From assembly GCA_012513515.1 (NCBI GenBank), contig JAAZCA010000029.1, positions 1 through 64,000 on the forward strand: a stretch of DNA of 64,000 bases. The letters run 5' to 3'. The notes below the pieces were generated by a model. It did no database searches. It had not been told where the DNA came from and was given only the letters and a program-made list of their open reading frames with translations. The stretch comes from Myxococcales bacterium. GTDB taxonomy: Bacteria; UBA10199; 2-02-FULL-44-16; JAAZCA01. Shown here one piece after another: positions 1-64,000 of this stretch (positions are counted from its first letter, which is position 1; the number at the start of each line of letters is the position of its first letter). Made by a program: the position numbers and the translations under genes.

Positions 1-1
1 G

Positions 2-298
2 ATGCCAGAGCTAATCGGATCCCTTCCAAGGGGGAATTACTATCTGGAGGATCAGCTTAAACGGGCGTTTTCTAGCACGCTACTTAACTTGGCGGAGGGA
101 AACGGCAGGAGATCGCAGAGAGACAGGAATCGGTTCTTCGATATTTCGCTAGGGTCAATAGCCGAGGTTGCCTCGATTATCGATATCTTGTCGGCTTATG
201 GATATATATCGGCAGGCCATCAGGAGGAGCTGAAAACGCTGCTTCGCAGGGCTTATGCGATGATCATCAATCTGAAGAAGTTTAATCCGGTATCTTAA
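2..298 (+). CDS. Four-helix bundle protein (23S rRNA intervening-sequence family), 5' truncated
   Basis: The 98 visible residues match the S23/four-helix bundle family: a helix ending in LNLAEGNGRRS (the family's IAEG-like signature), then a helix with LGSIAEVAS and a C-terminal helix. Family members are usually about 115-120 residues and begin with an extra helix, so roughly the first 20 residues lie outside the window; the ATG at position 2 is probably internal. Such proteins occur as ORFs in rRNA intervening sequences and as free-standing genes. Their function is unknown. No rRNA is visible here. Confidence 0.7.
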   Translation: MPELIGSLPRGNYYLEDQLKRAFSSTLLNLAEGNGRRSQRDRNRFFDISLGSIAEVASIIDILSAYGYISAGHQEELKTLLRRAYAMIINLKKFNPVS

Positions 299-472
299 GT
301 CTTCAGCTTCATCCTCATCTTGATCTTAATGACGCCGCGCTTGCCCCTTTTGCGTTATTCAGATGACTTGTAATTGATGGTTATTTCTTAGTTTGTAAGA
401 TTCGATGATGATTAAAAATAGAATATGTCAGAATATGTTGTGGTTGTTACAGACAAATCAGGCCTGACCAAA
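299..472. other. Intergenic spacer, nothing recognised
   Basis: This is the gap between the truncated four-helix bundle gene and the 3' end of truA, which converge. It is AT-rich in its middle and I see no convincing hairpin terminator, RNA gene or repeat. Short open frames here are not supported. Confidence 0.4.
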
Positions 473-1237
473 TCAGTAAATAACCTTCACCAGGCAAAGC
501 CCCCTTGCCGGGGCGCATTCAAATCGCTCCTGCCTGTTTTTTTGAAGAAGGATCCTTGCAATATCATCTGGAGTCATACGCCCTCTTCCCACCTCGACAA
601 GTGCGCCCGTCATATTTCTAACCATATGCCTCAGAAACCCCTCCCCTTCAAAAATCAGATCCACAAATTGAGCCCCCGAGTAATCTGAAAAGGGAAAGCC
701 GGATCCCCTTCGAACCTCTATTCTGTTTATGGTTCTGACGGAAGATTTTGCGCAACATCCGGTCGCGCGAAAACTCTCGAAGTCATGCCTGCCGACGAGT
801 TTTTCCGCCCCTTCCCTCATCGCTTCGAGATCGAGTCTCGTTGAAATATGCCACGCGAAGGGATCCTCAAGCGGCAGCCTATTCGATGAAACGTAAATCC
901 TATAAAGGTAGATTTTTCCCTTGGCGCTGTTTTTTGCATGAAAACCTTCGGTTGCATCTGAGGCATCCACGACGGATATGTCCGGAGGAAGCATTGAATT
1001 AGCGCCGCGGCGGATTCCATCGCAGGAAACCTCCGAGTCCGTCTGGAAGTGAGCGACCTGCCCTACCGCGTGAACTCCGGCGTCGGTTCTGCCTGCCCCC
1101 GTTATGGAAACATCGTGGGAGAGGATCCTCGAAATAGTTTCCTCGAGTTTCTGTTGGATCGATTCCCCCGCAGGCTGGCGCTGCCACCCGACGTAGTTTG
1201 TCCCCTTGTACGAGATTGTGAGCTTGACGATGCGCAT
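473..1237 (-). CDS. truA: tRNA pseudouridine(38-40) synthase TruA
   Basis: This 254-residue protein isomerises uridines 38-40 in the anticodon stem-loop of tRNAs. The catalytic aspartate is Asp52 in the signature GAGRTDAGVHA (residues 47-57). The N-terminal ISYKGTNYVGWQRQ block and the C-terminal FLRHMVRNMTGAL block are typical of TruA, and the length is normal. It is the last gene of a leftward run psd-pssA-Zn ribbon-asd-surface protein-truA and begins 1 base after the stop of the 842-residue gene, so it is probably cotranscribed with it. Confidence 0.97.
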   Translation of the reverse strand: MRIVKLTISYKGTNYVGWQRQPAGESIQQKLEETISRILSHDVSITGAGRTDAGVHAVGQVAHFQTDSEVSCDGIRRGANSMLPPDISVVDASDATEGFHAKNSAKGKIYLYRIYVSSNRLPLEDPFAWHISTRLDLEAMREGAEKLVGRHDFESFRATGCCAKSSVRTINRIEVRRGSGFPFSDYSGAQFVDLIFEGEGFLRHMVRNMTGALVEVGRGRMTPDDIARILLQKNRQERFECAPARGLCLVKVIY

Positions 1238-1238
1238 T

Positions 1239-3767
1239 TCAGAATTCCATCAGAAGGCCGGCCGAGTAGACAAACCCGGAAAGATTGAGCCCCCTCTTTC
1301 CAAAATTATCCACCCACTGGTACTGCGCCTCCAGCGTGAGGAAAAAATCGTTGATCCCGATGTCGCTGTCTAGCGAAGAGGAGCTGTCGGCCATCTCTCC
1401 GATATTTATCTGAATCCCTCCGGTGCCGTGGATTCCATATTTCAAACCTTTGATCACGTTGCCGCTGAGGCTCTGCCTGAAATAAATCATGTCTGGGCCC
1501 ACACGAATATAGGGGACTAGATATCTCCAGGAAAAGTAGTCGGCCCGCCAGGTGAAGTTGAGCTGCATCGGAACCAGAATCATGTTGAAACGCTCCTGCG
1601 CACGCTCACCTGTGTGAACTCCTCCTGCAAATGCCTGGGCGCTCTTGTAGAAAAAACCCACCCCAGCCCCGATCCCATAGCGTTTCTGAAGCAGCAGGCC
1701 TCCCTCAAGCCTCGTTATCATGTTGCAGCACTTGCCGAAGGCTTCATTGAGTATCTCGTTTTTCGGCATCCAAAAACCGGTCTTGATCTCGAATTCCCAA
1801 AGCTGTTTGGATGCGACATTGGGAGTGAACATGGCCGAGACAGATCGTTCGCTGATATCAGCGCCCTCCTGCTGCGCCAAAACGCTCGGGGGAACCAGGA
1901 AAAGCGCAGCAAATAAAATAATCGGAAGAATTTTTCTGCAAGGCGATCGCCTACGGAAAAAAATCAGGAAAACCGCAAACAGCAGCGGAATAATATCTGC
2001 CACCCTACCTTCTGCAGAGGGCAGCATCGAGCACCCTTTTTCACCGGAGAGTTCCGCCGGGCCGTAGGTTGGAGATGGCGTCTCGCTTGTTACACTGCGC
2101 GAGGGGCTGACATTTCCGGCCTCGTCTATCGCTTCAACGGCTATGTAGTATAGCTTGTCATTTTCAAGCCCGCCCACGCTAGCTGTCTGCGTCGTGCCAC
2201 TTGAGGCCTGCGCTACCTGTGCCGTTGGCGTCGTCATCGTGATCACTTCGTCATAGTCCTGGCTGGCGTAAAAGCGGTACTTTGAAATGTCGGACTGCGT
2301 TAGCCTGTTGAAGGTTACATAGATCATCTCATCGCCAAAACCGGCCGATCTGATAGTGACAACCGGCGGAGGGGTGTCGACCAAAATCTCTGTGGAAAGG
2401 CGCCCCCTGTCGTCATCGGATGTTACAAAAACCCATATATCGACGTAACCTTCGTCGAATTTTCTCGAATTATCGTCATAGTTTATCTGAACGCTTTTTT
2501 CCTCATCGGCGGCGACCGTTCCGCTGCTATCCCCCTCCGAATCAACGAGCACATCGCCGGATGCATCGCTGCCCCCGCCGGATACTATCTGGTAGGTTCC
2601 TCCAAGATCGGACTGAAAGGTTATCACGAAGTAGCCTTCTATCGTGAGCTTGCTCAGCTCGTCATTGAAGACGACCGAATCTATGGTGACCCACGGATTT
2701 GCCGAAATGACGCCGACCGCACCGGTCGCAAAACCCATATAGACGTAACCATCGGTGGAACTTGAGGCCGCAAGCACCGAAGGAACCGCCGAAGTGGGCA
2801 GCGGCTCTCTTTCGGTATCCGGATCGTCGGACATATTGAAGACCTCGTCGTTGAAGGTGTTGACGACGCTAACTCCGTCGGTCCCGGCGACATAGGCGTA
2901 TGCGCCGTTGGGTTTTTTCACGTTCGTTATGACGATGTCGGTTGGGTTGAGATTCTCCGAAATATCTATGCCGCTTTTGACTATCTCCCCGGAAGCAGGA
3001 TTGATCTTCACCAACTGCGGCGTAGTGGAATCCACAACATAGATGTAATTTTGATTGGGGAAAATATCTATGGCAGTGAGCTTGTAGGAAGTGCCGATCT
3101 TCACATACGAGGCAGAGCTCCCACCTTCCGGCAGGCCGACGATATAGCCAACGTCGGTAGTGAAATATATCTCTCCATCGTCCTCGGCCAGCACGCCGTC
3201 GGTCAGATTAAAATCTGTGGATCCAGGAACCGTCAGGTTGATAGTTCTCGCCACCGACCTGTCGTTGAGATTCACCACCTGCACGGCGCCTTTGGTATTA
3301 TCCGCTATGTAGAGGCTTTCTTCACTTCCATCTATCACGATGACTCCCAAAACGCTCTGTTCTGCCACCGTCACGATGACCGGCTTCTTCTCAAGGTCGT
3401 TCATATCGTATATCAGCAGATCCCCATCCTGCTGCGAGAGATACATCTCGTTTCTACCGCTTGAGTATGCGAGCCCGCCGGCGATCCCCTTCGTGTCCTC
3501 GTCATCGGATGGCTGAAAGGGCTGAAGCCTCGCAAGGGAATAGCTGCCCATATCTACGATTTTCAGAGACTCGGCATAGGCCACTAGAAGAGTCGTATCG
3601 TTTATCAGCTTGAACCCATCGAAGGCCGATCTGACTCCAAAGTCAAAGGGAGGATTCTCGTCGTTCGGGCCGAAGAGCTCAGCGTCAGGATAGGCCGAAG
3701 CGGACCGCGACAGGATAAGGATGGAGATGAAGGCAAAGCAGAGAATGAAGCAGCGTGGTATTTTCAC
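1239..3767 (-). CDS. Secreted beta-propeller/FN3 protein fused to an outer-membrane beta-barrel protein
   Basis: An 842-residue ORF with two apparent proteins in one frame. Residues 1-25 are a signal peptide (ending RSASA). About 30-375 are propeller-like repeats (SLYIADN, YIYVVDS) and about 470-560 an FN3-like domain. Residues 578-604 form a tail GCSM, a hydrophobic segment, then RRR, like a MYXO-CTERM sorting signal. Immediately after comes a second signal-peptide-like stretch (about 612-631, ending SVLA) followed by a roughly 211-residue domain rich in alternating hydrophobic strands and ending in MEF, as outer-membrane barrels do. No function can be assigned. It lies 12 bases downstream of asd. 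Confidence 0.75.
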   Translation of the reverse strand: MKIPRCFILCFAFISILILSRSASAYPDAELFGPNDENPPFDFGVRSAFDGFKLINDTTLLVAYAESLKIVDMGSYSLARLQPFQPSDDEDTKGIAGGLAYSSGRNEMYLSQQDGDLLIYDMNDLEKKPVIVTVAEQSVLGVIVIDGSEESLYIADNTKGAVQVVNLNDRSVARTINLTVPGSTDFNLTDGVLAEDDGEIYFTTDVGYIVGLPEGGSSASYVKIGTSYKLTAIDIFPNQNYIYVVDSTTPQLVKINPASGEIVKSGIDISENLNPTDIVITNVKKPNGAYAYVAGTDGVSVVNTFNDEVFNMSDDPDTEREPLPTSAVPSVLAASSSTDGYVYMGFATGAVGVISANPWVTIDSVVFNDELSKLTIEGYFVITFQSDLGGTYQIVSGGGSDASGDVLVDSEGDSSGTVAADEEKSVQINYDDNSRKFDEGYVDIWVFVTSDDDRGRLSTEILVDTPPPVVTIRSAGFGDEMIYVTFNRLTQSDISKYRFYASQDYDEVITMTTPTAQVAQASSGTTQTASVGGLENDKLYYIAVEAIDEAGNVSPSRSVTSETPSPTYGPAELSGEKGCSMLPSAEGRVADIIPLLFAVFLIFFRRRSPCRKILPIILFAALFLVPPSVLAQQEGADISERSVSAMFTPNVASKQLWEFEIKTGFWMPKNEILNEAFGKCCNMITRLEGGLLLQKRYGIGAGVGFFYKSAQAFAGGVHTGERAQERFNMILVPMQLNFTWRADYFSWRYLVPYIRVGPDMIYFRQSLSGNVIKGLKYGIHGTGGIQINIGEMADSSSSLDSDIGINDFFLTLEAQYQWVDNFGKRGLNLSGFVYSAGLLMEF

Positions 3768-3779
3768 GACAAAGGCTCC

Positions 3780-4799
3780 TCAGAGATAGTCTTTTGCTAG
3801 AATCTCAGCTATCTGCACGGCATTTAAAGCCGCGCCTTTTCGGATATTGTCGGCCGCTATCCACATCGAAATGCCGAACTCGACGGTGGGATCTTTTCTG
3901 ATCCTCCCTGCGAAGACCTCATCTTTTCCGGTGACCTCTATCGCCATCGGATATCTGCAGAGTCCCGGATCGTCGAGAAGAAGAACTCCTGAAGCCGATG
4001 AAAGGATTTCCTTTACCGATGAAGGGGAAATCTCGTCCGAGAATTCGATATTCAGAGATTCAGCATGCCCGGAAAAAACCGGCACCCTGACCGCGGTGGC
4101 GGAGACCTTTATGGAATCATCCTCCATTATTTTTGCTGTTTCGTTGACGAGCTTCAGCTCCTCTTCAGTATCCCCATCGGCGTTGAATTTGCCGATGTGC
4201 GGAATGCAGTTGAATGCGATCCTGTGCGGGAAAACTTTCGAATCGCACTCCGCGCCGGAGAAGAGATTGACTGCTTGTTTTGAAAGTTCTTCCATGGCGG
4301 AAATTCCGGCTCCGGAAACAGACTGGAACGTGGTAACGACCACCCTCTTTATCGGAACCACGTCGTGCAATGGCTTCAGCACCATGACCATCTGTATCGT
4401 GGAACAGTTAGGGTTGGCTATTATCCCCTTCTCCTTGTAGTCGGCGATCCTATGGGGATTTATCTCCGGAACGACGAGTGGAATCTTCGGGTCATTTCTA
4501 AATGCAGAGGTATTGTCTATCACCACAGCACCGGCGCCGGCTGCTATCGGAGCGTGTTTTTCGCTGACCTTGCCGCCGGCCGAAAAAAGCGCAATATCGA
4601 CGCCCGTGAAAGATTTTTCATCCAGAATCTCGACCGGCAGATTTTTCTCCCCGAACTGGACCTCCTTGCCGATGGAGTTGTCCGAAGCTAGCGGAAGAAT
4701 TTTGCCAACGGGAAAATTTCTTTCTTCCAAAACCGCAAGGATCTCGCCGCCCACGACTCCTGTGGCACCGACGACGGCAATATTATATTGCTTTCTCAT
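3780..4799 (-). CDS. asd: Aspartate-semialdehyde dehydrogenase
   Basis: This enzyme makes L-aspartate semialdehyde from aspartyl phosphate with NADPH, the branch point to lysine, diaminopimelate (cell wall), threonine and methionine. The 339 residues start with the nucleotide-binding GATGVVGGE (11-19). The catalytic cysteine is Cys132 in NPNCSTIQMV, and EFSDEISPSSVKEIL plus RKDPTVEFGISMWIAADN near the end fit the family. The length is typical. It sits between the Zn-ribbon gene (7 bases upstream) and the surface-protein gene, in a leftward operon. Confidence 0.97.
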   Translation of the reverse strand: MRKQYNIAVVGATGVVGGEILAVLEERNFPVGKILPLASDNSIGKEVQFGEKNLPVEILDEKSFTGVDIALFSAGGKVSEKHAPIAAGAGAVVIDNTSAFRNDPKIPLVVPEINPHRIADYKEKGIIANPNCSTIQMVMVLKPLHDVVPIKRVVVTTFQSVSGAGISAMEELSKQAVNLFSGAECDSKVFPHRIAFNCIPHIGKFNADGDTEEELKLVNETAKIMEDDSIKVSATAVRVPVFSGHAESLNIEFSDEISPSSVKEILSSASGVLLLDDPGLCRYPMAIEVTGKDEVFAGRIRKDPTVEFGISMWIAADNIRKGAALNAVQIAEILAKDYL

Positions 4800-4806
4800 G
4801 ATGCCA

Positions 4807-5091
4807 TCATCCCTTCTTGAAAAGGGCCTCGAGCTTAACTTTGGCGCTCGCGGCGTCCTGCTTCTCTCTTACCGCATCCCTGCCCAACTGAAAAAATTCG
4901 CAAAAATTCGCGTCATCCTTGTTGCCAACCGGTGGAGCCTGATTTTCACGGCAGTCGTTGTGATAGCTCCTGTCGTAAAATTTACACTGCACGCAGGAGT
5001 GCAGATATTTTCCGCAACGCGGACACTCCTCGAGCCTGCCTATCTTGAAAATTATTTCTATCTCCGTTCCGCAGAAATAGCAGATTGGCAT
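4807..5091 (-). CDS. Small zinc-ribbon protein of unknown function
   Basis: A 94-residue protein with a CYFCG...CPRCG pair within the first 25 residues, a second CVQC / HNDC / CEFF set at about residues 33-67, and a charged C-terminal helix. The spaced Cys pairs indicate one or two bound zinc ions. Similar small proteins are common in deltaproteobacteria, but I know of no assigned role. The ATG at 5091 overlaps the TGA stop of pssA by one base (TGATG), so translation is probably coupled; a GTG one codon earlier is an alternative start. Confidence 0.7.
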   Translation of the reverse strand: MPICYFCGTEIEIIFKIGRLEECPRCGKYLHSCVQCKFYDRSYHNDCRENQAPPVGNKDDANFCEFFQLGRDAVREKQDAASAKVKLEALFKKG

Positions 5092-5966
5092 CACCGCACC
5101 CCGCCCGCTTCGGAGTTTTTTCTCTCGTCTGAAGAATCGAACCGAATGATGTTATCCGCGCCATCGAACAGCATCTTCTCTTCACGTTCCTTCTTCTTGG
5201 AAGCCCTGCGCTCCCGCATCTTGTTCATAAACTTTCTGCTGTGATGAAGCGTAACCAGCTCCTCGAAGATCCCTGAGAAGACGTAGCCGGTCGCCAGAAG
5301 AAAGATTGTGACCTCCGGTTTGATCGCGACGAGAACTATTCCTACCACGACGAGGACCAAGGCGTAAAAGCTGTTCCTCTTTTTTATATTAACCACCTTC
5401 ATGCTTCGGTATCTGATCTTGGAAACCATAAGCATGGCGAGGAATATCGTCATCACTCCGAGGAGGATGCTTCCCTCTGGAGGAAACTCGAATACGTGGT
5501 GATGAAATATGACATAAGTTGCGATTACATAGGCCGCAACAGGTATCGGAAGCCCCTGGAAGTATTTCACCTCAACATCGTCATGCTGGACGTTGAAGCG
5601 GGCGAGGCGAAGCGCGCCGCAGGCGAAATAGAGAAAGCCTGCGAGCCATCCCAATTTTCCCAACCCATATAGCGACCATGTGTAGGCCAGTATCCCCGGC
5701 GCGAGACCAAATGAAGAGAGGTCAACGAGGGAATCATATTCAATTCCGAAGGCGCTCTCGGCCTTGGCAAGCCGCGCTATGCGTCCGTCGAGAAGATCGA
5801 AGACCCCGGCAAGGAGTATCGCCCAGGCCGCGGCGATGAACTCTCCGGAAAGGGATTTGATCACAGAGAAAAAACCGCAGAAGAGGCTGGCTGAAGTGCA
5901 CAGATTGGGCAGGAGATAGACCCCCTTCTTCATGCTCTCGCGCTCTCTAAGCCCCCTGAGTTTCAT
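5091..5966 (-). CDS. pssA: CDP-diacylglycerol--serine O-phosphatidyltransferase
   Basis: This 291-residue integral membrane enzyme makes phosphatidylserine from CDP-diacylglycerol and serine. The CDP-alcohol phosphatidyltransferase signature is complete: Asp60-Gly61, Ala64-Arg65, Gly74, Asp78 and Asp82. Several hydrophobic segments surround it, and a long charged C-terminal tail (KKKEREEK) follows the last one. The start at 5966 is supported by GGGAGG six bases upstream and by an ATGA overlap with psd, whose product uses the phosphatidylserine made here. Confidence 0.95.
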   Translation of the reverse strand: MKLRGLRERESMKKGVYLLPNLCTSASLFCGFFSVIKSLSGEFIAAAWAILLAGVFDLLDGRIARLAKAESAFGIEYDSLVDLSSFGLAPGILAYTWSLYGLGKLGWLAGFLYFACGALRLARFNVQHDDVEVKYFQGLPIPVAAYVIATYVIFHHHVFEFPPEGSILLGVMTIFLAMLMVSKIRYRSMKVVNIKKRNSFYALVLVVVGIVLVAIKPEVTIFLLATGYVFSGIFEELVTLHHSRKFMNKMRERRASKKKEREEKMLFDGADNIIRFDSSDERKNSEAGGVR

Positions 5967-6634
5967 TTAAACCTCCCGATGATCGTAGCGCCGGAAAGGA
6001 CCTTCTCGCCCGCCTTCACAGCAATTTCCACGCAGGGTGGAAGATACAGATCTACGCGCGAGCCAAATTTAATCATTCCAAAACGTTCTCCCTTGCGCAG
6101 CTTGTCGCCCGGTTTTACATAGCACACGATTCTTCTGGCAACGAGACCGGCTATCTGCACCATCACGATTTTTCGCGAAGAGTCGTCTGCGAGAAGGATG
6201 ATGTTTCTCTCATTCTCCTCGCAGGCCTTGTCCATGCTCGCCACAAAAAATTTGCCGGGGATGTATTTCACATCCTCAACCCTGGCCTCTATCGGAAACC
6301 TGTTTACGTGGACGTTGAAGGCTGACATGAAGATGCTGATCTTGGTACACAGCTCACCTGTAACAGGGGCAGCAGCTCCCTGCGTCACCGAAAGAATTTT
6401 CCCGTCGGCCGGCGATATGATCGTACCCGATTCGGGAGAATGGGTTCGCTCAGGATTCCTGAAGAAGAATGCGGAGAAAGCCGCCGCAGCGAAGGAGAGA
6501 AATGCAAAGATCCCCCAGCCTACAATCCACATGAAAAGCGCAGCTGCGAGCAGCACGGCGATGGTGAAGTGCCCTTCCTTTGCTATGTACAGCTGCTTCG
6601 GCATCACCCTGAAGGGGTTATATGATTTGGTCAT
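5963..6634 (-). CDS. psd: Phosphatidylserine decarboxylase, short (archaeal-type) form
   Basis: This 223-residue protein decarboxylates phosphatidylserine to phosphatidylethanolamine at the inner membrane. Hydrophobic segments fill about residues 22-57. SAFNVHVNR carries the catalytic His109, and KFGSRVDLYLPP contains Gly191-Ser192, the self-cleavage site where Ser192 becomes the pyruvoyl group. FGSR replaces the LGST of the longer enterobacterial enzyme, as is usual in the short form. I chose the ATG at 6634 because GAGAGG lies just upstream; an in-frame ATG 10 codons earlier is less likely. It is the first gene of the leftward operon. Confidence 0.95.
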   Translation of the reverse strand: MTKSYNPFRVMPKQLYIAKEGHFTIAVLLAAALFMWIVGWGIFAFLSFAAAAFSAFFFRNPERTHSPESGTIISPADGKILSVTQGAAAPVTGELCTKISIFMSAFNVHVNRFPIEARVEDVKYIPGKFFVASMDKACEENERNIILLADDSSRKIVMVQIAGLVARRIVCYVKPGDKLRKGERFGMIKFGSRVDLYLPPCVEIAVKAGEKVLSGATIIGRFK

Positions 6635-6664
6635 TGAGGCCTCTCGGTTCCTAAGTAAGCACAT

Positions 6665-6876
6665 GCACTTTCGCGCAAGTCGTATTATCAGAGAGAACAG
6701 TGCAAATCAAAATCTTCCAGTCACGATCGTTCAAACCCAGCAATTGACTATTGGCCAAAAACCGAAAGGTCGAGGTTGAGGTTCAGAAAAACCACTCCTG
6801 CTCAGCCTTAACCTTAGTCTGAACCTGTTTTTTGGGTCAACGGTCCATTGTCAATCGTCACGGATGTTACGGTCCT
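6665..6876. repeat. Spacer with degenerate AACCT/CAGCCTTAACC repeat fragments
   Basis: This gap between psd and yajQ holds a stretch around 6765-6835 with GAGGTTGAGGTTCAG, then CAGCCTTAACCTTAG and AACCTGTTTTTT. Nearly the same strings recur at 19345-19382 and, more diverged, at 56474-56537. A following GGTCAACGGTCC piece resembles the AGTCAC-rich ends of the repeats near 15750. No gene is evident. Confidence 0.5.
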
Positions 6877-7362
6877 TCAATCTCTATAATTTATAAACTG
6901 GAGAGGGAGATTGAACCCCTTCCCCTTGATAAGTTCGATCGCGAGCTGCAGGTCATCCCTCTTTTTTCCGGATACGCGCACCTGATTTTCCTGTATCTGC
7001 GCCTGAACCTTTATTTTGGAATTTTTTATGGCCTTGGTGATCTCCTTTGCGGTTTCGGTTGGGACTCCCTGTTTGAGAAGGACCTCGCATTTTTTCAATG
7101 CGCTGGGCCCGTCGAGAACCTTCCCAAATTCAAGGGCCCTGGCGTCGATGCCGCGCCTTAACATCTTCTCAAGTAAAATATCGCATAATGAGCGCATCTT
7201 GAAGTCATCGTCGGCAAAGAGCTCCAGTTTTTTCTTGTCCCAGTCGATCTTGCTCTTGCTGCCGCGAAAGTCGTAGCGAGTTCCTACCTCCTTGCGGGCC
7301 TGGTTGATGGCGTTTTCAACCTCCTGCATATCGATCTGCGAAACGACGTCAAATGATGGCAT
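6877..7362 (-). CDS. YajQ family nucleotide-binding protein
   Basis: A 161-residue member of the YajQ (DUF520) family, small two-domain proteins that bind nucleotides; a Xanthomonas member binds cyclic di-GMP and acts as an effector. The N-terminal MPSFDVVSQIDMQEVENAI and RYDFRGSKSKID, and the C-terminal QVRVSGKKRDDLQ, are family signatures. The start at 7362 rather than the longer frame is set by the conserved MPSFD and by CCGGAGGATT just upstream. A GGDEF cyclase is encoded elsewhere in this window, so a cyclic di-GMP link is possible but not shown. Confidence 0.92.
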   Translation of the reverse strand: MPSFDVVSQIDMQEVENAINQARKEVGTRYDFRGSKSKIDWDKKKLELFADDDFKMRSLCDILLEKMLRRGIDARALEFGKVLDGPSALKKCEVLLKQGVPTETAKEITKAIKNSKIKVQAQIQENQVRVSGKKRDDLQLAIELIKGKGFNLPLQFINYRD

Positions 7363-7421
7363 AACCCAATCCTCCGGAAGGTAGCTAATATTGCGAATCT
7401 CTTGGAAAAACAAGCATTTTG

Positions 7422-7449
7422 TTGACTGGAGCGCAATCCGTCGTATAGA
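7422..7449 (+). promoter_or_regulatory. Sigma-70-type promoter upstream of the ydcH leader
   Basis: TTGACT at 7422-7427 and TATAGA at 7444-7449 are separated by 16 bases. It reads rightward, away from yajQ, and would start a transcript at about 7456 carrying the leader and ydcH. Confidence 0.55.
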
Positions 7450-7455
7450 ATGAAG

Positions 7456-7570
7456 TCATGAAAGACCGAGAGACGGGGTGGGTCTCGATCTAGACCGCTT
7501 GGAGCCCGCCCTGTAAAAAGTTGCGATTTGGGGCTTGGGCTTATTGGTAAAGTTCAAGCCCTTTTTCTTT
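7456..7570 (+). ncRNA. Candidate small RNA or attenuator leader ahead of ydcH
   Basis: From the predicted start near 7456, about 110 bases carry a GAGAC/GTCTC hairpin (about 7471-7487) and end in an intrinsic terminator. An upstream GAGCCC segment (about 7503) could pair with the GGGCTT of the terminator's 5' arm, which would allow an antiterminated form. So this is either a free small RNA or an attenuator for ydcH. I could not match it to 6S or SRP RNA. Confidence 0.35.
7529..7570 (+). terminator. Intrinsic terminator before ydcH
   Basis: The arms GGGCTTG and CAAGCCC enclose a short loop and are followed at once by a TTTTTCTTT run. It lies only about 20 bases ahead of the ydcH ATG, so it must be read through, or ydcH must have another promoter. 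Confidence 0.65.
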
Positions 7571-7587
7571 GTCAAAGGAGGCATAAA

Positions 7588-7812
7588 ATGGAGGCACATG
7601 ATCTGGAGTTAATTGAAAAGCACATCAGTTCAGACAACGCGTTGAAGTCCCTCTACGACGAACATATCGATTTTGAACGCCAGCTGGAGAAGTTCAACAA
7701 TAAACCGTTTTTGACGCCGCAAGAAGAGATAGATCGTAAACTTATTCAAAAGAAAAAACTGCGCGGCAGGGATATGATCGAGGAGATTTTAAAGGAGTAC
7801 AGGGGCAAATAA
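7588..7812 (+). CDS. YdcH family (DUF465) small helical protein
   Basis: A 74-residue, highly charged, two-helix protein. It has the DUF465 pattern of an N-terminal helix with HDLELIEKHISSDNALKSLYDEH and a C-terminal helix with IDRKLIQKKKLRGRDMIEEIL. The start at 7588 follows AAAGGAGGC with ideal spacing; an in-frame ATG 60 bases earlier lies inside the terminator. The function of the family is unknown. It converges with hutH. Confidence 0.85.
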   Translation: MEAHDLELIEKHISSDNALKSLYDEHIDFERQLEKFNNKPFLTPQEEIDRKLIQKKKLRGRDMIEEILKEYRGK

Positions 7813-7823
7813 ACCCGCCCCCT

Positions 7824-7852
7824 CGGGGGACGCAAACGGCTTGTCTCCCCCG
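7824..7852. terminator. GC-rich hairpin between convergent ydcH and hutH
   Basis: CGGGGGA and TCCCCCG form the arms around a CAAACGG-containing loop, with no T-run on the rightward side. Its sequence belongs to a recurring hairpin family in this window (others at about 14149, 16722, 27844 and 30429), so it may be a mobile hairpin recruited as a terminator. Confidence 0.5.
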
Positions 7853-7861
7853 ATTCCAGAT

Positions 7862-9394
7862 TCATATGATGAGAATTCCAACCGCCTCTTCCGCCGCTGC
7901 CACGACCCTTCCATCGGAAAGCATGTGAATGCAGCTCTCGATATCGAAGCGGTACTCCCTATCCTCCTCGGCAGTTTCGACCTCGCTCCTTACCAGATTA
8001 TAGACGGCAAGAGTCCCCTTCCCGGGTTTTCCATGCCCCCTCTGCAAATCAATCGCCTGACAGGCGGCAAAGAGTTCTATCGCCAGAATTTTCTCCACAT
8101 TCTCCACCACCTTGAGAGCCTTCCTCGCCGCTATCGTCCCCATGCTGACATGGTCCTCCTGCCCCCCAAAGGTCGGAATCGAATCTACCGATGCAGGGTG
8201 CGCAAGCGCCTTATTCTCTGAGACGAGCGCACTCATCGTCACATGCGAGGTCATGAGGCCAGAAGATAGTCCGGGATTGGAAATCAGGCTGCGCGTCGGA
8301 ATCTCTCCCTCGAGAGGGGTCGTAAGCACCGCCACCCTTCTCTCCGATATGCTGCCGAGCTCGGCGGCCGCGATCGCGAGCATATCCATCGCAAATGCCA
8401 GAGGCTCCCCGTGAAAATTTCCGCCCGAAATTATCTCGTCATCCTTGTCGAATATCAGCGGATTATCGGTGCAGCTGCCTATTTCGCGCAACAGGACGGA
8501 ACGCGAATATTCGGCGGCATCCTTCACAGCGCCGTGAACCTGAGGAATACACCTGAAGGAATACGGATCCTGAACCCTGTTGCAGTTCCTATGACCCGCT
8601 ATCATTCCGCTTCCGTCGAGAAGCGCGCGAATGTTCCTCGCAGTTTTATCCTGCCCAGGATGCGGACGCAGCTTCTGAATGCGCTCGTCGAAGGGGCGAA
8701 GAGAGGCCAGGTCCCCTTCTATCGAGAGCGCTCCCGCTATATCGGCGACCTTAATGAGGTTCCTCATCCGCAGATGCGCGATCGCACCTATCGCCGTCAT
8801 CACCTGCGTTCCGTTGATGAGCGCCAGCCCCTCCTTCGCCTGAAGCCTGATGGGTTCGAGGCGTTCGGAGTTAAAAACCTCCGCCGCCGGCATGATGATT
8901 CCGTTATAATGAATCTCTCCGCGCCCGATGAGATTTAGAGCGATGTGCGCCAGTGGAGCCAGATCGCCGCTGGCGCCTACCGATCCCTGTTCCGGAATCA
9001 CGGCTACGAGCCTGCGGTTTATCAACTCTATGAGAAGCTCGAACGTCTCGTACCTTATTCCGGAATAGCCCGCTGCCAGCACGTTAGCGCGCAGCAGCAT
9101 GACCAAGAGCGAGGTCTCAAGCGGAAGCGGATCGCCGACGCCAACGGAATGCGAGAGGATAAGATTTTCCTGCAGCTTCTCCAGATCCTCGCGCGAGATA
9201 TGGCAGTTGGCCATATTCCCGAATCCGGTGTTTATCCCGTAATAAGGTTTCCCCGAATCGAGTTTCTCCTCGACGAATTTTCGGACTCGCCTTATTCGCG
9301 CGGCGGTCTTTTTCGGTATCTCGATTTTCGCGCCGCCGAGAAATTCCGATATCTGTTCAAGAGAGAGAGGGCCGCCGTCTATTTCGATAATCAT
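7862..9394 (-). CDS. hutH: Histidine ammonia-lyase
   Basis: This 510-residue enzyme deaminates histidine to urocanate. The Ala141-Ser142-Gly143 triplet in GSVGASGDLAPLAH forms the MIO electrophile. Tyr52 (YYGINTGFG) and the Ser81-His82 pair in the LQENLILSHSVGVG block are of the histidine-specific type rather than the phenylalanine/tyrosine type, and GGNFHGEP is conserved. No other hut gene (hutU, hutI, hutG) is in the window, so urocanate would have to be handled elsewhere or serve another purpose. It starts 2 bases after tsaB ends, which suggests cotranscription with the housekeeping cluster. Confidence 0.94.
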   Translation of the reverse strand: MIIEIDGGPLSLEQISEFLGGAKIEIPKKTAARIRRVRKFVEEKLDSGKPYYGINTGFGNMANCHISREDLEKLQENLILSHSVGVGDPLPLETSLLVMLLRANVLAAGYSGIRYETFELLIELINRRLVAVIPEQGSVGASGDLAPLAHIALNLIGRGEIHYNGIIMPAAEVFNSERLEPIRLQAKEGLALINGTQVMTAIGAIAHLRMRNLIKVADIAGALSIEGDLASLRPFDERIQKLRPHPGQDKTARNIRALLDGSGMIAGHRNCNRVQDPYSFRCIPQVHGAVKDAAEYSRSVLLREIGSCTDNPLIFDKDDEIISGGNFHGEPLAFAMDMLAIAAAELGSISERRVAVLTTPLEGEIPTRSLISNPGLSSGLMTSHVTMSALVSENKALAHPASVDSIPTFGGQEDHVSMGTIAARKALKVVENVEKILAIELFAACQAIDLQRGHGKPGKGTLAVYNLVRSEVETAEEDREYRFDIESCIHMLSDGRVVAAAEEAVGILII

Positions 9395-9395
9395 G

Positions 9396-10100
9396 TCACT
9401 TCCCCTTTCCGAGAAATCCTATCTCGGCGTCGGATTGCCTGATGTAATTCGGAACGAGTTTCTTCAGATCATCCCCGCCGGAGGAAAGCCTCTCCGACGC
9501 GAGCACGGCAAGATTGTGGGCGTTGGGAAGAATGTCGTCCCCTTCGGCTATCTGAATCAGGTCGCCTAGGTCAACCGATAGGCGGTCGCGATAGGCGATC
9601 GCCCCGTCGCCGACCGCTAAAAAGGGAGATCCGAACTGGCGCAGCTTTGCGATGAGGGCTTCGGGGGGCAAGACGCATTCTGCGATAATTTCTTTGGGAG
9701 AGTTTCCAGCGGAAAGATCCCAAAGGGCGGCATAGATCTCGCCGCGCCTGGCATCTATGAGAGTCGCTACGACCTTAGATGGGGAAAGAGCCCCGTTTAA
9801 CGCCAGCGATTTTAGCGATGACACCCCCGCAATCGGAATTCCAAGCGAAAGCGCTATCCCTTTTGCCGCGGCAAGGCCGGTTCGAAGCCCCGTGAAGGAG
9901 CCCGGCCCTATCGCTACGGCAACCCCTTCGATATCGGATATCCCCCAACCGATTTCACCGAGCATGGAATCGAGCTTGCCGAAGAGCCTCTCGGAATGGC
10001 TGGAGGGGGCCTGTTGCCTGTCGAGGGCAACAAGAGTTGCTCCGTCTGACAGGGAGATCGATCCGCGCATCGATGTAGTGTCTATCGACAGTATCTTCAT
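9396..10100 (-). CDS. tsaB: tRNA threonylcarbamoyladenosine biosynthesis protein TsaB
   Basis: A 234-residue ASKHA-fold protein that partners TsaD in making t6A37 on ANN-decoding tRNAs. The N-terminal [10 protein letters not shown], the SHSERL block and the GPGSFTGLRTGLAAAKG motif (about residues 68-84) are diagnostic. It overlaps the last base of rseP and is followed by hutH, so it belongs to the tail of the rpsB-rseP cluster. Confidence 0.94.
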   Translation of the reverse strand: MKILSIDTTSMRGSISLSDGATLVALDRQQAPSSHSERLFGKLDSMLGEIGWGISDIEGVAVAIGPGSFTGLRTGLAAAKGIALSLGIPIAGVSSLKSLALNGALSPSKVVATLIDARRGEIYAALWDLSAGNSPKEIIAECVLPPEALIAKLRQFGSPFLAVGDGAIAYRDRLSVDLGDLIQIAEGDDILPNAHNLAVLASERLSSGGDDLKKLVPNYIRQSDAEIGFLGKGK

Positions 10101-11452
10101 TAATGGCTAAAAAACTTTTTTATCCAGCTAGTTATACCCCAAACGCTCTCAATATCCTTTAACGTTATGAGGAGCATGAATGTAATCAGGATGGCAAACC
10201 CTACCTGGCTGGCGACCGACCTTATCCGTTCGCTCAGCGGTTTTCCCCTCACCCCCTCGATGAAGAGGAAGAGGATATGTCCACCATCCAGCACAGGAAA
10301 TGGGAGCAGGTTTAAAACCGAGAGCTGTATGCTCAAAAAGGCCATGAAGTATAAAAAGTTGGCCAGCCCAACCGAGGCAGCCTCCGCCGAGACCTTGGCG
10401 ATGATTATCGGCCCCCCCAGCACCTTGTATGAAAGCTGAAGGGTTAGAAGCCTGTAGAGGACATCCAGGGTAAGCCCTGCGAGTTTGATCGCCTCCTTCC
10501 CCCCTTTGACGAGCGAATCGATAAAATTGTACTTCACCACCTCCACCGGCCCGGAATTTTTCCTCTTTGAGGAGATTCCTATCACCCACCTTTTCGACTC
10601 AGCGCTGTAGGAGGGGTGCACGGATATGGAAACTTCTTCATCCCCCCTTTGCACCGTAATTGGGATCTCCCTGTCGCCGGCGGCATGTATTATCGCCGCA
10701 AGGTCGTAAAAATTTGTCACCGCCATTTTGTCGGCGGAAATTATAAGGTCACCCGCCTCGATCCCCGCCAGTTCGGCCGGACTGCCCGGGGATACCTCGT
10801 CAACGCGCGGCTCATTGCCTATGAATAGAATCGGCTCAACCCCGATGTAGCCCCCTTTTATCTCCGGCAACTCGCCGACGGAGACAGCCCTCTCCACCAT
10901 CTCGCCATCCCTGACGATTACAAAGGTGAGCTCCATCCCCGGGCTCATCACGACCTCGCTTAGCACATCGTCCCAAGTTGCGACCTCCTCCTCTTCTATC
11001 GAAAGGATGAGATCGCCCTTCTTCAGGCCTGCGAGCTCGGCGGGAGAGTCCTTCTTCACATCGACGATTATGGGAGACTCGCGCAGGTAGGCCGGCTCGG
11101 CCCTGCCTATCATGAAGACGATGGGCATCAGCACCAGCGCCAGCACGAAGTTCATCAGCGGGCCGAAGAAGACGACCTTGCCGCGCGCCAGGATACTTTT
11201 TTGGGAAAATGAGCGCGGGTCAGTTGCCTCCTCGTCGGTGGGATCCTCGCCGAGCATCTTCACGTAGCCGCCGAGAGGAAATGCTGAAATCCGGTAATCG
11301 GTTTCGCCGATCTTGATTCCCAGCAGGCGCGGCCCGAATCCCAAAGAGAAAGCCTCGACCTTTATCCCCGCGCGCTTGGCCATTATGAAATGCCCCAGCT
11401 CGTGTATGAATATGAGTATCCCAAGCGTGATCACAAAATATATGATAGTCAT
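10100..11452 (-). CDS. rseP: RIP metalloprotease RseP (site-2 protease)
   Basis: A 450-residue intramembrane zinc protease that cleaves anti-sigma factors or signal-peptide remnants in the inner membrane. HELGH at residues 17-21 binds zinc and the third ligand lies in [10 protein letters not shown] near the C-terminus. Two PDZ domains lie between (about 115-190 and 205-280), each starting with a [11 protein letters not shown]- or [11 protein letters not shown]-like block. It overlaps dxr by 4 bases (ATGA type), which is the usual dxr-rseP arrangement. Confidence 0.96.
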
Positions 11453-12603
11453 CTCTTAGCTATTATCTCCTCTGCGCTTTTTCTGGCGGCGCTGTCTATC
11501 TCCAAAATCTCCTCTATCGATGAAAAATCGGATGCTGTGAATCTGCCCATGGTCTCGGAAACCACTCTGGAAATTCCGCCGAACGGGATGCGCTCCTTGA
11601 GAAAGGCATCGACAGCAATCTCGTTCGCGGCATTCAGAACCGCAGGCATCGACCCTCCCTCACCTATCGCATCGAACGCAAGCGCAAGACACGGAAAGCG
11701 GGAAGGATCGGGCTCCTCGAAAGTGAGTTCGCCTATCGCTGCCAGGTTCAGCCTCTCCACGCCGCTCACGGTCCTTTCCGGATACGATATCGCATACGCT
11801 ATCGGGGCGCGCATGTCCGGGACTCCGAGCTCGGCTATGACGCATCCATCGACGTATTCCACCATCGAATGTATGATGCTCTGCGGGTGGACGACTACCG
11901 CGATCTTTTCGACAGGAAGATCGAAGAGCCACTTCGCCTCGATAACCTCCAGCCCCTTGTTCATAAGCGACGCGGAATCTATCGTGATCTTCGCCCCCAT
12001 CGACCATCTCGGATGCTTCAGCGCCGCGGCTGGCGTCGCATTCTCTATCTCCTGCGCGCTCTTCCTTAGAAAGGGACCGCCTGACGCTGTGAGGATTATC
12101 CTGTCGATGTCCTTCGCACTGTGGCCGACCAGCGACTGGAATATCGCCGAATGCTCGCTGTCTATCGGAATTATCTCTACTGCATTTTCCTTTGCAAGCT
12201 TGGAGACGAGAGGGCCGGCTACGACCATCGACTCCTTGTTTGCAAGTGCGAGTTTTTTTCCGCTTTCGATCGCAGCAACTGTAGGCTTGAGCCCCGCAGC
12301 CCCCACTATCGCGGAGACGACCATCTCTGCGCTTTCCATTCTGGCGACATCGCAGGCGCCATCTGTGCCGAATCTTATCTCGGGAATTTGTCCGGATAGA
12401 ATCGAACGAAGTTCCACCGCGGATTTTTCATCCCTGACTGAAACTATCTCCGGTGAAAATTCGCCTATCTGAGCGGCAAGCGCCTTCACATCATGCCCTT
12501 CGGCGAGGCCGACCACCTTGAATTTTTGGGAATTGGCGCGGACGACGTCGAGCGTGCTTAGCCCTATCGAACCGGTGCTGCCCAATATGGATATTTTTTT
12601 CAT
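11449..12603 (-). CDS. dxr: 1-deoxy-D-xylulose 5-phosphate reductoisomerase
   Basis: A 384-residue NADPH enzyme that makes MEP, the committed step of the non-mevalonate isoprenoid route. GSTGSIG (residues 8-14) binds [17 protein letters not shown] and the [14 protein letters not shown] block supply metal and substrate contacts, and [11 protein letters not shown] is conserved. It sits between cdsA and rseP. The isoprenoids it feeds include the undecaprenyl carrier made by the neighbouring uppS. Confidence 0.97.
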
Positions 12604-12612
12604 CTGAGTCCT

Positions 12613-13407
12613 CTAGCCGATGACGTACTTGAAATAGATGAATGCGAAGGGGGCGGTGAAAATAAGAGCGTCTAGCCTGTCCAGGATTCCACCATGCCCA
12701 GGTATTATGGAGCCGGAGTCCTTGACGCCGCAGCTGCGCTTGAACATCGACTCGATGAGATCGCCGAATGTCGAAGTTATCCAGATGACGGCGGCAAGAC
12801 CGGCGGTGGCGACAGCGTCCATCTCGGGAAGCAGAAGCCATCTTATGAGGAACGCACCTGTCATCGATCCGGCGAGAGCCGCGAAAAAACCTTCCATCGT
12901 CTTGTTCGGGCTGACCATCGGCGCAAATTTATGTCTTCCGAAGCTTTTTCCCGCCACATATGCGAAGGTATCGCAAAGACACGCGGGGGCCATTGCAAGC
13001 AGAACCATCGAGTTGCCGAACGGCAACTCCCTTATCCAGGCCCAGAATGGAAATGCAATGCCGAGGTACATCATCCCAAGAGTCGCGAGGCCTATTCGGT
13101 CGGCAACCCCTTCGAGCCTCGGAGTTGAACGCATAAAAAGAACAGAGACTGTAAAAAGCATGGCGACGGATATCGAAATTATAGCGGCTGGGGTGTCGGT
13201 CATCCATATCATCGGAATCGCGGCGGCAAGAATGGCGGTGACGCAGATCTTTCTTTCAATTTTTTCCGCGAAGAACATCCTGGAAAACTCTATGCCGCCG
13301 AGGAGAGTTACAGCCAACAGCACACCCTTGAAGCCGGAAATGGGCAGGCACCATATGGCGGCGACGAAGACGAAACCCATAATTATAGCAGTGACAACCC
13401 TTGTCAT
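12613..13407 (-). CDS. cdsA: Phosphatidate cytidylyltransferase
   Basis: A 264-residue membrane protein that makes CDP-diacylglycerol, the substrate of the PssA encoded earlier in this window. It has about seven hydrophobic segments. The C-terminal signature with SFGRHKFAPMVSPNKTMEGF, TFGDLIESMFKR and PGHGGILDRLDALIFTAP (the metal-binding region) is complete. It lies between uppS (14 bases upstream) and dxr. Confidence 0.96.
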   Translation of the reverse strand: MTRVVTAIIMGFVFVAAIWCLPISGFKGVLLAVTLLGGIEFSRMFFAEKIERKICVTAILAAAIPMIWMTDTPAAIISISVAMLFTVSVLFMRSTPRLEGVADRIGLATLGMMYLGIAFPFWAWIRELPFGNSMVLLAMAPACLCDTFAYVAGKSFGRHKFAPMVSPNKTMEGFFAALAGSMTGAFLIRWLLLPEMDAVATAGLAAVIWITSTFGDLIESMFKRSCGVKDSGSIIPGHGGILDRLDALIFTAPFAFIYFKYVIG

Positions 13408-13421
13408 CTCTCCCCCCGATG

Positions 13422-14120
13422 TCAGGCGCTTTGGCCGCTCACCTTGCCAAACCTTCGTTCGCGGGCTTTGTAGGATTCTATCGCCCTGTCCAGTTCGGCC
13501 GAATCGAAATCAGGCCATAGCGCTTCGGTAAAATAAAGCTCAGAGTAAGCTATCTGCCAGAGAAGAAAATTGCTGACGCGAAACTCCCCGCTTGTTCTTA
13601 TCAGAAGATCGGGGTCGGGAATCCCGCGCGTGTCGAGCGCGGAGGTAAAATCCTCCTGCGTGACCTCCCCTTTTCCGCTCTTCAGCATGGCATTGACGGC
13701 GCGAAGGATCTCCTGCCTTCCTCCGTATGAAAGAGCTACGATCATCGTGATATCGGAACAGTGCGAGGTAAGCGCCTCCGTCTCCCTTATCTCACTACGA
13801 AGCTCGGCTGGCAGCCTCGCGATATCGCCTATCACACGAAAGCGGACTCCTTTTTCCACCATCCCCTTGCGCTTGCTGATCAGAAAATATCTCAAGAGCT
13901 GCATGAGAGCCAATATTTCATCGGAAGGACGCTGCCAGTTCTCGTCGGAAAATGCGTAGAGAGTTATATACTTCACACCCCGATTTTTGCAGTCCTCGAT
14001 CACGCCCTCTATGCGCTCGGCTCCCTTGCGATGCCCCTCGGAGCGCGAAAGGTCGTTCTCCGCAGCCCATCTTCCGTTTCCATCCATTATGATGGCTATG
14101 TGTTTAGGCGTTTTTGGCAT
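13422..14120 (-). CDS. uppS: Undecaprenyl diphosphate synthase
   Basis: A 232-residue cis-prenyltransferase that makes the C55 lipid carrier for peptidoglycan and O-antigen. Asp13 in IIMDGNGRWA binds Mg-diphosphate, and RTSGEFRVSNFLLWQIAYSE matches the substrate-binding block (usually RTSGE.RISNFLLWQ.AY.E). The length is slightly short but normal. The 295-base gap upstream, between it and frr, is filled by repeats, which is unusual for this operon. Confidence 0.96.
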   Translation of the reverse strand: MPKTPKHIAIIMDGNGRWAAENDLSRSEGHRKGAERIEGVIEDCKNRGVKYITLYAFSDENWQRPSDEILALMQLLRYFLISKRKGMVEKGVRFRVIGDIARLPAELRSEIRETEALTSHCSDITMIVALSYGGRQEILRAVNAMLKSGKGEVTQEDFTSALDTRGIPDPDLLIRTSGEFRVSNFLLWQIAYSELYFTEALWPDFDSAELDRAIESYKARERRFGKVSGQSA

Positions 14121-14415
14121 TTGGACCCTTAGTGGTTCGATCTTTTTCCGGGAACACGCACCGTTTGCGTCCCCAATTGGATACGGTTGAGGTTAAGGTT
14201 CCAGAAGCTAGAATCTAGAAGTGAGGAGCGTGATTTTCACGGTCGAGGTTTTTCTAGCTTCTGGCCTCTGCTTTGCCACTAGTTACGAGTCACCAGTCAC
14301 AGCTGTCTCACAAACTTGCTCCGTCTGACAGAATCTCCTGCTTTTTACAGTCACAAACTTGCTCCGTCTGACAGAATCTCCTGCTTTTTCCACCAGTTAC
14401 CAGTCACGACAGTAA
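14121..14415. repeat. Repeat-filled spacer between frr and uppS
   Basis: The spacer has three parts. First, 14144-14300 is a block of about 150 bases that recurs at 16717-16881 (tsf-rpsB spacer) with only scattered differences; it includes a GC-rich hairpin (about 14149-14175) and a perfect 12-base inverted repeat, CCAGAAGCTAGA at 14201-14212 with TCTAGCTTCTGG at 14253-14264. Second, two GCTCCGTCTGAC units at 14318-14329 and 14361-14372 each carry an AGAATCTCCTGCTTTTT tail. Third, CCAGTTACCAGTCAC runs lie up to the frr stop codon. No gene is present. Confidence 0.8.
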
Positions 14416-14973
14416 TCACACCGACATGATATCCTTTTCCTTATGGGTGACCGTCTCATCAACTTTCTTGATGAAGTCATCGGTGATCTTCTGAATCCTG
14501 TCGTATCCCGAACGCTCGTCGTCCTCGGTGATCTTCGAGTCCTTCTTGAGCCGTTTGAGCTCCTCGTTGGAATCGCGGCGCACGTTGCGGACTGCGACCT
14601 TGCAATCCTCAGCATGTTTTTTGACCAACTTGACCAGATCACGCCTGCGTTCCTCGTTGAGCGCCGGTATCGGAATACGGATTATCTTCCCATCGCTGAT
14701 GGGATTCAACCCGAGCCCCGACTTGAGGATCGCCTTCTCTATCGCCTGACCTGCGGAGGCGTCCCACGGCTGAATCGCTATCGTGCGCGCATCCGGAATT
14801 GAAAGCGAAGAGAGCTGGTTGAGCGGCGTCATCGTGCCGTAGTACTCGACACGGACTTCATCCACCAGCGAAAGAGAGGCGCGGCCGGTGCGCAGCCTCG
14901 CCAGCTCGTGGTGAAGAGCGTCCATCGCCCTGCTCATCTTTGCTTCGGTTTCCTTGAAAATTTTGTCATCCAT
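14416..14973 (-). CDS. frr: Ribosome recycling factor
   Basis: This 185-residue protein splits post-termination ribosomes together with EF-G. It has the typical start (KETEAKMSRAMDALHHELARLRTGRASLSLVDEV, family block about residues 7-41), IQPWDASAGQAIEKAI, and the long C-terminal helix with RDLVKLVKKHAEDCKVAVRNVRRD. It overlaps pyrH by 8 bases. Its final codons plus a few downstream bases (GTAATCACACCGACA) also appear at about 16957-16971 inside the tsf-rpsB spacer. Confidence 0.97.
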   Translation of the reverse strand: MDDKIFKETEAKMSRAMDALHHELARLRTGRASLSLVDEVRVEYYGTMTPLNQLSSLSIPDARTIAIQPWDASAGQAIEKAILKSGLGLNPISDGKIIRIPIPALNEERRRDLVKLVKKHAEDCKVAVRNVRRDSNEELKRLKKDSKITEDDERSGYDRIQKITDDFIKKVDETVTHKEKDIMSV

Positions 14974-15679
14974 AAACCACCGTCCCTATTTTTTCGCCCT
15001 TCACCACCTTCGCAAGGTTGCCGGACTTGAATATGTCGAAGACGATGATGGGGATGTTGTGATCCATGCACATCGAAACAGCGGTAGAATCCATAACTTT
15101 AAGCTGATTTTTCAGAACGTCTATGAATGAAACGGAATCGAAACGTTTCGCGGAAGGATCATTCTTCGGATCGGCGGAATAAACTCCGTCGACCTTGGTT
15201 CCCTTGAGAATAGCCTCTGCACCGACCTCGAGAGCTCGGAGAGATGCTGCGGTGTCGGTAGAAAAAAACGGCGAGCCCGTTCCTCCGCAGAAGATCAGGA
15301 CCCGCCCCTCCTTCATATCGCGTATCGCGCTGCGCCTGTCGAAGGAGTGAGCCACCCCTTCTATCGCGAGCGAACTCATCAGAACCGCGTCGAGCCCGGA
15401 ACCGATCATCACCTCTTGAAGAGCGAGACCGTTGATGACGGTAGCAAGCATCCCCATCCGGTCGGCTTGCGCCTGGCAGATCCCGCCCTCTTTTGCGATG
15501 GGGGCGCCGCGGAAGATATTTCCGCCGCCGATGACGATGCCGATCTCTACGCCGAGATCGATCGCGCTGCGAACCTCCGAAACGAGCTTTGCAGCGGCAT
15601 CGAGGGAAATCCCTTTTTCGACTCCCGGAGAGAGAAGAGCCTCACCGGAAAGTTTCAGGATGATTCTTCGGTATTTCAT
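14966..15679 (-). CDS. pyrH: UMP kinase
   Basis: This 237-residue amino acid kinase-fold enzyme phosphorylates UMP to UDP. It begins MKYRRIILKLSGEAL, with GGGNIFRG, GNP-like GGTGSPFFSTDTAA and KGTKVDGVYSADP blocks in order. The start at 15679 follows AAGGGGGAG; the longer in-frame start would run into the upstream repeat. It overlaps frr. The 5' side is separated from tsf by 103 bases of repeat. Confidence 0.97.
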   Translation of the reverse strand: MKYRRIILKLSGEALLSPGVEKGISLDAAAKLVSEVRSAIDLGVEIGIVIGGGNIFRGAPIAKEGGICQAQADRMGMLATVINGLALQEVMIGSGLDAVLMSSLAIEGVAHSFDRRSAIRDMKEGRVLIFCGGTGSPFFSTDTAASLRALEVGAEAILKGTKVDGVYSADPKNDPSAKRFDSVSFIDVLKNQLKVMDSTAVSMCMDHNIPIIVFDIFKSGNLAKVVKGEKIGTVVYG

Positions 15680-15782
15680 GCTCTCCCCCTTACCAGTCAC
15701 AAAAACTTGCTCCGTCTGACAAAATCTTCCGCTTTTTCCACCAGTTACCAGTCACGAGTCGCTAGTCAACGGTCACGGCTTT
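15680..15782. repeat. Short repeat-filled spacer between tsf and pyrH
   Basis: One GCTCCGTCTGAC unit lies at 15709-15720 with its AAAATCTTCCGCTTTTT tail. It is followed by CCACCAGTTACCAGTCAC and degenerate GAGTC/TAGTCAACGGTCAC copies ending next to the tsf stop. Confidence 0.75.
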
Positions 15783-16652
15783 TCAGTCTTTTCTCTTCTC
15801 AATCCCTTCCCCTACCTGGAACCTCACGAATGAATCGATCGTGATGGCCGAATCTATCTTCTTAAGCCAGCCCCCTACCGAGGACTTGCCGTCCGGGTCG
15901 CGGACATAGACCTGCTCACTCAGACAGATCTCGGTATAAAATTTGTTGATCTTTCCGCCGAGGATCTTCTCGAGTATCTCAGCCGGCTTTTTCGTCTCAC
16001 CCATCTGCGCCAGCATTATTTCCTTTTCCTTGGCGATCACCGACTCCGGAACGTCGCTCTTATTGACGTACTGCGGATGCATCGCAGCGACGTGCATTGC
16101 AACTTCCCTGCCGGTCGTGTCATCGAGCTTTGCGTTTGGATCGTTGTAAACCACCACGACGCCGATCTTGGATCCGGCGTGTATGTATTGCGCGAGTTTT
16201 TTTCCTGCGCCGATCTCTACGCGGGCAAAGCGCCTGGCATTGATATTCTCGCCGATCTTGGCAACGACATCGGTCTGGATATCCTTCACGCTCTTGCCAT
16301 CAACTGTAGTCGCAAGAAGCCCATCGAGATCGGCCGGATTCCTGTCGCGAACTATTTCCGTTACCCTTGAAACATAGCCGCGGAAGTCTTCGGTCTTGGT
16401 GACGAAGTCGGTTTCACAGTTGACCTCCACCAGAGTCGCGACTTTGCCATCGGCGGAGATATCGTGTCCGATGAGGCCGTCGGCTGCGACGCGCACGGAC
16501 TTCTTCTCGGCGGTAGCGACTCCTTTTTTGCGCAGAGACTCTATCGCGGCTTCCATATCCCCATTGGATTCGGAAAGAGCCCTTTTGCAGTCCATCATTC
16601 CGGCGCCGGTTTTCTCCCTCAACTCTTTAACTATCTCTGATGATATCGTCAT
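15783..16652 (-). CDS. tsf: Translation elongation factor Ts
   Basis: The 289-residue GDP-exchange factor for EF-Tu. The N-terminal UBA-like domain contains KELREKTGAGMMDCKRAL, and VEVNCETDFVTK and HVAAMHPQYV mark the two core domains. The start at 16652 follows AAAGGAAAA; a longer in-frame ATG start 11 codons upstream is less likely. It is normally cotranscribed with rpsB, but 376 bases of mostly repeat sequence separate the two here. Confidence 0.97.
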   Translation of the reverse strand: MTISSEIVKELREKTGAGMMDCKRALSESNGDMEAAIESLRKKGVATAEKKSVRVAADGLIGHDISADGKVATLVEVNCETDFVTKTEDFRGYVSRVTEIVRDRNPADLDGLLATTVDGKSVKDIQTDVVAKIGENINARRFARVEIGAGKKLAQYIHAGSKIGVVVVYNDPNAKLDDTTGREVAMHVAAMHPQYVNKSDVPESVIAKEKEIMLAQMGETKKPAEILEKILGGKINKFYTEICLSEQVYVRDPDGKSSVGGWLKKIDSAITIDSFVRFQVGEGIEKRKD

Positions 16653-17028
16653 TATTGTTTTCCTTTCCGGGAGAGGCCTGCTCAATCACTCCCAAAGTAA
16701 ATTTATTATGTCGTTTCTTTTCCGGAAACACGCACCGTTTGTGTCCCCAATTGGATACGGTTGAGGTTAAGGTTCCAGAAGCTAGAATCTAGAAGTGAGA
16801 AGCGTGATTTCCACGGTCGAGGTTTTTCTAGCTTCTAACCTCTCGCATCTGGCCTCTGTTTTTTCACCAGTTACGAGTCACGGTAACTCTTGCTCCGTCT
16901 GACAAAATCTTCCGATTTTTCCAGCAGTTACCAGTCACGAGTCAGCAGTCACGGCAGTAATCACACCGACACAAACTTGCTCCGTCTGACAGGATCTCCT
17001 GTTTTTTCCAGCAGTTACCAGTCGCCAT
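16653..17028. repeat. Repeat-filled spacer between rpsB and tsf
   Basis: It contains the second copy (about 16717-16881) of the block found upstream of uppS, GCTCCGTCTGAC units at 16892-16903 and 16979-16990 with their TCTTCC/TCTCCTG-TTTTT tails, and repeated CAGTTACCAGTCAC strings. At about 16955-16971 lies CAGTAATCACACCGACA, identical to the 3' end of frr and its flank. Apart from the short tsf ribosome-binding region, no other function is visible. Confidence 0.8.
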
Positions 17029-17934
17029 TCACGGATTCTGATCGCTGCCAGCTTCGGTGGTCTCTTCGACCTTCACCTTGGCAAATTGTTCCGCATCAGC
17101 ATCGCTCGCCGCCTCAGCAGTGGCGCCCCGCGCTACCCATGCACGCCCTCTGCCTGTGATCTTTTTCTCGCGTATCGCCGGACCTTTGAATTTCTGTTCC
17201 TTCGCCTGCTCGGCTGCCTGAGCCTCCTGCTCGCGCAGGGAGATCTCACGCCTCCTGTTTCCATCTTCGCAGGCATCGGCGATTATCTTCGAAAAATACT
17301 GTATGGAGCGAATCGCGTCGTCATTGCCGGGGATGATATAATCGATCCCCTCAGGGTCGCTGTTGGTATCGATGAGCGCTATCACGGGGATGCCGAGCTT
17401 GTTCGCCTCTTTTTTAGCGATTATCTCGCTGCTCGGGTCGATCAGAAAAACCGCGCCGGGAATCTTCTTCATCATCTTGATTCCGCCGAGGGAGAATTCG
17501 AGCTTTTCGATCTCGCGTTCGATCTGGAGGGCTTCCTTCTTGGTCAATTTCTCGAGCTCGCCCTTCTCGCGCTTCTCGACGAGATCGTTGAGGCGGTCGA
17601 TGGACTGCCGGATCGTGCGGAAGTTGGTGAGCATCCCGCCCAGCCAGCGGTTGGAGACGTAGAACTGCCCGACCCTCTTGGCTTCGGACTCGACGACATC
17701 CTTGGCCTGCTTTTTCGTTCCGACGAAGAGGATGCTGTTGCCAAGCGCGACCGTATCGGCGACGAACTTGTAGGCATCGCGTGCCAGAGAGGCCGTCTGA
17801 TCGAGATCGATGATGTGGATCCCATCCCTTGCGGCGAAGATGTATGGACGCATCTTCGGATTCCAGCGGCGGGTCTGATGTCCGAAATGGACGCCCGCTT
17901 CCAGCATGTCTTTCACCTGCACTTCAACTGTCAT
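17029..17934 (-). CDS. rpsB: 30S ribosomal protein S2
   Basis: A 301-residue S2 with the classic MLEAGVHFGHQTRRWNPKM start, FVGTKKQAKD, RWLGGMLTNF and PVIALIDTNSDPEGIDYIIPGNDDA blocks. It is longer than the usual 240-260 residues because of a C-terminal extension (about residues 240-301) rich in charged residues and Ala/Glu, with RGRAWVARGATAEA. The start codon has AAAGGAG six bases upstream, and that element is predicted to pair within the leader. It is the first gene of the leftward cluster. Confidence 0.97.
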   Translation of the reverse strand: MTVEVQVKDMLEAGVHFGHQTRRWNPKMRPYIFAARDGIHIIDLDQTASLARDAYKFVADTVALGNSILFVGTKKQAKDVVESEAKRVGQFYVSNRWLGGMLTNFRTIRQSIDRLNDLVEKREKGELEKLTKKEALQIEREIEKLEFSLGGIKMMKKIPGAVFLIDPSSEIIAKKEANKLGIPVIALIDTNSDPEGIDYIIPGNDDAIRSIQYFSKIIADACEDGNRRREISLREQEAQAAEQAKEQKFKGPAIREKKITGRGRAWVARGATAEAASDADAEQFAKVKVEETTEAGSDQNP

Positions 17935-18020
17935 ACCTTACTCCTTTGGTTTAAACCTTTAGGAGGCCCTCGCGCCGCGGCCGGACAAACCCGGCAAACG
18001 GAACCAAAGGGAGGGCCCCT
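17935..18020 (-). promoter_or_regulatory. Candidate S2 autoregulatory leader (pseudoknot-like) of rpsB
   Basis: Read leftward, the leader has arm P1a GGCCCTC (18017-18011), P2a CCTTTGGTT (18010-18002), a hairpin GCCGG/CCGGC (17995-17991 with 17984-17980), P1b GAGGGCC (17971-17965) and P2b AACCAAAGG (17951-17943). P1 and P2 interlock like an H-type pseudoknot, and P2b covers most of the AAAGGAG Shine-Dalgarno (17947-17941). S2 autoregulation of rpsB through a structured leader is known in E. coli; that this element binds S2 is inference. Confidence 0.55.
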
Positions 18021-18334
18021 TTTGGGATTTTGGCCTTTTCAATGAGCTCTCTACTACAAAGCTCGGAAAGTCGCGCTGGACTATCACGTAACTGGTTAAT
18101 ACGCAATAGAAATATGTCCATTTGTTGTACCCAAGTGAACTTGTCAGGGTAATTGACCACGTGATTATGTCAGGGTCATGAAAAGGCAAAGGTGACAGGT
18201 GTTTTCTATCAGACGGAGCAAATTAATATCCTGTGTAACATCCTGTGATATCATTATTTTTTCTTTCCTCCGTCTGACGCAAAAACTTGCTCCGTCTGAC
18301 AAAAACTTTCTGACAAAAACTTCTCCCTCTCTCT
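18021..18334. other. Divergent spacer between rpsB leader and TPR gene
   Basis: The left part should carry the rpsB promoter, which I could not place with confidence. The right part contains CTCCGTCTGAC units at 18268-18278 and 18289-18300 (rightward) and a reversed, one-mismatch copy near 18209-18220. A degenerate TTTCTGACAAAAAC copy lies at about 18307. No gene is supported. Confidence 0.6.
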
Positions 18335-18363
18335 TTGACAGAAACCCCCTTGAAATGTAGTAT
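18335..18363 (+). promoter_or_regulatory. Promoter giving a near-leaderless TPR mRNA
   Basis: TTGACA at 18335-18340 and TAGTAT at 18358-18363 are spaced by 17 bases. The expected start of transcription is about 18369-18371, only 2-4 bases before the ATG at 18373, so there is no room for a Shine-Dalgarno sequence. Confidence 0.6.
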
Positions 18364-18372
18364 AGCCGCCAT

Positions 18373-19338
18373 ATGAAGAAAAAACCCTTTATTTTACAAA
18401 TAACTACAATCGTAGCGCTGGCGGCGCTCTCAATTCCAACAACTCTCCCGGCGCAGATGCTCGGAGAGGCCCCTATCCCCTCCCCATCCGCTTCTCCGCC
18501 GCCGAGAGGGCCTGGAGAGGCCGGAAAACCTGTAAGTGAGGGGCAGCCGCAATCTATCGCAGACACGATAGCCATTCCGAAGCCCCCCGAAGGGGGCAGG
18601 GATGAAAGCGCCGCAAAACCGGCCTCAACCGAGATCAACCCGCTGACCCAAAAGGACTACAGCTGGTATCTGAAATCCGGAGATAAATCCCCTAAATGGA
18701 ACGAATTCATAGAGCCGGCTTTCCAGAGCTTCGACAGCGGAAACTTCGCCACCGCCGGGATATTTCTCCAGCGCGCCTACGACGCAGGCTGCCGCGATCC
18801 GCTCATCCTTTTTCGCCTGGCCCTGATAAAGGAGAGCCGCGAAGGATACATAGAGGCGGCCAATATGTACCTCGAGGCGGCAAAGGGCGTGGAAAAACGA
18901 TATCCCGGCCACCCTATATCGCGCGGCATACACAAGCACGTCGGGCGCTCGCTCTATAAGGTCGATAGACCGGCCGAGGCCCTCCCCTTCATCACGGAGG
19001 CGCTGCGCCACTCACCCAATGATTTCATGATGCTGCTGATGGCGGGGCAGATCCTTCGCAGCATCGGAGAAAATGACAAAGCACGAATCGCACTTGAAAA
19101 GGCGCTGACGGTGGAAAGGCCGGCAGGGAGCGACGGGCTCGACTCGATAAGGCCTGTGCTCCACGAGCTGATTCTGGCGACCTTTGCGCTGCAAAATGTG
19201 GGGATGTGCTCGAAATATGTGGAGCAGATGACTTCACTTGATCCGTCAGATCAGGTCGCGTCGATATACCGCAGAAAGATAGCTGAAATCGAAAACAAAC
19301 GCCGCGAACGTGAATTGATAAAGAGGCTGACGGAATAG
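18373..19338 (+). CDS. Exported TPR-repeat protein
   Basis: A 321-residue protein. An N-terminal signal peptide (residues 1 to about 27, ending LPAQ) is followed by a Pro/Ser/Gly-rich linker (about 35-75) and then helical TPR-like repeats from about 110 to 300 (YLEAAKGVEKRYPG, GQILRSIGENDKARIALEKAL). A charged helix closes it. It probably acts as a periplasmic or envelope scaffold; no specific role can be named. It stands alone and is read rightward from what looks like a leaderless start. Confidence 0.75.
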   Translation: MKKKPFILQITTIVALAALSIPTTLPAQMLGEAPIPSPSASPPPRGPGEAGKPVSEGQPQSIADTIAIPKPPEGGRDESAAKPASTEINPLTQKDYSWYLKSGDKSPKWNEFIEPAFQSFDSGNFATAGIFLQRAYDAGCRDPLILFRLALIKESREGYIEAANMYLEAAKGVEKRYPGHPISRGIHKHVGRSLYKVDRPAEALPFITEALRHSPNDFMMLLMAGQILRSIGENDKARIALEKALTVERPAGSDGLDSIRPVLHELILATFALQNVGMCSKYVEQMTSLDPSDQVASIYRRKIAEIENKRRERELIKRLTE

Positions 19339-19668
19339 GCAGATCAACTTAACCTTACCCTCAGCCTTAACCTGTTTTTTCACAAAAACTTGCTCCGTCT
19401 GACAAAATCTCCCGCTTTTTCCACCAGTTCCATCAGTTCCAGCCACGGCAGAAGTACTTTCCTCCGTCTGACGCAAAATCCTCCTCCGTCTGCCACCAGC
19501 CACCAGCCACGGCAGTAAACACGGCAGTAAAAAAGAACCCCGGGGAGCTTTCGCCACGCCCGGGGCCTTTGGGGGAGCTATTTAAACTTCCTAACCCTCT
19601 ACCTCCCGTCCAGCCTTCCTTATATGGAGGTCTCACGCGAGACCATCCTCCCTAATCCCGTCCTTTTC
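19339..19668. repeat. Convergent spacer with dispersed repeats and a terminator
   Basis: After the TPR stop come CTTAACCTTACCCTCAG and CAGCCTTAACCTGTTTTTT. Then come a GCTCCGTCTGAC unit at 19392-19403 with its AAAATCTCCCGCTTTTT tail, further CTCCGTCTGAC copies at 19462-19472 and (CTCCGTCTGCC) about 19484, and CAGCCACGGCAGTAA strings. The leftward terminator of the TSP3 gene is at 19527-19566. The remainder up to 19668 shows nothing. Confidence 0.7.
19527..19566 (-). terminator. Intrinsic terminator of the large TSP3 gene
   Basis: Read leftward, CCCCGGG and CCCGGGG arms (19564-19537) enclose GCGTGGCGAAAGCTC and are followed by TTCTTTTTT. The stem is strong and the T-run is on the correct side for the leftward gene ending at 19669. 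Confidence 0.75.
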
Positions 19669-22600
19669 TCAAGCAGGGGTCTTCCTGATCCTCCTGGCAG
19701 CAGCCTTCACCGCCAGTATCATCATTCCGAACAGGTAGAACATGCTGCTCGGTGATCCGCTCGCGGAACCTGACAGCGAGCAGCCTTCGTTTCTGGTCGT
19801 CGCCATCGAAAGGTTGGCCATGTTGCCGCCGATTTCCTCGCCGTCGGACACGCCATCTAAGTCGGAGTCGATGTTCAGCGGATCGGTTTCCAACCATTCG
19901 CCGCGCTCATTGCGATCGCGCTGACCATTGCAGTTGAAGTCTTCGCCGAGTCCGTTGAAGAATCCATCCGGCAATCCGTCACCATCGGTATCCATGAGCG
20001 TTGCGTCGGTCTCATTAGAGTCCCTCTTATGATCGGCGTTCTTGTTCTCACCGAGGCTGTATATCTCTTCACCCAGGTGGTTCCTGATCATCATCGGGCC
20101 ATCCGGTATGCAGTCGCCATCGGTATCCCACTGACGCGGATCGGAGCCGTAGGCCGCTTCATTGCCATCGCTCACGCCGTCGCCATCGGTGTCGGGCATA
20201 TCAGGGTTGATATCGCCGGCATCCGGATCGTAGGTGCAATCAAAGTGTGCCTTAAGAGTGCTGCCATCTTTGAACACCCTAAGATCCTTGCTGAGCTTGT
20301 ACTCTTCGAGCACCATCTGGAAATTGACCTCCGCTCCATCCCATATTCCATCGTTGTCGGAATCGGCAAGGTTTGGATCGGTGCCGAGGATCTTCTCGCA
20401 GCTATCTGTGAGACCATCGTTGTCGCTGTCCCTGCCTCTATTCAGAACAGTGGTGGCTTTGCAGTTCGTATCAGGGTTGAGTCCGCAACCTTCGAATTCA
20501 TCTATATCATTAACACCGTCGTTGTCGGAATCCCACATGCATGGATTGGTGCTAAACCAGTCAACGAATGAACCGTTGTATTCTTCAGCATCCGGAATTC
20601 CATCGCCGTCGGAATCGACAGACCTCGGGTTGGAGCCTACTGCAATCTTGCCGATGGTATCCCAAACATTATCATCCATGATCGCGTTGATGAAGAGCTG
20701 GCCTACAAAGATGTCGCCGCTTACTTCCTGATAATCGGTCAATCCGTCACCATCGGTGTCGGGGTTCGTCGGGTCGGTATCGAGCTTCATCGCACCGACG
20801 CAGCCCTCAGAACCTATCACCAGCGTCGTAACGTTTGTAAAGAGGCCATCGCCGTCCCTGTCCTCCTGACCATCCAGAAGCCCGTCGCCATCGGTATCTG
20901 GGTTTCTCGGATTGGTGTAGTACTCGTCGCGAACCGGATAGCGCTTTTCATTAAAGTCTGTTATTCCGTCGCCGTCGGTATCGGCAAGCATCGGGTTGGT
21001 TTCCATAGAGTTGACATCTTCATAGGTCATGTTGACTAACTTGCCATCGGCCGAAAATTTGGAGGATAAGGATCCGTCGAAGCCCTTACCATCGAGGTTG
21101 AGGTCTTCTTCGTAATCATACTGCAACAGCAACAATCTCAGCTGATAAAATTTCAGCTTACCATCGAGGTTGAGGTCTTCTTCGTAATCATACAGCCCGT
21201 CCTGATCGCGATCCCATATGAAGGCCCTGATCTTGTGAAGAGGGTTCTTGGTGTAGAGGTCCGCATAGACATCGCAGCCGTAGTCCCTCTTAGGATCCTT
21301 GGTAGGATCGTATAAATGTTGGCTTCCCGCTCCCCTGCTTTCTGGGCACACATCGTACAAATCTTCAATACCATCGCCGTCGGAGTCCGCCTCCCAATAC
21401 TTTAGTTCGTCTCCAGTAGGGCAGGTCATGCTGGGCTGCTCTACGCAGTCCGGTATGCCGTCGCCGTCCATATCGCCCTGACAGATCTCGCGTAGGAACA
21501 AGTTCTTGTCGCCGTCATAGTTCATCACATCCGTGAAAAAGAGCGGCTGGGTTCCATCCATCACATACCCTGTGGGCATGCCGGTGCCCGAGTCTGTCTC
21601 GACATATTTGGGATCGATACCCCAGAGTACGTCCTTAACCCTCACAACTGTGCATTTCGTCTCACCCTTGCAGGCCTCTTTGGTATTTTCTGCAGTACTG
21701 AAGAGCGGGCAGAGATCGACGTCGTCTCTAAATGTATCTCCATCCGTGTCAGGATTACCAGGATCAAGCTCATAGTTGCCAATATCGCGGACACCATTGA
21801 AGTTCTCCTTCGCACCGAGGCTTACGTTGCGGCAGGCATAGGAGTGAATCGTCCTCTTGTATTCAACTCCCTGGGAGTCGGTCTGTGTCCCCTCAGCCAA
21901 AGGTGCCATAAAATTGGCCCCTCTTTCCGGCGTGCCAAACACTCTGGAACATGTCTGATCGGAGCAATAGACGTTATAGAGATCGTAACCTACGCCGAGG
22001 ATCTGTTCATGTCCGGAGCTAAGAGAACATTCAACTGGTTTGCCGTTCTCATCCTTCACAGCATTGCTGATGCTGAAGGTAGTATTAAGGGAGACATTAA
22101 AGAGGTAGTTCTTCGATCTGAAAGATCCCACGCCGAAGTTGAAGTTCTGATTTCTGTCTTCCTGTCCGTCCAGGAGACCGTCCCCATCGACGTCGGGGAT
22201 CAGGGCGTTAAGAACCTTCTCCTCAACTCCATCCACATCAAGGATGCTATAGTTCCGCTCAAACGGAGTGCCATCCGGTATGCCGTCGTTGTCGCTGTCG
22301 GCATTGAAGTATGAGGTTTCGCCGGCGTCTACGCGACAGTTGCGGTTTATATCTTCATCATCATCGGACTTTCCGTCGCCGTCTGTATCCCACCACTGAT
22401 CGCCTTCAACGAGAGGCTCGCCGCGGATATTTTTGCCGCAGGACTCCAGATCGCCATAAAAGCGGAGCTGACAACAGTGGTTATAACCTTGCATCCTCTT
22501 GCCGTTAACGCCGGTAAGCCAGTTGTTCGGATCATCATCGTCGCCGTTTCCATCTGGGCATTCTACCTGACCTTCTTCATCCTCGTCGTCCATCGAGATC

Positions 22601-23784
22601 ACATTTGAAGCATTGCCGAGGCCACCGTTCGCAAGAACAGGGACAAGTACGACATTTTCAAACTCCACCGGGAGATAAACCTTGAAGATTTTCGTCTTCT
22701 TATTGAGCCCGAGAAAGCTGGTATCGCTGGCGTAATCCCTTGGAATTAAGTACGCAACTAATTTTCCATTTTGTTTGACACTTTCTCCAGTATCGACATC
22801 TTCTCCAACACCTCCAGTGCTGAAAACCAATATGCGATCGATAGTTTTACCCTCACCGCAGGCATCCTCAGAATCAGCAGATGCGCTGACAACCTTGCCT
22901 ACCACTTTTACATGCGTAAGATTTCCCGACTCATCCCTCTTGTAATTTTTGCTCATCAACTTGACTTTATAGGGGATAGCCGATTCTATCCAGTTCTCGA
23001 CCTGCGTAATAGTCATAGCGGAATCTTCACTCACCGAAGCGTAGCCATTTTCGTTATCATCGCCAACCGCGCCATTAGGAATAATGGCATTGTTGGCCTG
23101 TGGATTTGAGTTATCCATAACAATTGCACGCGTAAGGTTGCTAAGTGAAGCATTTGCCATGATTGTGTTTCCAGCAGAACTATCTGCTATAACTATTCCG
23201 TCGGAACCACCGTTGATCGTAACACCGTCTATCATTGCGTCATTGCCGTTGATGCATATGCCTTTTTTAGTTCCGGCGTTTATGATCTCAATGTTCCCTA
23301 TTTCAACATCATTGGCATCCGTCGTAATATCGATGACGCATGAATACTTGTCAGGAATATTCTTGGCATCGAGGACCGTCTTTTTGCCTTCGACGAACTC
23401 ATCGCACTTTCCATCTTTATCATCGTCGGCCTTGCAGCCACCCTTTATTACGAAGGGCTTGTCGGAGCCGCCATTGTGCCTGATTATAAGAGGGCTTCTC
23501 ATGAAGATGGTATCGTCCGGCTTTACCGCCAGGGCGATTTCCTCACCGCACGCGTAGTGCGGGCTTTCTCCGCCGAGGTTTGCCGACTGGATGGCTATCG
23601 GCAGGGTCAAATTCTCACTTGGGGTACTGATATCCCACTGAGAATTTGTAACCGTGCAATGAGTGATGCTCATGCGAGGCTTCTTGAATGAGGCCATCGC
23701 TGAAGAAGATACGAGCATGACGGCGGCAACCGTCATTGCTAAAATCAATCTGCTCGCTCTTACCATTTCTATTTTGATAACCAT
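19669..23784 (-). CDS. Giant secreted TSP3-repeat surface protein with beta-helix domain and CTERM-like tail
   Basis: A 1371-residue protein. The signal peptide ends near SSSAMAS (about residue 32). Residues of about 60-240 look like a right-handed beta-helix (DVEIGNIEIINAGT, AMIDGVTINGGSDGIVI). From about 420 to 1330 there are many calcium-binding TSP3 motifs of the form DxDxDGxxD (DTDGDGLLDGQED, DSDGDGIPDAEEY). The tail has Gly1334-Cys1335-Ser, a hydrophobic span and RRIRK, resembling MYXO-CTERM sorting signals. The start at 23784 follows TTGGAGGAAAT. A 36-base direct repeat inserts 24 odd residues around 21085-21192. A structural or adhesive cell-surface role is likely but inferred. Confidence 0.8.
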   Translation of the reverse strand: MVIKIEMVRASRLILAMTVAAVMLVSSSAMASFKKPRMSITHCTVTNSQWDISTPSENLTLPIAIQSANLGGESPHYACGEEIALAVKPDDTIFMRSPLIIRHNGGSDKPFVIKGGCKADDDKDGKCDEFVEGKKTVLDAKNIPDKYSCVIDITTDANDVEIGNIEIINAGTKKGICINGNDAMIDGVTINGGSDGIVIADSSAGNTIMANASLSNLTRAIVMDNSNPQANNAIIPNGAVGDDNENGYASVSEDSAMTITQVENWIESAIPYKVKLMSKNYKRDESGNLTHVKVVGKVVSASADSEDACGEGKTIDRILVFSTGGVGEDVDTGESVKQNGKLVAYLIPRDYASDTSFLGLNKKTKIFKVYLPVEFENVVLVPVLANGGLGNASNVISMDDEDEEGQVECPDGNGDDDDPNNWLTGVNGKRMQGYNHCCQLRFYGDLESCGKNIRGEPLVEGDQWWDTDGDGKSDDDEDINRNCRVDAGETSYFNADSDNDGIPDGTPFERNYSILDVDGVEEKVLNALIPDVDGDGLLDGQEDRNQNFNFGVGSFRSKNYLFNVSLNTTFSISNAVKDENGKPVECSLSSGHEQILGVGYDLYNVYCSDQTCSRVFGTPERGANFMAPLAEGTQTDSQGVEYKRTIHSYACRNVSLGAKENFNGVRDIGNYELDPGNPDTDGDTFRDDVDLCPLFSTAENTKEACKGETKCTVVRVKDVLWGIDPKYVETDSGTGMPTGYVMDGTQPLFFTDVMNYDGDKNLFLREICQGDMDGDGIPDCVEQPSMTCPTGDELKYWEADSDGDGIEDLYDVCPESRGAGSQHLYDPTKDPKRDYGCDVYADLYTKNPLHKIRAFIWDRDQDGLYDYEEDLNLDGKLKFYQLRLLLLQYDYEEDLNLDGKGFDGSLSSKFSADGKLVNMTYEDVNSMETNPMLADTDGDGITDFNEKRYPVRDEYYTNPRNPDTDGDGLLDGQEDRDGDGLFTNVTTLVIGSEGCVGAMKLDTDPTNPDTDGDGLTDYQEVSGDIFVGQLFINAIMDDNVWDTIGKIAVGSNPRSVDSDGDGIPDAEEYNGSFVDWFSTNPCMWDSDNDGVNDIDEFEGCGLNPDTNCKATTVLNRGRDSDNDGLTDSCEKILGTDPNLADSDNDGIWDGAEVNFQMVLEEYKLSKDLRVFKDGSTLKAHFDCTYDPDAGDINPDMPDTDGDGVSDGNEAAYGSDPRQWDTDGDCIPDGPMMIRNHLGEEIYSLGENKNADHKRDSNETDATLMDTDGDGLPDGFFNGLGEDFNCNGQRDRNERGEWLETDPLNIDSDLDGVSDGEEIGGNMANLSMATTRNEGCSLSGSASGSPSSMFYLFGMMILAVKAAARRIRKTPA
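21085..21192 (-). repeat. 36-base direct repeat inside the TSP3 gene
   Basis: The same 36 bases occur at 21085-21120 and 21157-21192, separated by 36 unrelated bases (21121-21156). In protein, YDYEEDLNLDGK appears twice around LKFYQLRLLLLQ, a Leu-rich 12-mer unlike any other part of the repeat region. The reading frame is kept. Confidence 0.9.
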
Positions 23785-23879
23785 ATTTCCTCCAATCAAC
23801 ATTCTCCCCCTTGCGGAATTTCTTTTCATTTTCTTTCAGCATCGGAGCTGGATTTTAATTCCAGCCCCGCCGTTCATTC

Positions 23880-24887
23880 TCACTTCCACGTGGCCCGCAG
23901 AACAAAACCTCCGTTTACATTAAAGCCGTCTCCGCCTCCGGGAGAAACACGGCCTTGGACCTCTTGGACATCCGAATTCGTCGCCTTAAATGAAATTTGC
24001 GTCATGCCGGGGATATCCGGCGAAAAAATTAGTTGGAAGCCCGGTATTAAAAAAGCCCTTTCTCCGGCCTTTATCTTTACGCCCAATCTGAGGGCGAGAT
24101 CCAGGAACCCCATAAATTCCGAAACAACTCCCGAATCTGGGAGAACGACGTTATTGACGTATCTGCCGCCGACAATGGCGCTTATATCCGCATCAAAAGC
24201 CGCCTTTTCACTCCCTATTGTTCCGCCGATTCCAACCATTCCATAAGCGCCAATACCCACTTTGGGATATTGATCGATCATGTCTGAAGCGTTATAGTGG
24301 GTGCCGGTAACCGGAACTTCCAACCCAACACCGAAAACGGCTTTCCATCCCTTCATATTGGTTCCCGAGAAGTAATAAGCTCCCTCGAATCCGATCCTGG
24401 GATTGAAAACAAGCTGTCCGCCTGAGCCTTCGTCGCTATAATCCCCGTTCGCGGTGAATGTGCTCCCGTCGCTAATCAGGGCCTTCGCACCGTTGAGGGT
24501 TATCAACAGGCCTAGTTCCCATTTGCTATCCGATGGCGCCTTGGGTTCGGAGGGAGTTTTTTCGAGTTCTGCGTTGATCTCGCTTATCTCGGCATCTGTA
24601 ATTTTGGCCACTTCGTAAAATTTTTTGTAGATGGGGCCAACTGCGGGAGGAAGAGATGACAGAGAGTTGAAATGATCGACGCAAGTGTTGGCAAAGGCAA
24701 ACCTATCGTCTTCGTATTGCAGATCTTTAGAAAATTCAAGGTATTCAGCTTCAGTTACTGCATTTGCATCTGCATCTGCATAGGAGAAGCAGCCATCCCC
24801 GATTCTTCTAATAAAATTCTTGAAAGCACTATCTGATTCCAGACTCCCCAGCGTTCTTTGCGTTGCGTTTGATGCGGCTGCTGACAT
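23880..24887 (-). CDS. Unknown protein with barrel-like C-terminal domain
   Basis: A 335-residue protein I do not recognise. The first 110 or so residues are helical and acidic (AFKNFIRRIGDGCFSYADADANAV). After a Pro/Lys/Ser-rich linker near 130-145, the rest is rich in Gly and alternating hydrophobic residues (KVGIGAYGMVGIGGTIG, FLIPGFQLIFSPDIPG) and ends in RATWK, like an outer-membrane barrel. No signal peptide follows the chosen start, which has a strong AAAGGAGGAA; a longer in-frame start at 24962 does not add one. It lies 95 bases upstream of the TSP3 gene and probably shares its operon. Confidence 0.6.
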   Translation of the reverse strand: MSAAASNATQRTLGSLESDSAFKNFIRRIGDGCFSYADADANAVTEAEYLEFSKDLQYEDDRFAFANTCVDHFNSLSSLPPAVGPIYKKFYEVAKITDAEISEINAELEKTPSEPKAPSDSKWELGLLITLNGAKALISDGSTFTANGDYSDEGSGGQLVFNPRIGFEGAYYFSGTNMKGWKAVFGVGLEVPVTGTHYNASDMIDQYPKVGIGAYGMVGIGGTIGSEKAAFDADISAIVGGRYVNNVVLPDSGVVSEFMGFLDLALRLGVKIKAGERAFLIPGFQLIFSPDIPGMTQISFKATNSDVQEVQGRVSPGGGDGFNVNGGFVLRATWK

Positions 24888-25411
24888 ATCTTCCTCCTTT
24901 GAATTCCCCCAAGAATAGTTTAAAAGCTCTAAAGACTCTTCTCCGTATCCTTCCATCTTCATTATCGGAGGAGTTTGAAAAAAGTTGCGGCATTTCTACC
25001 AACTATTTCCCCCCCACGTCAGACGGAGCAAAAATCCCCTAGTTTGCCCCCAGAATCGGAGTCGCCCCCTCGCCGACATGTCAAGCGAACTAATTGATTT
25101 TTAAGGTGTTTTTTCGGCACACCCCTCCCCCTTTCGTCAGACGGAGCAGGGGTTTCGTCAGGCGGAGGACGCTTCGTCCTTCGTCCTTTCGTCAGACGGA
25201 GCAAAAAGCCTTAACTGGTATTTGTCAGACGGATCAGCAGACGGAGCAGAATCGACCAGATACAGATATATAATGTAGTGTGTAGTGGAGCATAATCGGC
25301 CAGATGTAGTGAAATCATACATCTCACTGTCGCAGCTTTTCAGCTAAACCATCCCTGCGTGCATTTTATCCCATAATACCAGTGGCATGATGCTTGCTCT
25401 CGTCAGCCAGC
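24888..25411. repeat. Left flank of RAYT: reversed REP-like repeat cluster
   Basis: GTCAGACGGAGC (the leftward form of the dispersed repeat) is exact at 25018-25029, 25136-25147 and 25191-25202. Variants lie at about 25155 (GTCAGGCGGAG), 25224 and 25238. Two AATCGACCAGATACAG / AATCGGCCAGATGTAG direct repeats follow at about 25251-25305. The remainder up to the RAYT start shows no further gene. Confidence 0.75.
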
Positions 25412-26125
25412 ATGGCTTATTTGCCTAGATACGAAATCATCTACGACAACGCTTTCTTCCACGTCACCTGGCAGTGCCACAACAAAGACTGGCTCATGCG
25501 GTGGGAATGGGCAAAACGAGCATACTACGACCTCCTCCTGAAATATAAGGACCGATATGGAGTCAAAATTCACTCATATAACTTTATGGATAACCACCCG
25601 CATATCGCCGGACATCTCGAGAATAAGGAACAATTTTCCGCGTTCTTTCGTCTCGTAAACAGCCGCTTTGCCAAAATAGTGAATAAAAGGCTTTCGAGGC
25701 GTGGGCAGGTCGTCATGGACCGTTTTAAATCTCCTGTCATAGAATCGGACAGTCAGATGCTCACAGTGATGGCATACATCGATCTGAATCAGCATAGAGT
25801 AAAAAAGGTGAAGGATCCAAAAGACAACGAGTGGTCTTCTTACAGATATTATGCATATGGAAAAGAGGATCCGCTGATAACGCCTTCTCCCTCATATCTC
25901 GCATTAAGCGAGGATCCCATGGAAAGACGGCGTGAATATCTCGCCATCGTCAAATCGCTGATAGAACACCGTAAGCAGCTGAACATCTCCCATACGCACT
26001 TCATAGGAAATCCGGAATGGGTGTTTAAAAAATACCGTGAACTGTGCACGCGGCTCGGTCGCCAGATAAACGAGGTAATGTTTCTGAGACTTACAAGTCC
26101 GCCCGAGTTAGAGTTACAAGAATAG
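25412..26125 (+). CDS. REP-associated tyrosine transposase (RAYT, Y1/IS200-like)
   Basis: A 237-residue member of the Y1 transposase superfamily. The HUH metal-binding motif is NHPH (His62 and His64) preceded by the usual SYNFMDN. The catalytic tyrosine is Tyr122 in VMAYIDLNQHRVKKVKDP, and WSSYRYYAYG follows as in the family. RAYTs are single-copy domesticated relatives of IS200/IS605 transposases that are linked to REP palindromes. Clusters of one repeat family sit on both sides in opposite orientation, which fits. The start is uncertain: 25412 gives the conserved MAYLPRY, and 25394 is the alternative. No clear Shine-Dalgarno is visible. Confidence 0.88.
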   Translation: MAYLPRYEIIYDNAFFHVTWQCHNKDWLMRWEWAKRAYYDLLLKYKDRYGVKIHSYNFMDNHPHIAGHLENKEQFSAFFRLVNSRFAKIVNKRLSRRGQVVMDRFKSPVIESDSQMLTVMAYIDLNQHRVKKVKDPKDNEWSSYRYYAYGKEDPLITPSPSYLALSEDPMERRREYLAIVKSLIEHRKQLNISHTHFIGNPEWVFKKYRELCTRLGRQINEVMFLRLTSPPELELQE

Positions 26126-26340
26126 AAGAAATCAAAAATTATTTTATCCTGAAACCCTTAATCGAAAAAGATGCGCGGTGCTTTATCCAAAATGGATCAT
26201 CGCTGATCATTTTGGACTGCAAACTACATATTGAACAATCCGCTAACTGAACGATCTATTGAAAATCATTCTTTTGAGGATGCCAGGGAGTCCCACTCAT
26301 GGATTTGGCAGAGATCATGGAGGCTCTTAACTTAGCCTAA
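26126..26340. other. Spacer between RAYT and repeat array
   Basis: Nothing gene-like stands out. A short hairpin-like segment ATGGATCATCGCTGATCATTTTGG (positions about 26189-26212, with GATCATCG/CGCTGATC pairing in part) is the only structure I see. Short open frames here are not supported. Confidence 0.35.
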
Positions 26341-26612
26341 CGCAATTCTGCTCCGTCTGACGGTGTTGCCTAACGCAATTCTGCTCCGTCTGACGGTGTT
26401 TGTGTTTGTGCTCCGTTTCTCCGTCTGACGGTGTTATGGCTCCGTCTGACGGTGTTTATTTCTCCGTCTGACGGTGTTATGCTCCGTCTGACGGTGTTGC
26501 CTAACGCAATTCTGCTCCGTCTGACGGTGTTTTGCTCCGTCTGACGGTGTTCGTCTGACGGTGTTTATTGTGACGTCTGTGCTCCGTTTGACGGTGGGGT
26601 TTGACGGTGGGG
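26341..26612 (+). repeat. Irregular array of CCGTCTGACGG units next to RAYT
   Basis: Nine exact CGTCTGACGGTGTT copies start at 26354, 26387, 26422, 26443, 26465, 26485, 26518, 26538 and 26552. Two decayed TTTGACGGTGGGG copies follow, up to 26612. Three copies share the longer GCCTAACGCAATTCTG prefix. The core CCGTC-T-GACGG is a near-perfect dyad. Spacing is irregular (13-35 bases between starts). The array abuts the 3' end of rmuC. Confidence 0.9.
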
Positions 26613-26626
26613 TTCGGCGAGGTTGA

Positions 26627-27805
26627 TTATTGCTGCAACGAACGGGAATTATGTTCGACAGGATCTACAGAAGGGACCTCGGCATCGGCCTCGCGCGTCG
26701 CGCCAAGCTCCTTCAGCGTCCGCGCGCCAGGGACGAGTTTGTGCTCCCAAGAACCTACCGCCTTGTTGAAGCTCTCGACGGCGCGATCCAGGCTGCCCCC
26801 GACCTTCGAAAAATGCTCCGCAAAATTTTGCAACCTCTCGTAGAGGCTCTTCCCCGCCTCGGAAATCTTCTGAGCATTCTCAGCGAGCCGCTCCTGATTC
26901 CATCCGAGGGCCACGACGCGCAAAAGCGCGATCAGCGATGTAGGCGTCGCAATCAGGACCTTGCTGGCCCAGCCGTCCTCGATCAGCTTGCGATCCGCCT
27001 CGAGCGCCGCTGAAAAAAACGATTCCCCCGGGATGAAAAGGACCACGAAGTCCGGAGAATTTTCAAACTGCGCCCAGTAGGACTTCAGCGAAAGACGCTT
27101 GATATGATCCCGCACCGCCTGCGCGTGCGCCAAAAGATGTGCCTGTCGCGAATTTTCGTCGGAGGCCTCGAGCGCCTTCATATAGCAATCGATCGGGGCC
27201 TTGGCATCGACCACGACCGTCTTGCCCGCCGGCATGCGAACTACCATATCCGGACGAAGTTTGCCATCACCCCCATCGACGGAAAACTGCTCGTCGAAAT
27301 CGCAGTAAGCCGACATGCCGGACAGCTCCGCTACGCGCCGCAACGTAAGTTCACCCCAGCGCCCGCGCGCCGCAGGATTTTTCAGCGCGGTCGCAAGAGA
27401 GCTGGTTTCGATGGATAGGCGCGCCTGCCCCGCCTCGACGCTCTTTAGCATCCCCTTTATTCCTCCGTAGGCCTCCTCGCGTTTTCCCTCGATATCCGAT
27501 ATCGCGCGATCGAGACGCTCCAGAGCATCTTTGAGAGGACGCACCTGCTCGCCGAGCTTCGGCTCGGCCTGTTTGATGAACTCGTCGCGACTCTCCTTGA
27601 GGACCTTCGATGATACCCCCTCGAAAAGCCGTTCAAGATTCGAAAGATTTTCGCGCTCGCGATCGAGCCCCTCTTTGGCATCCTGCGCACGCTGATTGGC
27701 TATCTGAATCCTTCCCTCATATTCCTTTTTGCGAAGGAGATAAAAAACAGCGACAGCGGCAGCGCCAAGAACCATTCCGATCAGAAGATATATTATTGAT
27801 GTCAT
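26627..27805 (-). CDS. rmuC: RmuC family DNA recombination protein
   Basis: A 392-residue protein. An N-terminal membrane anchor (about residues 3-23) is followed by a coiled-coil region (about 30-130) and then the RmuC nuclease-like core with ARGRWGELTLRRVAELSGM, LRPDMVVRMPAGKTVVVDAKAP and FENSPDFVVLFIPGESFF. RmuC limits DNA inversion between short repeats in E. coli. That makes its position beside a repeat array amusing, but this is not evidence of a link. Confidence 0.93.
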   Translation of the reverse strand: MTSIIYLLIGMVLGAAAVAVFYLLRKKEYEGRIQIANQRAQDAKEGLDRERENLSNLERLFEGVSSKVLKESRDEFIKQAEPKLGEQVRPLKDALERLDRAISDIEGKREEAYGGIKGMLKSVEAGQARLSIETSSLATALKNPAARGRWGELTLRRVAELSGMSAYCDFDEQFSVDGGDGKLRPDMVVRMPAGKTVVVDAKAPIDCYMKALEASDENSRQAHLLAHAQAVRDHIKRLSLKSYWAQFENSPDFVVLFIPGESFFSAALEADRKLIEDGWASKVLIATPTSLIALLRVVALGWNQERLAENAQKISEAGKSLYERLQNFAEHFSKVGGSLDRAVESFNKAVGSWEHKLVPGARTLKELGATREADAEVPSVDPVEHNSRSLQQ

Positions 27806-27843
27806 AACCGATATCTAAGTAAAGGCGCCCTCATTGGCAAGAA

Positions 27844-27876
27844 AATTGGGGAGAGAAACGGCTTGTGTCCCCAATT
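27844..27876 (-). terminator. Terminator hairpin downstream of the AsmA-like gene
   Basis: Read leftward, AATTGGGGA and TCCCCAATT (9 bases each) enclose a loop with CACAAGCCG and are followed by TTTTCTT. It belongs to the recurring GGGGACAC...GTCTCCCC hairpin family of this window. Confidence 0.65.
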
Positions 27877-27877
27877 G

Positions 27878-28969
27878 TTACCTTTTGAATATATTCCTTA
27901 TCCCCTCCTTGATTGGCGCAATTTTTTTCACCCGCTCAAGCGCCTTCTCGGGCAGAGATGCCGAGACGCGGCGCAGTATCTCATCGGCGATCCCTCTCGA
28001 AAGCTCGGCGGAGACTGAAAACTTTCCGGTCGAGAGGTCGCCGCTCACGGCGGTATCGACCTCGATAGGAGCGCGATTCAACCGCAGGAACTGATTTATC
28101 AGTTCCCCCTTCCCTCCCCCTCCCGCCTCAAGCCCGTATATCGTCGCATGATGAGATGAAGTGAGAAGATTTTTCACGGCCTTCCCCTTGCTGCTCACCT
28201 CAATCGAGCCGGCCGCTATTTCAAATGGGACGGAGCCGGCATAAAAAGATGAGAAGGCGGTGATCGGGGTGCTGGAGAGCCCGCCCGCCACATCAAACGA
28301 TATGGAATCGCCGAGGAGATCAGCCATCCCCTCAACCGATAGTTTTCCGCCAGTCCCCCCTACCTTTCCCTCCATCTCTATCCCGGTCGGCAGCTCCCCC
28401 TCCTTGCGCGCGGCCCTGATATCCTCGATGGAGATATCCACCTCCCGAAGCTCCAGGTTCTGACCATTCACATCGTTGCGATATAAAACGCGACCATCCT
28501 CGATTTCAACATCATCTACAACGAGCTCCCACCCCTTCCCCGCTGCTTCATCTCCTTTTTTCCCCTCCCCCTTCGCCGGAGACTCGCGCTCCCCAAGATC
28601 GAGGGCATCCCAGTTCGCGGATTTCCTCCCGGTGATCACATAGTTTATCTCCGGCTTTTTCAGCTCCACCTTTTTGGCGCGCAGTTTGCCGCGCAGGAGA
28701 TCGAAAGGCGCGACGCTTATGAAAAGTTTTTCAGCGCTGGCGAGCAGAAACTGAGGCTCTTCCTTCCCCGCGGGATAGATCTTGATTTCCTTGAGCGAGA
28801 GGCTCGCGGAAAAAATTCCCAGCGAATAACCTCCGATGTCGAGGGCGAGCCCAGCGACATCATGCCGCCTCTCCTCGATCATCCTCCTTGCCGCCAGCGA
28901 TCCGTACAAAGCCACGGCGATCAGCAAGAGAAGGAGCGCTGCCAAAATCATCATCAGTTTTTTCTTCAT
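27878..28969 (-). CDS. AsmA/DUF748-like envelope protein
   Basis: A 363-residue protein with one N-terminal membrane anchor (about residues 4-26). It then shows repeated strands typical of AsmA-like proteins, such as SLSLKEIKIYPAG, LFISVAPFDLLRGKLRAKKVELKKPEINYVI and ELVVDDVEIEDGRVLYRND. These proteins are thought to bridge the periplasm and move lipids; this is a short member. It stands upstream of rmuC with a terminator between. Confidence 0.75.
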   Translation of the reverse strand: MKKKLMMILAALLLLLIAVALYGSLAARRMIEERRHDVAGLALDIGGYSLGIFSASLSLKEIKIYPAGKEEPQFLLASAEKLFISVAPFDLLRGKLRAKKVELKKPEINYVITGRKSANWDALDLGERESPAKGEGKKGDEAAGKGWELVVDDVEIEDGRVLYRNDVNGQNLELREVDISIEDIRAARKEGELPTGIEMEGKVGGTGGKLSVEGMADLLGDSISFDVAGGLSSTPITAFSSFYAGSVPFEIAAGSIEVSSKGKAVKNLLTSSHHATIYGLEAGGGGKGELINQFLRLNRAPIEVDTAVSGDLSTGKFSVSAELSRGIADEILRRVSASLPEKALERVKKIAPIKEGIRNIFKR

Positions 28970-29068
28970 AGCGCGGTCATTATCCCTTCAGAAAGGAGAG
29001 GTGTAAACCGAAATGCTGCCGACCCCTGCAGTGTCGCAGATCGCACATGCCGCTCTTCCGCGAAAAAC

Positions 29069-29518
29069 TTACACAAGCTCCGTAAGCTCGGATGTGCAAT
29101 TCGGGCACCTGCAGGCGTCGATCGATATCGAAGATATGCAGTACGGACATTTTTTCGTGTCCGGCGACTCCGGCGGCCCTTTGCGCCTCAACATATTCAT
29201 CTGCGAAATCAGGATGAAGATCGCAAATGCGATTATCAGAAAATTGACCACGTTGTTGATGAAGATGCCGTAGTTGAGGGTCGAGGCCCCGGCAGCCTGT
29301 GCCTGAGCCAGCGTGTCATAGCTACCGCCGGAAAGCGTAATGAAAAGGTTGCTGAAATCCACTCTCCCGATCAAAAGCCCGAGCGGCGGCATTATTACAT
29401 CGGCGACGAGGGATGAAACTATCTTCCCGAAGGCCGCACCTATGATGATTCCGACAGCCATATCGATCATGTTTCCCATAATCGCAAATTCTTTGAACTC
29501 CTTCAGGAACCTCGACAT
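29069..29518 (-). CDS. mscL: Large-conductance mechanosensitive channel with C-terminal zinc ribbon
   Basis: This 149-residue channel opens under membrane tension to release solutes. The N-terminal [42 protein letters not shown] region is typical and covers TM1, and TM2 is [16 protein letters not shown]. After the usual RRKGP segment, the tail carries a zinc ribbon KKCPYC...CRCPNC (about residues 120-143) in place of the ordinary C-terminal helix bundle. The start at 29518 is preceded by AAGGAGGGA. Confidence 0.95.
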
Positions 29519-29534
29519 ATCTCCCTCCTTGTAG

Positions 29535-30068
29535 CTAAGGTTTAAAGATCCTCAAACCAGCTCCGCCGCGCCCACCGACTATCGCCCTGCAGAAATCGCC
29601 GCTCAGGGATTTAACTCTCACCCCCGTCGATATCGTATCGATCTGATATTCGGTCGCCGATCCTTCGCCGCCGGATTTTTTCCTCTTCGAGGGGGGCTTC
29701 TTGCCGGGTTGTTCTTTGGCCGGTTCTATCACTATGAGATTGCCGACGAACCTCTCCTCGACGCTGTAGCTGACCTTTTTACGATCCCGATCCTGCGCGC
29801 TTACTCCCCCTTCGCCTCCATCTATGACGATTCTTCCCTTGATGGGTAGCGCCTTGGGGGGGCGCTGCATCATCTCCATGGTCTCCTGATCGAATTCGAT
29901 CCTCTCGTTATCCTCATCGTTTATGCTTCGCCCTCCTTCACCAGAGCCTCTGCGTCCGCCGCGCAACCTGTCCATTATTGACTCGTCCAAAATAAGGGTG
30001 TCCCCTCTGGGAGAGCGTTCGCTTCGAGATCCATCGTCGCGCAGCTCCTCACCGAGGAGGCCGGACAT
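29535..30068 (-). CDS. 3' part of a probable frameshifted gene, unknown function
   Basis: The frame encodes a low-complexity acidic and basic region ([37 protein letters not shown]). A strand-like segment [17 protein letters not shown] and [22 protein letters not shown] follows, ending with [18 protein letters not shown]. It is open upstream to about 30111 and has no good start there. It probably continues the signal-peptide ORF at 29975-30418 after a -1 shift. I do not recognise a family. Confidence 0.5.
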
Positions 30069-30418
30069 CGGATCGCCACCCCTCTCGATCTTCTGTCGGC
30101 TGATTCCATTTCCTCATGCCCAACCGGGGCCCTAGCACTGGCAACTCCGCTGTCGAAATCGGCGCGGGCATCGTTGATGAGCTTTCGTCTGCGCTCCATC
30201 TCTTTTTCAGGGGTCTTTGCAGGGGCAATATCCGGGACCCTTTTGCCGGTAATCGCGGAGGATGCGACGGAGGCGGCCCGAATCGCATCCTCCATCTGAG
30301 AACGCATGTCCGCCGCGCCGCGAAGTTCCGGCGGAATCGGATCGGCAGCCATCAGACCGGTGCACGGCAAAATAAAAGCGACTATCCAGAACATCGCGAT
30401 AAAGGCAATCTTCTTCAT
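29975..30418 (-). CDS. 5' part of the same gene: signal peptide and helical region
   Basis: MKKIAFIAMFWIVAFILP is a clean signal peptide ending near LMAADP. A helical region with EKEMERRRKLINDARADFD follows. The start at 30418 has GAGGTGAGGA just upstream. Past about residue 105 the frame turns into unlikely sequence and stops at 29975, while the overlapping frame carries the plausible continuation (ADRQKIERGGDP). Confidence 0.55.
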   Translation of the reverse strand: MKKIAFIAMFWIVAFILPCTGLMAADPIPPELRGAADMRSQMEDAIRAASVASSAITGKRVPDIAPAKTPEKEMERRRKLINDARADFDSGVASARAPVGHEEMESADRRSRGVAIRCPASSVRSCATMDLEANALPEGTPLFWTSQ

Positions 30419-30428
30419 ATCCTCACCT

Positions 30429-30466
30429 CGGGGAGACAAGCGGTTCGTGTCTCGGGGTGGGGTCTA
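30429..30466. repeat. Hairpin of the GGGGAGACA/TGTCTC family
   Basis: GAGACA and TGTCTC arms (30433-30453 region) enclose AGCGGTTCG, with CGGGG on both outer sides. It is the most diverged member of the hairpin family seen at 7824, about 14149, about 16722 and 27844. It lies between the divergent frameshifted gene and the MFS gene. Confidence 0.45.
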
Positions 30467-30565
30467 GCAATTTCTATAGCGCTAGTCCAGTTTCATCCTT
30501 GCGCTCGATGAAAGGAGTGATATAGGGGAAAAAACCCGATGGCAAATAAAGACAACGGAGGTCAC

Positions 30566-32134
30566 ATGAGCGAAGAGAGGGAGCAGATCCCGCAGAGGGC
30601 CACCTTCAGCGAGGCCCTGAAAAAGACCTGGCAGGAAACCAAAGAGACATTCGGCGGGGTAATTCGAGCGCCGCGAGCGTTGTGGGGATTGAACTTCGCC
30701 GACGTCATAGTGCAGGGGCTTGCATATTTCGGCCTTCTCACCATACTCGGCAAATTCCTCTCGGAAAACGTAGCCCTCTCCGACCTCCATGCCGGATGGA
30801 TCTACAGTTTTCTGACCGGCGGATTCACCTTCGCAATGCTCTTCCTCGGCGGAGTATGCGACAGGATCGGCGTCCGAAAGGCGCTGGCAATTTCAATACT
30901 CCTGATCGCCGCCGGATTTCTCGTCCTCTCGCTATCGAGCACACTCAACATGGACACGGGACTGATGTCCCCCACCTTCTACACAGTCCTCATCGCGATC
31001 TTCATCATGGTGATCGGAAACGGGATGCTGCAGCCGACGATGTACGCCGGCGTAAAACAGTTCACCAACGAGAAGACATCGGCGGTCGGTTACGCCATGA
31101 TCTACGGCCTGATGAATCTCGGCGCATTTCTCGCGGGCCTGATATCGCCGCTTGTCCGCCGCAGCTCCGAAACGACCTTCCCGCCGAACGGAATACCCGG
31201 AGTTCTCTGGGTATATACCGCTCTGACCATAGTGACGCTGGTCGTGGTGATGTTCATCCTCACCAAGAGGACGGTGGAAAAATCCACGCTCACGCAGATA
31301 AGCGAGACGAAGGAGGAAAGGGATGCGAAAGCCGCCATCCCGAAGATGTTGACGGTGATCATGGCGCTGGCTGCGATCGCATCCTTCGCAATCTACATGG
31401 CCACGAAGAATCCCCTCTGGTATGTCCCGACCGGGGCCTTCGCGCTGATGGCCATCTGGGATTTTCTCAGGAAACGACCCGACCACCCGTTCCGCGACAG
31501 CAAGTTCACATTCTTCATCTTCATACTCATACCGGTGCAAACGCTCTTCGCTCACCAGTGGCTGACGATACCGTATTACATCGACCGCGCCTTCGCGGGA
31601 ACGACGATCGGAAACAACTTCGAGTTCTTCTCGAACATAAACCCGATCCTGATCTTCTTCCTCTGCCCGATGGTCGCCGTGATGACAAGCCGTGCAAATG
31701 TCTATAGAATGATGATCGTCGGAACGTTGGTGATGGCGCTGCCTACATTCTTCCTCGCCATCGGCCCAAATCCGGCGATGCTCCTCGCATATATAGTCTT
31801 AATGACCGTGGGCGAAGCGATGTGGCAACCACGCTTCTTGCAGTTTGCAGCCCAGATCGCCCCGAAGGGAAAAACCGGCGTCTATATGGGGGTGGCGCAG
31901 TTCCCGTGGTTTTTGACAAAGGTGATCACCGGCCTGTATTCTGGATGGTTTCTCGCGAAATATTGTCCGAAGCCGGAGCTCGGGCTCGCGCTTAACACCG
32001 AGACGATGTGGTTCATCTACGGCCTGATAGCGCTCATATCTCCGCTGGCCCTGATGCTTGCCAAAAAATGGATAGGGCAAGAGATGCACGAACGCGCAAC
32101 CGCAACATGCACCTGCTCCGAGGAGCGCTGCTGA
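30566..32134 (+). CDS. MFS transporter, POT-like
   Basis: A 522-residue major facilitator with about 12-14 membrane spans. Motif A reads GGVCDRIGVRKAL (after TM2) and IGNGMLQPTMYAGVKQF matches the TM4-5 region of peptide/oligopeptide-type (POT) carriers, but the diagnostic POT residues are not all evident, so the substrate is unknown. The C-terminus has a Cys-rich end (CTCSEERC). The start at 30566 has ACGGAGGTC upstream; an in-frame ATG 9 codons earlier lacks it. It stands alone and ends before a strong terminator. Confidence 0.85.
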   Translation: MSEEREQIPQRATFSEALKKTWQETKETFGGVIRAPRALWGLNFADVIVQGLAYFGLLTILGKFLSENVALSDLHAGWIYSFLTGGFTFAMLFLGGVCDRIGVRKALAISILLIAAGFLVLSLSSTLNMDTGLMSPTFYTVLIAIFIMVIGNGMLQPTMYAGVKQFTNEKTSAVGYAMIYGLMNLGAFLAGLISPLVRRSSETTFPPNGIPGVLWVYTALTIVTLVVVMFILTKRTVEKSTLTQISETKEERDAKAAIPKMLTVIMALAAIASFAIYMATKNPLWYVPTGAFALMAIWDFLRKRPDHPFRDSKFTFFIFILIPVQTLFAHQWLTIPYYIDRAFAGTTIGNNFEFFSNINPILIFFLCPMVAVMTSRANVYRMMIVGTLVMALPTFFLAIGPNPAMLLAYIVLMTVGEAMWQPRFLQFAAQIAPKGKTGVYMGVAQFPWFLTKVITGLYSGWFLAKYCPKPELGLALNTETMWFIYGLIALISPLALMLAKKWIGQEMHERATATCTCSEERC

Positions 32135-32162
32135 AAAGATGTCAACTCGCAACTGAATGCGA

Positions 32163-32204
32163 AAATCCCCCATCCCGAAAGGATGGGGGATTTTTTATTT
32201 GTCT
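32163..32204. terminator. Strong bidirectional terminator
   Basis: ATCCCCCATCC and GGATGGGGGAT enclose CGAAA, with a TTTTTTATTT run rightward. Leftward the hairpin is followed by a TTTTC run, so it can serve both the MFS gene and the opposing P-II-like gene. Confidence 0.9.
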
Positions 32205-32231
32205 TGTCAGAGGGGGAAACTGCGAAGCGGC

Positions 32232-32561
32232 CTACCCCTTGATCGGCATGAATCTGCCGACCGGGAGGGTGAAGAGGACGCCTATTCCGTCCTCATCGCA
32301 ATCGCCGCAAACCTCTTTCACGAGCGCCATCGCCTTTTCGACCTGTTCCCTGTCGGCCACGGAAAATACCATGTGAGTATCGAACTCGAGGCCGGGAAGC
32401 ATATCCTTCAGACTGGCGAAAATCGGGACGTCGGATGAGAGCACCTGCCCCATCCCTCGACCTCCGACGACGGTGGCCCCCCTGATTCCGATATCGACAA
32501 AACCGGTGAGGATTTCGTCGAGAAACTTCGCCTGTTTTATCACCAAGACTATGAGTTCCAA
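32232..32561 (-). CDS. P-II-like regulator (divergent GlnB-fold protein)
   Basis: A 109-residue protein starting at TTG, placed by GGAGGAACA just before it. It opens LELIVLVIKQAKFLDEILTGFVDIGIRGATVVGGRGMGQ and ends VLFTLPVGRFMPIKG, the pattern of a divergent P-II-like family lacking the canonical T-loop uridylylation tyrosine. Such proteins often lie beside transporters or PTS-EIIA-domain proteins. The gene follows the PtsN-like gene by 16 bases, so the two probably form a regulatory pair. What they sense is unknown. Confidence 0.65.
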   Translation of the reverse strand: MELIVLVIKQAKFLDEILTGFVDIGIRGATVVGGRGMGQVLSSDVPIFASLKDMLPGLEFDTHMVFSVADREQVEKAMALVKEVCGDCDEDGIGVLFTLPVGRFMPIKG

Positions 32562-32577
32562 TGTTCCTCCAGAGCGT

Positions 32578-33048
32578 TCATCCCACGCATTTTTCATCCG
32601 CCGCCAAGAAAGCCTCTCTCAGCGCATCCTCATCCTTCGCCTCCATTATCTCCGCGAGAATCGCGTCGCGCGAACATATCCTCGCCACCCTGGCAAGCAT
32701 GCGAAGGTGTCCATCCGCCATTCCCTCCGGACTGAGTATCATCACTATCAGAGAAACTTTTTTGCGGTCCACCGAGTTGAAATCGATCGGCTCTTTAAGG
32801 GTAGCTACAGCCATGACCGTGGAGTCGAGCCCTTCAGAGACCGTAGCGTGAGGGATGGCAATCCCCTTGCCTATCCCGGTCGAACTCTCCTGTTCGCGGA
32901 TCAGGATATCTTTCAGCACCGACTCGACCTCGAGATCCGGAATCGACGCGCGAAGTTTTCGCAGCATCATCCTCAAAGCGACGTCACGGGTCGGCGCATC
33001 GGTCTCCGCGATTATGACTGCGTTTTGAATGAATGGAGCAAGCCTCAT
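32578..33048 (-). CDS. PTS EIIA domain protein (PtsN-like)
   Basis: A 156-residue EIIA of the fructose/nitrogen type. The phosphorylated histidine is His67 in GIGKGIAIPHATV, and the domain closes with the usual VSLIVMILSPEGMADGHLRMLARVARI. No EI, HPr or PTS sugar carrier is in the window, so it is more likely regulatory, like PtsN, than part of sugar uptake. It is upstream of the P-II-like gene in one leftward unit. Confidence 0.85.
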   Translation of the reverse strand: MRLAPFIQNAVIIAETDAPTRDVALRMMLRKLRASIPDLEVESVLKDILIREQESSTGIGKGIAIPHATVSEGLDSTVMAVATLKEPIDFNSVDRKKVSLIVMILSPEGMADGHLRMLARVARICSRDAILAEIMEAKDEDALREAFLAADEKCVG

Positions 33049-33115
33049 ATATCACCCGTTTTAGTTGCAGGGATTTTATATATGAATCCAAAAAGGAAAG
33101 ACCAGATATTTCGGC

Positions 33116-33727
33116 TCAGGCATCCCTTTTATTTCGATGGGAACGAACACCCTTTTTGGGCAATATCATAGGCTCTATCGACTCGTAGATCTCAACCTTG
33201 TCGATCGGCTCCTTGAAAAAAAAGTCGGCGGCGCAAGAAGCGCCGACATCCGAAAGGGAATCCGGGGCGGATCTGATGCCGATAACGCCTATCTTCGCAT
33301 GCTTTAAGGCGCTGCGCTTTTTTACATGCGAGCAGATCCTCGCAGCATCGACGCCGGGAAGCTGGCTGTTGATTATGAAGATATCGGGCTTTCTCGATTC
33401 CACGAGGGAGCCCGCCTCGAATGGATCCTTGGTGGAATACAGATCGATCTTGTCGGAATAGCGGTTCAGCGAATCGCTGAAAAGGCGGGTAAAATTGCCG
33501 TTGTCGAGGATGAGAACCCTCCGTTTGTTCCCCCCATCCTTATCCGCAATCGGGATTCCGTACTCCCTCGAAAAACTTTCGAGGTCGGAAGACTTGATAC
33601 GGAGGTGTCCGCCGGCGGTCCTGTATGCGGAGAGCATATTCCGCTTGATCCAGTTTTTGATCGTGTTGTAACTCACGCTGCAAAGGGATGCTGCCTCGAA
33701 TGTCGTGAGTATATCCTTCCTGACCAT
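33116..33727 (-). CDS. HTH (excisionase/MerR-type) protein with degenerate receiver domain
   Basis: A 203-residue regulator. Residues 1-55 form an excisionase-like winged helix (TTFEAASLCSVSYNTIKNWIKRNML and the wing YRTAGGHLRI). Residues 69-190 resemble a response-regulator receiver (RVLILDNG, DIFIINSQLPGVDA, DFFFKEPIDK). The expected phospho-acceptor Asp is Asn120 and the acidic pair is Asp-Asn, while Lys172 is kept, so it is probably not switched by ordinary phosphotransfer. It is read leftward, upstream of the PtsN-like gene. Confidence 0.75.
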   Translation of the reverse strand: MVRKDILTTFEAASLCSVSYNTIKNWIKRNMLSAYRTAGGHLRIKSSDLESFSREYGIPIADKDGGNKRRVLILDNGNFTRLFSDSLNRYSDKIDLYSTKDPFEAGSLVESRKPDIFIINSQLPGVDAARICSHVKKRSALKHAKIGVIGIRSAPDSLSDVGASCAADFFFKEPIDKVEIYESIEPMILPKKGVRSHRNKRDA

Positions 33728-33748
33728 TGCACTGCCTCCGTCACTTAG

Positions 33749-33765
33749 TTAAAGATTTACTTTAA
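33749..33765. promoter_or_regulatory. Candidate operator palindrome upstream of the HTH regulator
   Basis: TTAAAG and CTTTAA flank a 5-base centre, 22 bases before the start of the HTH/pseudo-receiver gene. The surroundings are AT-rich as in a promoter. Autoregulation is a guess. Confidence 0.3.
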
Positions 33766-33834
33766 TTATTTGAGGCATTCCTCCTGTCCTTTAGATGATA
33801 TTATTAATATAATTCTCGTTAACAGGCAACCTTT

Positions 33835-35094
33835 TTATACGAAATTTTCCCCTGAGAGGTAGAAGGAAGCTACGAAAAAGCCATCCCAATCCCCTCGCGA
33901 TGGATCGATCCTCAAAAAACCTTCCGGCGTTATAAACTCTTCAAGATATCCTCGAAAAGTTCCCCCTATTTCTGAAATCGGCCCCGGAGAAAGGGGGAGA
34001 TTTTTTAAAATCCAGAGCGCCTGCTCCTCGTTCTCCTCGGGGAATATGCTGCAGGTAAGATATACGAACCTTCCGCCGGGAGCGAGCCACGCTACCGCGG
34101 ATTTCAGGATATCTCTCTGCAGCGATACGCTCCGCGCTATCGTGGAATCGGTGACGCGCCACCTCACATCCGGATTCCTTCTGATCGTTCCGCTCCCCGT
34201 ACAAGGGGCATCGACGAGGATGAGGTCGAATTTGCCGCGAAGATCTCCCCTCTTCGAAAGTTCCTTAGAACCTATCACATCTATCGCGGCACCAGCGCGC
34301 CTCGCCCTCTTTTTCAATTCGGAGAGCTTTCCCGAATCGGGATCCGATGCGACTATTCGAGCCGATCCCCCTGCCAACATCGCAAGCATGAGGGATTTTC
34401 CCCCTGCGCCTGCACAAAGGTCCAGAATGTTCCTGCCCCCCGCCCCCGCTGCGACGAGGGTGGCGAGCTGGCTCCCCTCGTCCTGAACCTCCACCAACCC
34501 CTCCCTGTATGCGGAAGATTCGCGCAGATTCACGCGCTGCGGAATTCTTATTCCGAAGGGGGAATGCCCCGTCGGCAGCGCATCGATTCCGTCGGTCCGC
34601 AGCCTTGAAATTGCATCCTCCCTTTTCCCCTTGAGGAGGTTCGCGCGAAGCGACGGGGGGATAGGGCGGTTCATCATCTCGCACGCATCGAAACTCCTCG
34701 AAGGATACATCGCGACGATTCTCGAATAGAAGATCTGCGGCATTGAGAGATAGGACTGGAGGCCGCCGGGAAATGACCTCTCGAAAGGGGCGCTAAAATC
34801 GACCTTTTTCAGAAAAGCGAGATGATGAGGAAGCTCCGTAGAAGCCCCCTGCCAAAAGAGGTAACAGATGACCCTGTCGAGAATCGAAGGCTTGACGACA
34901 CCCGCCATCGACAGCCAGGCATCGAGCCTCATCTGCCAGCGGGTCACCCCGAAGACCGCTTCGGAGATCTCCCTCCTGGCGCGGCTTCCGAGCGATTTGT
35001 GCCGCAGGAAATATTCCGCCGCTATCCTGTCCATCGGCTTAGGTTCGATCTGAAAGGCCCTGAGTATGGCGGCCGCATGTTCCGGCGTATTCAT
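33835..35094 (-). CDS. rsmB: 16S rRNA (cytosine-C5)-methyltransferase, RsmB-like
   Basis: A 419-residue RsmB/NOL1/Sun family enzyme. The N-terminal 130 residues are helical and NusB-like (RRE(I)SEAVFGVTRWQ, LPHHLAFLKKVDFS-like pattern). The SAM-binding motif is DLCAGAGGKSLMLAML. The PCT motif in DAPCTGSGTIRRNPD and the catalytic cysteine motif in YLTCSIFPEENEEQ are intact. It faces the ECF gene pair divergently. RsmB is the best fit, though other m5C methyltransferases of the family cannot be fully excluded. Confidence 0.85.
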   Translation of the reverse strand: MNTPEHAAAILRAFQIEPKPMDRIAAEYFLRHKSLGSRARREISEAVFGVTRWQMRLDAWLSMAGVVKPSILDRVICYLFWQGASTELPHHLAFLKKVDFSAPFERSFPGGLQSYLSMPQIFYSRIVAMYPSRSFDACEMMNRPIPPSLRANLLKGKREDAISRLRTDGIDALPTGHSPFGIRIPQRVNLRESSAYREGLVEVQDEGSQLATLVAAGAGGRNILDLCAGAGGKSLMLAMLAGGSARIVASDPDSGKLSELKKRARRAGAAIDVIGSKELSKRGDLRGKFDLILVDAPCTGSGTIRRNPDVRWRVTDSTIARSVSLQRDILKSAVAWLAPGGRFVYLTCSIFPEENEEQALWILKNLPLSPGPISEIGGTFRGYLEEFITPEGFLRIDPSRGDWDGFFVASFYLSGENFV

Positions 35095-35184
35095 AAAACC
35101 CCCTCCATCCCAAGGAGATAGACAATTTTTTGACTCGAGTCCAGCGCCGTGCTAGCAGGACCGCCACCGAAGGAAGGAAGAGGC

Positions 35185-35915
35185 ATGCACCACAGTTTCC
35201 TTGACGCTCTCAGCTACAGCGACGGCCCGCTGCACGGATGGGATCCGCGTGTGAAACTCATGGCCGCCCTCGTTACGATCTTCTGCACCGCAAGCACCCC
35301 CTTCCCGCGTTTCGGAGCGCTCGCCGCTACAATCCTGATACTGATGGCGATTTCCACATTCGCAAAACTTCCTCCGCTACAGATCGTAAAAAAAATATCG
35401 ATGGTCCTCCCCTTCGTTCTAATAGCCTCTATTTCGCTGATCATAGCGGACTCTGAAAATCGCGCGGAGATTCTGGCAAGGCTGATCTTTCTGATAATGA
35501 AAGCAGCTGCATCGGTGGGAGCCCTGATAATCCTGTCATCCACGACAAAATTTCACGAAACGCTAAAGGGGATGCGGTGGATAGGAATTCCGCGGATAAT
35601 CACCGCCCTGATATCATTCATGTACAGCTTCGAATTCATACTGATAGATGAATTCCAGAGGCTCAGCACAGGCAGAAAAAGCAGAGATGTAGCGCCAGGA
35701 ATTATTCTGACATGGCGCAGCCGGGCATGGATGCTCGGAACATTTTTCATCCGCAGCATGGAGAGATCGGCGCGAATCCATAACGCGATGCTCGCGCGCG
35801 GATACTGCGGCGAGATAAAATCCTTCGACAGCTCGTCGCCGGTGCCGTCTAACCAGATTGCGATGGCCACCATCTACAGCGCAATGCTGATATTGATCAG
35901 ATCAGGAGTCGTACT

Positions 35916-35919
<4 letters not shown>
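35185..35919 (+). CDS. Energy-coupling factor transporter transmembrane protein EcfT
   Basis: A 244-residue T component with about five membrane spans. It starts SFLDALSYSDGPLHGWDPRVKL, a typical EcfT/CbiQ opening, and has the coupling motif RIHNAMLARGY near 195-205 that docks on the ATPases. The start at 35185 follows GGAAGGAAGAGG. It overlaps the ATPase gene by 4 bases. No S component, such as CbiM or BioY, is adjacent. Confidence 0.85.
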
Positions 35920-37949
<2,030 letters not shown>

Positions 37950-37955
37950 TCAAAA

Positions 37956-39359
37956 CTAGAGTATGTACCTGCTGAGATCGCGATCCTTGACGATCTCTGA
38001 AAGATTTTTCACGACATATCCACGATCGACTTTCACCGTCTGTCCCCCTCTTTCCGGAGCTTCAAATGAAAGCCCTTCAAGGAGCTTTTCCATTATAGTA
38101 TGAAGCCTACGGGCGCCGATATCCTCCATCTGAGAATTCACGTCAGCCGCAACCTGACATATCTCGTCTATGGCCGAATAGTCGAACTCCAGCGATACCC
38201 CCTCTGTCTGCATCATCGCCCTGTACTGTTTGATGAGCGAATTTTCTGGCTCGGTCAGGATCCTGATGAAATCCCCTTTCGAAAGGGAGTTGAGCTCGAC
38301 CCTTATCGGAAATCTGCCCTGCAGCTCCGGAATCAAATCGCTCGGCTTTGCGCTGTGAAAAGCTCCGGCGGCTATGAAGAGTATGTGATCCGTCTTGACC
38401 AGACCGTGCTTGGTGTTGACGGTCGAGCCCTCGATAATGGGGAGTATGTCGCGCTGCACTCCCTCGCGAGAGACGTCGGGGCCATGTCCTCGACCCTCCC
38501 CCGCCGAACGCGCGATCTTGTCTATCTCGTCCAAAAAAACTATGCCGTTTTGTTCAGTGCATTCGATCGCAAGCTTGACCACCGATTCCATATCGATGAG
38601 GCGCTGCGATTCCTCGGAGGAGAGATACGCAAGCGCTTCCGGAACGCGCATCTTCTTTTTCTTGTTCCCACCCTGAAAAAGACCGGAGAACATATCGCGC
38701 AGATTGGACTGCATCTCCTCCATGCTTCCTGCGGCCACCACCTCTATCGATGGCATCGCCGGACGTACTGCAGGCTGAATTTCGACCATACGATCGTCGA
38801 GTTTTCCTTCGCGAAGAAGCTTCCTCAGCCGCTCCCTCGTATCGGCCCTGCGCCTCCCGCTCTCTGCGGAGGGCTCCGGCACCACTTCGGATGCGGCATC
38901 GTCGAAGCTCTGCGGAAGATCATGCTCAGGCTCGAGGGAGCCCGGAAGGAGAAGATCCAAAAGTTTTTCCTCCGCCATCTCCTGAGCGCGAACCATGACC
39001 TTGCGCGACTCCTCCTCGCGCACCATCTTTACCGCAACCTCGACCAGCTCCCTGATCATCGACTCGACATCCTTGCCGACGTAGCCGACTTCGGTGAACT
39101 TGGAGGCCTCTACCTTTATGAAGGGAGCATCTGCGAGTTTTGCGAGCCTTCTGGCGATTTCTGTTTTCCCGACTCCGGTGGGGCCTATCATGATGATATT
39201 TTTTGGAACTATCTCGTCGCGCAGATCACCTTCCACCTGCCTGCGGCGCCACCTGTTCCTGAGAGCTATGGCGACCGATCTCTTCGCCTTGTCCTGGCCG
39301 ATGATGTATCTGTCGAGCTCTGAAACTATTTCCCTTGGCGTAAAATTTTTTTCTTCCAT
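37956..39359 (-). CDS. hslU: ATP-dependent protease ATPase subunit HslU
   Basis: A 467-residue AAA+ unfoldase that feeds the HslV protease. It starts with the conserved [33 protein letters not shown], then Walker [16 protein letters not shown], the pore motif [16 protein letters not shown], Walker [12 protein letters not shown] and the C-terminal hook DRDLSRYIL used to dock HslV. The start at 39359 (ATG, with GAGG upstream) is preferred over an in-frame TTG three codons earlier. It follows hslV closely. Confidence 0.96.
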
Positions 39360-39375
39360 GTCAGTCAACAGCTCC

Positions 39376-39906
39376 TCATTTCAAAACTTCGCTTTGAATG
39401 TTTTCGTTCGTATAGATACATATCTCGGACGCTATCTTCATCGCCTCAGCGACGATCTGCAAAGCGTCGAGAGATGAATGTCTGAGCATCGCCCTTGCCG
39501 CGGCCAGCGCGTACGGACCGCCTGATCCTATCGCGGTGACATCGTCATCAGGCTCGAGGAGATCCCCCGTGCCCGAGATGGTAAAGGTTTTTTCGCGATC
39601 GGCCACGATCATCATAGCCTCAAGTTTGCGCAGGATTCTGTCGGTTCGCCAGTCCTTGGCGAGCTCAACCGCGGCGCGGGTGAGGTTGCCACGAAATTCC
39701 TCCAGCTTTCCCTCGAAGCGCTCGAATAGCGTGAAGGCATCCGCGCTCGAGCCTGCAAATCCTGCGAGGACCGTCCCATCCCTCATCGTCCGAATCTTTC
39801 TGGCCCCGCTTTTCATTATGGTATTGCCGAAGCTGACCTGCCCATCGCCGGCCAGCGCGACCATGCCGTCTCTTCTTACGCAAAGAATCGTCGTGGACTT
39901 GAACAT
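39376..39906 (-). CDS. hslV: ATP-dependent protease subunit HslV
   Basis: The 176-residue threonine protease of HslUV. The first residues are [14 protein letters not shown], and cleavage before the TT pair would expose the catalytic threonine; KKEE-free [13 protein letters not shown] and [16 protein letters not shown] are typical. The leader before the catalytic Thr is 4 residues longer than in most species. It is 16 bases upstream of hslU. Confidence 0.96.
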
Positions 39907-39916
39907 CGCCCCTCCG

Positions 39917-40205
39917 TTTTAGGAACCTCTAAGAAATTAGCGAATTTGTCATCCCCTGCATCATTAGGCAGTTTTCTGCCGAATTTTTCGAAAGGTGCCT
40001 CTAAAAACTACTTGGCGTCACCGCCTGCCTGGGAAAATTTGTGAATCTTCACGGCGGTTCGACAAGCTCACCGTCATGAGTAAACGAGAGCGAGTCGAAT
40101 GAATGAAGTTCGTCCCAGGCTCAAAAATTTTCCCGGGCGGCGGCATCATTAATACAGTTCCTTTTCGAGGAACCCTGTATGCAGCTTTTCAGAGGTTCCT
40201 TAAAA
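39917..40205. mobile_element. Candidate MITE-like element with nested inverted repeats
   Basis: The spacer between xerC and hslV (39907-40295) holds terminal inverted repeats TTTTAGGAACCTCT (39917-39930) and AGAGGTTCCTTAAAA (40191-40205). Inside are a perfect 10-base pair GGGAAAATTT (40031-40040) and AAATTTTCCC (40125-40134), and a TTCGAC/GTCGAA pair around 40057 and 40094. No ORF is carried, so it would be non-autonomous. The 90 bases beyond it to xerC show nothing. Confidence 0.5.
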
Positions 40206-40295
40206 TTATTTTGGGTAAAAGACGACAGCGGCTTCAGATATTAACATCCGACCGCAGCGTCAATGAAATAAGCGAAAGGAGAGTTTAAACCGGCA

Positions 40296-41201
40296 TTATG
40301 CCTTCGGATGCGCCTTGTCGTACGTCTTCATGAGCCCTTCGAGGCTCACATGCGTATATTTCTGCGTCGTAGAGAGGCTCGCATGACCGAGGAGCTCCTG
40401 AATGCCGCGCATGTCGGCACCGGAACCAAGCAGGTGCGTGGCGAAGGTGTGCCTCAAAACGTGGGGCGTCACCTTTTTCTGCAGACCGCAGACCTTGATG
40501 TATTTGTTGAGCATCCTCTCAACCGAACGCGCGGTAAGCCTTCCACCCCGCCTGTTCACAAAAAGCGCGTTTTCCTCGGCGCTCTCGGGGCAAAGCGCCG
40601 CTCTGTAATTCAGGTATGAAGCGATGGCACTGCATGCCTTTTCACCCATCGGAACTATTCTCTCCTTGCGCCCCTTCCCCATAACACGAACTGTCTTGGC
40701 TGCAAGATCGATAGAGTCTACGTCCAGATCGACGAGCTCGCCGACGCGCAGGCCGGAAGCATAAAGCAGCTCTATGATCGCCTTGTCCCTGGAACCGAGG
40801 GCCTCGTTACCGGATGGTGCATCGATAAGCGAGAAGACCTCGTCCACCGTCAAAAATCTCGGAATTCTCTTCGGGACCTTCGGGGTGGCTACCTCTTTCG
40901 CCGGATTTGAAGGGACGACCCCTTTTCGCAAACAAAACTGAAAAAATGTCCTCAGAGAGGCCAGCTTTCTAGCCATTGAGGAAGGAGAGCGATCCTTGAT
41001 CATCTTTCCGAGGTATTCCCTCACCGTGTTTGGATCGACATTGGAAAGAAAGGATGGCTCTTTGGACATTATGTCCGGATACTTCGTTGATAGAAAAGTG
41101 AAAAACTGCGTGAGATCGACCATGTAGTTCTTATGCGTGTGCAGCGAAGAACCCTTCTCATTGAGCAGGTAACTCTCGAATTTCTTTATAAATTGCTTCA
41201 T
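40296..41201 (-). CDS. xerC: Tyrosine recombinase XerC
   Basis: A 301-residue tyrosine recombinase used for chromosome dimer resolution at dif. The catalytic residues are all present: Arg152 (ASGLRVGEL), His247-x-x-Arg250 (HVLRH), His273 (LGHAS) and Tyr282 (TQKYTHV). The N-terminal SAM-like core-binding domain is normal. It heads the xerC-hslV-hslU group conserved in many bacteria. XerD cannot be excluded from sequence alone, but the context favours XerC. Confidence 0.92.
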   Translation of the reverse strand: MKQFIKKFESYLLNEKGSSLHTHKNYMVDLTQFFTFLSTKYPDIMSKEPSFLSNVDPNTVREYLGKMIKDRSPSSMARKLASLRTFFQFCLRKGVVPSNPAKEVATPKVPKRIPRFLTVDEVFSLIDAPSGNEALGSRDKAIIELLYASGLRVGELVDLDVDSIDLAAKTVRVMGKGRKERIVPMGEKACSAIASYLNYRAALCPESAEENALFVNRRGGRLTARSVERMLNKYIKVCGLQKKVTPHVLRHTFATHLLGSGADMRGIQELLGHASLSTTQKYTHVSLEGLMKTYDKAHPKA

Positions 41202-41350
41202 AATCGTCCCTCCCCCAAGGTTAGGGCGATTTTACAGGAGGAAATGCTAAAAGCAACAACTTTGTCGCATAAAGAGCCCTGCCGATAAACACAGATTTAT
41301 TGGGGATTTGCGGGTTTTTTATGGATTACAGAAGATTGCTGAAAGATCGT

Positions 41351-42841
41351 TCAGCGCTGCGAAAGACGCCTTTTCAAGGCGATCACCGATGAAACTGCCA
41401 AGATGAAAATCATGGCCATTACATAAATTTTGGCAATCTCATTATCAGGGAGATAGAGCAAAAGCAGCGCGCAGGAACCCCCCGCATCGGAGAAGAAATA
41501 TTTTGATTCCTCTGAAGCCCTGCTCCCGACCTCCGAAGAATCGGGGGCCTTACCTCCACCACCCCCTCCTCCACCGGCGGATGGATCAGGGCAAACCTTG
41601 GCCTGGGGATCATATACATCCGGTATGCCGTTGTTATTGGCATCAACCCATACCCCCCCTTCCATGCTGTCAGGGCAGCCATCCCCGTCGGAATCCTCGT
41701 CGCGGCTGTTAGGAATGCCATCGCAATCGATGTCATGGATGGAAGCGGGGGTCAGACATTCCCCCTCACCTACCACCTTCGTGTAATCGAAGTCCGGCAC
41801 ACCGTCGCCGTCGAAATCTCCGAGATCCTCAAGTCCATCCTCAAGTCCATCGCCATCGGTATCTGCGACGGTCGGATCGCTCTCTTCGGCATCCAACCAG
41901 CCATTGGCGTTGGCATCCTCTTCACCATCCAGCCTTCCATCGCCATCGGAATCCGGGTTCAGCGGGTCGAGCACGCTTGGCCTTTTAAAATTCGTGCCCA
42001 CCGCCTGAAGGCCATGGCACCCCTTGTAAGGTATCGGCTGGATTTTCCCCAGCTCGATTCCATCCGAGAGGCCATCTCCGTCGGTGTCGCATTTATTCGG
42101 AAGGGTGCCAATCCGGCGCTCTTCGCTGTCGCTAACTCCATCTCCGTCGCTGTCGAAGCGCAGTGGGTCGCTCTCGTCGAATCCGATCTCGCCGTCGCCG
42201 TCGCGATCCCCCTCCTCGCCGTCGAGAAGTCCGTCGCCATCGCTATCCGAATCGTTGGGATCGGTCTCCAGCCAGCTTACTATCGCACCTTCTTCGGGAG
42301 GAAAGTCCCCTTCAAAATCCCTTCTGCCGTTGAAATTAAAATCCTCCATCCCATCGATAACGCCGTCGTTGTCGCTATCCTCTGAGGTCGGATCCGTGGT
42401 GCTAGATGGGTCGAGGTCAAACAGTATGGATATATTAGACAACCCCTGCGGGGCGTTCGGGTCCGCCGCAATAGCGTTGGCAAGAACAGTGATCTTCTTG
42501 TCCTGCAAAATTTTCAGGCATCGTTCGGAAAATTTGTGGACGGGGCGAATCTTCATCCCCTCGACCAAGGCCCGCGCCTCGGCCTCGGTCAGCCCCATCT
42601 CGAGGCCATCCGGAAGGCAGTCCCCATCGGTATCCGAATTCTGAAAATCCGTCTCCCCCTCGCTTGCATCCCATTTCCCATTTCCGTTTTTGTCCTCGAT
42701 CGCGTCGGGAATACCGTCGCAGTCGAAATCGCCGGGACACCCCTGCTGCCCGAGGGCGTCGGCAACAAACGCTCCGGAGAGGATAAGCAACGCAAGCAAG
42801 GTCGCTGCACAGATGTTGTATAGGTTCTTCCTCGCTCTCAT
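41351..42841 (-). CDS. Secreted TSP3-repeat protein with C-terminal anchor
   Basis: A 496-residue protein. The signal peptide ends near ADALG (about residue 31). From about 37 to 415 there are about ten calcium-binding TSP3 repeats (DFDCDGIPDAIEDKNGNG, DSDGDGLLDGEEGDRDGDG). Then come a Gly-rich spacer (GGGGGGG), a Cys at about 457, a hydrophobic span (about 475-490) and KRRLSQR. The tail resembles the Cys/TM/Arg tails of the other two secreted proteins here. Its start overlaps the previous gene by 4 bases. Surface display is inferred. Confidence 0.75.
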   Translation of the reverse strand: MRARKNLYNICAATLLALLILSGAFVADALGQQGCPGDFDCDGIPDAIEDKNGNGKWDASEGETDFQNSDTDGDCLPDGLEMGLTEAEARALVEGMKIRPVHKFSERCLKILQDKKITVLANAIAADPNAPQGLSNISILFDLDPSSTTDPTSEDSDNDGVIDGMEDFNFNGRRDFEGDFPPEEGAIVSWLETDPNDSDSDGDGLLDGEEGDRDGDGEIGFDESDPLRFDSDGDGVSDSEERRIGTLPNKCDTDGDGLSDGIELGKIQPIPYKGCHGLQAVGTNFKRPSVLDPLNPDSDGDGRLDGEEDANANGWLDAEESDPTVADTDGDGLEDGLEDLGDFDGDGVPDFDYTKVVGEGECLTPASIHDIDCDGIPNSRDEDSDGDGCPDSMEGGVWVDANNNGIPDVYDPQAKVCPDPSAGGGGGGGGKAPDSSEVGSRASEESKYFFSDAGGSCALLLLYLPDNEIAKIYVMAMIFILAVSSVIALKRRLSQR

Positions 42842-43617
42842 AGCTGGCGCCCCCTTCTCTCAAGCTCCTTCTCCAAATCTCTGGCAATCGCATCCATCGT
42901 ATTCCACAAAAATGCCAGATTGGGATTTTCCTGCCATGGAGGGAGCGCAATAAAACCGCTGCGCGTTATCCCAGCCTCCTCCAGCGCCTTTCTCCCATCC
43001 CATCCGTGCACGCGACTCGCGTACTGCAGATAGCTTTCTATAAAACCCCCGACGCCCATTTCCTCGAACTCCTCGCGGGAGACTCCGAGCTCGGGATATA
43101 TGGAACCCCGCAAAAGGCCGAAGTGCTTGAGGTCGCAAAAATGTGCCGACATATACAGGACGTTCTGCATAGCCCTGTTGCTTCCTACCTTCCCCGTACG
43201 AAATACCCTCGCGGCTCCGACTCGAAGATCCAGCTGATACTTCAGCAAGGGCGTCGTCATTATCTCCGAAAGATAGATACTCACATCCCCGCTGAACCTG
43301 AAGGCCGATCGTTCAGAAAGTTGCGTCGTCAATCTGAAGGGATTGCCCAAATGAATTTCAACTTGGCTGTCCGGGGAACTGAAGATAACGGGTATCTTAT
43401 CCTGCCGCGACTCCCCTGAAGCCATCTTCCGCATGGCTTCGATCCCATGAGCGGCGCGTTCGAGGATATCGCTTTCCCCGATGCCGATGCCGCTTATCGC
43501 AACGGAGGACGCGGGTCCCGCGATGATAGGGAGCGGAACCGATGGAAGCTGTTGAAAAGATCCTATCCTCCAGGATGCGGCTGTGGGTGCTAAAGCGGAA
43601 TAAAAGGTGAGGGACAT
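42838..43617 (-). CDS. Unknown protein coupled to a TSP3 surface protein
   Basis: A 259-residue protein I do not recognise. It has no signal peptide. Visible features are an N-terminal hydrophobic region (LPSVPLPIIAGPASSVAISGIGIGES), a central region of likely beta structure (QVEIHLGNPFRLTT, FRFSGDVSIYLSEIMTTPLLKYQLDL), a Cys-containing segment (SAHFCDLKHFGLL) and a C-terminal helix rich in Glu/Arg. Its stop overlaps the ATG of the TSP3 gene (ATGA), so the two are cotranslated. Confidence 0.55.
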   Translation of the reverse strand: MSLTFYSALAPTAASWRIGSFQQLPSVPLPIIAGPASSVAISGIGIGESDILERAAHGIEAMRKMASGESRQDKIPVIFSSPDSQVEIHLGNPFRLTTQLSERSAFRFSGDVSIYLSEIMTTPLLKYQLDLRVGAARVFRTGKVGSNRAMQNVLYMSAHFCDLKHFGLLRGSIYPELGVSREEFEEMGVGGFIESYLQYASRVHGWDGRKALEEAGITRSGFIALPPWQENPNLAFLWNTMDAIARDLEKELERRGRQL

Positions 43618-43849
43618 TGAACCAGCTCCTTTTTCTGCGCCTGTAAAAACCAGCGCGTTGAAGATGCTCCCTTATCGATTTTATTCGGAGAAAGTTGCTT
43701 TAAAAAATAGAGGAAGAAAAAGGTCGCTGCGTCAATAAAATGACGCAAGGGGTCAGGTGGGTGCGTATTGCCCCTTTGACTATCCAGTGGAAAAGATCTC
43801 ACAACTTTTTTCGGACATAGCCGATAAGCCCGCTGATCGGAGAGAAACC

Positions 43850-44833
43850 ATGTCGAGAGAACAAGCCTCAAAACTGTGCGGCTCTATCCCCCCCGACAGG
43901 AGAGAATACTGCGAAACCCTGGCGGAGCAGTGTCTGGCCCAGAGAAAAGAACGGGCTATCACATACAACCTCGAGCTCGATGGGGAGAACTCCCTCTCCC
44001 TGCCAAACTTCGATAACTGCATCTCCTACGCAAAATTCAGGGCGAAAACTGTTGCACCCATGCCTCCGGTAGCCAGAAAAGAACCGGCCAAGCCGGAGCC
44101 GGCAGCTAAAGAGCGCGCAAGAGAAAAACCCCCCGCCAAGCAGAAAGATGCGGCGAAAGAAACTTCAGAACTGAAATTTAGCGACAGGCAGGCGGCTGCC
44201 GATGCGGGAGCACAATGCGAAGAGATGTTCGATCCGAACTCTGCGGCGATGAGATCCTGCGTGGAACATACCTATCCATGTTTCTCGAAGGAGGCGCCCC
44301 CCTTCACCCTGCCCTTTACCAGCTCCACATTCCCAACGAGGGACAGGTGCTTGCAATTTGTAAAATTTTACATAGGAGGAATTCTTGGGGACGAACCTAT
44401 AAAAAAATCCCCTCCGGCGGAATCCCCTCCACCAGCTCGCACGGAGTCAAAGAGCTCGGGCGCTGTCAGCCCCCTTAAAAAAGCGGATGAAAATGCGCCA
44501 CTCGCCTCCTTCGCGCGCCTGAATTTTTCAATGGAAAATTCCAAAGAGATACGCGTCGAAAAGATGATCGCGCCATTCATACATGACAAGAGACAGTACG
44601 GAGTTGAATTCACGCTCGGGTATTTCGTCGAAGAGCTCGGCTACGGGAAATACAGAATTCATTATCAGGCCGTCCCGGGAAAGAGGGAGAAGTTCAACAG
44701 GGAGGAATTGGAAAAAAGCGCCGATTTCACGGTGGAGGGAAAAAAGATACTGGAGACCCTCGCCTTCCAGTTCAAACTATATCACAGAGGAAACTTCAAA
44801 GGGATATCGTCCATAGAGATAGTTCAGCTCTAA
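43850..44833 (+). CDS. Unknown Cys-containing protein with Pro/Lys linkers
   Basis: A 327-residue protein starting at the ATG at 43850, which has GGAG nine bases upstream; an upstream in-frame GTG at 43757 is less likely. The N-terminal 60 residues have three Cys (KLCGSI, EYCETL, EQCLAQ), followed by a linker of Pro/Lys/Glu/Ala. A second Cys-rich block (AQCEEMF, SCVEHTYPCFS, RCLQFVKFY) has similar spacing, then comes another linker. The last about 100 residues form a compact domain (FSMENSKEIRVEKMIAPFIH, YGKYRIHYQAVPGKREKF). I know no family. The gene lies rightward between topA and the TSP3 pair. Confidence 0.5.
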   Translation: MSREQASKLCGSIPPDRREYCETLAEQCLAQRKERAITYNLELDGENSLSLPNFDNCISYAKFRAKTVAPMPPVARKEPAKPEPAAKERAREKPPAKQKDAAKETSELKFSDRQAAADAGAQCEEMFDPNSAAMRSCVEHTYPCFSKEAPPFTLPFTSSTFPTRDRCLQFVKFYIGGILGDEPIKKSPPAESPPPARTESKSSGAVSPLKKADENAPLASFARLNFSMENSKEIRVEKMIAPFIHDKRQYGVEFTLGYFVEELGYGKYRIHYQAVPGKREKFNREELEKSADFTVEGKKILETLAFQFKLYHRGNFKGISSIEIVQL

Positions 44834-44855
44834 ATTTTCTGAGATCGAGGCTCAA

Positions 44856-47117
44856 CTACTCCATTTTTTTGCGATAAGGACACCCTTTTTGGGGGCATAG
44901 GATAAAGACCTCGCCGGTCTTTTTGGATGTGCGTTCAACCAGAATCTTAGAGCCGCACTCCGGGCAGCTCTTCGCAATAGGCTTGTCCCAAGTGGCATAA
45001 TCGCATTTCGGATATTTGTCACAGCCGTAGAAGATCTTGCTGCGCTTGGTGCTCTTTTGGACCAGATCGCCCTCCCCGCACTTCGGGCATTTCACACCGC
45101 TGCTGATCGACTTGGTGTTCTTGCATTTCGGATATTCCGAACAGGCCAAGAACTGACCATAGCGCCCGCGTTTCATAAGCATCGGCTTGCCGCAGAGATC
45201 GCACACCTCACCGGTCGGCTCTACCTTCTGAAGCCTGAGCTCGCCATTTTCCTCGCGTGAAAACTCCTTGGTCGTGCGGCATTCGGGATATTTCGAACAC
45301 GCGAGGAACTCTCCATGTCTTCCCCATTTGATGACCATCTTGCTGCCGCACTTATCGCAGAGGATTTCAGTCTCGACCTGCTGCCCTTTCACGCTGCGCA
45401 TGTTTTTCCTGGCGAGTGAAAGCGCAGATTCAAAGGGAGCGTAAAAATTGTCGAGCGCCTTTTTCCAGTCGCGCCGCCCCTCTTCGACCTCGTCAAGTTC
45501 TCCCTCCATCTGAGCGGTGAATCCCACATCGATAACCTTCGGAAAATTTTCGACCAGCAGTTCGTTGACGAGTTTGCCAAGTTCAGATGGGTGAAACCTC
45601 TTTTCGAGTTTCCTCACATATCCCTTTTCCTGGATGGTACTAAGAATCGAGGCGTATGTAGAAGGTCTGCCTATCCCCTTCTCCTCCAACTCCTTGACGA
45701 GAGAGGCTTCCGTAAAACGCGGAGGCGGCTGCGTGAAATGCTGATGCGGCTCTATTCCCAACAACTCCAGCTTTTCCCCTTCAGAGAGATTCGGAAGTGT
45801 CGGATTTTCCTCCTCACCCTTTTCCGCCTCATCGTCCACGCCCTCCATATACACCGAGATGAAACCGGCGAACTTCATCACCTGTCCGGTTGCCCTGAGC
45901 AGATACTTTCCGGCTTCGATATCAAATGAGGTCTGGTCGAATACAGCGGGCTCCATCTGAGAGGCGACAAACCTCTTCCATATAAGATCGTAAAGCCTGT
46001 AGGCGTCCCTATCGAGATGCTCCTTTACAAGTTCGGGCGGCATCGTCATGAGCGTCGGACGGATTGCCTCATGGGCGTCCTGCGCGCCTCGCTTGCTCTT
46101 GTATATCACCGGTTCGGCCGGGAGCATATCCTTGCCGAACTTGTCAGCTATGTATTTTCTCACAGCTTCTATTGCGACATCGGAGACGCGGATCGAATCG
46201 GTTCTCATGTAGGTGATCAGGCCGACCGAACCTTCGCTGCCTATCTCCACTCCTTCATAGAGCATCTGCGCCATGGCCATCGTCTTCTTCGCGGTGAAGC
46301 CGAGTTTTCTCGCGGCCTCCTGCTGGAGCTTCGAGGTGATAAATGGCGGCGCCGGCCTTCTCCTTCGTTCGCTCTTCTTTATCGTCGAAAGAAGAAAGCT
46401 CTCTTTCGAGATGGCGTTGACCAATTTTTTCGCCTCGGACTCCTCGGCTATTTCGAAGTCCTTGCCTGAAATTTTTATAAGCTTAGCCTCGAACGGAGGG
46501 GGAACTCCGCCTTTAAGCCTCGTCACTATGGACCAGTACTCCTTCGCTTTGAAAGCGTCTATCTCCTGCTCGCGCTCACATACGATTCTGACGGCTACCG
46601 ACTGAACCCTCCCGGCGGAAAGCCCACGCCTGACTTTTTCCCAAAGCAGCGGGCTTATTCGATAACCGACCAGCCTGTCTAGGATCCTTCTCGCCTGCTG
46701 CGCGTCGAATAGATTTTTATCCAGATCGCCCGGCGAGGCGATCGCGTTTTTAACCGCATCTTTTGTTATCTCGTTGAACTTGACGCGATAGATGGGTGGA
46801 GTTTTGGATTTCGAGGACTTCCTTATCCTGTCGGCGATGTGCCAGGCTATCGCCTCCCCCTCACGATCGGGATCGGGGGCCAGATACACCGCGTCGGCCT
46901 TTTTAGCCGCATCGGTGATTTTTTTAAGAATCTTGGATTTGCCGCGGATGATGACGTAGTTTGGTTCGAAGCCGTTTTCCACATCGACGCCGAGCTCCCT
47001 CATAGGAAGGTCGATCACATGGCCGACGGAGGCCAGCACGTTGAAATTTTTCCCTAGATATTTTTTAAGCGTCGAGGCCTTCGCTGGAGACTCGACTATT
47101 ACCAGAGATCCGCTCAT
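44856..47117 (-). CDS. topA: DNA topoisomerase I
   Basis: A 753-residue type IA topoisomerase that relaxes negative supercoils. The Toprim domain has SLVIVESPAKASTLKKYLG and LAPDPDREGEAIAWHI. The catalytic tyrosine is in GLITYMRTDS. Four zinc-finger modules follow at the C-terminus (CDKCG, CDLCG, CPKCG and CPECG starts), the last ending near CPYRKKM. It overlaps dprA by 4 bases, a common pairing. Confidence 0.97.
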   Translation of the reverse strand: MSGSLVIVESPAKASTLKKYLGKNFNVLASVGHVIDLPMRELGVDVENGFEPNYVIIRGKSKILKKITDAAKKADAVYLAPDPDREGEAIAWHIADRIRKSSKSKTPPIYRVKFNEITKDAVKNAIASPGDLDKNLFDAQQARRILDRLVGYRISPLLWEKVRRGLSAGRVQSVAVRIVCEREQEIDAFKAKEYWSIVTRLKGGVPPPFEAKLIKISGKDFEIAEESEAKKLVNAISKESFLLSTIKKSERRRRPAPPFITSKLQQEAARKLGFTAKKTMAMAQMLYEGVEIGSEGSVGLITYMRTDSIRVSDVAIEAVRKYIADKFGKDMLPAEPVIYKSKRGAQDAHEAIRPTLMTMPPELVKEHLDRDAYRLYDLIWKRFVASQMEPAVFDQTSFDIEAGKYLLRATGQVMKFAGFISVYMEGVDDEAEKGEEENPTLPNLSEGEKLELLGIEPHQHFTQPPPRFTEASLVKELEEKGIGRPSTYASILSTIQEKGYVRKLEKRFHPSELGKLVNELLVENFPKVIDVGFTAQMEGELDEVEEGRRDWKKALDNFYAPFESALSLARKNMRSVKGQQVETEILCDKCGSKMVIKWGRHGEFLACSKYPECRTTKEFSREENGELRLQKVEPTGEVCDLCGKPMLMKRGRYGQFLACSEYPKCKNTKSISSGVKCPKCGEGDLVQKSTKRSKIFYGCDKYPKCDYATWDKPIAKSCPECGSKILVERTSKKTGEVFILCPQKGCPYRKKME

Positions 47118-48226
47118 CTATCACTCCTCAAACGATACAGTTTGCCCGGAAGTTCCTCCACCAACCCATCTATCACCAAAAGTGAGAGCTCCTTCAATAC
47201 ATCGGAGGCAGCCATCCCGCTGCGCCTTATGACATCATCAACTCCCGAGGGAGAATTCGGCAGAAGACTTTTTAAAAGAGGTGAACCCTTATAAATATCG
47301 CCGACCAAATGTCCAGATTTTTTCAAAAACGGATATTTCCTGTGTTCGAATTCGAGAATTCTTACAGCATCTTCGGCGTTTTCCACCAGACCCGCACCAT
47401 CGCGTATCAGGGCGTTGCACCCCTGAGCCCCCGGATCACCGCCGCGCCCGGGAATCGACATGACCTCCCTTCCAAATTCGAGGGCGAATTTTGCGGTGAT
47501 CAGGCTTCCGCTGGCTCGCGCCGCCTGAACGACGAGCACCGCGAGGGCGAGCCCGCTGATCACCCTGTTTCTCTGTGGAAACCTCGGAGGAATGGGCCGA
47601 ACTCCGAGAGGAAACTCGGAAATCGCAAGCCCTCGATCGACGATTCTTTTCATCAGTCCGACATGCTCAGACGGGTATATGTAATCAACTCCGCATCCGA
47701 AAACAGCTATGGTTTTTCCCGAGGATTCCAGCGCCCCGAGATGTGCCGCCGCATCGATCCCATAGGCCATTCCGCTGATTATCGGATATCCCATTTCTGC
47801 GACATCCCTGGAAATGGAGAAAGCCAGCTCGCGGCTGTAGGGAAAGGATTTGCGCGCGCCGACGACGGCGAGTGAAGCGGAATTCAGAAGCGAGAGATCT
47901 TCCCCGATAGCCCAAAGCGCAAGCGGAGGATCAGGTATCTGCGCCAAGAGTTTCGGATATTCATCATCGGCAATCGTTATGAGAGAAATTCCTCTCTTTG
48001 AATATGATTCGAGTTCGCGATGGAGCACCTCCGCTTCCGGAATGACGCAGAAACGATTGTAGAGAGTCTCCATTCCGGCAAACAGCGATCTAAAATCGCT
48101 CCGGTCGCCTTTAAGAAGTGCCTCTGCGGATCCGGCAGACTCTATCAGGGCGCGCGCGACCGCTGGTGCGGAATAAAAAACTTTTTGAAGTGCGAACAAA
48201 AAAATACGCTCGTGCAGATCGGTCAT
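47114..48226 (-). CDS. dprA: DNA processing protein DprA
   Basis: A 370-residue protein that loads RecA on incoming single-stranded DNA during transformation and recombination. The Rossmann core has LAVVGARKSFPYSRELA, ISGMAYGIDAAAHLGALES and AVFGCGVDYIYPSEH, and RFPQRNRVISGLALAVLVVQAARASGS matches the signature. A C-terminal winged helix (VDDVIRRSGMAASDVLKELSLL) follows. The start at 48226 is set by CGGAGGATTT upstream; the 29 extra codons of a longer frame would overlap the IHF gene. Confidence 0.95.
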   Translation of the reverse strand: MTDLHERIFLFALQKVFYSAPAVARALIESAGSAEALLKGDRSDFRSLFAGMETLYNRFCVIPEAEVLHRELESYSKRGISLITIADDEYPKLLAQIPDPPLALWAIGEDLSLLNSASLAVVGARKSFPYSRELAFSISRDVAEMGYPIISGMAYGIDAAAHLGALESSGKTIAVFGCGVDYIYPSEHVGLMKRIVDRGLAISEFPLGVRPIPPRFPQRNRVISGLALAVLVVQAARASGSLITAKFALEFGREVMSIPGRGGDPGAQGCNALIRDGAGLVENAEDAVRILEFEHRKYPFLKKSGHLVGDIYKGSPLLKSLLPNSPSGVDDVIRRSGMAASDVLKELSLLVIDGLVEELPGKLYRLRSDR

Positions 48227-48281
48227 AAATCCTCCGTTGGATGATCTGGCATGAGCGCGAAAGGTCTCTTGTTTTTTTACG

Positions 48282-48605
48282 TCAGGCGATATCTTCCTCA
48301 TCGCCGAGGTCAACTGGCAGCGGAGCCCTCATGGCATCCACCCTCTCCTTCAATTCCTTGCCGACTTTGAAAAAGGGAAGCCTCTTGGGTTCGACGTGGA
48401 TCGATTCGCCGGTCCTTGGGTTCCTCCCCGTATAGGCCTTGTAATCCTTGACTACAAAACTTCCAAAGCCGCGAATTTCTATGCGGCCCCCGCGAGCCAT
48501 GGTCCGAGTCATGGAATCGAATATCAGGTTCACAACATCCTCAGCCTTCTTCTTGGTGATCTTCGACCTCTCTGAAATCAACTCGATGAGCTCTGACTTA
48601 TTCAT
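48282..48605 (-). CDS. HU/IHF family DNA-bending protein (IHF beta-like)
   Basis: A 107-residue member of the HU/IHF family. The dimer core starts MNKSELIELISERSKITKKKAEDVVNLIF, and the DNA-intercalating arm carries GRIEIRGFGSFVVKDYKAYTGRNPRTG with the key proline. The length and KRLPFFKVGKELKERV suit IHF subunit B, with an acidic tail (DLGDEEDIA) extra. A second subunit is not in the window, so HU-type use cannot be ruled out. Confidence 0.9.
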   Translation of the reverse strand: MNKSELIELISERSKITKKKAEDVVNLIFDSMTRTMARGGRIEIRGFGSFVVKDYKAYTGRNPRTGESIHVEPKRLPFFKVGKELKERVDAMRAPLPVDLGDEEDIA

Positions 48606-48641
48606 CCCCCGCCCCTTTGTAATCGGTGGAATTCATTGAGG

Positions 48642-48670
48642 AAAATAGCAATAGTGTCCGAAGCTGTCAA
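48642..48670 (-). promoter_or_regulatory. Promoter of the IHF-like gene
   Basis: Read leftward, TTGACA (48670-48665) and TATTTT (48647-48642) are separated by 17 bases. It would start transcription at about 48635, some 30 bases before the ATG of the IHF-like gene, and the leader contains AAAGGGGCGGGG. Confidence 0.65.
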
Positions 48671-48734
48671 GCCTCCATTTCACAACTCTCGGCAATTTTC
48701 TGAATGATATCAGAGTCGTCGGCAAACCCGCGCC

Positions 48735-49364
48735 CTATTTGAGAGAGATGCACATAAGGTTCCTGTCACGCTCCCTTGGATACCCCCATGCACGCTCAAA
48801 AACTGATCTTTTCACGCGATGCTCAGGGTATGGAGGGATGCCAGGATCATGCAATATCACATTTTCCGAGGTAAGATCGCATATGACTACGAAATGCCCG
48901 GAATAACCGGGGAGGCCATGCAAGGCCGCTGAATTTAGATTCACCAGGACGATTCCGCCATCGGATATCATCCGCTCGATATCTTCAAAGTCAGGAATCC
49001 TGTATTCGATTGGGGCAAGCTCCACAAATTTTGCAGCTATCTTACGTTCCTTCTCTATATCGCTGTGATTGGCTTGGGCCGCGGCCACCTCTTTACCGTA
49101 TCTCCTTATGAGGTACTTCAACCCGGATTTCACGAATGCCCTATAATCAAATTCTTCTATTAATCTTACAGTTAAACCTAAATCCATCATCCATAACATC
49201 GCTTGTGTGGGCCAGGTCCACTGTCCCTCCCCTTTGCCGGAGATTTTGTCTAGATATTCATATGAAAACTCTTGATCAGGAAGGAGTTTTGCCAGCGCCA
49301 TCTTGAGAGCAGCCTGAAAGCAGTGTGTCCCATCGCCTATATTTGGATAGAAAGGGATCTTCAT
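48735..49364 (-). CDS. C39-like cysteine peptidase family protein
   Basis: A 209-residue protein resembling C39-like peptidases. A Cys15 in GDGTHCFQAALKMAL starts a helix as in papain-fold peptidases, His157 lies in PGYSGHFVVICDL, and Asp173 in LHDPGIPPY fits the usual third residue. It lacks a signal peptide and ABC domains, so it is probably a free cytosolic enzyme or an accessory of unknown target. The start is duplicated, see the 20-base tandem repeat. It is downstream of apt. Confidence 0.65.
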   Translation of the reverse strand: MKIPFYPNIGDGTHCFQAALKMALAKLLPDQEFSYEYLDKISGKGEGQWTWPTQAMLWMMDLGLTVRLIEEFDYRAFVKSGLKYLIRRYGKEVAAAQANHSDIEKERKIAAKFVELAPIEYRIPDFEDIERMISDGGIVLVNLNSAALHGLPGYSGHFVVICDLTSENVILHDPGIPPYPEHRVKRSVFERAWGYPRERDRNLMCISLK

Positions 49365-49391
49365 TATCTATAAGGGATCTTCATTATCTAT
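49352..49391 (-). repeat. 20-base tandem duplication at the C39-like gene start
   Basis: Two identical 20-base units (49352-49371 and 49372-49391) sit side by side. Each contains the ATG, so the leader carries ATGAAGATCCCTTATAGATAA, a 6-codon uORF (MKIPYR) of which the second copy is the true start of the gene. Confidence 0.85.
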
Positions 49392-49406
49392 ATATGATGT
49401 AGCCCA

Positions 49407-49928
49407 CTACTTGTAGCTCACCAGCGAGTGGATCGGCACCCCGGGGATCTTGTCGCGTCCGTTTAGAAAAGCCAGTTCGACTATAAAGGCGCACTCGACG
49501 ACCTCTCCCCCCTGCTGCCTTACCAGCTCGCATGCCGCCCCTGCCGTTCCCCCAGTCGCCAGTAGGTCGTCTATTATAACGACGCGCTCCCCCTTCTTTA
49601 TCGCATCTGTGTGCATCTCTATCGTGGCGGAACCGTATTCCAGGTCATAGGATATATTTATCGTCTTATAGGGGAGCCTCCCCTTCTTTCGCACCGGCAC
49701 AAAGCCAGCCTGCAGCTGATGAGCCAGGGGGGTGCCAAACAGAAAACCGCGAGATTCTATCCCGACAACAGAGTCGATCCTCTCCCCCGAATATCTCTTC
49801 ACCAATGCCTGGATCGTGCCGTCAAAGACCTTGTGATTTTGAAGAAGAGGGGTGATGTCTTTGAACATTATTCCGGGCTTCGGAAAATCCGGGACATCCC
49901 TGATATATCTTTTTATCGAATCCTGCAT
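49407..49928 (-). CDS. apt: Adenine phosphoribosyltransferase
   Basis: A 173-residue enzyme that salvages adenine to AMP with PRPP. It has the family opening (IRDVPDFPKPGIMFKDITPLL), the PRPP-binding motif VVIIDDLLATGGTAGA, and GIESRGFLFGTPLAHQL. The start at 49928 follows AAAGGAGA. It closes the operon surE-pcm-nlpD-apt, in the position taken by rpoS in E. coli. Confidence 0.96.
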   Translation of the reverse strand: MQDSIKRYIRDVPDFPKPGIMFKDITPLLQNHKVFDGTIQALVKRYSGERIDSVVGIESRGFLFGTPLAHQLQAGFVPVRKKGRLPYKTINISYDLEYGSATIEMHTDAIKKGERVVIIDDLLATGGTAGAACELVRQQGGEVVECAFIVELAFLNGRDKIPGVPIHSLVSYK

Positions 49929-49938
49929 AGATTCTCCT

Positions 49939-50691
49939 TTATTTGCGCTCCGGCAAAAAGAAGAGCGGGTTGCGCGCCTTTTGACCACTGCGAATCTCAA
50001 AATGCAAGTGTGAACCGGTCGCGCGACCGGTTCTGCCGACGGTGGCGATCAACTGCCCCTGCTTTACCTCGTCGCCCTTTTTGATCCTGTTTTTTTGATT
50101 GTGCGCATAGGCCGTAAAAAAGTTGTCTGAATGGCGAAGGAGTATCAAGTTCCCATATCCGCGCATAGTCCCAACAAATACCGCTGTACCGGGGGCGGAC
50201 GCCTTTATCGGAGTCCCCTCGCGAGCAGCTATGTCTATACCATCGTGCCGCCTTCCGTTTCTGATTCCAAACGGGGAGGTGAGACGCCCTTCGACGGGCC
50301 ATATGAATTTTCCGCGAAAGGTCTTGATCTGCGACTGCGAGGAATCGGCGCGTGAATATTTGCTTCCGCCGCGTCTGGAAGATCGGGAGGAAGAATCCGA
50401 GGGAAGCTCTTTGAAGGGGGGTTTTTTTTCCTTCTCCGGAATATAGAGCTGCTGCCCCGCTTTCATATCTCCGGGCTTGAATATATTGTTATACTCGGCG
50501 AGCTCCTGGAGATCGAGGCCGTAGAATCGTGCGATGGTCCAGATCGATTCGCCGGAACGCACCCTGTGGAATTTTCCCCTTTTATCAAAGGAGGTGGCGC
50601 ACCCCCCTAGGAGAGCGGCGATCATTACGAATGAAAGCGCTAGGATAACCCCTCTCGGAAAAACATTATATTTAGGAAAAAATTCAGTCAC
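49939..50691 (-). CDS. nlpD: LysM-M23 peptidase lipoprotein, NlpD-like
   Basis: A 250-residue lipoprotein with Cys31 in a LGGC lipobox. A LysM domain (about 41-84, HRVRSGESIWTIARFYGL, AGQQLYIP) and a Ser/Arg-rich linker precede an M23 domain from about 128. Its zinc ligands look intact: HDGIDIAA and SHLHFEIRSG, so unlike E. coli NlpD it may be a true peptidoglycan peptidase. A GTG starts it 8 bases before the pcm stop. It acts at the cell envelope. Confidence 0.88.
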   Translation of the reverse strand: MTEFFPKYNVFPRGVILALSFVMIAALLGGCATSFDKRGKFHRVRSGESIWTIARFYGLDLQELAEYNNIFKPGDMKAGQQLYIPEKEKKPPFKELPSDSSSRSSRRGGSKYSRADSSQSQIKTFRGKFIWPVEGRLTSPFGIRNGRRHDGIDIAAREGTPIKASAPGTAVFVGTMRGYGNLILLRHSDNFFTAYAHNQKNRIKKGDEVKQGQLIATVGRTGRATGSHLHFEIRSGQKARNPLFFLPERK

Positions 50692-51370
50692 CCTTCCATC
50701 CCTGTTTTCCTACCAGCTTGACGAAGCGGCACGACGTCAGAGTTTCTTTGTCATAGCCGGCGCCGCGCTTCGTTACAACCTCCAGACGCTGAAGCTCCTC
50801 CCCTCCCACCGGAATGATGAGGCGTCCCCCGTCCCCTAACTGTTCGATCAAATCCTCCGGAATACACGGCGCTCCGGCAGTTACTATGATGCCGTCGAAG
50901 GGAGCCTCTTCGGGCCAGCCGAGCGTACCATCTCCAATCCTGAGTTTGATGTTGTCGTACCTCAATTTATAAAGAACCTTGCGCGCCCGCAACGAAAGTT
51001 CCTTTAGGCGTTCTATCGAATAGACCTGCTCGACCAGCTCGGCGAGAATGGCCGCCTGATAACCGGAACCTGTCCCGATCTCGAGGACCTTCTTGCAAGG
51101 GCGCTTCAGAAGTTCCTCGGTCATCAGCGCTACGATGAGAGGCTGTGAGATGGTCTGACCTAGCCCCATCTGCAGAGGTCTGTCCTCATAGGCCTGACAT
51201 TCCATCCCCTTGCTGACGAATTCCTGCCTCGGCACACGCCCCATGGCATCCAAAACTCTCTGATCCGCTATTCCTTTTTTGACCAGCTGCTCGGCGACCA
51301 TCCTCCTGCGTGCGACCTCGAATGGATCGCGATCGCGATCCCGCCTTTTCGACTTCACTATCATCGTCAT
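50684..51370 (-). CDS. pcm: Protein-L-isoaspartate O-methyltransferase
   Basis: A 228-residue cytosolic enzyme repairing isoaspartyl residues with SAM. Motif I is VLEIGTGSGYQAAILA (about 95-110), the substrate loop TISQP lies at 73-77, and RLIIPVGGEELQRLEV is present. Order surE-pcm-nlpD matches E. coli. A second, exported relative is encoded at 54565. Confidence 0.95.
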   Translation of the reverse strand: MTMIVKSKRRDRDRDPFEVARRRMVAEQLVKKGIADQRVLDAMGRVPRQEFVSKGMECQAYEDRPLQMGLGQTISQPLIVALMTEELLKRPCKKVLEIGTGSGYQAAILAELVEQVYSIERLKELSLRARKVLYKLRYDNIKLRIGDGTLGWPEEAPFDGIIVTAGAPCIPEDLIEQLGDGGRLIIPVGGEELQRLEVVTKRGAGYDKETLTSCRFVKLVGKQGWKGD

Positions 51371-51371
51371 C

Positions 51372-52124
51372 CTATATCCTCCAGCTCGAGATACTTTTCA
51401 AAGCATCGACATCGGTGATATCGACCTTCAGAGGCGTTATCGAAACTTTGCCTGCCCTTATCGCATTGCAATCTGAATTGGGAATATCCTCGAAGCCGTT
51501 CTCATTGCCACCGATCCAGTAATATTTGCGTCCCTTGGGATCTACCTTCTCGACTACGATATCCCCATAGTCCCTCTTTCCCTGCTTGGTGAATGCGCAC
51601 CCCTTGATCTTAGAAATGGGGAGATCCGGGATATTCACGTTCAAAATAATTCCCTTAGGGAGTCCCTCCTTTAAAACTTTTTTGGTTATCCTCATGGCGA
51701 AGTGGGCAGCGGTATCGAAGCGCCCCCGCTCATTCATCGCCAGTGAAAAGGCTATAGATGGTATCCCCATTATCCCGCCCTCGTAGGCTGCCGAGACCGT
51801 CCCTGAATAATGCACATCATCCCCGAGGTTGGGGCCGTGATTTATCCCGGAAAGTATGAGATCGGGGGGGGAATTGAGAATCTCGTGGACGGCGAGGATC
51901 ACGCAGTCGGTGGGAGTTCCGCTGACTAGATAGAGATCCTTCTCTGGATTCTCTATCCTCAGAGGGGAGTGAAGGGTTATTGAATGGCTGGCAGCGCTCC
52001 TCTGCTGATCGGGGGCGACGACGACCACAGCCCCCAGCCTTTTTATGGCCTTTCGGAGGACCAAAATACCCTCGGCCTGGTAGCCATCGTCATTTGAAAG
52101 CAGGATAAGCGGCTTTTTTTTCAT
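51372..52124 (-). CDS. surE: 5'-nucleotidase SurE
   Basis: A 250-residue survival protein that dephosphorylates nucleoside monophosphates. NDD at residues 11-13 in ILLSNDDGYQAEG and SGINHGPNLGDDVHYSGTVSAAYEG are the metal and substrate blocks. I take the ATG at 52124 (the second of an ATGATG pair); the longer frame lacks family residues. It is the first gene of the surE-pcm-nlpD-apt unit and divergent from purM. Confidence 0.94.
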   Translation of the reverse strand: MKKKPLILLSNDDGYQAEGILVLRKAIKRLGAVVVVAPDQQRSAASHSITLHSPLRIENPEKDLYLVSGTPTDCVILAVHEILNSPPDLILSGINHGPNLGDDVHYSGTVSAAYEGGIMGIPSIAFSLAMNERGRFDTAAHFAMRITKKVLKEGLPKGIILNVNIPDLPISKIKGCAFTKQGKRDYGDIVVEKVDPKGRKYYWIGGNENGFEDIPNSDCNAIRAGKVSITPLKVDITDVDALKSISSWRI

Positions 52125-52265
52125 CATACAAACTTTCAAAGGGTTATCCTTGAAGAGGAAAATATCCAATGTTTTAAGCAAGTTATGAAATTAGAGTCTC
52201 CCTGTCAAGCCGTAACCCCGCATACCAACTTGCTTTTTTAAAACCCTGTGCTATTTCGGCGCGCC

Positions 52266-53300
52266 ATGAGCGAGGCATATAAAAAGGCAGGGGTCGATAT
52301 CGACTCCGGAAATGCATTTGTCGACAGGATAAAGGGGTATGTCAAAGAGACCCGCCAACGCGGGGTCATATCCGACCTCGGCGGGTTCAGCGCGCTATTT
52401 GCCCCTGATATATCGGAGATGAAGGAGCCGGTTCTCGTCTCCGGGACCGACGGGGTCGGCACCAAGCTGAAGATCGCGATCAACATGGAAAAGCTCGACA
52501 CCATCGGAATCGATCTGGTCGCGATGTGTGTAAACGACATCGCGTGCTCAGGCGCAAAGCCCCTCTTCTTCCTCGACTACTTCGCCACCTCATGCCTCGA
52601 GCCGGACAAACACGCCGATGTGATCAAGGGGATCGCAGAAGGATGCAAGCTGGCGCGCTGCGCGCTGGTCGGGGGCGAGACCGCAGAAATGCCGGAGTTC
52701 TATAAGCCGAACGATTTCGATATGGCCGGTTTTGCGGTGGGCATAGTAGATAGGATGAAGATAATCGACGGCAGCGAGATCGGAACCGGAAATGCGATAA
52801 TAGGAATCGCATCCTCGGGGCCGCACAGCAACGGATACTCCCTCATCAATCACCTCATAAAAGACAAAAATCTCAGACTCGATCACATCTACGACGGATT
52901 CGACGCCACGCTGGGCGAGATACTCCTCAGGCCGACCTTCATTTACACCCAACTGATCGAGGCGCTGACCAAGTTCGGAGACGTGAAAGGAATCGTGCAT
53001 ATCACAGGCGGCGGATTCTGGGATAATATCCCGAGGGTGCTGCCTCGCGGCGTCGAGGCTTCCATCGATAGAAGCGCGCTGGAGATCCCGCAGATATTCC
53101 GCTTCATACAGTCACATGCAGGAATTGATGAGAATGAGATGTTGAGGGTCTTCAACTGCGGCACAGGCATGGTTATGTTCACCCCGGCGGAGAAGGCGGA
53201 CGAAACGACGGACTTCATAAATGCACACGGCTTCAGTGCCAAGGTAATAGGCAATACGAAGATCAGACAGGATGAAAACATCCCCATCTCGATCTCGTGA
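52266..53300 (+). CDS. purM: Phosphoribosylformylglycinamidine cyclo-ligase
   Basis: A 344-residue enzyme of de novo purine synthesis. YKKAGVDIDSGNAFVDRIK opens it. The ATP-binding Asp-rich region VSGTDGVGTKLKIA and MCVNDIACSGAKPLFFLDYFA are complete, as is LVGGETAEMPEFY. The start at 52266 lacks a clear Shine-Dalgarno. It is 7 bases upstream of purN, forming a purM-purN pair. Confidence 0.97.
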   Translation: MSEAYKKAGVDIDSGNAFVDRIKGYVKETRQRGVISDLGGFSALFAPDISEMKEPVLVSGTDGVGTKLKIAINMEKLDTIGIDLVAMCVNDIACSGAKPLFFLDYFATSCLEPDKHADVIKGIAEGCKLARCALVGGETAEMPEFYKPNDFDMAGFAVGIVDRMKIIDGSEIGTGNAIIGIASSGPHSNGYSLINHLIKDKNLRLDHIYDGFDATLGEILLRPTFIYTQLIEALTKFGDVKGIVHITGGGFWDNIPRVLPRGVEASIDRSALEIPQIFRFIQSHAGIDENEMLRVFNCGTGMVMFTPAEKADETTDFINAHGFSAKVIGNTKIRQDENIPISIS

Positions 53301-53307
53301 GGTTTAG

Positions 53308-53940
53308 ATGAAAAAGAGCGTTATCCCGGTCGGCGTTCTCGCCTCCGGAAATGGCAGCAACCTTCAGGCGCTTATAGACGCCTGCGAGTCCGGATCGACA
53401 AGTGCGAAGATTGCCGTGGTCATAAGCGACAAGGGCGATGCCCACGCGCTGAAGCGGGCCGAAAAACATCGCATCCCGAACTTTCACCTCGATAGAAAAG
53501 CGTTCGACAGCAGGCGGACCTACGAGGGCAGAATTGTCGAAATCCTCCGCCAACATAAAGTCGAACTCGTATGTCTCGCAGGATATATGAAGATAGTTGG
53601 CGAGACCATCCTTGGCGCATTCAAGGACCGCGTCATGAACATACATCCTGCGCTGCTTCCCTCTTTTCCGGGGCCCGATGGACAAAAACAGGCCTTCGAC
53701 TATGGTGTGAAAATTGCGGGATGCACGGTGCATTTCGTGGATGCAAAGGTGGATCACGGCCCGATAATATGTCAGGCCGCTCTCCCCGTCATGGATGACG
53801 ACACCCTCGAGACGCTGAAGGCGAGGATCTTGGGGAAGGAGCATGAGATATATCCGAAGGCGGTCGCCCTCTTCGCTGATAATCGGTTAAAAATCGAAGG
53901 CAGGAGGGTTTACATTTTACCCAAAAAAGTATTACCCTGA
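53308..53940 (+). CDS. purN: Phosphoribosylglycinamide formyltransferase
   Basis: A 210-residue enzyme using 10-formyl-THF. The N-terminal VGVLASGNGSNLQAL is typical. The catalytic triad is Asn111, His113 (NIHPALLPSFPG) and Asp149 (VDHGPII). It is the partner of purM. The folD and gcvT genes further on supply the one-carbon units, though they are a separate unit. Confidence 0.96.
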   Translation: MKKSVIPVGVLASGNGSNLQALIDACESGSTSAKIAVVISDKGDAHALKRAEKHRIPNFHLDRKAFDSRRTYEGRIVEILRQHKVELVCLAGYMKIVGETILGAFKDRVMNIHPALLPSFPGPDGQKQAFDYGVKIAGCTVHFVDAKVDHGPIICQAALPVMDDDTLETLKARILGKEHEIYPKAVALFADNRLKIEGRRVYILPKKVLP

Positions 53941-53967
53941 CCAAAATCTACAATTCATGGGGGCGAA

Positions 53968-54546
53968 ATGAAAAAGATACTCTGCACAATCGCAATAGCT
54001 TCGGCTCTTTTTGCAGCATCGACTGTCTCGGCCAAAAGCTCCGGCGGAAATTTTTCGGTCGGGCTCGGTCCGGTGGGAAATATATTCGTCGTAGATTCCA
54101 GGCCGGAACTGGACCCGGGAATCGGCGGATATGTGTTTTTCGATTACAGGTGGTCACCGCAGTTTTCAACACAGTTCGGAGTGGTGGTGACAACCGAGGA
54201 CGGCACCGGAATATCTGATGGCGACAACGGGATCGAATTCCTCGGCATACCGACCTTCGACCTGAAATTCTACGTGTTGAAGGAGCCATCGCGCTGGGAT
54301 CCCTATGCCCTGATAGGAATGGGAGTTTACGCTGTAACCGAAGGAACTGCAAAGGATGGAACCACCGCAGTCGGCATAGGCGCCAATATGGGGATCGGCA
54401 CCGATTTCTACATAACCGAATCTCTTTCGGTAGGGCTCGCCGCTATATTCCGTTCAATCGGTCTGATCGATTCGACAAGCGGTCCGAACAATGGGACCGC
54501 GCTATTCCCATTTTCGCTTATGGGAAATATCGCATACCACTTCTAA
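53968..54546 (+). CDS. Small outer-membrane beta-barrel protein
   Basis: A 192-residue protein with a signal peptide (residues 1-22, ending VSAKS). Eight-strand-like alternation of Gly and aromatic/hydrophobic residues follows (GNFSVGLGPVGNIFVV, WSPQFSTQFGVVVTT, PYALIGMGVYAV), and the last residue is Phe in NIAYHF, the usual barrel-insertion signal. It resembles the OmpW/Opr86-type small barrels by eye. It lies 27 bases after purN and 18 bases before the PIMT-like lipoprotein gene. Confidence 0.75.
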   Translation: MKKILCTIAIASALFAASTVSAKSSGGNFSVGLGPVGNIFVVDSRPELDPGIGGYVFFDYRWSPQFSTQFGVVVTTEDGTGISDGDNGIEFLGIPTFDLKFYVLKEPSRWDPYALIGMGVYAVTEGTAKDGTTAVGIGANMGIGTDFYITESLSVGLAAIFRSIGLIDSTSGPNNGTALFPFSLMGNIAYHF

Positions 54547-54564
54547 TTCGGAGGCTTCATAGGG

Positions 54565-55299
54565 ATGAAAAAGCCATCGGCGACTCTAAAACTTTCATCT
54601 CCGCTCATAGCTATACTGACCACCGCGTTCCTCCTGTCGTGCAGCGGATCTTCGACGAACTTTGAAGGCTTGCGCAGGGATATGATCGAAAGCCAGATAA
54701 AGGCAAGAGGTCTGAACAACGATGACATATTGCAGGCGATGAGCTCAGTACCGCGCGAAATTTTCGTGATGGAAAAATTCAAGGCGCACGCCTATGATGA
54801 CAACGAGGTTCCGATCTCCAATCACGACTCGCTCAATAGGCCCTTCGAAGACGCGGCGATGCTCGATGCGCTGGATTTAAAAAGTTCAGACAGGGTCATG
54901 GAAGTAGGAACGGGCACCGGATACTTCGCCTCTCTCCTGTCAAAACTCGCGGGAGAGGTATTCACGATAGAGATAGAACCGCCGCTGGCCGAGCGCGCCA
55001 GAAAAATCCTCCCTAAACTGGGAATACGAAACGTCAAGGTCGTAACCGGGGATGGATTCCTCGGACTTCCTGAACACGCCCCCTACGACGCCATCGTGAT
55101 GCAGTGCAGCCCTCCTCAGGTCCCTGAGCCGCTCGTAGAACAGCTGAAAGAGGGGGGCAGGCTTCTCGCCCCGATCGGCGGCGGAGAAAAGTTCCAAGAG
55201 CTCACGCTCTTCGTAAAAAAAGACGGGAAGCTATCCACGGAGAAAAGACTTTCACCAGCAAACTTCACGCCGATGAGAGGGATCATTCTGGAAAAATAG
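54565..55299 (+). CDS. Exported PIMT-like methyltransferase lipoprotein
   Basis: A 244-residue relative of protein isoaspartate methyltransferases. An N-terminal signal peptide with a lipobox-like FLLSC (Cys26) precedes the fold. Motif I is VMEVGTGTGYFASLLS (about 111-126), and RLLAPIGGG and FTPMRGI are conserved. The isoaspartate-substrate motif (TISQP in pcm) is replaced here by SLNRP (89-93). SAM is not thought to be present outside the cytoplasm, so either the signal segment is a membrane tether or this is an unusual enzyme. It follows a small barrel gene. Confidence 0.7.
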   Translation: MKKPSATLKLSSPLIAILTTAFLLSCSGSSTNFEGLRRDMIESQIKARGLNNDDILQAMSSVPREIFVMEKFKAHAYDDNEVPISNHDSLNRPFEDAAMLDALDLKSSDRVMEVGTGTGYFASLLSKLAGEVFTIEIEPPLAERARKILPKLGIRNVKVVTGDGFLGLPEHAPYDAIVMQCSPPQVPEPLVEQLKEGGRLLAPIGGGEKFQELTLFVKKDGKLSTEKRLSPANFTPMRGIILEK

Positions 55300-55314
55300 A
55301 AAAACCTGAATCTA

Positions 55315-56406
55315 TTATAGCTGCGAACCGTCCTTATCGGCCCGCTCGCGCTCATCTCTTATCTTATAGACATACACCAGAATTTCAGCGACTGCGGCAT
55401 ACAGCTCCTCTGGAATTTCATCGTCTACCTCGAGCTCTATGAGAGTCCAGGCCAGCGGCACGTTCTGTATTATAGGCACTCCAAACTCCTCCGCCATCTC
55501 CCTTATCGCATTTGCAAAAAGCCTCTGCCCCTTTGCAACGATCTGCGGGGCCGCCATCTCCTTGTCGTCATATTTTATCGCTATCGCAAGTTCGGTTGGA
55601 TTTGTTATCACCGCATCTGCGGATTTTACCGACTGCCTCGTGTCGCTCATCGCAAGCTCCTGATGCAGCTGTCGGCGCGCGCTCTTTATCAACGGATCTC
55701 CCTCGTCCTGCTTGTACTCCCTTTTCACCTCTTCCTTGCTCATCCTCATCTGTTTTTTGTAGTTCCATCTCTGGACATAGAAGTCGATCATGGCGATCAC
55801 TATGAAGACGATGAAGACTTTGATGAGAAATTCAACGAGGATCTTTCCGGCCAGAGTTTCTGCCTGATATGGTGTCCCCTTCACCGTCAGGACCACATCC
55901 CTGATGCTATCGCTGACAACCAGATATGCGAGCATGAATATAAGGGTTATCTTCGCGATGTTCTTGATCAGCTCCACGAATGTGGTGACCTTGAACATGT
56001 TCTTGAGATTTTCCAGGGCGTTTAGTCTCTTCATCTGCGGCTTCATCTGCTCGGTCGAAAAGATGGGGCCTATCTGAAGGAAACCGACCGCTATCGCGAA
56101 GACTATCATGACTATCCCGAACGGGATTATGATGCTCAGGAATAAAAAGAAGTCATTTTGCACCTGGAGGAAGATGGCCTCCATGGAGACATCCCTGCTG
56201 GCGGCCAGACTGAAATCAGCCACCATCACGCCGCGCATCTTGTCGCCGATGAAGTCCCTCATGAAGAGGATCGTCGCAAAGGCTGCGATCAGGATGACTA
56301 CCGTGTTGAGATCGCGGGAACGCGCCACCTGCCCTTTCTTGCGCGCATCCCGCAGTCGCTTCGGGGTCGCCTCCTCGGTTTTTTCTTGGCTGCTGGATTC
56401 GGCCAC
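55315..56406 (-). CDS. Type III secretion export switch protein (SctU/FlhB family), orphan
   Basis: A 363-residue integral membrane protein with four hydrophobic spans (about 35-50, 88-112, 145-170, 190-210). The N-terminal ETAEEATPKRLRDARKKGQVARSRDLN-like region is standard. The autocleavage motif is Asn269-Pro270-Thr271-Glu272 (ITNPTELAIAIKYD), where most relatives have NPTH. The cytoplasmic domain has PLAWTLIELEVDDEIPEELYAAVAEIL. No other flagellar or injectisome gene is nearby. Confidence 0.85.
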   Translation of the reverse strand: MAESSSQEKTEEATPKRLRDARKKGQVARSRDLNTVVILIAAFATILFMRDFIGDKMRGVMVADFSLAASRDVSMEAIFLQVQNDFFLFLSIIIPFGIVMIVFAIAVGFLQIGPIFSTEQMKPQMKRLNALENLKNMFKVTTFVELIKNIAKITLIFMLAYLVVSDSIRDVVLTVKGTPYQAETLAGKILVEFLIKVFIVFIVIAMIDFYVQRWNYKKQMRMSKEEVKREYKQDEGDPLIKSARRQLHQELAMSDTRQSVKSADAVITNPTELAIAIKYDDKEMAAPQIVAKGQRLFANAIREMAEEFGVPIIQNVPLAWTLIELEVDDEIPEELYAAVAEILVYVYKIRDERERADKDGSQL

Positions 56407-56531
56407 TGCGATCTCCTGTCCGTATTATCGGCAGGAAGGTAGCAAAAATTCCCTCTTCCAGCAAGAAATAGACAAGGTTGAGTTGAGCCTCAGCCTTAAT
56501 CTCAACCTTGCTCTAATCCTCAGCCTTATTC
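56407..56531. repeat. Divergent spacer with CAGCCTTA/AACCTTG strings
   Basis: Around 56473-56531 the strings GAGCCTCAGCCTTAATC, CAACCTTGCTC and CCTCAGCCTTATTC recur, resembling the spacers at 6765-6835 and 19345-19382. The kinase promoter follows at once. Confidence 0.45.
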
Positions 56532-56560
56532 TTGCCTTTCTGTAAAAATATCGATATCTT
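56532..56560 (+). promoter_or_regulatory. Promoter giving a leaderless kinase mRNA
   Basis: TTGCCT at 56532-56537 and TATCTT at 56555-56560, spaced by 17 bases, would start transcription at about 56566-56568, on or next to the ATG at 56568. Confidence 0.5.
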
Positions 56561-56567
56561 GCAGCGC

Positions 56568-58652
56568 ATGCTCGGGAAGAGATCAAATAGACGACCCCAG
56601 CAGGTCGGCCAATATTATCTGATGGAAAAGATCGCGCAAGGGGGCATGGCCGAGATATTCAAGGGGATATCCTACGATGTCAGCGGAATCAAAAAGACCG
56701 TCTGCATAAAAAAGATCCTGCCGCATATTTCCGCCAGCGAGGAGTTCATCGGAACCCTCATCGACGAGGCTAAAATAGCGGTCAAGCTGGTCCACGGGAA
56801 CATCGCCCAGACGTATGATCTCGGAAAGGTCGGGGATGACTACTTCATGGTCATGGAGTTCGTCGACGGCAAATCCCTATCCCAGATAAACAAGAGATGC
56901 GCCTCCCTTGGAGAGCTCCTTCCGACCGAGCACCTGATCTATTTCATATCCGAAGCCTTAAACGGACTCGACTATATCCACAGGAGAACCGATGAGCACG
57001 GCGTTCCCCTCCACATAGTCCACAGGGATATGAGCCCACAGAACATCATGGTCTCGTATTCAGGCACCGTGAAGATCATCGATTTCGGCATCGCCAAAAT
57101 AGGCTTCAAGGTAGGCTCCACCGACTCCGGCGTCCTGAAGGGAAAATTCGCGTATATGTCACCGGAGCAGGCCTACGGCGATACGATAGACAACAGGTCC
57201 GACATATATTCAGTCGGAATAATTCTGCATGAGATGCTCACTGGCAAGCGCCTCTTCAAGGCCGCCGACAGCCGTGAGACGATACGCAACGTTAGAAAAG
57301 CAGAGGTCGCTCCCCCTTCCACCATACTGAGCGGAATTCCCGATGACCTCGACAGGATAACTCTGAAGGCGCTCAGCAAGGACAGGAGGCGCAGGTACAG
57401 CCATGCCTCCGAGATGAGGGATGACCTCATCAAGTTTCTGCATATGAATTATCCTGAATTCGGGCCATCCCATTCAGCTGAGTTCATACAGGCCCTCTTT
57501 GACGACGAGTTCGGCAAACCCCGGAAAGACGACGCCGACGCTAAAACACCGTATCTCATAATCGACAGATCCAACTCCGCCTTGGCGAACGACAGCCAGT
57601 TCGAGACCACCGGGGCCATCAGGGTGCCGGTCAACCTCGAGGAGTATATGGTCGAAGGAGAACGCCCGAACGAGGATACCGGAGAGGATGAAAGCTCCGA
57701 GGCAAAAAAAATTCTGCCGGAGCTCGATGACAAAGATGAGAAAACTTCAAGAAAGTTTTCCTCGCTATGGTCCATCATTTCGGCGATAAAGTACCAGCTC
57801 GTAGTCCTGCTCCTTGCCTCCATTGTAATCGCGGGCTCGATATATCACAGATCAAAAACGGCAACGGAAAAAACTCCGCACATGGCATCCGGAAGAGTCA
57901 TGGTCGCCACCATTCCGACCGATGCGGAGGTCTATCTCGATGGATCCTTTAAGGGAAAAGGATCGCCGGTCTCAATACCAAACGTTCCAGCAGGAAAGGA
58001 TATCAAACTTGAAGTGAAACGGGACGGTTACTTTTCGCACGAGCGCGTTATCACCCTTGCCTCCGACGGTTTTGAAAGCCTCTCGATATCCCTATCCCCG
58101 GCCGTCAAACCGACCGCTACGATAGAAATCACTACGGAGCCAGCCGGTGCCACCGTATTCATAGATGACAGGGAGACCTCTCACCGGACCCCGGCCAGAA
58201 TAGAAAAGATAAGTCCCGACAAGGAAATCTCGGTGGGGCTCTTTTTAAAAGACCATCAGTTCTGGAGTAGAAAAATCTCCCTGAATGCAGGTGAAACGAA
58301 ATCTTTCGACGTTCAGATGGCAAAGGCCATGGGTTCGGTCTCCATCACCAGCATCCCGCCGGAGGCGCTCGTGATGATAGACCATGTCCCGGCAGGTCAG
58401 ACTCCGATGGTAAAGGGAGAACTCGATCCAGGGCAGGTCCATACGGTCGATGTATGGCTGCAGGGGTATGAAACTGCTACAAAGGAGTTCAGGGTTCTCT
58501 CCGGCAAGGAGCTTTCGCTTAGATTCGTCCTCACGAAACTTCCAACCGAGGCGGAGATGGAAGCAGCTACAAGGGGATCCGACACTCAACCCAAGGAAAA
58601 AAAAGATGGCGAAAAAAGGGACAAAGAAGAGGTCATGGAAGACAAAGATTGA
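56568..58652 (+). CDS. Membrane Ser/Thr protein kinase with three PEGA repeats
   Basis: A 694-residue Hanks-type kinase. The kinase domain is residues of about 14-310: GQGGMAEIFKG-like loop (AQGGMAEIFKG), Lys48, HRDMSPQNIM with Asp154, IDFGIAK with Asp172 and MSPEQAYG. A membrane span lies at about 415-435. Three PEGA modules follow (each starting VATIPTDAEVYLDG, ITTEPAGATVFIDD or ITSIPPEALVMIDH). PEGA domains are extracytoplasmic in many such proteins. The preferred start is 56568, where the promoter leaves almost no leader. It overlaps the FHA-GGDEF gene. Confidence 0.92.
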   Translation: MLGKRSNRRPQQVGQYYLMEKIAQGGMAEIFKGISYDVSGIKKTVCIKKILPHISASEEFIGTLIDEAKIAVKLVHGNIAQTYDLGKVGDDYFMVMEFVDGKSLSQINKRCASLGELLPTEHLIYFISEALNGLDYIHRRTDEHGVPLHIVHRDMSPQNIMVSYSGTVKIIDFGIAKIGFKVGSTDSGVLKGKFAYMSPEQAYGDTIDNRSDIYSVGIILHEMLTGKRLFKAADSRETIRNVRKAEVAPPSTILSGIPDDLDRITLKALSKDRRRRYSHASEMRDDLIKFLHMNYPEFGPSHSAEFIQALFDDEFGKPRKDDADAKTPYLIIDRSNSALANDSQFETTGAIRVPVNLEEYMVEGERPNEDTGEDESSEAKKILPELDDKDEKTSRKFSSLWSIISAIKYQLVVLLLASIVIAGSIYHRSKTATEKTPHMASGRVMVATIPTDAEVYLDGSFKGKGSPVSIPNVPAGKDIKLEVKRDGYFSHERVITLASDGFESLSISLSPAVKPTATIEITTEPAGATVFIDDRETSHRTPARIEKISPDKEISVGLFLKDHQFWSRKISLNAGETKSFDVQMAKAMGSVSITSIPPEALVMIDHVPAGQTPMVKGELDPGQVHTVDVWLQGYETATKEFRVLSGKELSLRFVLTKLPTEAEMEAATRGSDTQPKEKKDGEKRDKEEVMEDKD

Positions 58653-59547
58653 AACCGCGCCTGAGGAGGAGCTCTCCGAACGGACGGTGGTGACCTCAAT
58701 TGAAAAAGTCAGCATACCAGTTGATGAGAAGGCCTACATACTTTTCATTTCGGGGCCCCTCATCGGTAAGATGTACCTTCTCGAGGACGAGGTTACCATC
58801 ATAGGTCGCGCGCCCGATATCGACATATCGATAAGCGACTCGAGGATATCAAGGCGCCACCTGGAAATTTCCCTCCGCGAGGGACGCGCTGTCATAAAGG
58901 ATCTCGACTCGACCAACGGAACATTCGTCAACGGCAAGCGCGTGGCGACCAAAGTCCTGGAAAACGGCGATAAGATCCACATCTCCTCCGACACTTTTTT
59001 CAAATTCGCGCTGGGCGATGCCGCCGAGAGGATGTTTCAGGAGGAAATGCACCAGATGGCGAACTACGACGCCGTCACAAACGTCTTAAACAAGCACGCC
59101 TTCCTCCGCCGACTGAAGGAGGAATTCAGCTATTCGAAGAGGCAGAAGCTCCCGCTCTCCCTGATCATGATCGACATAGATTTTTTCAAGAAGGTCAACG
59201 ATACTTACGGCCATATGGCCGGTGACTACGTCCTGCACGGAGTCGCAGAAAGAATTCAAAAGGGGCTGCGCGACGAAGACATAGTCTCGCGATACGGCGG
59301 CGAGGAGTTCGCAGTTATCCTTAGAAATACCGATGCAAAAAGCGCCTTGATGCTCGGCGAAAGAATCCGCAGATCGGTTGAAGAAAAACCCTTTCAATTC
59401 GAAAAAGATTCAATATCGGTCACCGTAAGCCTTGGGATCTCTACCCTCGCCGATGGCAATTTTACGACATCGAGCGATCTGCTCGCCAGATCCGATGCAT
59501 GCCTGTACAAGTCCAAACAGGACGGTAGAAACCGCGTAACATCATAG
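58606..59547 (+). CDS. FHA-GGDEF diguanylate cyclase (DgcB-like)
   Basis: A 313-residue protein. Residues 40-140 hold an FHA domain ([32 protein letters not shown]), which binds phosphothreonine. Residues of about 150-313 form a GGDEF domain with active-site GGEEF (231-235) and an inhibitory I-site RDED (222-225) five residues before. The N-terminus carries SERTVVTS (24-31) with Thr27 and Thr30 placed like tails that bind the protein's own FHA domain once phosphorylated; Bdellovibrio DgcB is known to be activated this way. The start overlaps the kinase by 47 bases and has AAGGA upstream. Confidence 0.93.
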
Positions 59548-59597
59548 AGTTATCTACCTTGACTTTTATCTCTTCAGGGAATAGCCAAGGCTCTCCT

Positions 59598-60440
59598 ATG
59601 GCAAACCTCATCGATGGCAAGGCCCTCGCGGCAAAGATCCGTAACGAAATCGCAAAAGATGTGGAGGCGCTGAAGGCACGGAATATCAACCCCGGGCTAG
59701 CGGTCGTGTTGGTCGGCAACGATCCGGCATCCAGCCTCTACGTCAGCAGCAAAAAGAAGGCCTGCGCCAAGGCCGGAATAGAAAGTTTCTCCTACGAACT
59801 CCCCGCCTCCGCATCCGAAAAAGAACTGCTCGATCTGATCGGAAAGCTTAATTCGAACGGAAAAATCCACGGAATTCTCGTGCAGCTTCCCCTCCCCGAT
59901 CACATGGATGAATCAAGGATCATCAACGCAATCTCCCCGGAAAAGGATGTGGATGGCTTTCATCCGGTGAGCGTCGGCAGGCTGGTGCTCGGCGAACCGG
60001 GCTTTCGCTCATGCACCCCCGCCGGAATCATGGAGCTGATCGACTCCACCGAAATAGATATCAAGGGAAAGCGCGCAGTCATAGTCGGCAGAAGCAATAT
60101 CGTCGGGAAGCCCCTCGCTTTCATGCTTCTTGAGCGCCATGCCACCGTGACCATCTGCCATTCCAAAACCGCTGACCTGAAAGGCGAAGTCAGAAATGCC
60201 GACATACTGATCGCAGCCATAGGCAGAGCCAGATTCATCGGCGGGGATTGGATAAAGCCGGGAGCAATGGTCATAGATGTCGGAATCAACCGCCTTGACG
60301 ACGGACGCATAGTGGGCGATGTGGATTTTGATTCGGCGAAGGATGTCGCCGGAGCGATAACGCCGGTCCCCAAAGGAGTCGGCCCGATGACGATCACGAT
60401 GCTGCTCAAAAACACGGTTCTATCCGCACAAAGAAGCTGA
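59598..60440 (+). CDS. folD: Bifunctional methylene-THF dehydrogenase/cyclohydrolase
   Basis: A 280-residue enzyme interconverting methylene-, methenyl- and 10-formyl-THF. [14 protein letters not shown] has the catalytic Tyr/Lys, and [28 protein letters not shown] plus [11 protein letters not shown] are the signatures. I choose the ATG at 59598 with AAGG upstream. It lies about 46 bases before gcvT and joins the one-carbon genes that follow. Confidence 0.96.
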
Positions 60441-60486
60441 ATCGCTATTTGTGCAGAAGGAGCCATTTTGGAAGGTGATAACAGAT

Positions 60487-61575
60487 ATGACAAAACGCAC
60501 CCCCCTATATGAAGAACACGTAAAACTCGGCGCTAAGATAGTCGAATTCGCAGGATGGGAGATGCCCGTCTCCTACACAGGCGTCATCGACGAGCACAAA
60601 GCGGTGCGCTCATCAGCCGGCATCTTCGATGTATCCCATATGGGACAGATAGAATTTGCAGGCCCGGACGCGGAAAAATACCTTCAGAGCATCACCACCA
60701 ACGACCTTCACAGAATACATGACGGCAAAGCGCAGTATTCAATTCTCTGCAACGAACGTGGGACGGTGATAGACGACATAATAATCTACAGGTTTTCACC
60801 GGAAAGATTCATGCTGGTCGTCAACGCATCCAACGCATCGAAGGACTTTGACTGGTTCATGAAAAACAAAAAGGGAAATGTTGAAGTCAAGGATCTGAGC
60901 GAAAAATTTGCTCTGATCGCCTTTCAAGGGCCAAAATCCATAGAAATTTTAAAGACCCTGACAGATATAAATCTCGATTCCGTGGGAACGTACGCATTTG
61001 CAGAAGGTTCTGTAGCGGGATGCAAGAACTGCATCGTAGCAAAAACAGGATACACCGGCGAAGAAGGGGTTGAAATATTCTCTTCCCCTGACGATGCACC
61101 GAAGATCTGGCGCTCGCTGCTTGAAAATGAGGGGCCGGAAGTCGTCAAAGCGGCCGGGCTCGGCGCCCGCGACACGCTCAGGATGGAAATGAAGTACAGC
61201 CTCTATGGGCACGAGATAGACGACACCACCACTCCGATAGAAGCCGGGCTTTCATGGGCGGTAAAGCTCGACACCCCTGAGGATTTCATAGGCAAGAGTG
61301 CCCTTCTCGATTTCGTAGGACAGGGAGCGAAAAGAAAATTGGTCGGCTTCAAGCTCCTCGATCGGGGCATACCGAGGCAGGGATACCCTATTCTCATCGA
61401 CGAAAAGCCTGTTGGAATAGTAACCAGCGGCACGATGAGTCCCTCGCTGGGCTATCCGATAGGGATAGGCTTCGTCCCCTCTGAAAATGCAAAAATAGGC
61501 AGCGAAATTTTCGTTGACATCAGAGGTCAGGCAAGGAAAGCAGTTATCGTTAAGACTCCGTTTTACAAAAAATAA
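60487..61575 (+). CDS. gcvT: Aminomethyltransferase (glycine cleavage T protein)
   Basis: A 362-residue protein that moves the methylene carbon from lipoyl-H to [61 protein letters not shown] and [19 protein letters not shown] are conserved. The start at 60487 has AAGGTG upstream; an in-frame GTG 12 codons earlier is less likely. I see no glycine riboswitch ahead of it. Confidence 0.96.
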
Positions 61576-61605
61576 ACTACCAGCGTCACAAAACAAGGAG
61601 CGATC

Positions 61606-61995
61606 ATGAATATACCTGACGATCTCAAGTACACCAAGGAACATGAGTGGGTTAAGCTCGAAGGGAAGACCGCGACGATTGGCATCACCGACTACGCGCA
61701 GGAGCAGTTGGGCGATGTGGTCTACGTCGAACTCCCGGAAGAAGGGGAGGAACTGGCCAAGGACGACACCTTCGGTTCCATCGAGTCCGTCAAGGCGGTC
61801 TCCGACTGCTATTCTCCTCTCTCCGGAACGATAAACGACGTCAACAGCCTGCTGGCTGACAGCCCCGAGGTCCTCAATGAAGATTGCTACGGTGAGGGAT
61901 GGTTGATCAAGATCAAGGTCGCCGACCCTTCAGATCTGGACGATATGATGGATCACGAGGAATACAAGGCCTTCGTAGCAGAGGAATCCGCATAA
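61606..61995 (+). CDS. gcvH: Glycine cleavage system H protein
   Basis: A 129-residue lipoyl carrier. Lys63 in GSIESVKAVSDCYSP receives the lipoate; the NDVNSLLADSPEVLNEDCYGEGWLIKI block is typical. AAGGAG precedes the ATG. It lies 30 bases after gcvT. Confidence 0.97.
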   Translation: MNIPDDLKYTKEHEWVKLEGKTATIGITDYAQEQLGDVVYVELPEEGEELAKDDTFGSIESVKAVSDCYSPLSGTINDVNSLLADSPEVLNEDCYGEGWLIKIKVADPSDLDDMMDHEEYKAFVAEESA

Positions 61996-61996
61996 G

Positions 61997-63340
61997 ATGA
62001 GAAACCTTCCGCATACGGATAAAGAAATAAATGACATGCTCGCAACCGTCGGGCTCCGCGATATCGAAGAGCTCTTCAGGGGTATCCCCGAAACGATGAG
62101 ATGCAGGGAAAAGCTCAGGCTGGGTGACGGGATGTCCGAACAGGAACTGGTTGCGCATCTGCGCGAACTCGCATCAAAAAACGACCCCCTCTCCGGAGGG
62201 GTTTCGTTTATCGGCGCCGGCGCTTACAGGCACTACGTCCCAACCGCTGTCTCCGAACTCGCATCTCGCTCCGAATTCGTAACGCCATACACCCCTTACC
62301 AGCCTGAAATCAGCCAGGGAACCCTCCAGGTGCTCTACGAATATCAAACTATGATAGCCAGGCTCTTCGCAATGGATGTCTCCAACGCCTCCCACTACAG
62401 CGGAGCTACGGCGTGCGCCGATGCCTGCCTGATGGCCAAGCGCGTTGGCAAGCGCAGGACCAAAATCATAGTTCCGGATTCTCTGCATCCGGAATACAGA
62501 AGGGTTTTAAAGACGGTGCTGACAAGCGAAACCGATGTCACTGAGCTCCCATCGAGTTCGTCGGGGCTGATAGACAGAAAGTCGCTATCATACGCTCTCG
62601 ACGATTCTACAGCGGCGGTCCTCGCGCAGTATCCAAACTTTTTTGGCATAGTGGAAGATCTCAAGGATATCTCAGACTCCGCGCATGCAGCAGGGGCCCT
62701 CTTCATAACGGTAACTCCGGAACCGCTCGCCCTCTCGATATTGAAACCTCCCGGGGAATTCGGCGCAGACATAGCGGTCGGCGAAGGGCTATCCTTCGGT
62801 TTGCCGGTCTGTTTCGGCGGACCTTCACTAGGAATTTTCACATGCAGCGAAAAACTCGTCCGCCAGATGCCAGGAAGGATCTGCGGCAAAGCCTTCGACA
62901 GCGAGGGGCGCCAGAGCTATACGCTCACCCTCTCCACGCGCGAACAACACATAAGGCGCGAAAAGGCCACCTCGAACATATGCTCCAATCAGGCTCTCTG
63001 CGCGACGACCGCAGCAATATATCTCTCGCTGCTCGGGCGCGAGGGGTTGAGGGAGCTCGCGCACATAAATCTCTCCCTTGCGGAGTACGCGAAGGAAAAA
63101 CTTTCGTCGACGGGAAAGGTAAGACTCCCCTTCCAGTCGACGACCTTCAATGAATTCGTCATCGAAGTAAACGGTTCGGCAGAAGATGTCATCTCCAGAC
63201 TCGCTTCGCAGAAAATATTTGCAGGAGTGAATCTCAGCCGATGGTACGAAGGAATGGAAAATAGAATTTTGGTGTGCTGCACTGAGATGACTAACACATC
63301 TGAAATCGACAGATTCGCCGAGGCGCTGAAAAACATATGA
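61997..63340 (+). CDS. gcvPA: Glycine dehydrogenase (decarboxylating) subunit 1
   Basis: A 447-residue subunit of split P protein. MRNLPHTDKEINDMLATVGL, SFIGAGAYRHYVPTAVSELASRSEFVTPYTPYQPEISQGTLQ, SHYSGATACADA and the RREKATSNICSNQALCA stretch are the signatures. It starts 1 base after gcvH and overlaps gcvPB by 4 bases. Confidence 0.96.
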   Translation: MRNLPHTDKEINDMLATVGLRDIEELFRGIPETMRCREKLRLGDGMSEQELVAHLRELASKNDPLSGGVSFIGAGAYRHYVPTAVSELASRSEFVTPYTPYQPEISQGTLQVLYEYQTMIARLFAMDVSNASHYSGATACADACLMAKRVGKRRTKIIVPDSLHPEYRRVLKTVLTSETDVTELPSSSSGLIDRKSLSYALDDSTAAVLAQYPNFFGIVEDLKDISDSAHAAGALFITVTPEPLALSILKPPGEFGADIAVGEGLSFGLPVCFGGPSLGIFTCSEKLVRQMPGRICGKAFDSEGRQSYTLTLSTREQHIRREKATSNICSNQALCATTAAIYLSLLGREGLRELAHINLSLAEYAKEKLSSTGKVRLPFQSTTFNEFVIEVNGSAEDVISRLASQKIFAGVNLSRWYEGMENRILVCCTEMTNTSEIDRFAEALKNI

Positions 63341-64000
63341 GCGAAAAATCAAATTTCAAAAATGGTCACGGTTCATCCGGCCTCTCCCTGGAGGAGCCGA
63401 CGCTCTTCGAACAGAGCATAAAAGGAAGGCGCGGCATATCGTTGGAAAAAACGGGGCTCAAAAAAACCGACCTCGGAAAGAGCCTCGGAGCGCTTTTAAG
63501 GGAATCCCCCGCCGAGCTGCCGGAGCTTGCTGAGGTCGACATAGTCAGACACTTCACGCGCCTTTCCATCCAAAACTACAGCAAGGACCTCGGCTTCTAT
63601 CCGCTCGGATCCTGCACGATGAAGCACAATCCGCGCGTGGCCAACGCCGCTGCGGCGATCGAGGCATTTCAAAACACGCATCCCTATCAGCGCGATGAGA
63701 ATGTGCAGGGAAACCTGAAGCTCTGCCATGAGCTGGAAACGATGCTCGCTGAAATAAGCGGAATGGATTCGGTCACGCTTTGGCCCGCGGCGGGAAGCCA
63801 CGGCGAACTCACCGGCATGCTGCTGATTCGCGCATATCACACCTCAAATGGAAATCCGCGCAGCAAGGTACTCATCCCTGATTCCGCCCATGGCACGAAC
63901 CCGGCGTCGGCAGCTATATGTCACTATGAAGTCGTCACCGTAAAGTCCGGAGCGGACGGACTACTTGACCCAGATGCTGTAAGGGCTGCGATGGACGATG
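63337..64000 (+). CDS. gcvPB: Glycine dehydrogenase subunit 2, cut at the window end
   Basis: Starts at the ATGA overlap with gcvPA, and the first 221 residues are visible. LEEPTLFEQSIKGRRG, DLGFYPLGSCTMKHNPR and HTSNGNPRSKVLIPDSAHGTNPASA-like blocks identify GcvPB. The PLP-binding lysine lies beyond the window, as does any lpd gene for the L protein. Confidence 0.95.
   Translation, partial: MSEKSNFKNGHGSSGLSLEEPTLFEQSIKGRRGISLEKTGLKKTDLGKSLGALLRESPAELPELAEVDIVRHFTRLSIQNYSKDLGFYPLGSCTMKHNPRVANAAAAIEAFQNTHPYQRDENVQGNLKLCHELETMLAEISGMDSVTLWPAAGSHGELTGMLLIRAYHTSNGNPRSKVLIPDSAHGTNPASAAICHYEVVTVKSGADGLLDPDAVRAAMDD

Follow-up and report, generated by a model that had tools for sequence, protein, structure and literature searches.

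A Y1 transposase gene bracketed by inverted CTYCGTCW motifs is probably a compact mobile element with sigma-54-gated expression

Known Y1 enzymes bind hairpins. In the E. coli enzyme of the GTAG-type REP/RAYT system, W94, Q95, E100, H101, and R104 contact GTAG (PMC6006769). The same survey (Quentin 2018) lists hydrophobic residues for the middle position of HUH in Y1 class 2 and describes a TnpA-Y1 subclass 2.1 of proteins of ~238 aa with a C-terminal HTH-like domain, beside whose genes no repeats were found. Non-GTAG systems include the TIRYT or TIRtron elements, of which some TIRYTs, but not all, carry GGGGWSAS (Di Nocera 2013, PMC3733652), and the latter study also describes CGTC-tagged REPs, which consist of CGTC, an 8-9 bp stem, a 4-5 nt loop, and a CCA tail and have no associated transposase.

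The window analyzed here, a DNA stretch of 64,000 nucleotides, contains on its + strand a gene (25412-26125) with an ATG start that encodes a Y1 HUH/tyrosine transposase of 237 aa. The window protein scores above the cut-off of Pfam PF01797 (Y1_Tnp), and from its alignment the catalytic residues are the H62-P-H64 pair and Y122; H62, H64, and Y122 are invariant across the clade in an alignment of 23 sequences. The middle HUH residue is proline (H-P-H) in most aligned clade members and falls outside the class 2 list. When solved structures were searched by sequence, with the window protein or the alignment as query, nothing meaningful was recovered. A predicted model of the protein (pLDDT 84) was used in a fold search, and the best structural match to this model was TnpA-REP 4er8, a structure solved with REP DNA bound, followed by the IS200 and IS608 transposases. 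The C-terminus is helical in the predicted model, and Pfam gave no HTH match in the window protein. The clade may belong to subclass 2.1.

The original prediction had named the gene a RAYT and its repeat a REP-like sequence unlike the GTAG type. The repeat indeed lacks any GTAG signature. The name RAYT in the strict GTAG sense is not upheld, as the NCBIfam equivalog REP_Tyr_transpos gives 37-45 bits, far below its cut-off of 80, and as V, M, S, P, and E occupy the five positions that contact GTAG in E. coli, so that all five residues are replaced (positions aligned by hand, 4er8 sequence against the 23-sequence clade alignment).

Inspection of the flanks of the gene revealed 4-6 copies of the motif GCTCCGTCTGAC facing left on its left side and 8-10 copies facing right on its right side, all with 0-2 mismatches. 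The left cluster (25018-25247, - strand) comprises matches at 25018-25029, 25136-25147, 25157-25168 (2 mismatches), 25191-25202, and 25224-25235, and a partial innermost copy at 25236-25247. The right cluster (26350-26611, + strand), in which copies start at 26350 (26350-26361, the innermost), 26383, 26418, 26439, 26461, 26481, 26514, 26534, and 26581, is an irregular tandem array of ~20-nt units TGCTCCGTCTGACGGTGTT. Both clusters are directed away from the gene, and the predicted inverted arrangement of repeats around it is thus borne out: allowing up to 2 mismatches, GCTCCGTCTGAC has 29 matches in the window against 5.5 +/- 2.3 in shuffles (largest shuffle 11). The near-palindrome CCGTCTGACGG has 60 matches in the window against 18 +/- 5. 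The near-perfect dyad core CCGTC-T-GACGG that had been proposed for the repeat holds for one part of the locus only, because the perfect dyad occurs exclusively in the right-hand array (26353-26547), whereas in the left cluster and in almost all dispersed copies CTCCGTCTGAC is retained and the last GG is missing. For this reason the asymmetric GCTCCGTCTGAC is regarded as the conserved unit.

As single-stranded DNA the right array folds strongly (z -9.8), mostly by pairing between neighboring units, whereas the left cluster folds no better than shuffles (z -0.7). Among 25 clade loci, a dyad upstream of the ATG reaches significance for the group (Fisher p 0.002) and individually in 7 loci, 4 of which are paralogues, and where it is individually significant it lies ~76-114 nt from the ATG; no subterminal hairpins were detected at the right ends of the clade loci (p 0.21). 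As the left dyad is significant in few loci and the right ends are null, a REP-type hairpin is not the defining feature of these repeats, and the REP hairpin was dropped as their general unit after these tests. What is conserved is only CTYCGTCW, which behaves as the outer boundary of the element, and the REP-like palindrome of the original prediction is not supported as the unit.

These data bear on the possibility that the locus is a true REP/RAYT system, in which an immobile, domesticated RAYT would multiply a hairpin-forming REP. Such a system would account for the near-palindrome and strong folding of the right array, for inverted flanking clusters accompanied by dispersed intergenic copies and pairs of a cognate repeat, and for an HUH/Y1 fold whose predicted model is nearest to TnpA-REP. 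However, the palindrome is missing from the dispersed copies and from the weakly folding left cluster, there is neither a GTAG/GTGG foot with a general hairpin nor a set of GTAG-contact residues, and, as described below, the motif coincides with a sequence boundary and genomes hold several diverged gene copies, up to five each. We therefore consider a true REP/RAYT system unlikely.

The same genome possesses on another contig a second gene copy, 84% identical and bracketed by inverted motifs in a similar way. Of 46 class genomes surveyed, 14, that of the window among them, encode close relatives (at least 47% identical), often in 2-5 copies each, and a few further class genomes contain gene fragments at contig ends. 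Most relatives with names come from MAGs under the label Deltaproteobacteria, one of them with 'UBA10199' in its isolate name; another is labelled Bacteriovoracaceae, and its locus has ends as in the rest of the clade and no sigma-54 match. For the 25 loci with readable flanks, searched with the slightly wider pattern [CG][CT][CT]CGTC[TA], outward-facing CTYCGTCW was found on the left flank in 24 and on the right flank in 20, and inward-facing motifs in 4 left and 1 right flanks. The outward motifs lie 60-260 nt before the ATG on the left and 100-400 nt past the stop codon on the right. The layout of a cognate transposase-repeat pair, claimed originally from one locus, therefore recurs at a second locus of the genome and at about 25 loci in at least 14 genomes.

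In genome G029, the readable left flanks of four paralogues are similar up to CCTTCGTCTT and unrelated past it. Since identity stops exactly at the motif, the motif is taken as the end of the element in this multi-copy genome. It changes by lineage, with the forms CGTCTGAC, CGTCTTG, CGTCTGG, CGTCAT, and CGTCAC, and several loci carry arrays extending outward from it, such as one with seven TAATTTCGAACCTTCGTCT units. At locus L127 (G033:C25:6394-6435) a perfect 42-bp palindrome was observed, both ends of which are the outward motif (AGACGGAGCAATTCCTAGCACGTGCTAGGAATTGCTCCGTCT). In favor of mobility, neither element nor motif was found next to rmuC, the gene adjoining the window copy, in three other family genera within the flanks fetched. 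An insertion or excision event was not directly seen, nor was an exact empty site recovered, and the paralogues are diverged (84% identity within the genome), which gives no sign of recent mobility.

Taken together, the locus is probably a compact mobile element of ~1.1 kb with a Y1 HUH/tyrosine transposase, inverted CTYCGTCW ends, and sigma-54-gated expression. By the boundary logic of the related loci, the body of the window copy would extend on the + strand from the innermost left motif, the likely left end (25236-25247), to the innermost right motif, the likely right end (26350-26361), thus over 25236-26361 or ~1.13 kb. Its outer ends would be inverted copies of CTYCGTCW, in the form of GCTCCGTCTGAC in the family of the window, and the transposase would most likely recognize and cut single-stranded DNA at or beside this motif. 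Occasional cutting and rejoining of ends may then give rise to outward-growing tandem arrays, to solo ends, and to gene-less outward pairs between genes.

Copies of the motif are not confined to the element. In the 1.79-Mb genome, 35 exact copies of CTCCGTCTGAC were counted against 0 for the reversed control, so that a full-genome search agrees with the original prediction of a dispersed repeat. Its further claim that the repeat has spread from this locus stands only as far as copies elsewhere are concerned, since the second gene copy is an equally possible source. In the window, + strand copies are located at 14318-14329 and 14361-14372 (between genes 13422-14120 and 14416-14973), at 15709-15720 (between genes 14966-15700 and 15783-16685), at 16892-16903 and 16979-16990 (between genes 15783-16685 and 17029-17934), and at 19392-19403, 19461-19472, and, in degenerate form, 19483-19494. 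An outward-facing set without transposase occupies 18208-18300, with copies at 18208-18219 (-), 18267-18278 (+), and 18289-18300 (+). The copy at 10039-10050 is located within a coding sequence and could be fortuitous. Between 14270 and 19500 several motif copies form part of a composite intergenic repeat of ~55 nt (CACAAACTTG-CTCCGTCTGAC-ARAATCTTCCGCTTTTTCCACCAGTTACCAGTCACGA) in a single orientation, and the neighboring genes resemble uppS, frr, pyrH, tsf, and rpsB, as judged from their proteins read by eye.

Comparison of four family genomes gave 36, 30, and 14 copies of GCTCCGTCTGA in those three that carry the gene and 0 in the fourth, which lacks it, and the repeat is therefore not equally abundant in the family relative that lacks the transposase, in agreement with the pairing originally proposed. 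Outward pairs lacking a gene (AGACGGAG...CTCCGTCT), whose middles are unrelated, were found in five genomes, compared to 0-1 in controls. One of the five is G002, a family genome without a detected gene, which has one pair, and a gene-less pair is thus no absolute marker. Because the looser variant CTYCGTCTTSW shows a high background, and enrichment also in some genomes where no clade gene was detected, the claim that repeat and gene co-occur is restricted to GCTCCGTCTGA and to the family of the window. An excess of this variant without a detected close transposase was noted in G014 (56 versus 12 in controls) and G018 (31 versus 4) and may be due to a lost gene, a divergent gene, or coding bias.

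The arrays might also be ordinary tandem repeats formed by replication slippage next to an old transposase gene, and the dispersed copies might have nothing to do with the enzyme and serve in regulation or protein binding. The irregular unit lengths of the right array and the several window copies that belong to a composite intergenic repeat in a cluster of translation genes are compatible with such an origin; the motif, however, brackets diverged relatives in many genomes, is fixed in the outward orientation, changes with the lineage of the gene, and has a count of 0 in the family genome without the gene. This alternative is very unlikely in our judgment, and the growth of the arrays would rather be due to the enzyme of the mobile element.

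A feature that had been missed in the original prediction is a predicted sigma-54 (-24/-12) promoter, TGGCATGATGCTTGCT, at 25383-25398 on the + strand, which matches exactly the consensus used (TGGCAYR-N4-TTGCW). By the usual -12 rule, transcription is predicted to start at about 25409, only 3 nt upstream of the ATG. Of the 28 clade loci, 25 have the consensus with up to 1 mismatch and 27 with up to 2; in 24 of the 25 the site ends 12-16 nt ahead of the ATG, and the remaining one ends 24 nt before the start codon as annotated. Other short Y1 genes read (190-256 aa) also display a sigma-54 site in 26 of 31 cases, 22 of them at 10-16 nt from the start codon, and none of the 16 long Y1 genes of the class (~290-345 aa) has one (fragments excluded from both counts). 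The genome contains rpoN (G000:C4) and 10 perfect sigma-54 sites compared to 0 in the control, several of the others being located 13-31 nt before predicted starts of genes for surface-type proteins. The close apposition of promoter and ATG suggests that the mRNA would be nearly leaderless and that the gene would be silent unless a sigma-54 activator is working.

The short Y1 families bearing sigma-54 sites have end repeats different from those of the clade, for example GGTACC or GTGCCTGGCAC. Short families with their own inverted flank repeats, of the GGTACC, GTGCCTGGCAC, and GTGTCCCCGG types (loci L048, L134-L146, L150, L168, and L169), mostly show this promoter at their start codon as well. 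For a related Y1 subfamily from genomes of other phyla, outside the class (loci L175-L203), 18 of 28 loci carry TTGAC 34-38 nt upstream of the ATG, with a background of 4%. This spacing predicts a start at the ATG and thus leaderless sigma-70 transcripts. Judged from an out-of-class sample that is a single subfamily, it looks as if leaderless expression is the older condition and sigma-54 a switch made in this class. A strict pattern of promoter plus start codon, too narrow for a census, gave 2 matches over 385 genomes, both upstream of Y1 genes.

As TGGCA-N6-TTGC, recognized by its consensus, is located inside the element, this sequence could instead be a site to which the transposase or a repressor binds, which would be compatible with the proposed mobile element. 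Against such a binding site stand the full -24/-12 consensus and its conserved spacing, which are common to Y1 families that differ in their end repeats and whose proteins share only 25-35% identity, the sigma-70 -35 box at equivalent spacing in related genes of other phyla, and the perfect sites before surface-type protein starts. A binding site in place of the promoter is distinctly improbable, and a sigma-54 promoter is the preferred reading. In the papers searched we found no report of sigma-54-driven Y1 transposases; one sigma-54 regulon survey names other transposase COGs, with caution, and a Geobacter RpoN paper mentions no transposase.

Among the described systems, the element resembles the TIRYT type more than a GTAG RAYT: it has a Y1 transposase of similar size (~238 aa in TIRYTs) with a Y-x-x-L-N motif, inverted non-GTAG repeats flanking the gene, and repeats elsewhere as dimers or clusters. 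Membership is incomplete, because the repeats are short and GGGGWSAS is absent. In place of long terminal inverted repeats, only ~8-17 bp are inverted at the ends, which are CTYCGTCW; the HUH motif is mostly H-P-H in the clade, V takes the place of W in the W motif, and the predicted sigma-54 promoter at the ATG may set the element apart. CGTC-tagged REPs share the invariant CGTC core, but by inspection the sequences found here have neither a stem of 8-9 bp that begins with AT behind CGTC nor the CCA tail, and the CGTC-REP superfamily was rejected on structure. Like IS200/IS605, the locus combines a Y1 transposase with a small element and a possible left subterminal dyad. In contrast to IS200/IS605, it has one motif inverted at both ends instead of different left and right cleavage sites and lacks a right hairpin, while no near-identical copies were found and no tnpB was noticed in the flanks read. 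Ends of the IS200/IS605 type were rejected, as subterminal hairpins at both ends are not a property of the clade (left in 7 of 25 loci, right p 0.21).

The element extends the known transposase-repeat pairs by one whose recognition sequence is unlike GTAG, and as motif and enzyme change together across the class, the recognition code is testable. If the clade belongs to subclass 2.1, for which Quentin et al. (PMC6006769) had found no repeats, the pair helps to fill this gap. We regard as an evenly balanced proposition the wider generalization that most short Y1 transposases of the class, including families only 25-35% identical with different ends, would be expressed from sigma-54-dependent leaderless mRNAs, with transposition gated by activators, that a related subfamily elsewhere would use leaderless sigma-70 transcripts, and that the CTYCGTCW ends would represent a new pairing with a non-GTAG recognition code. 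That several diverged Y1 families carry a sigma-54 promoter directly next to the start codon suggests that their elements require physiological activators for transposition and, if this is true, sigma-54 activators would constitute a host-level gate on single-strand transposition.
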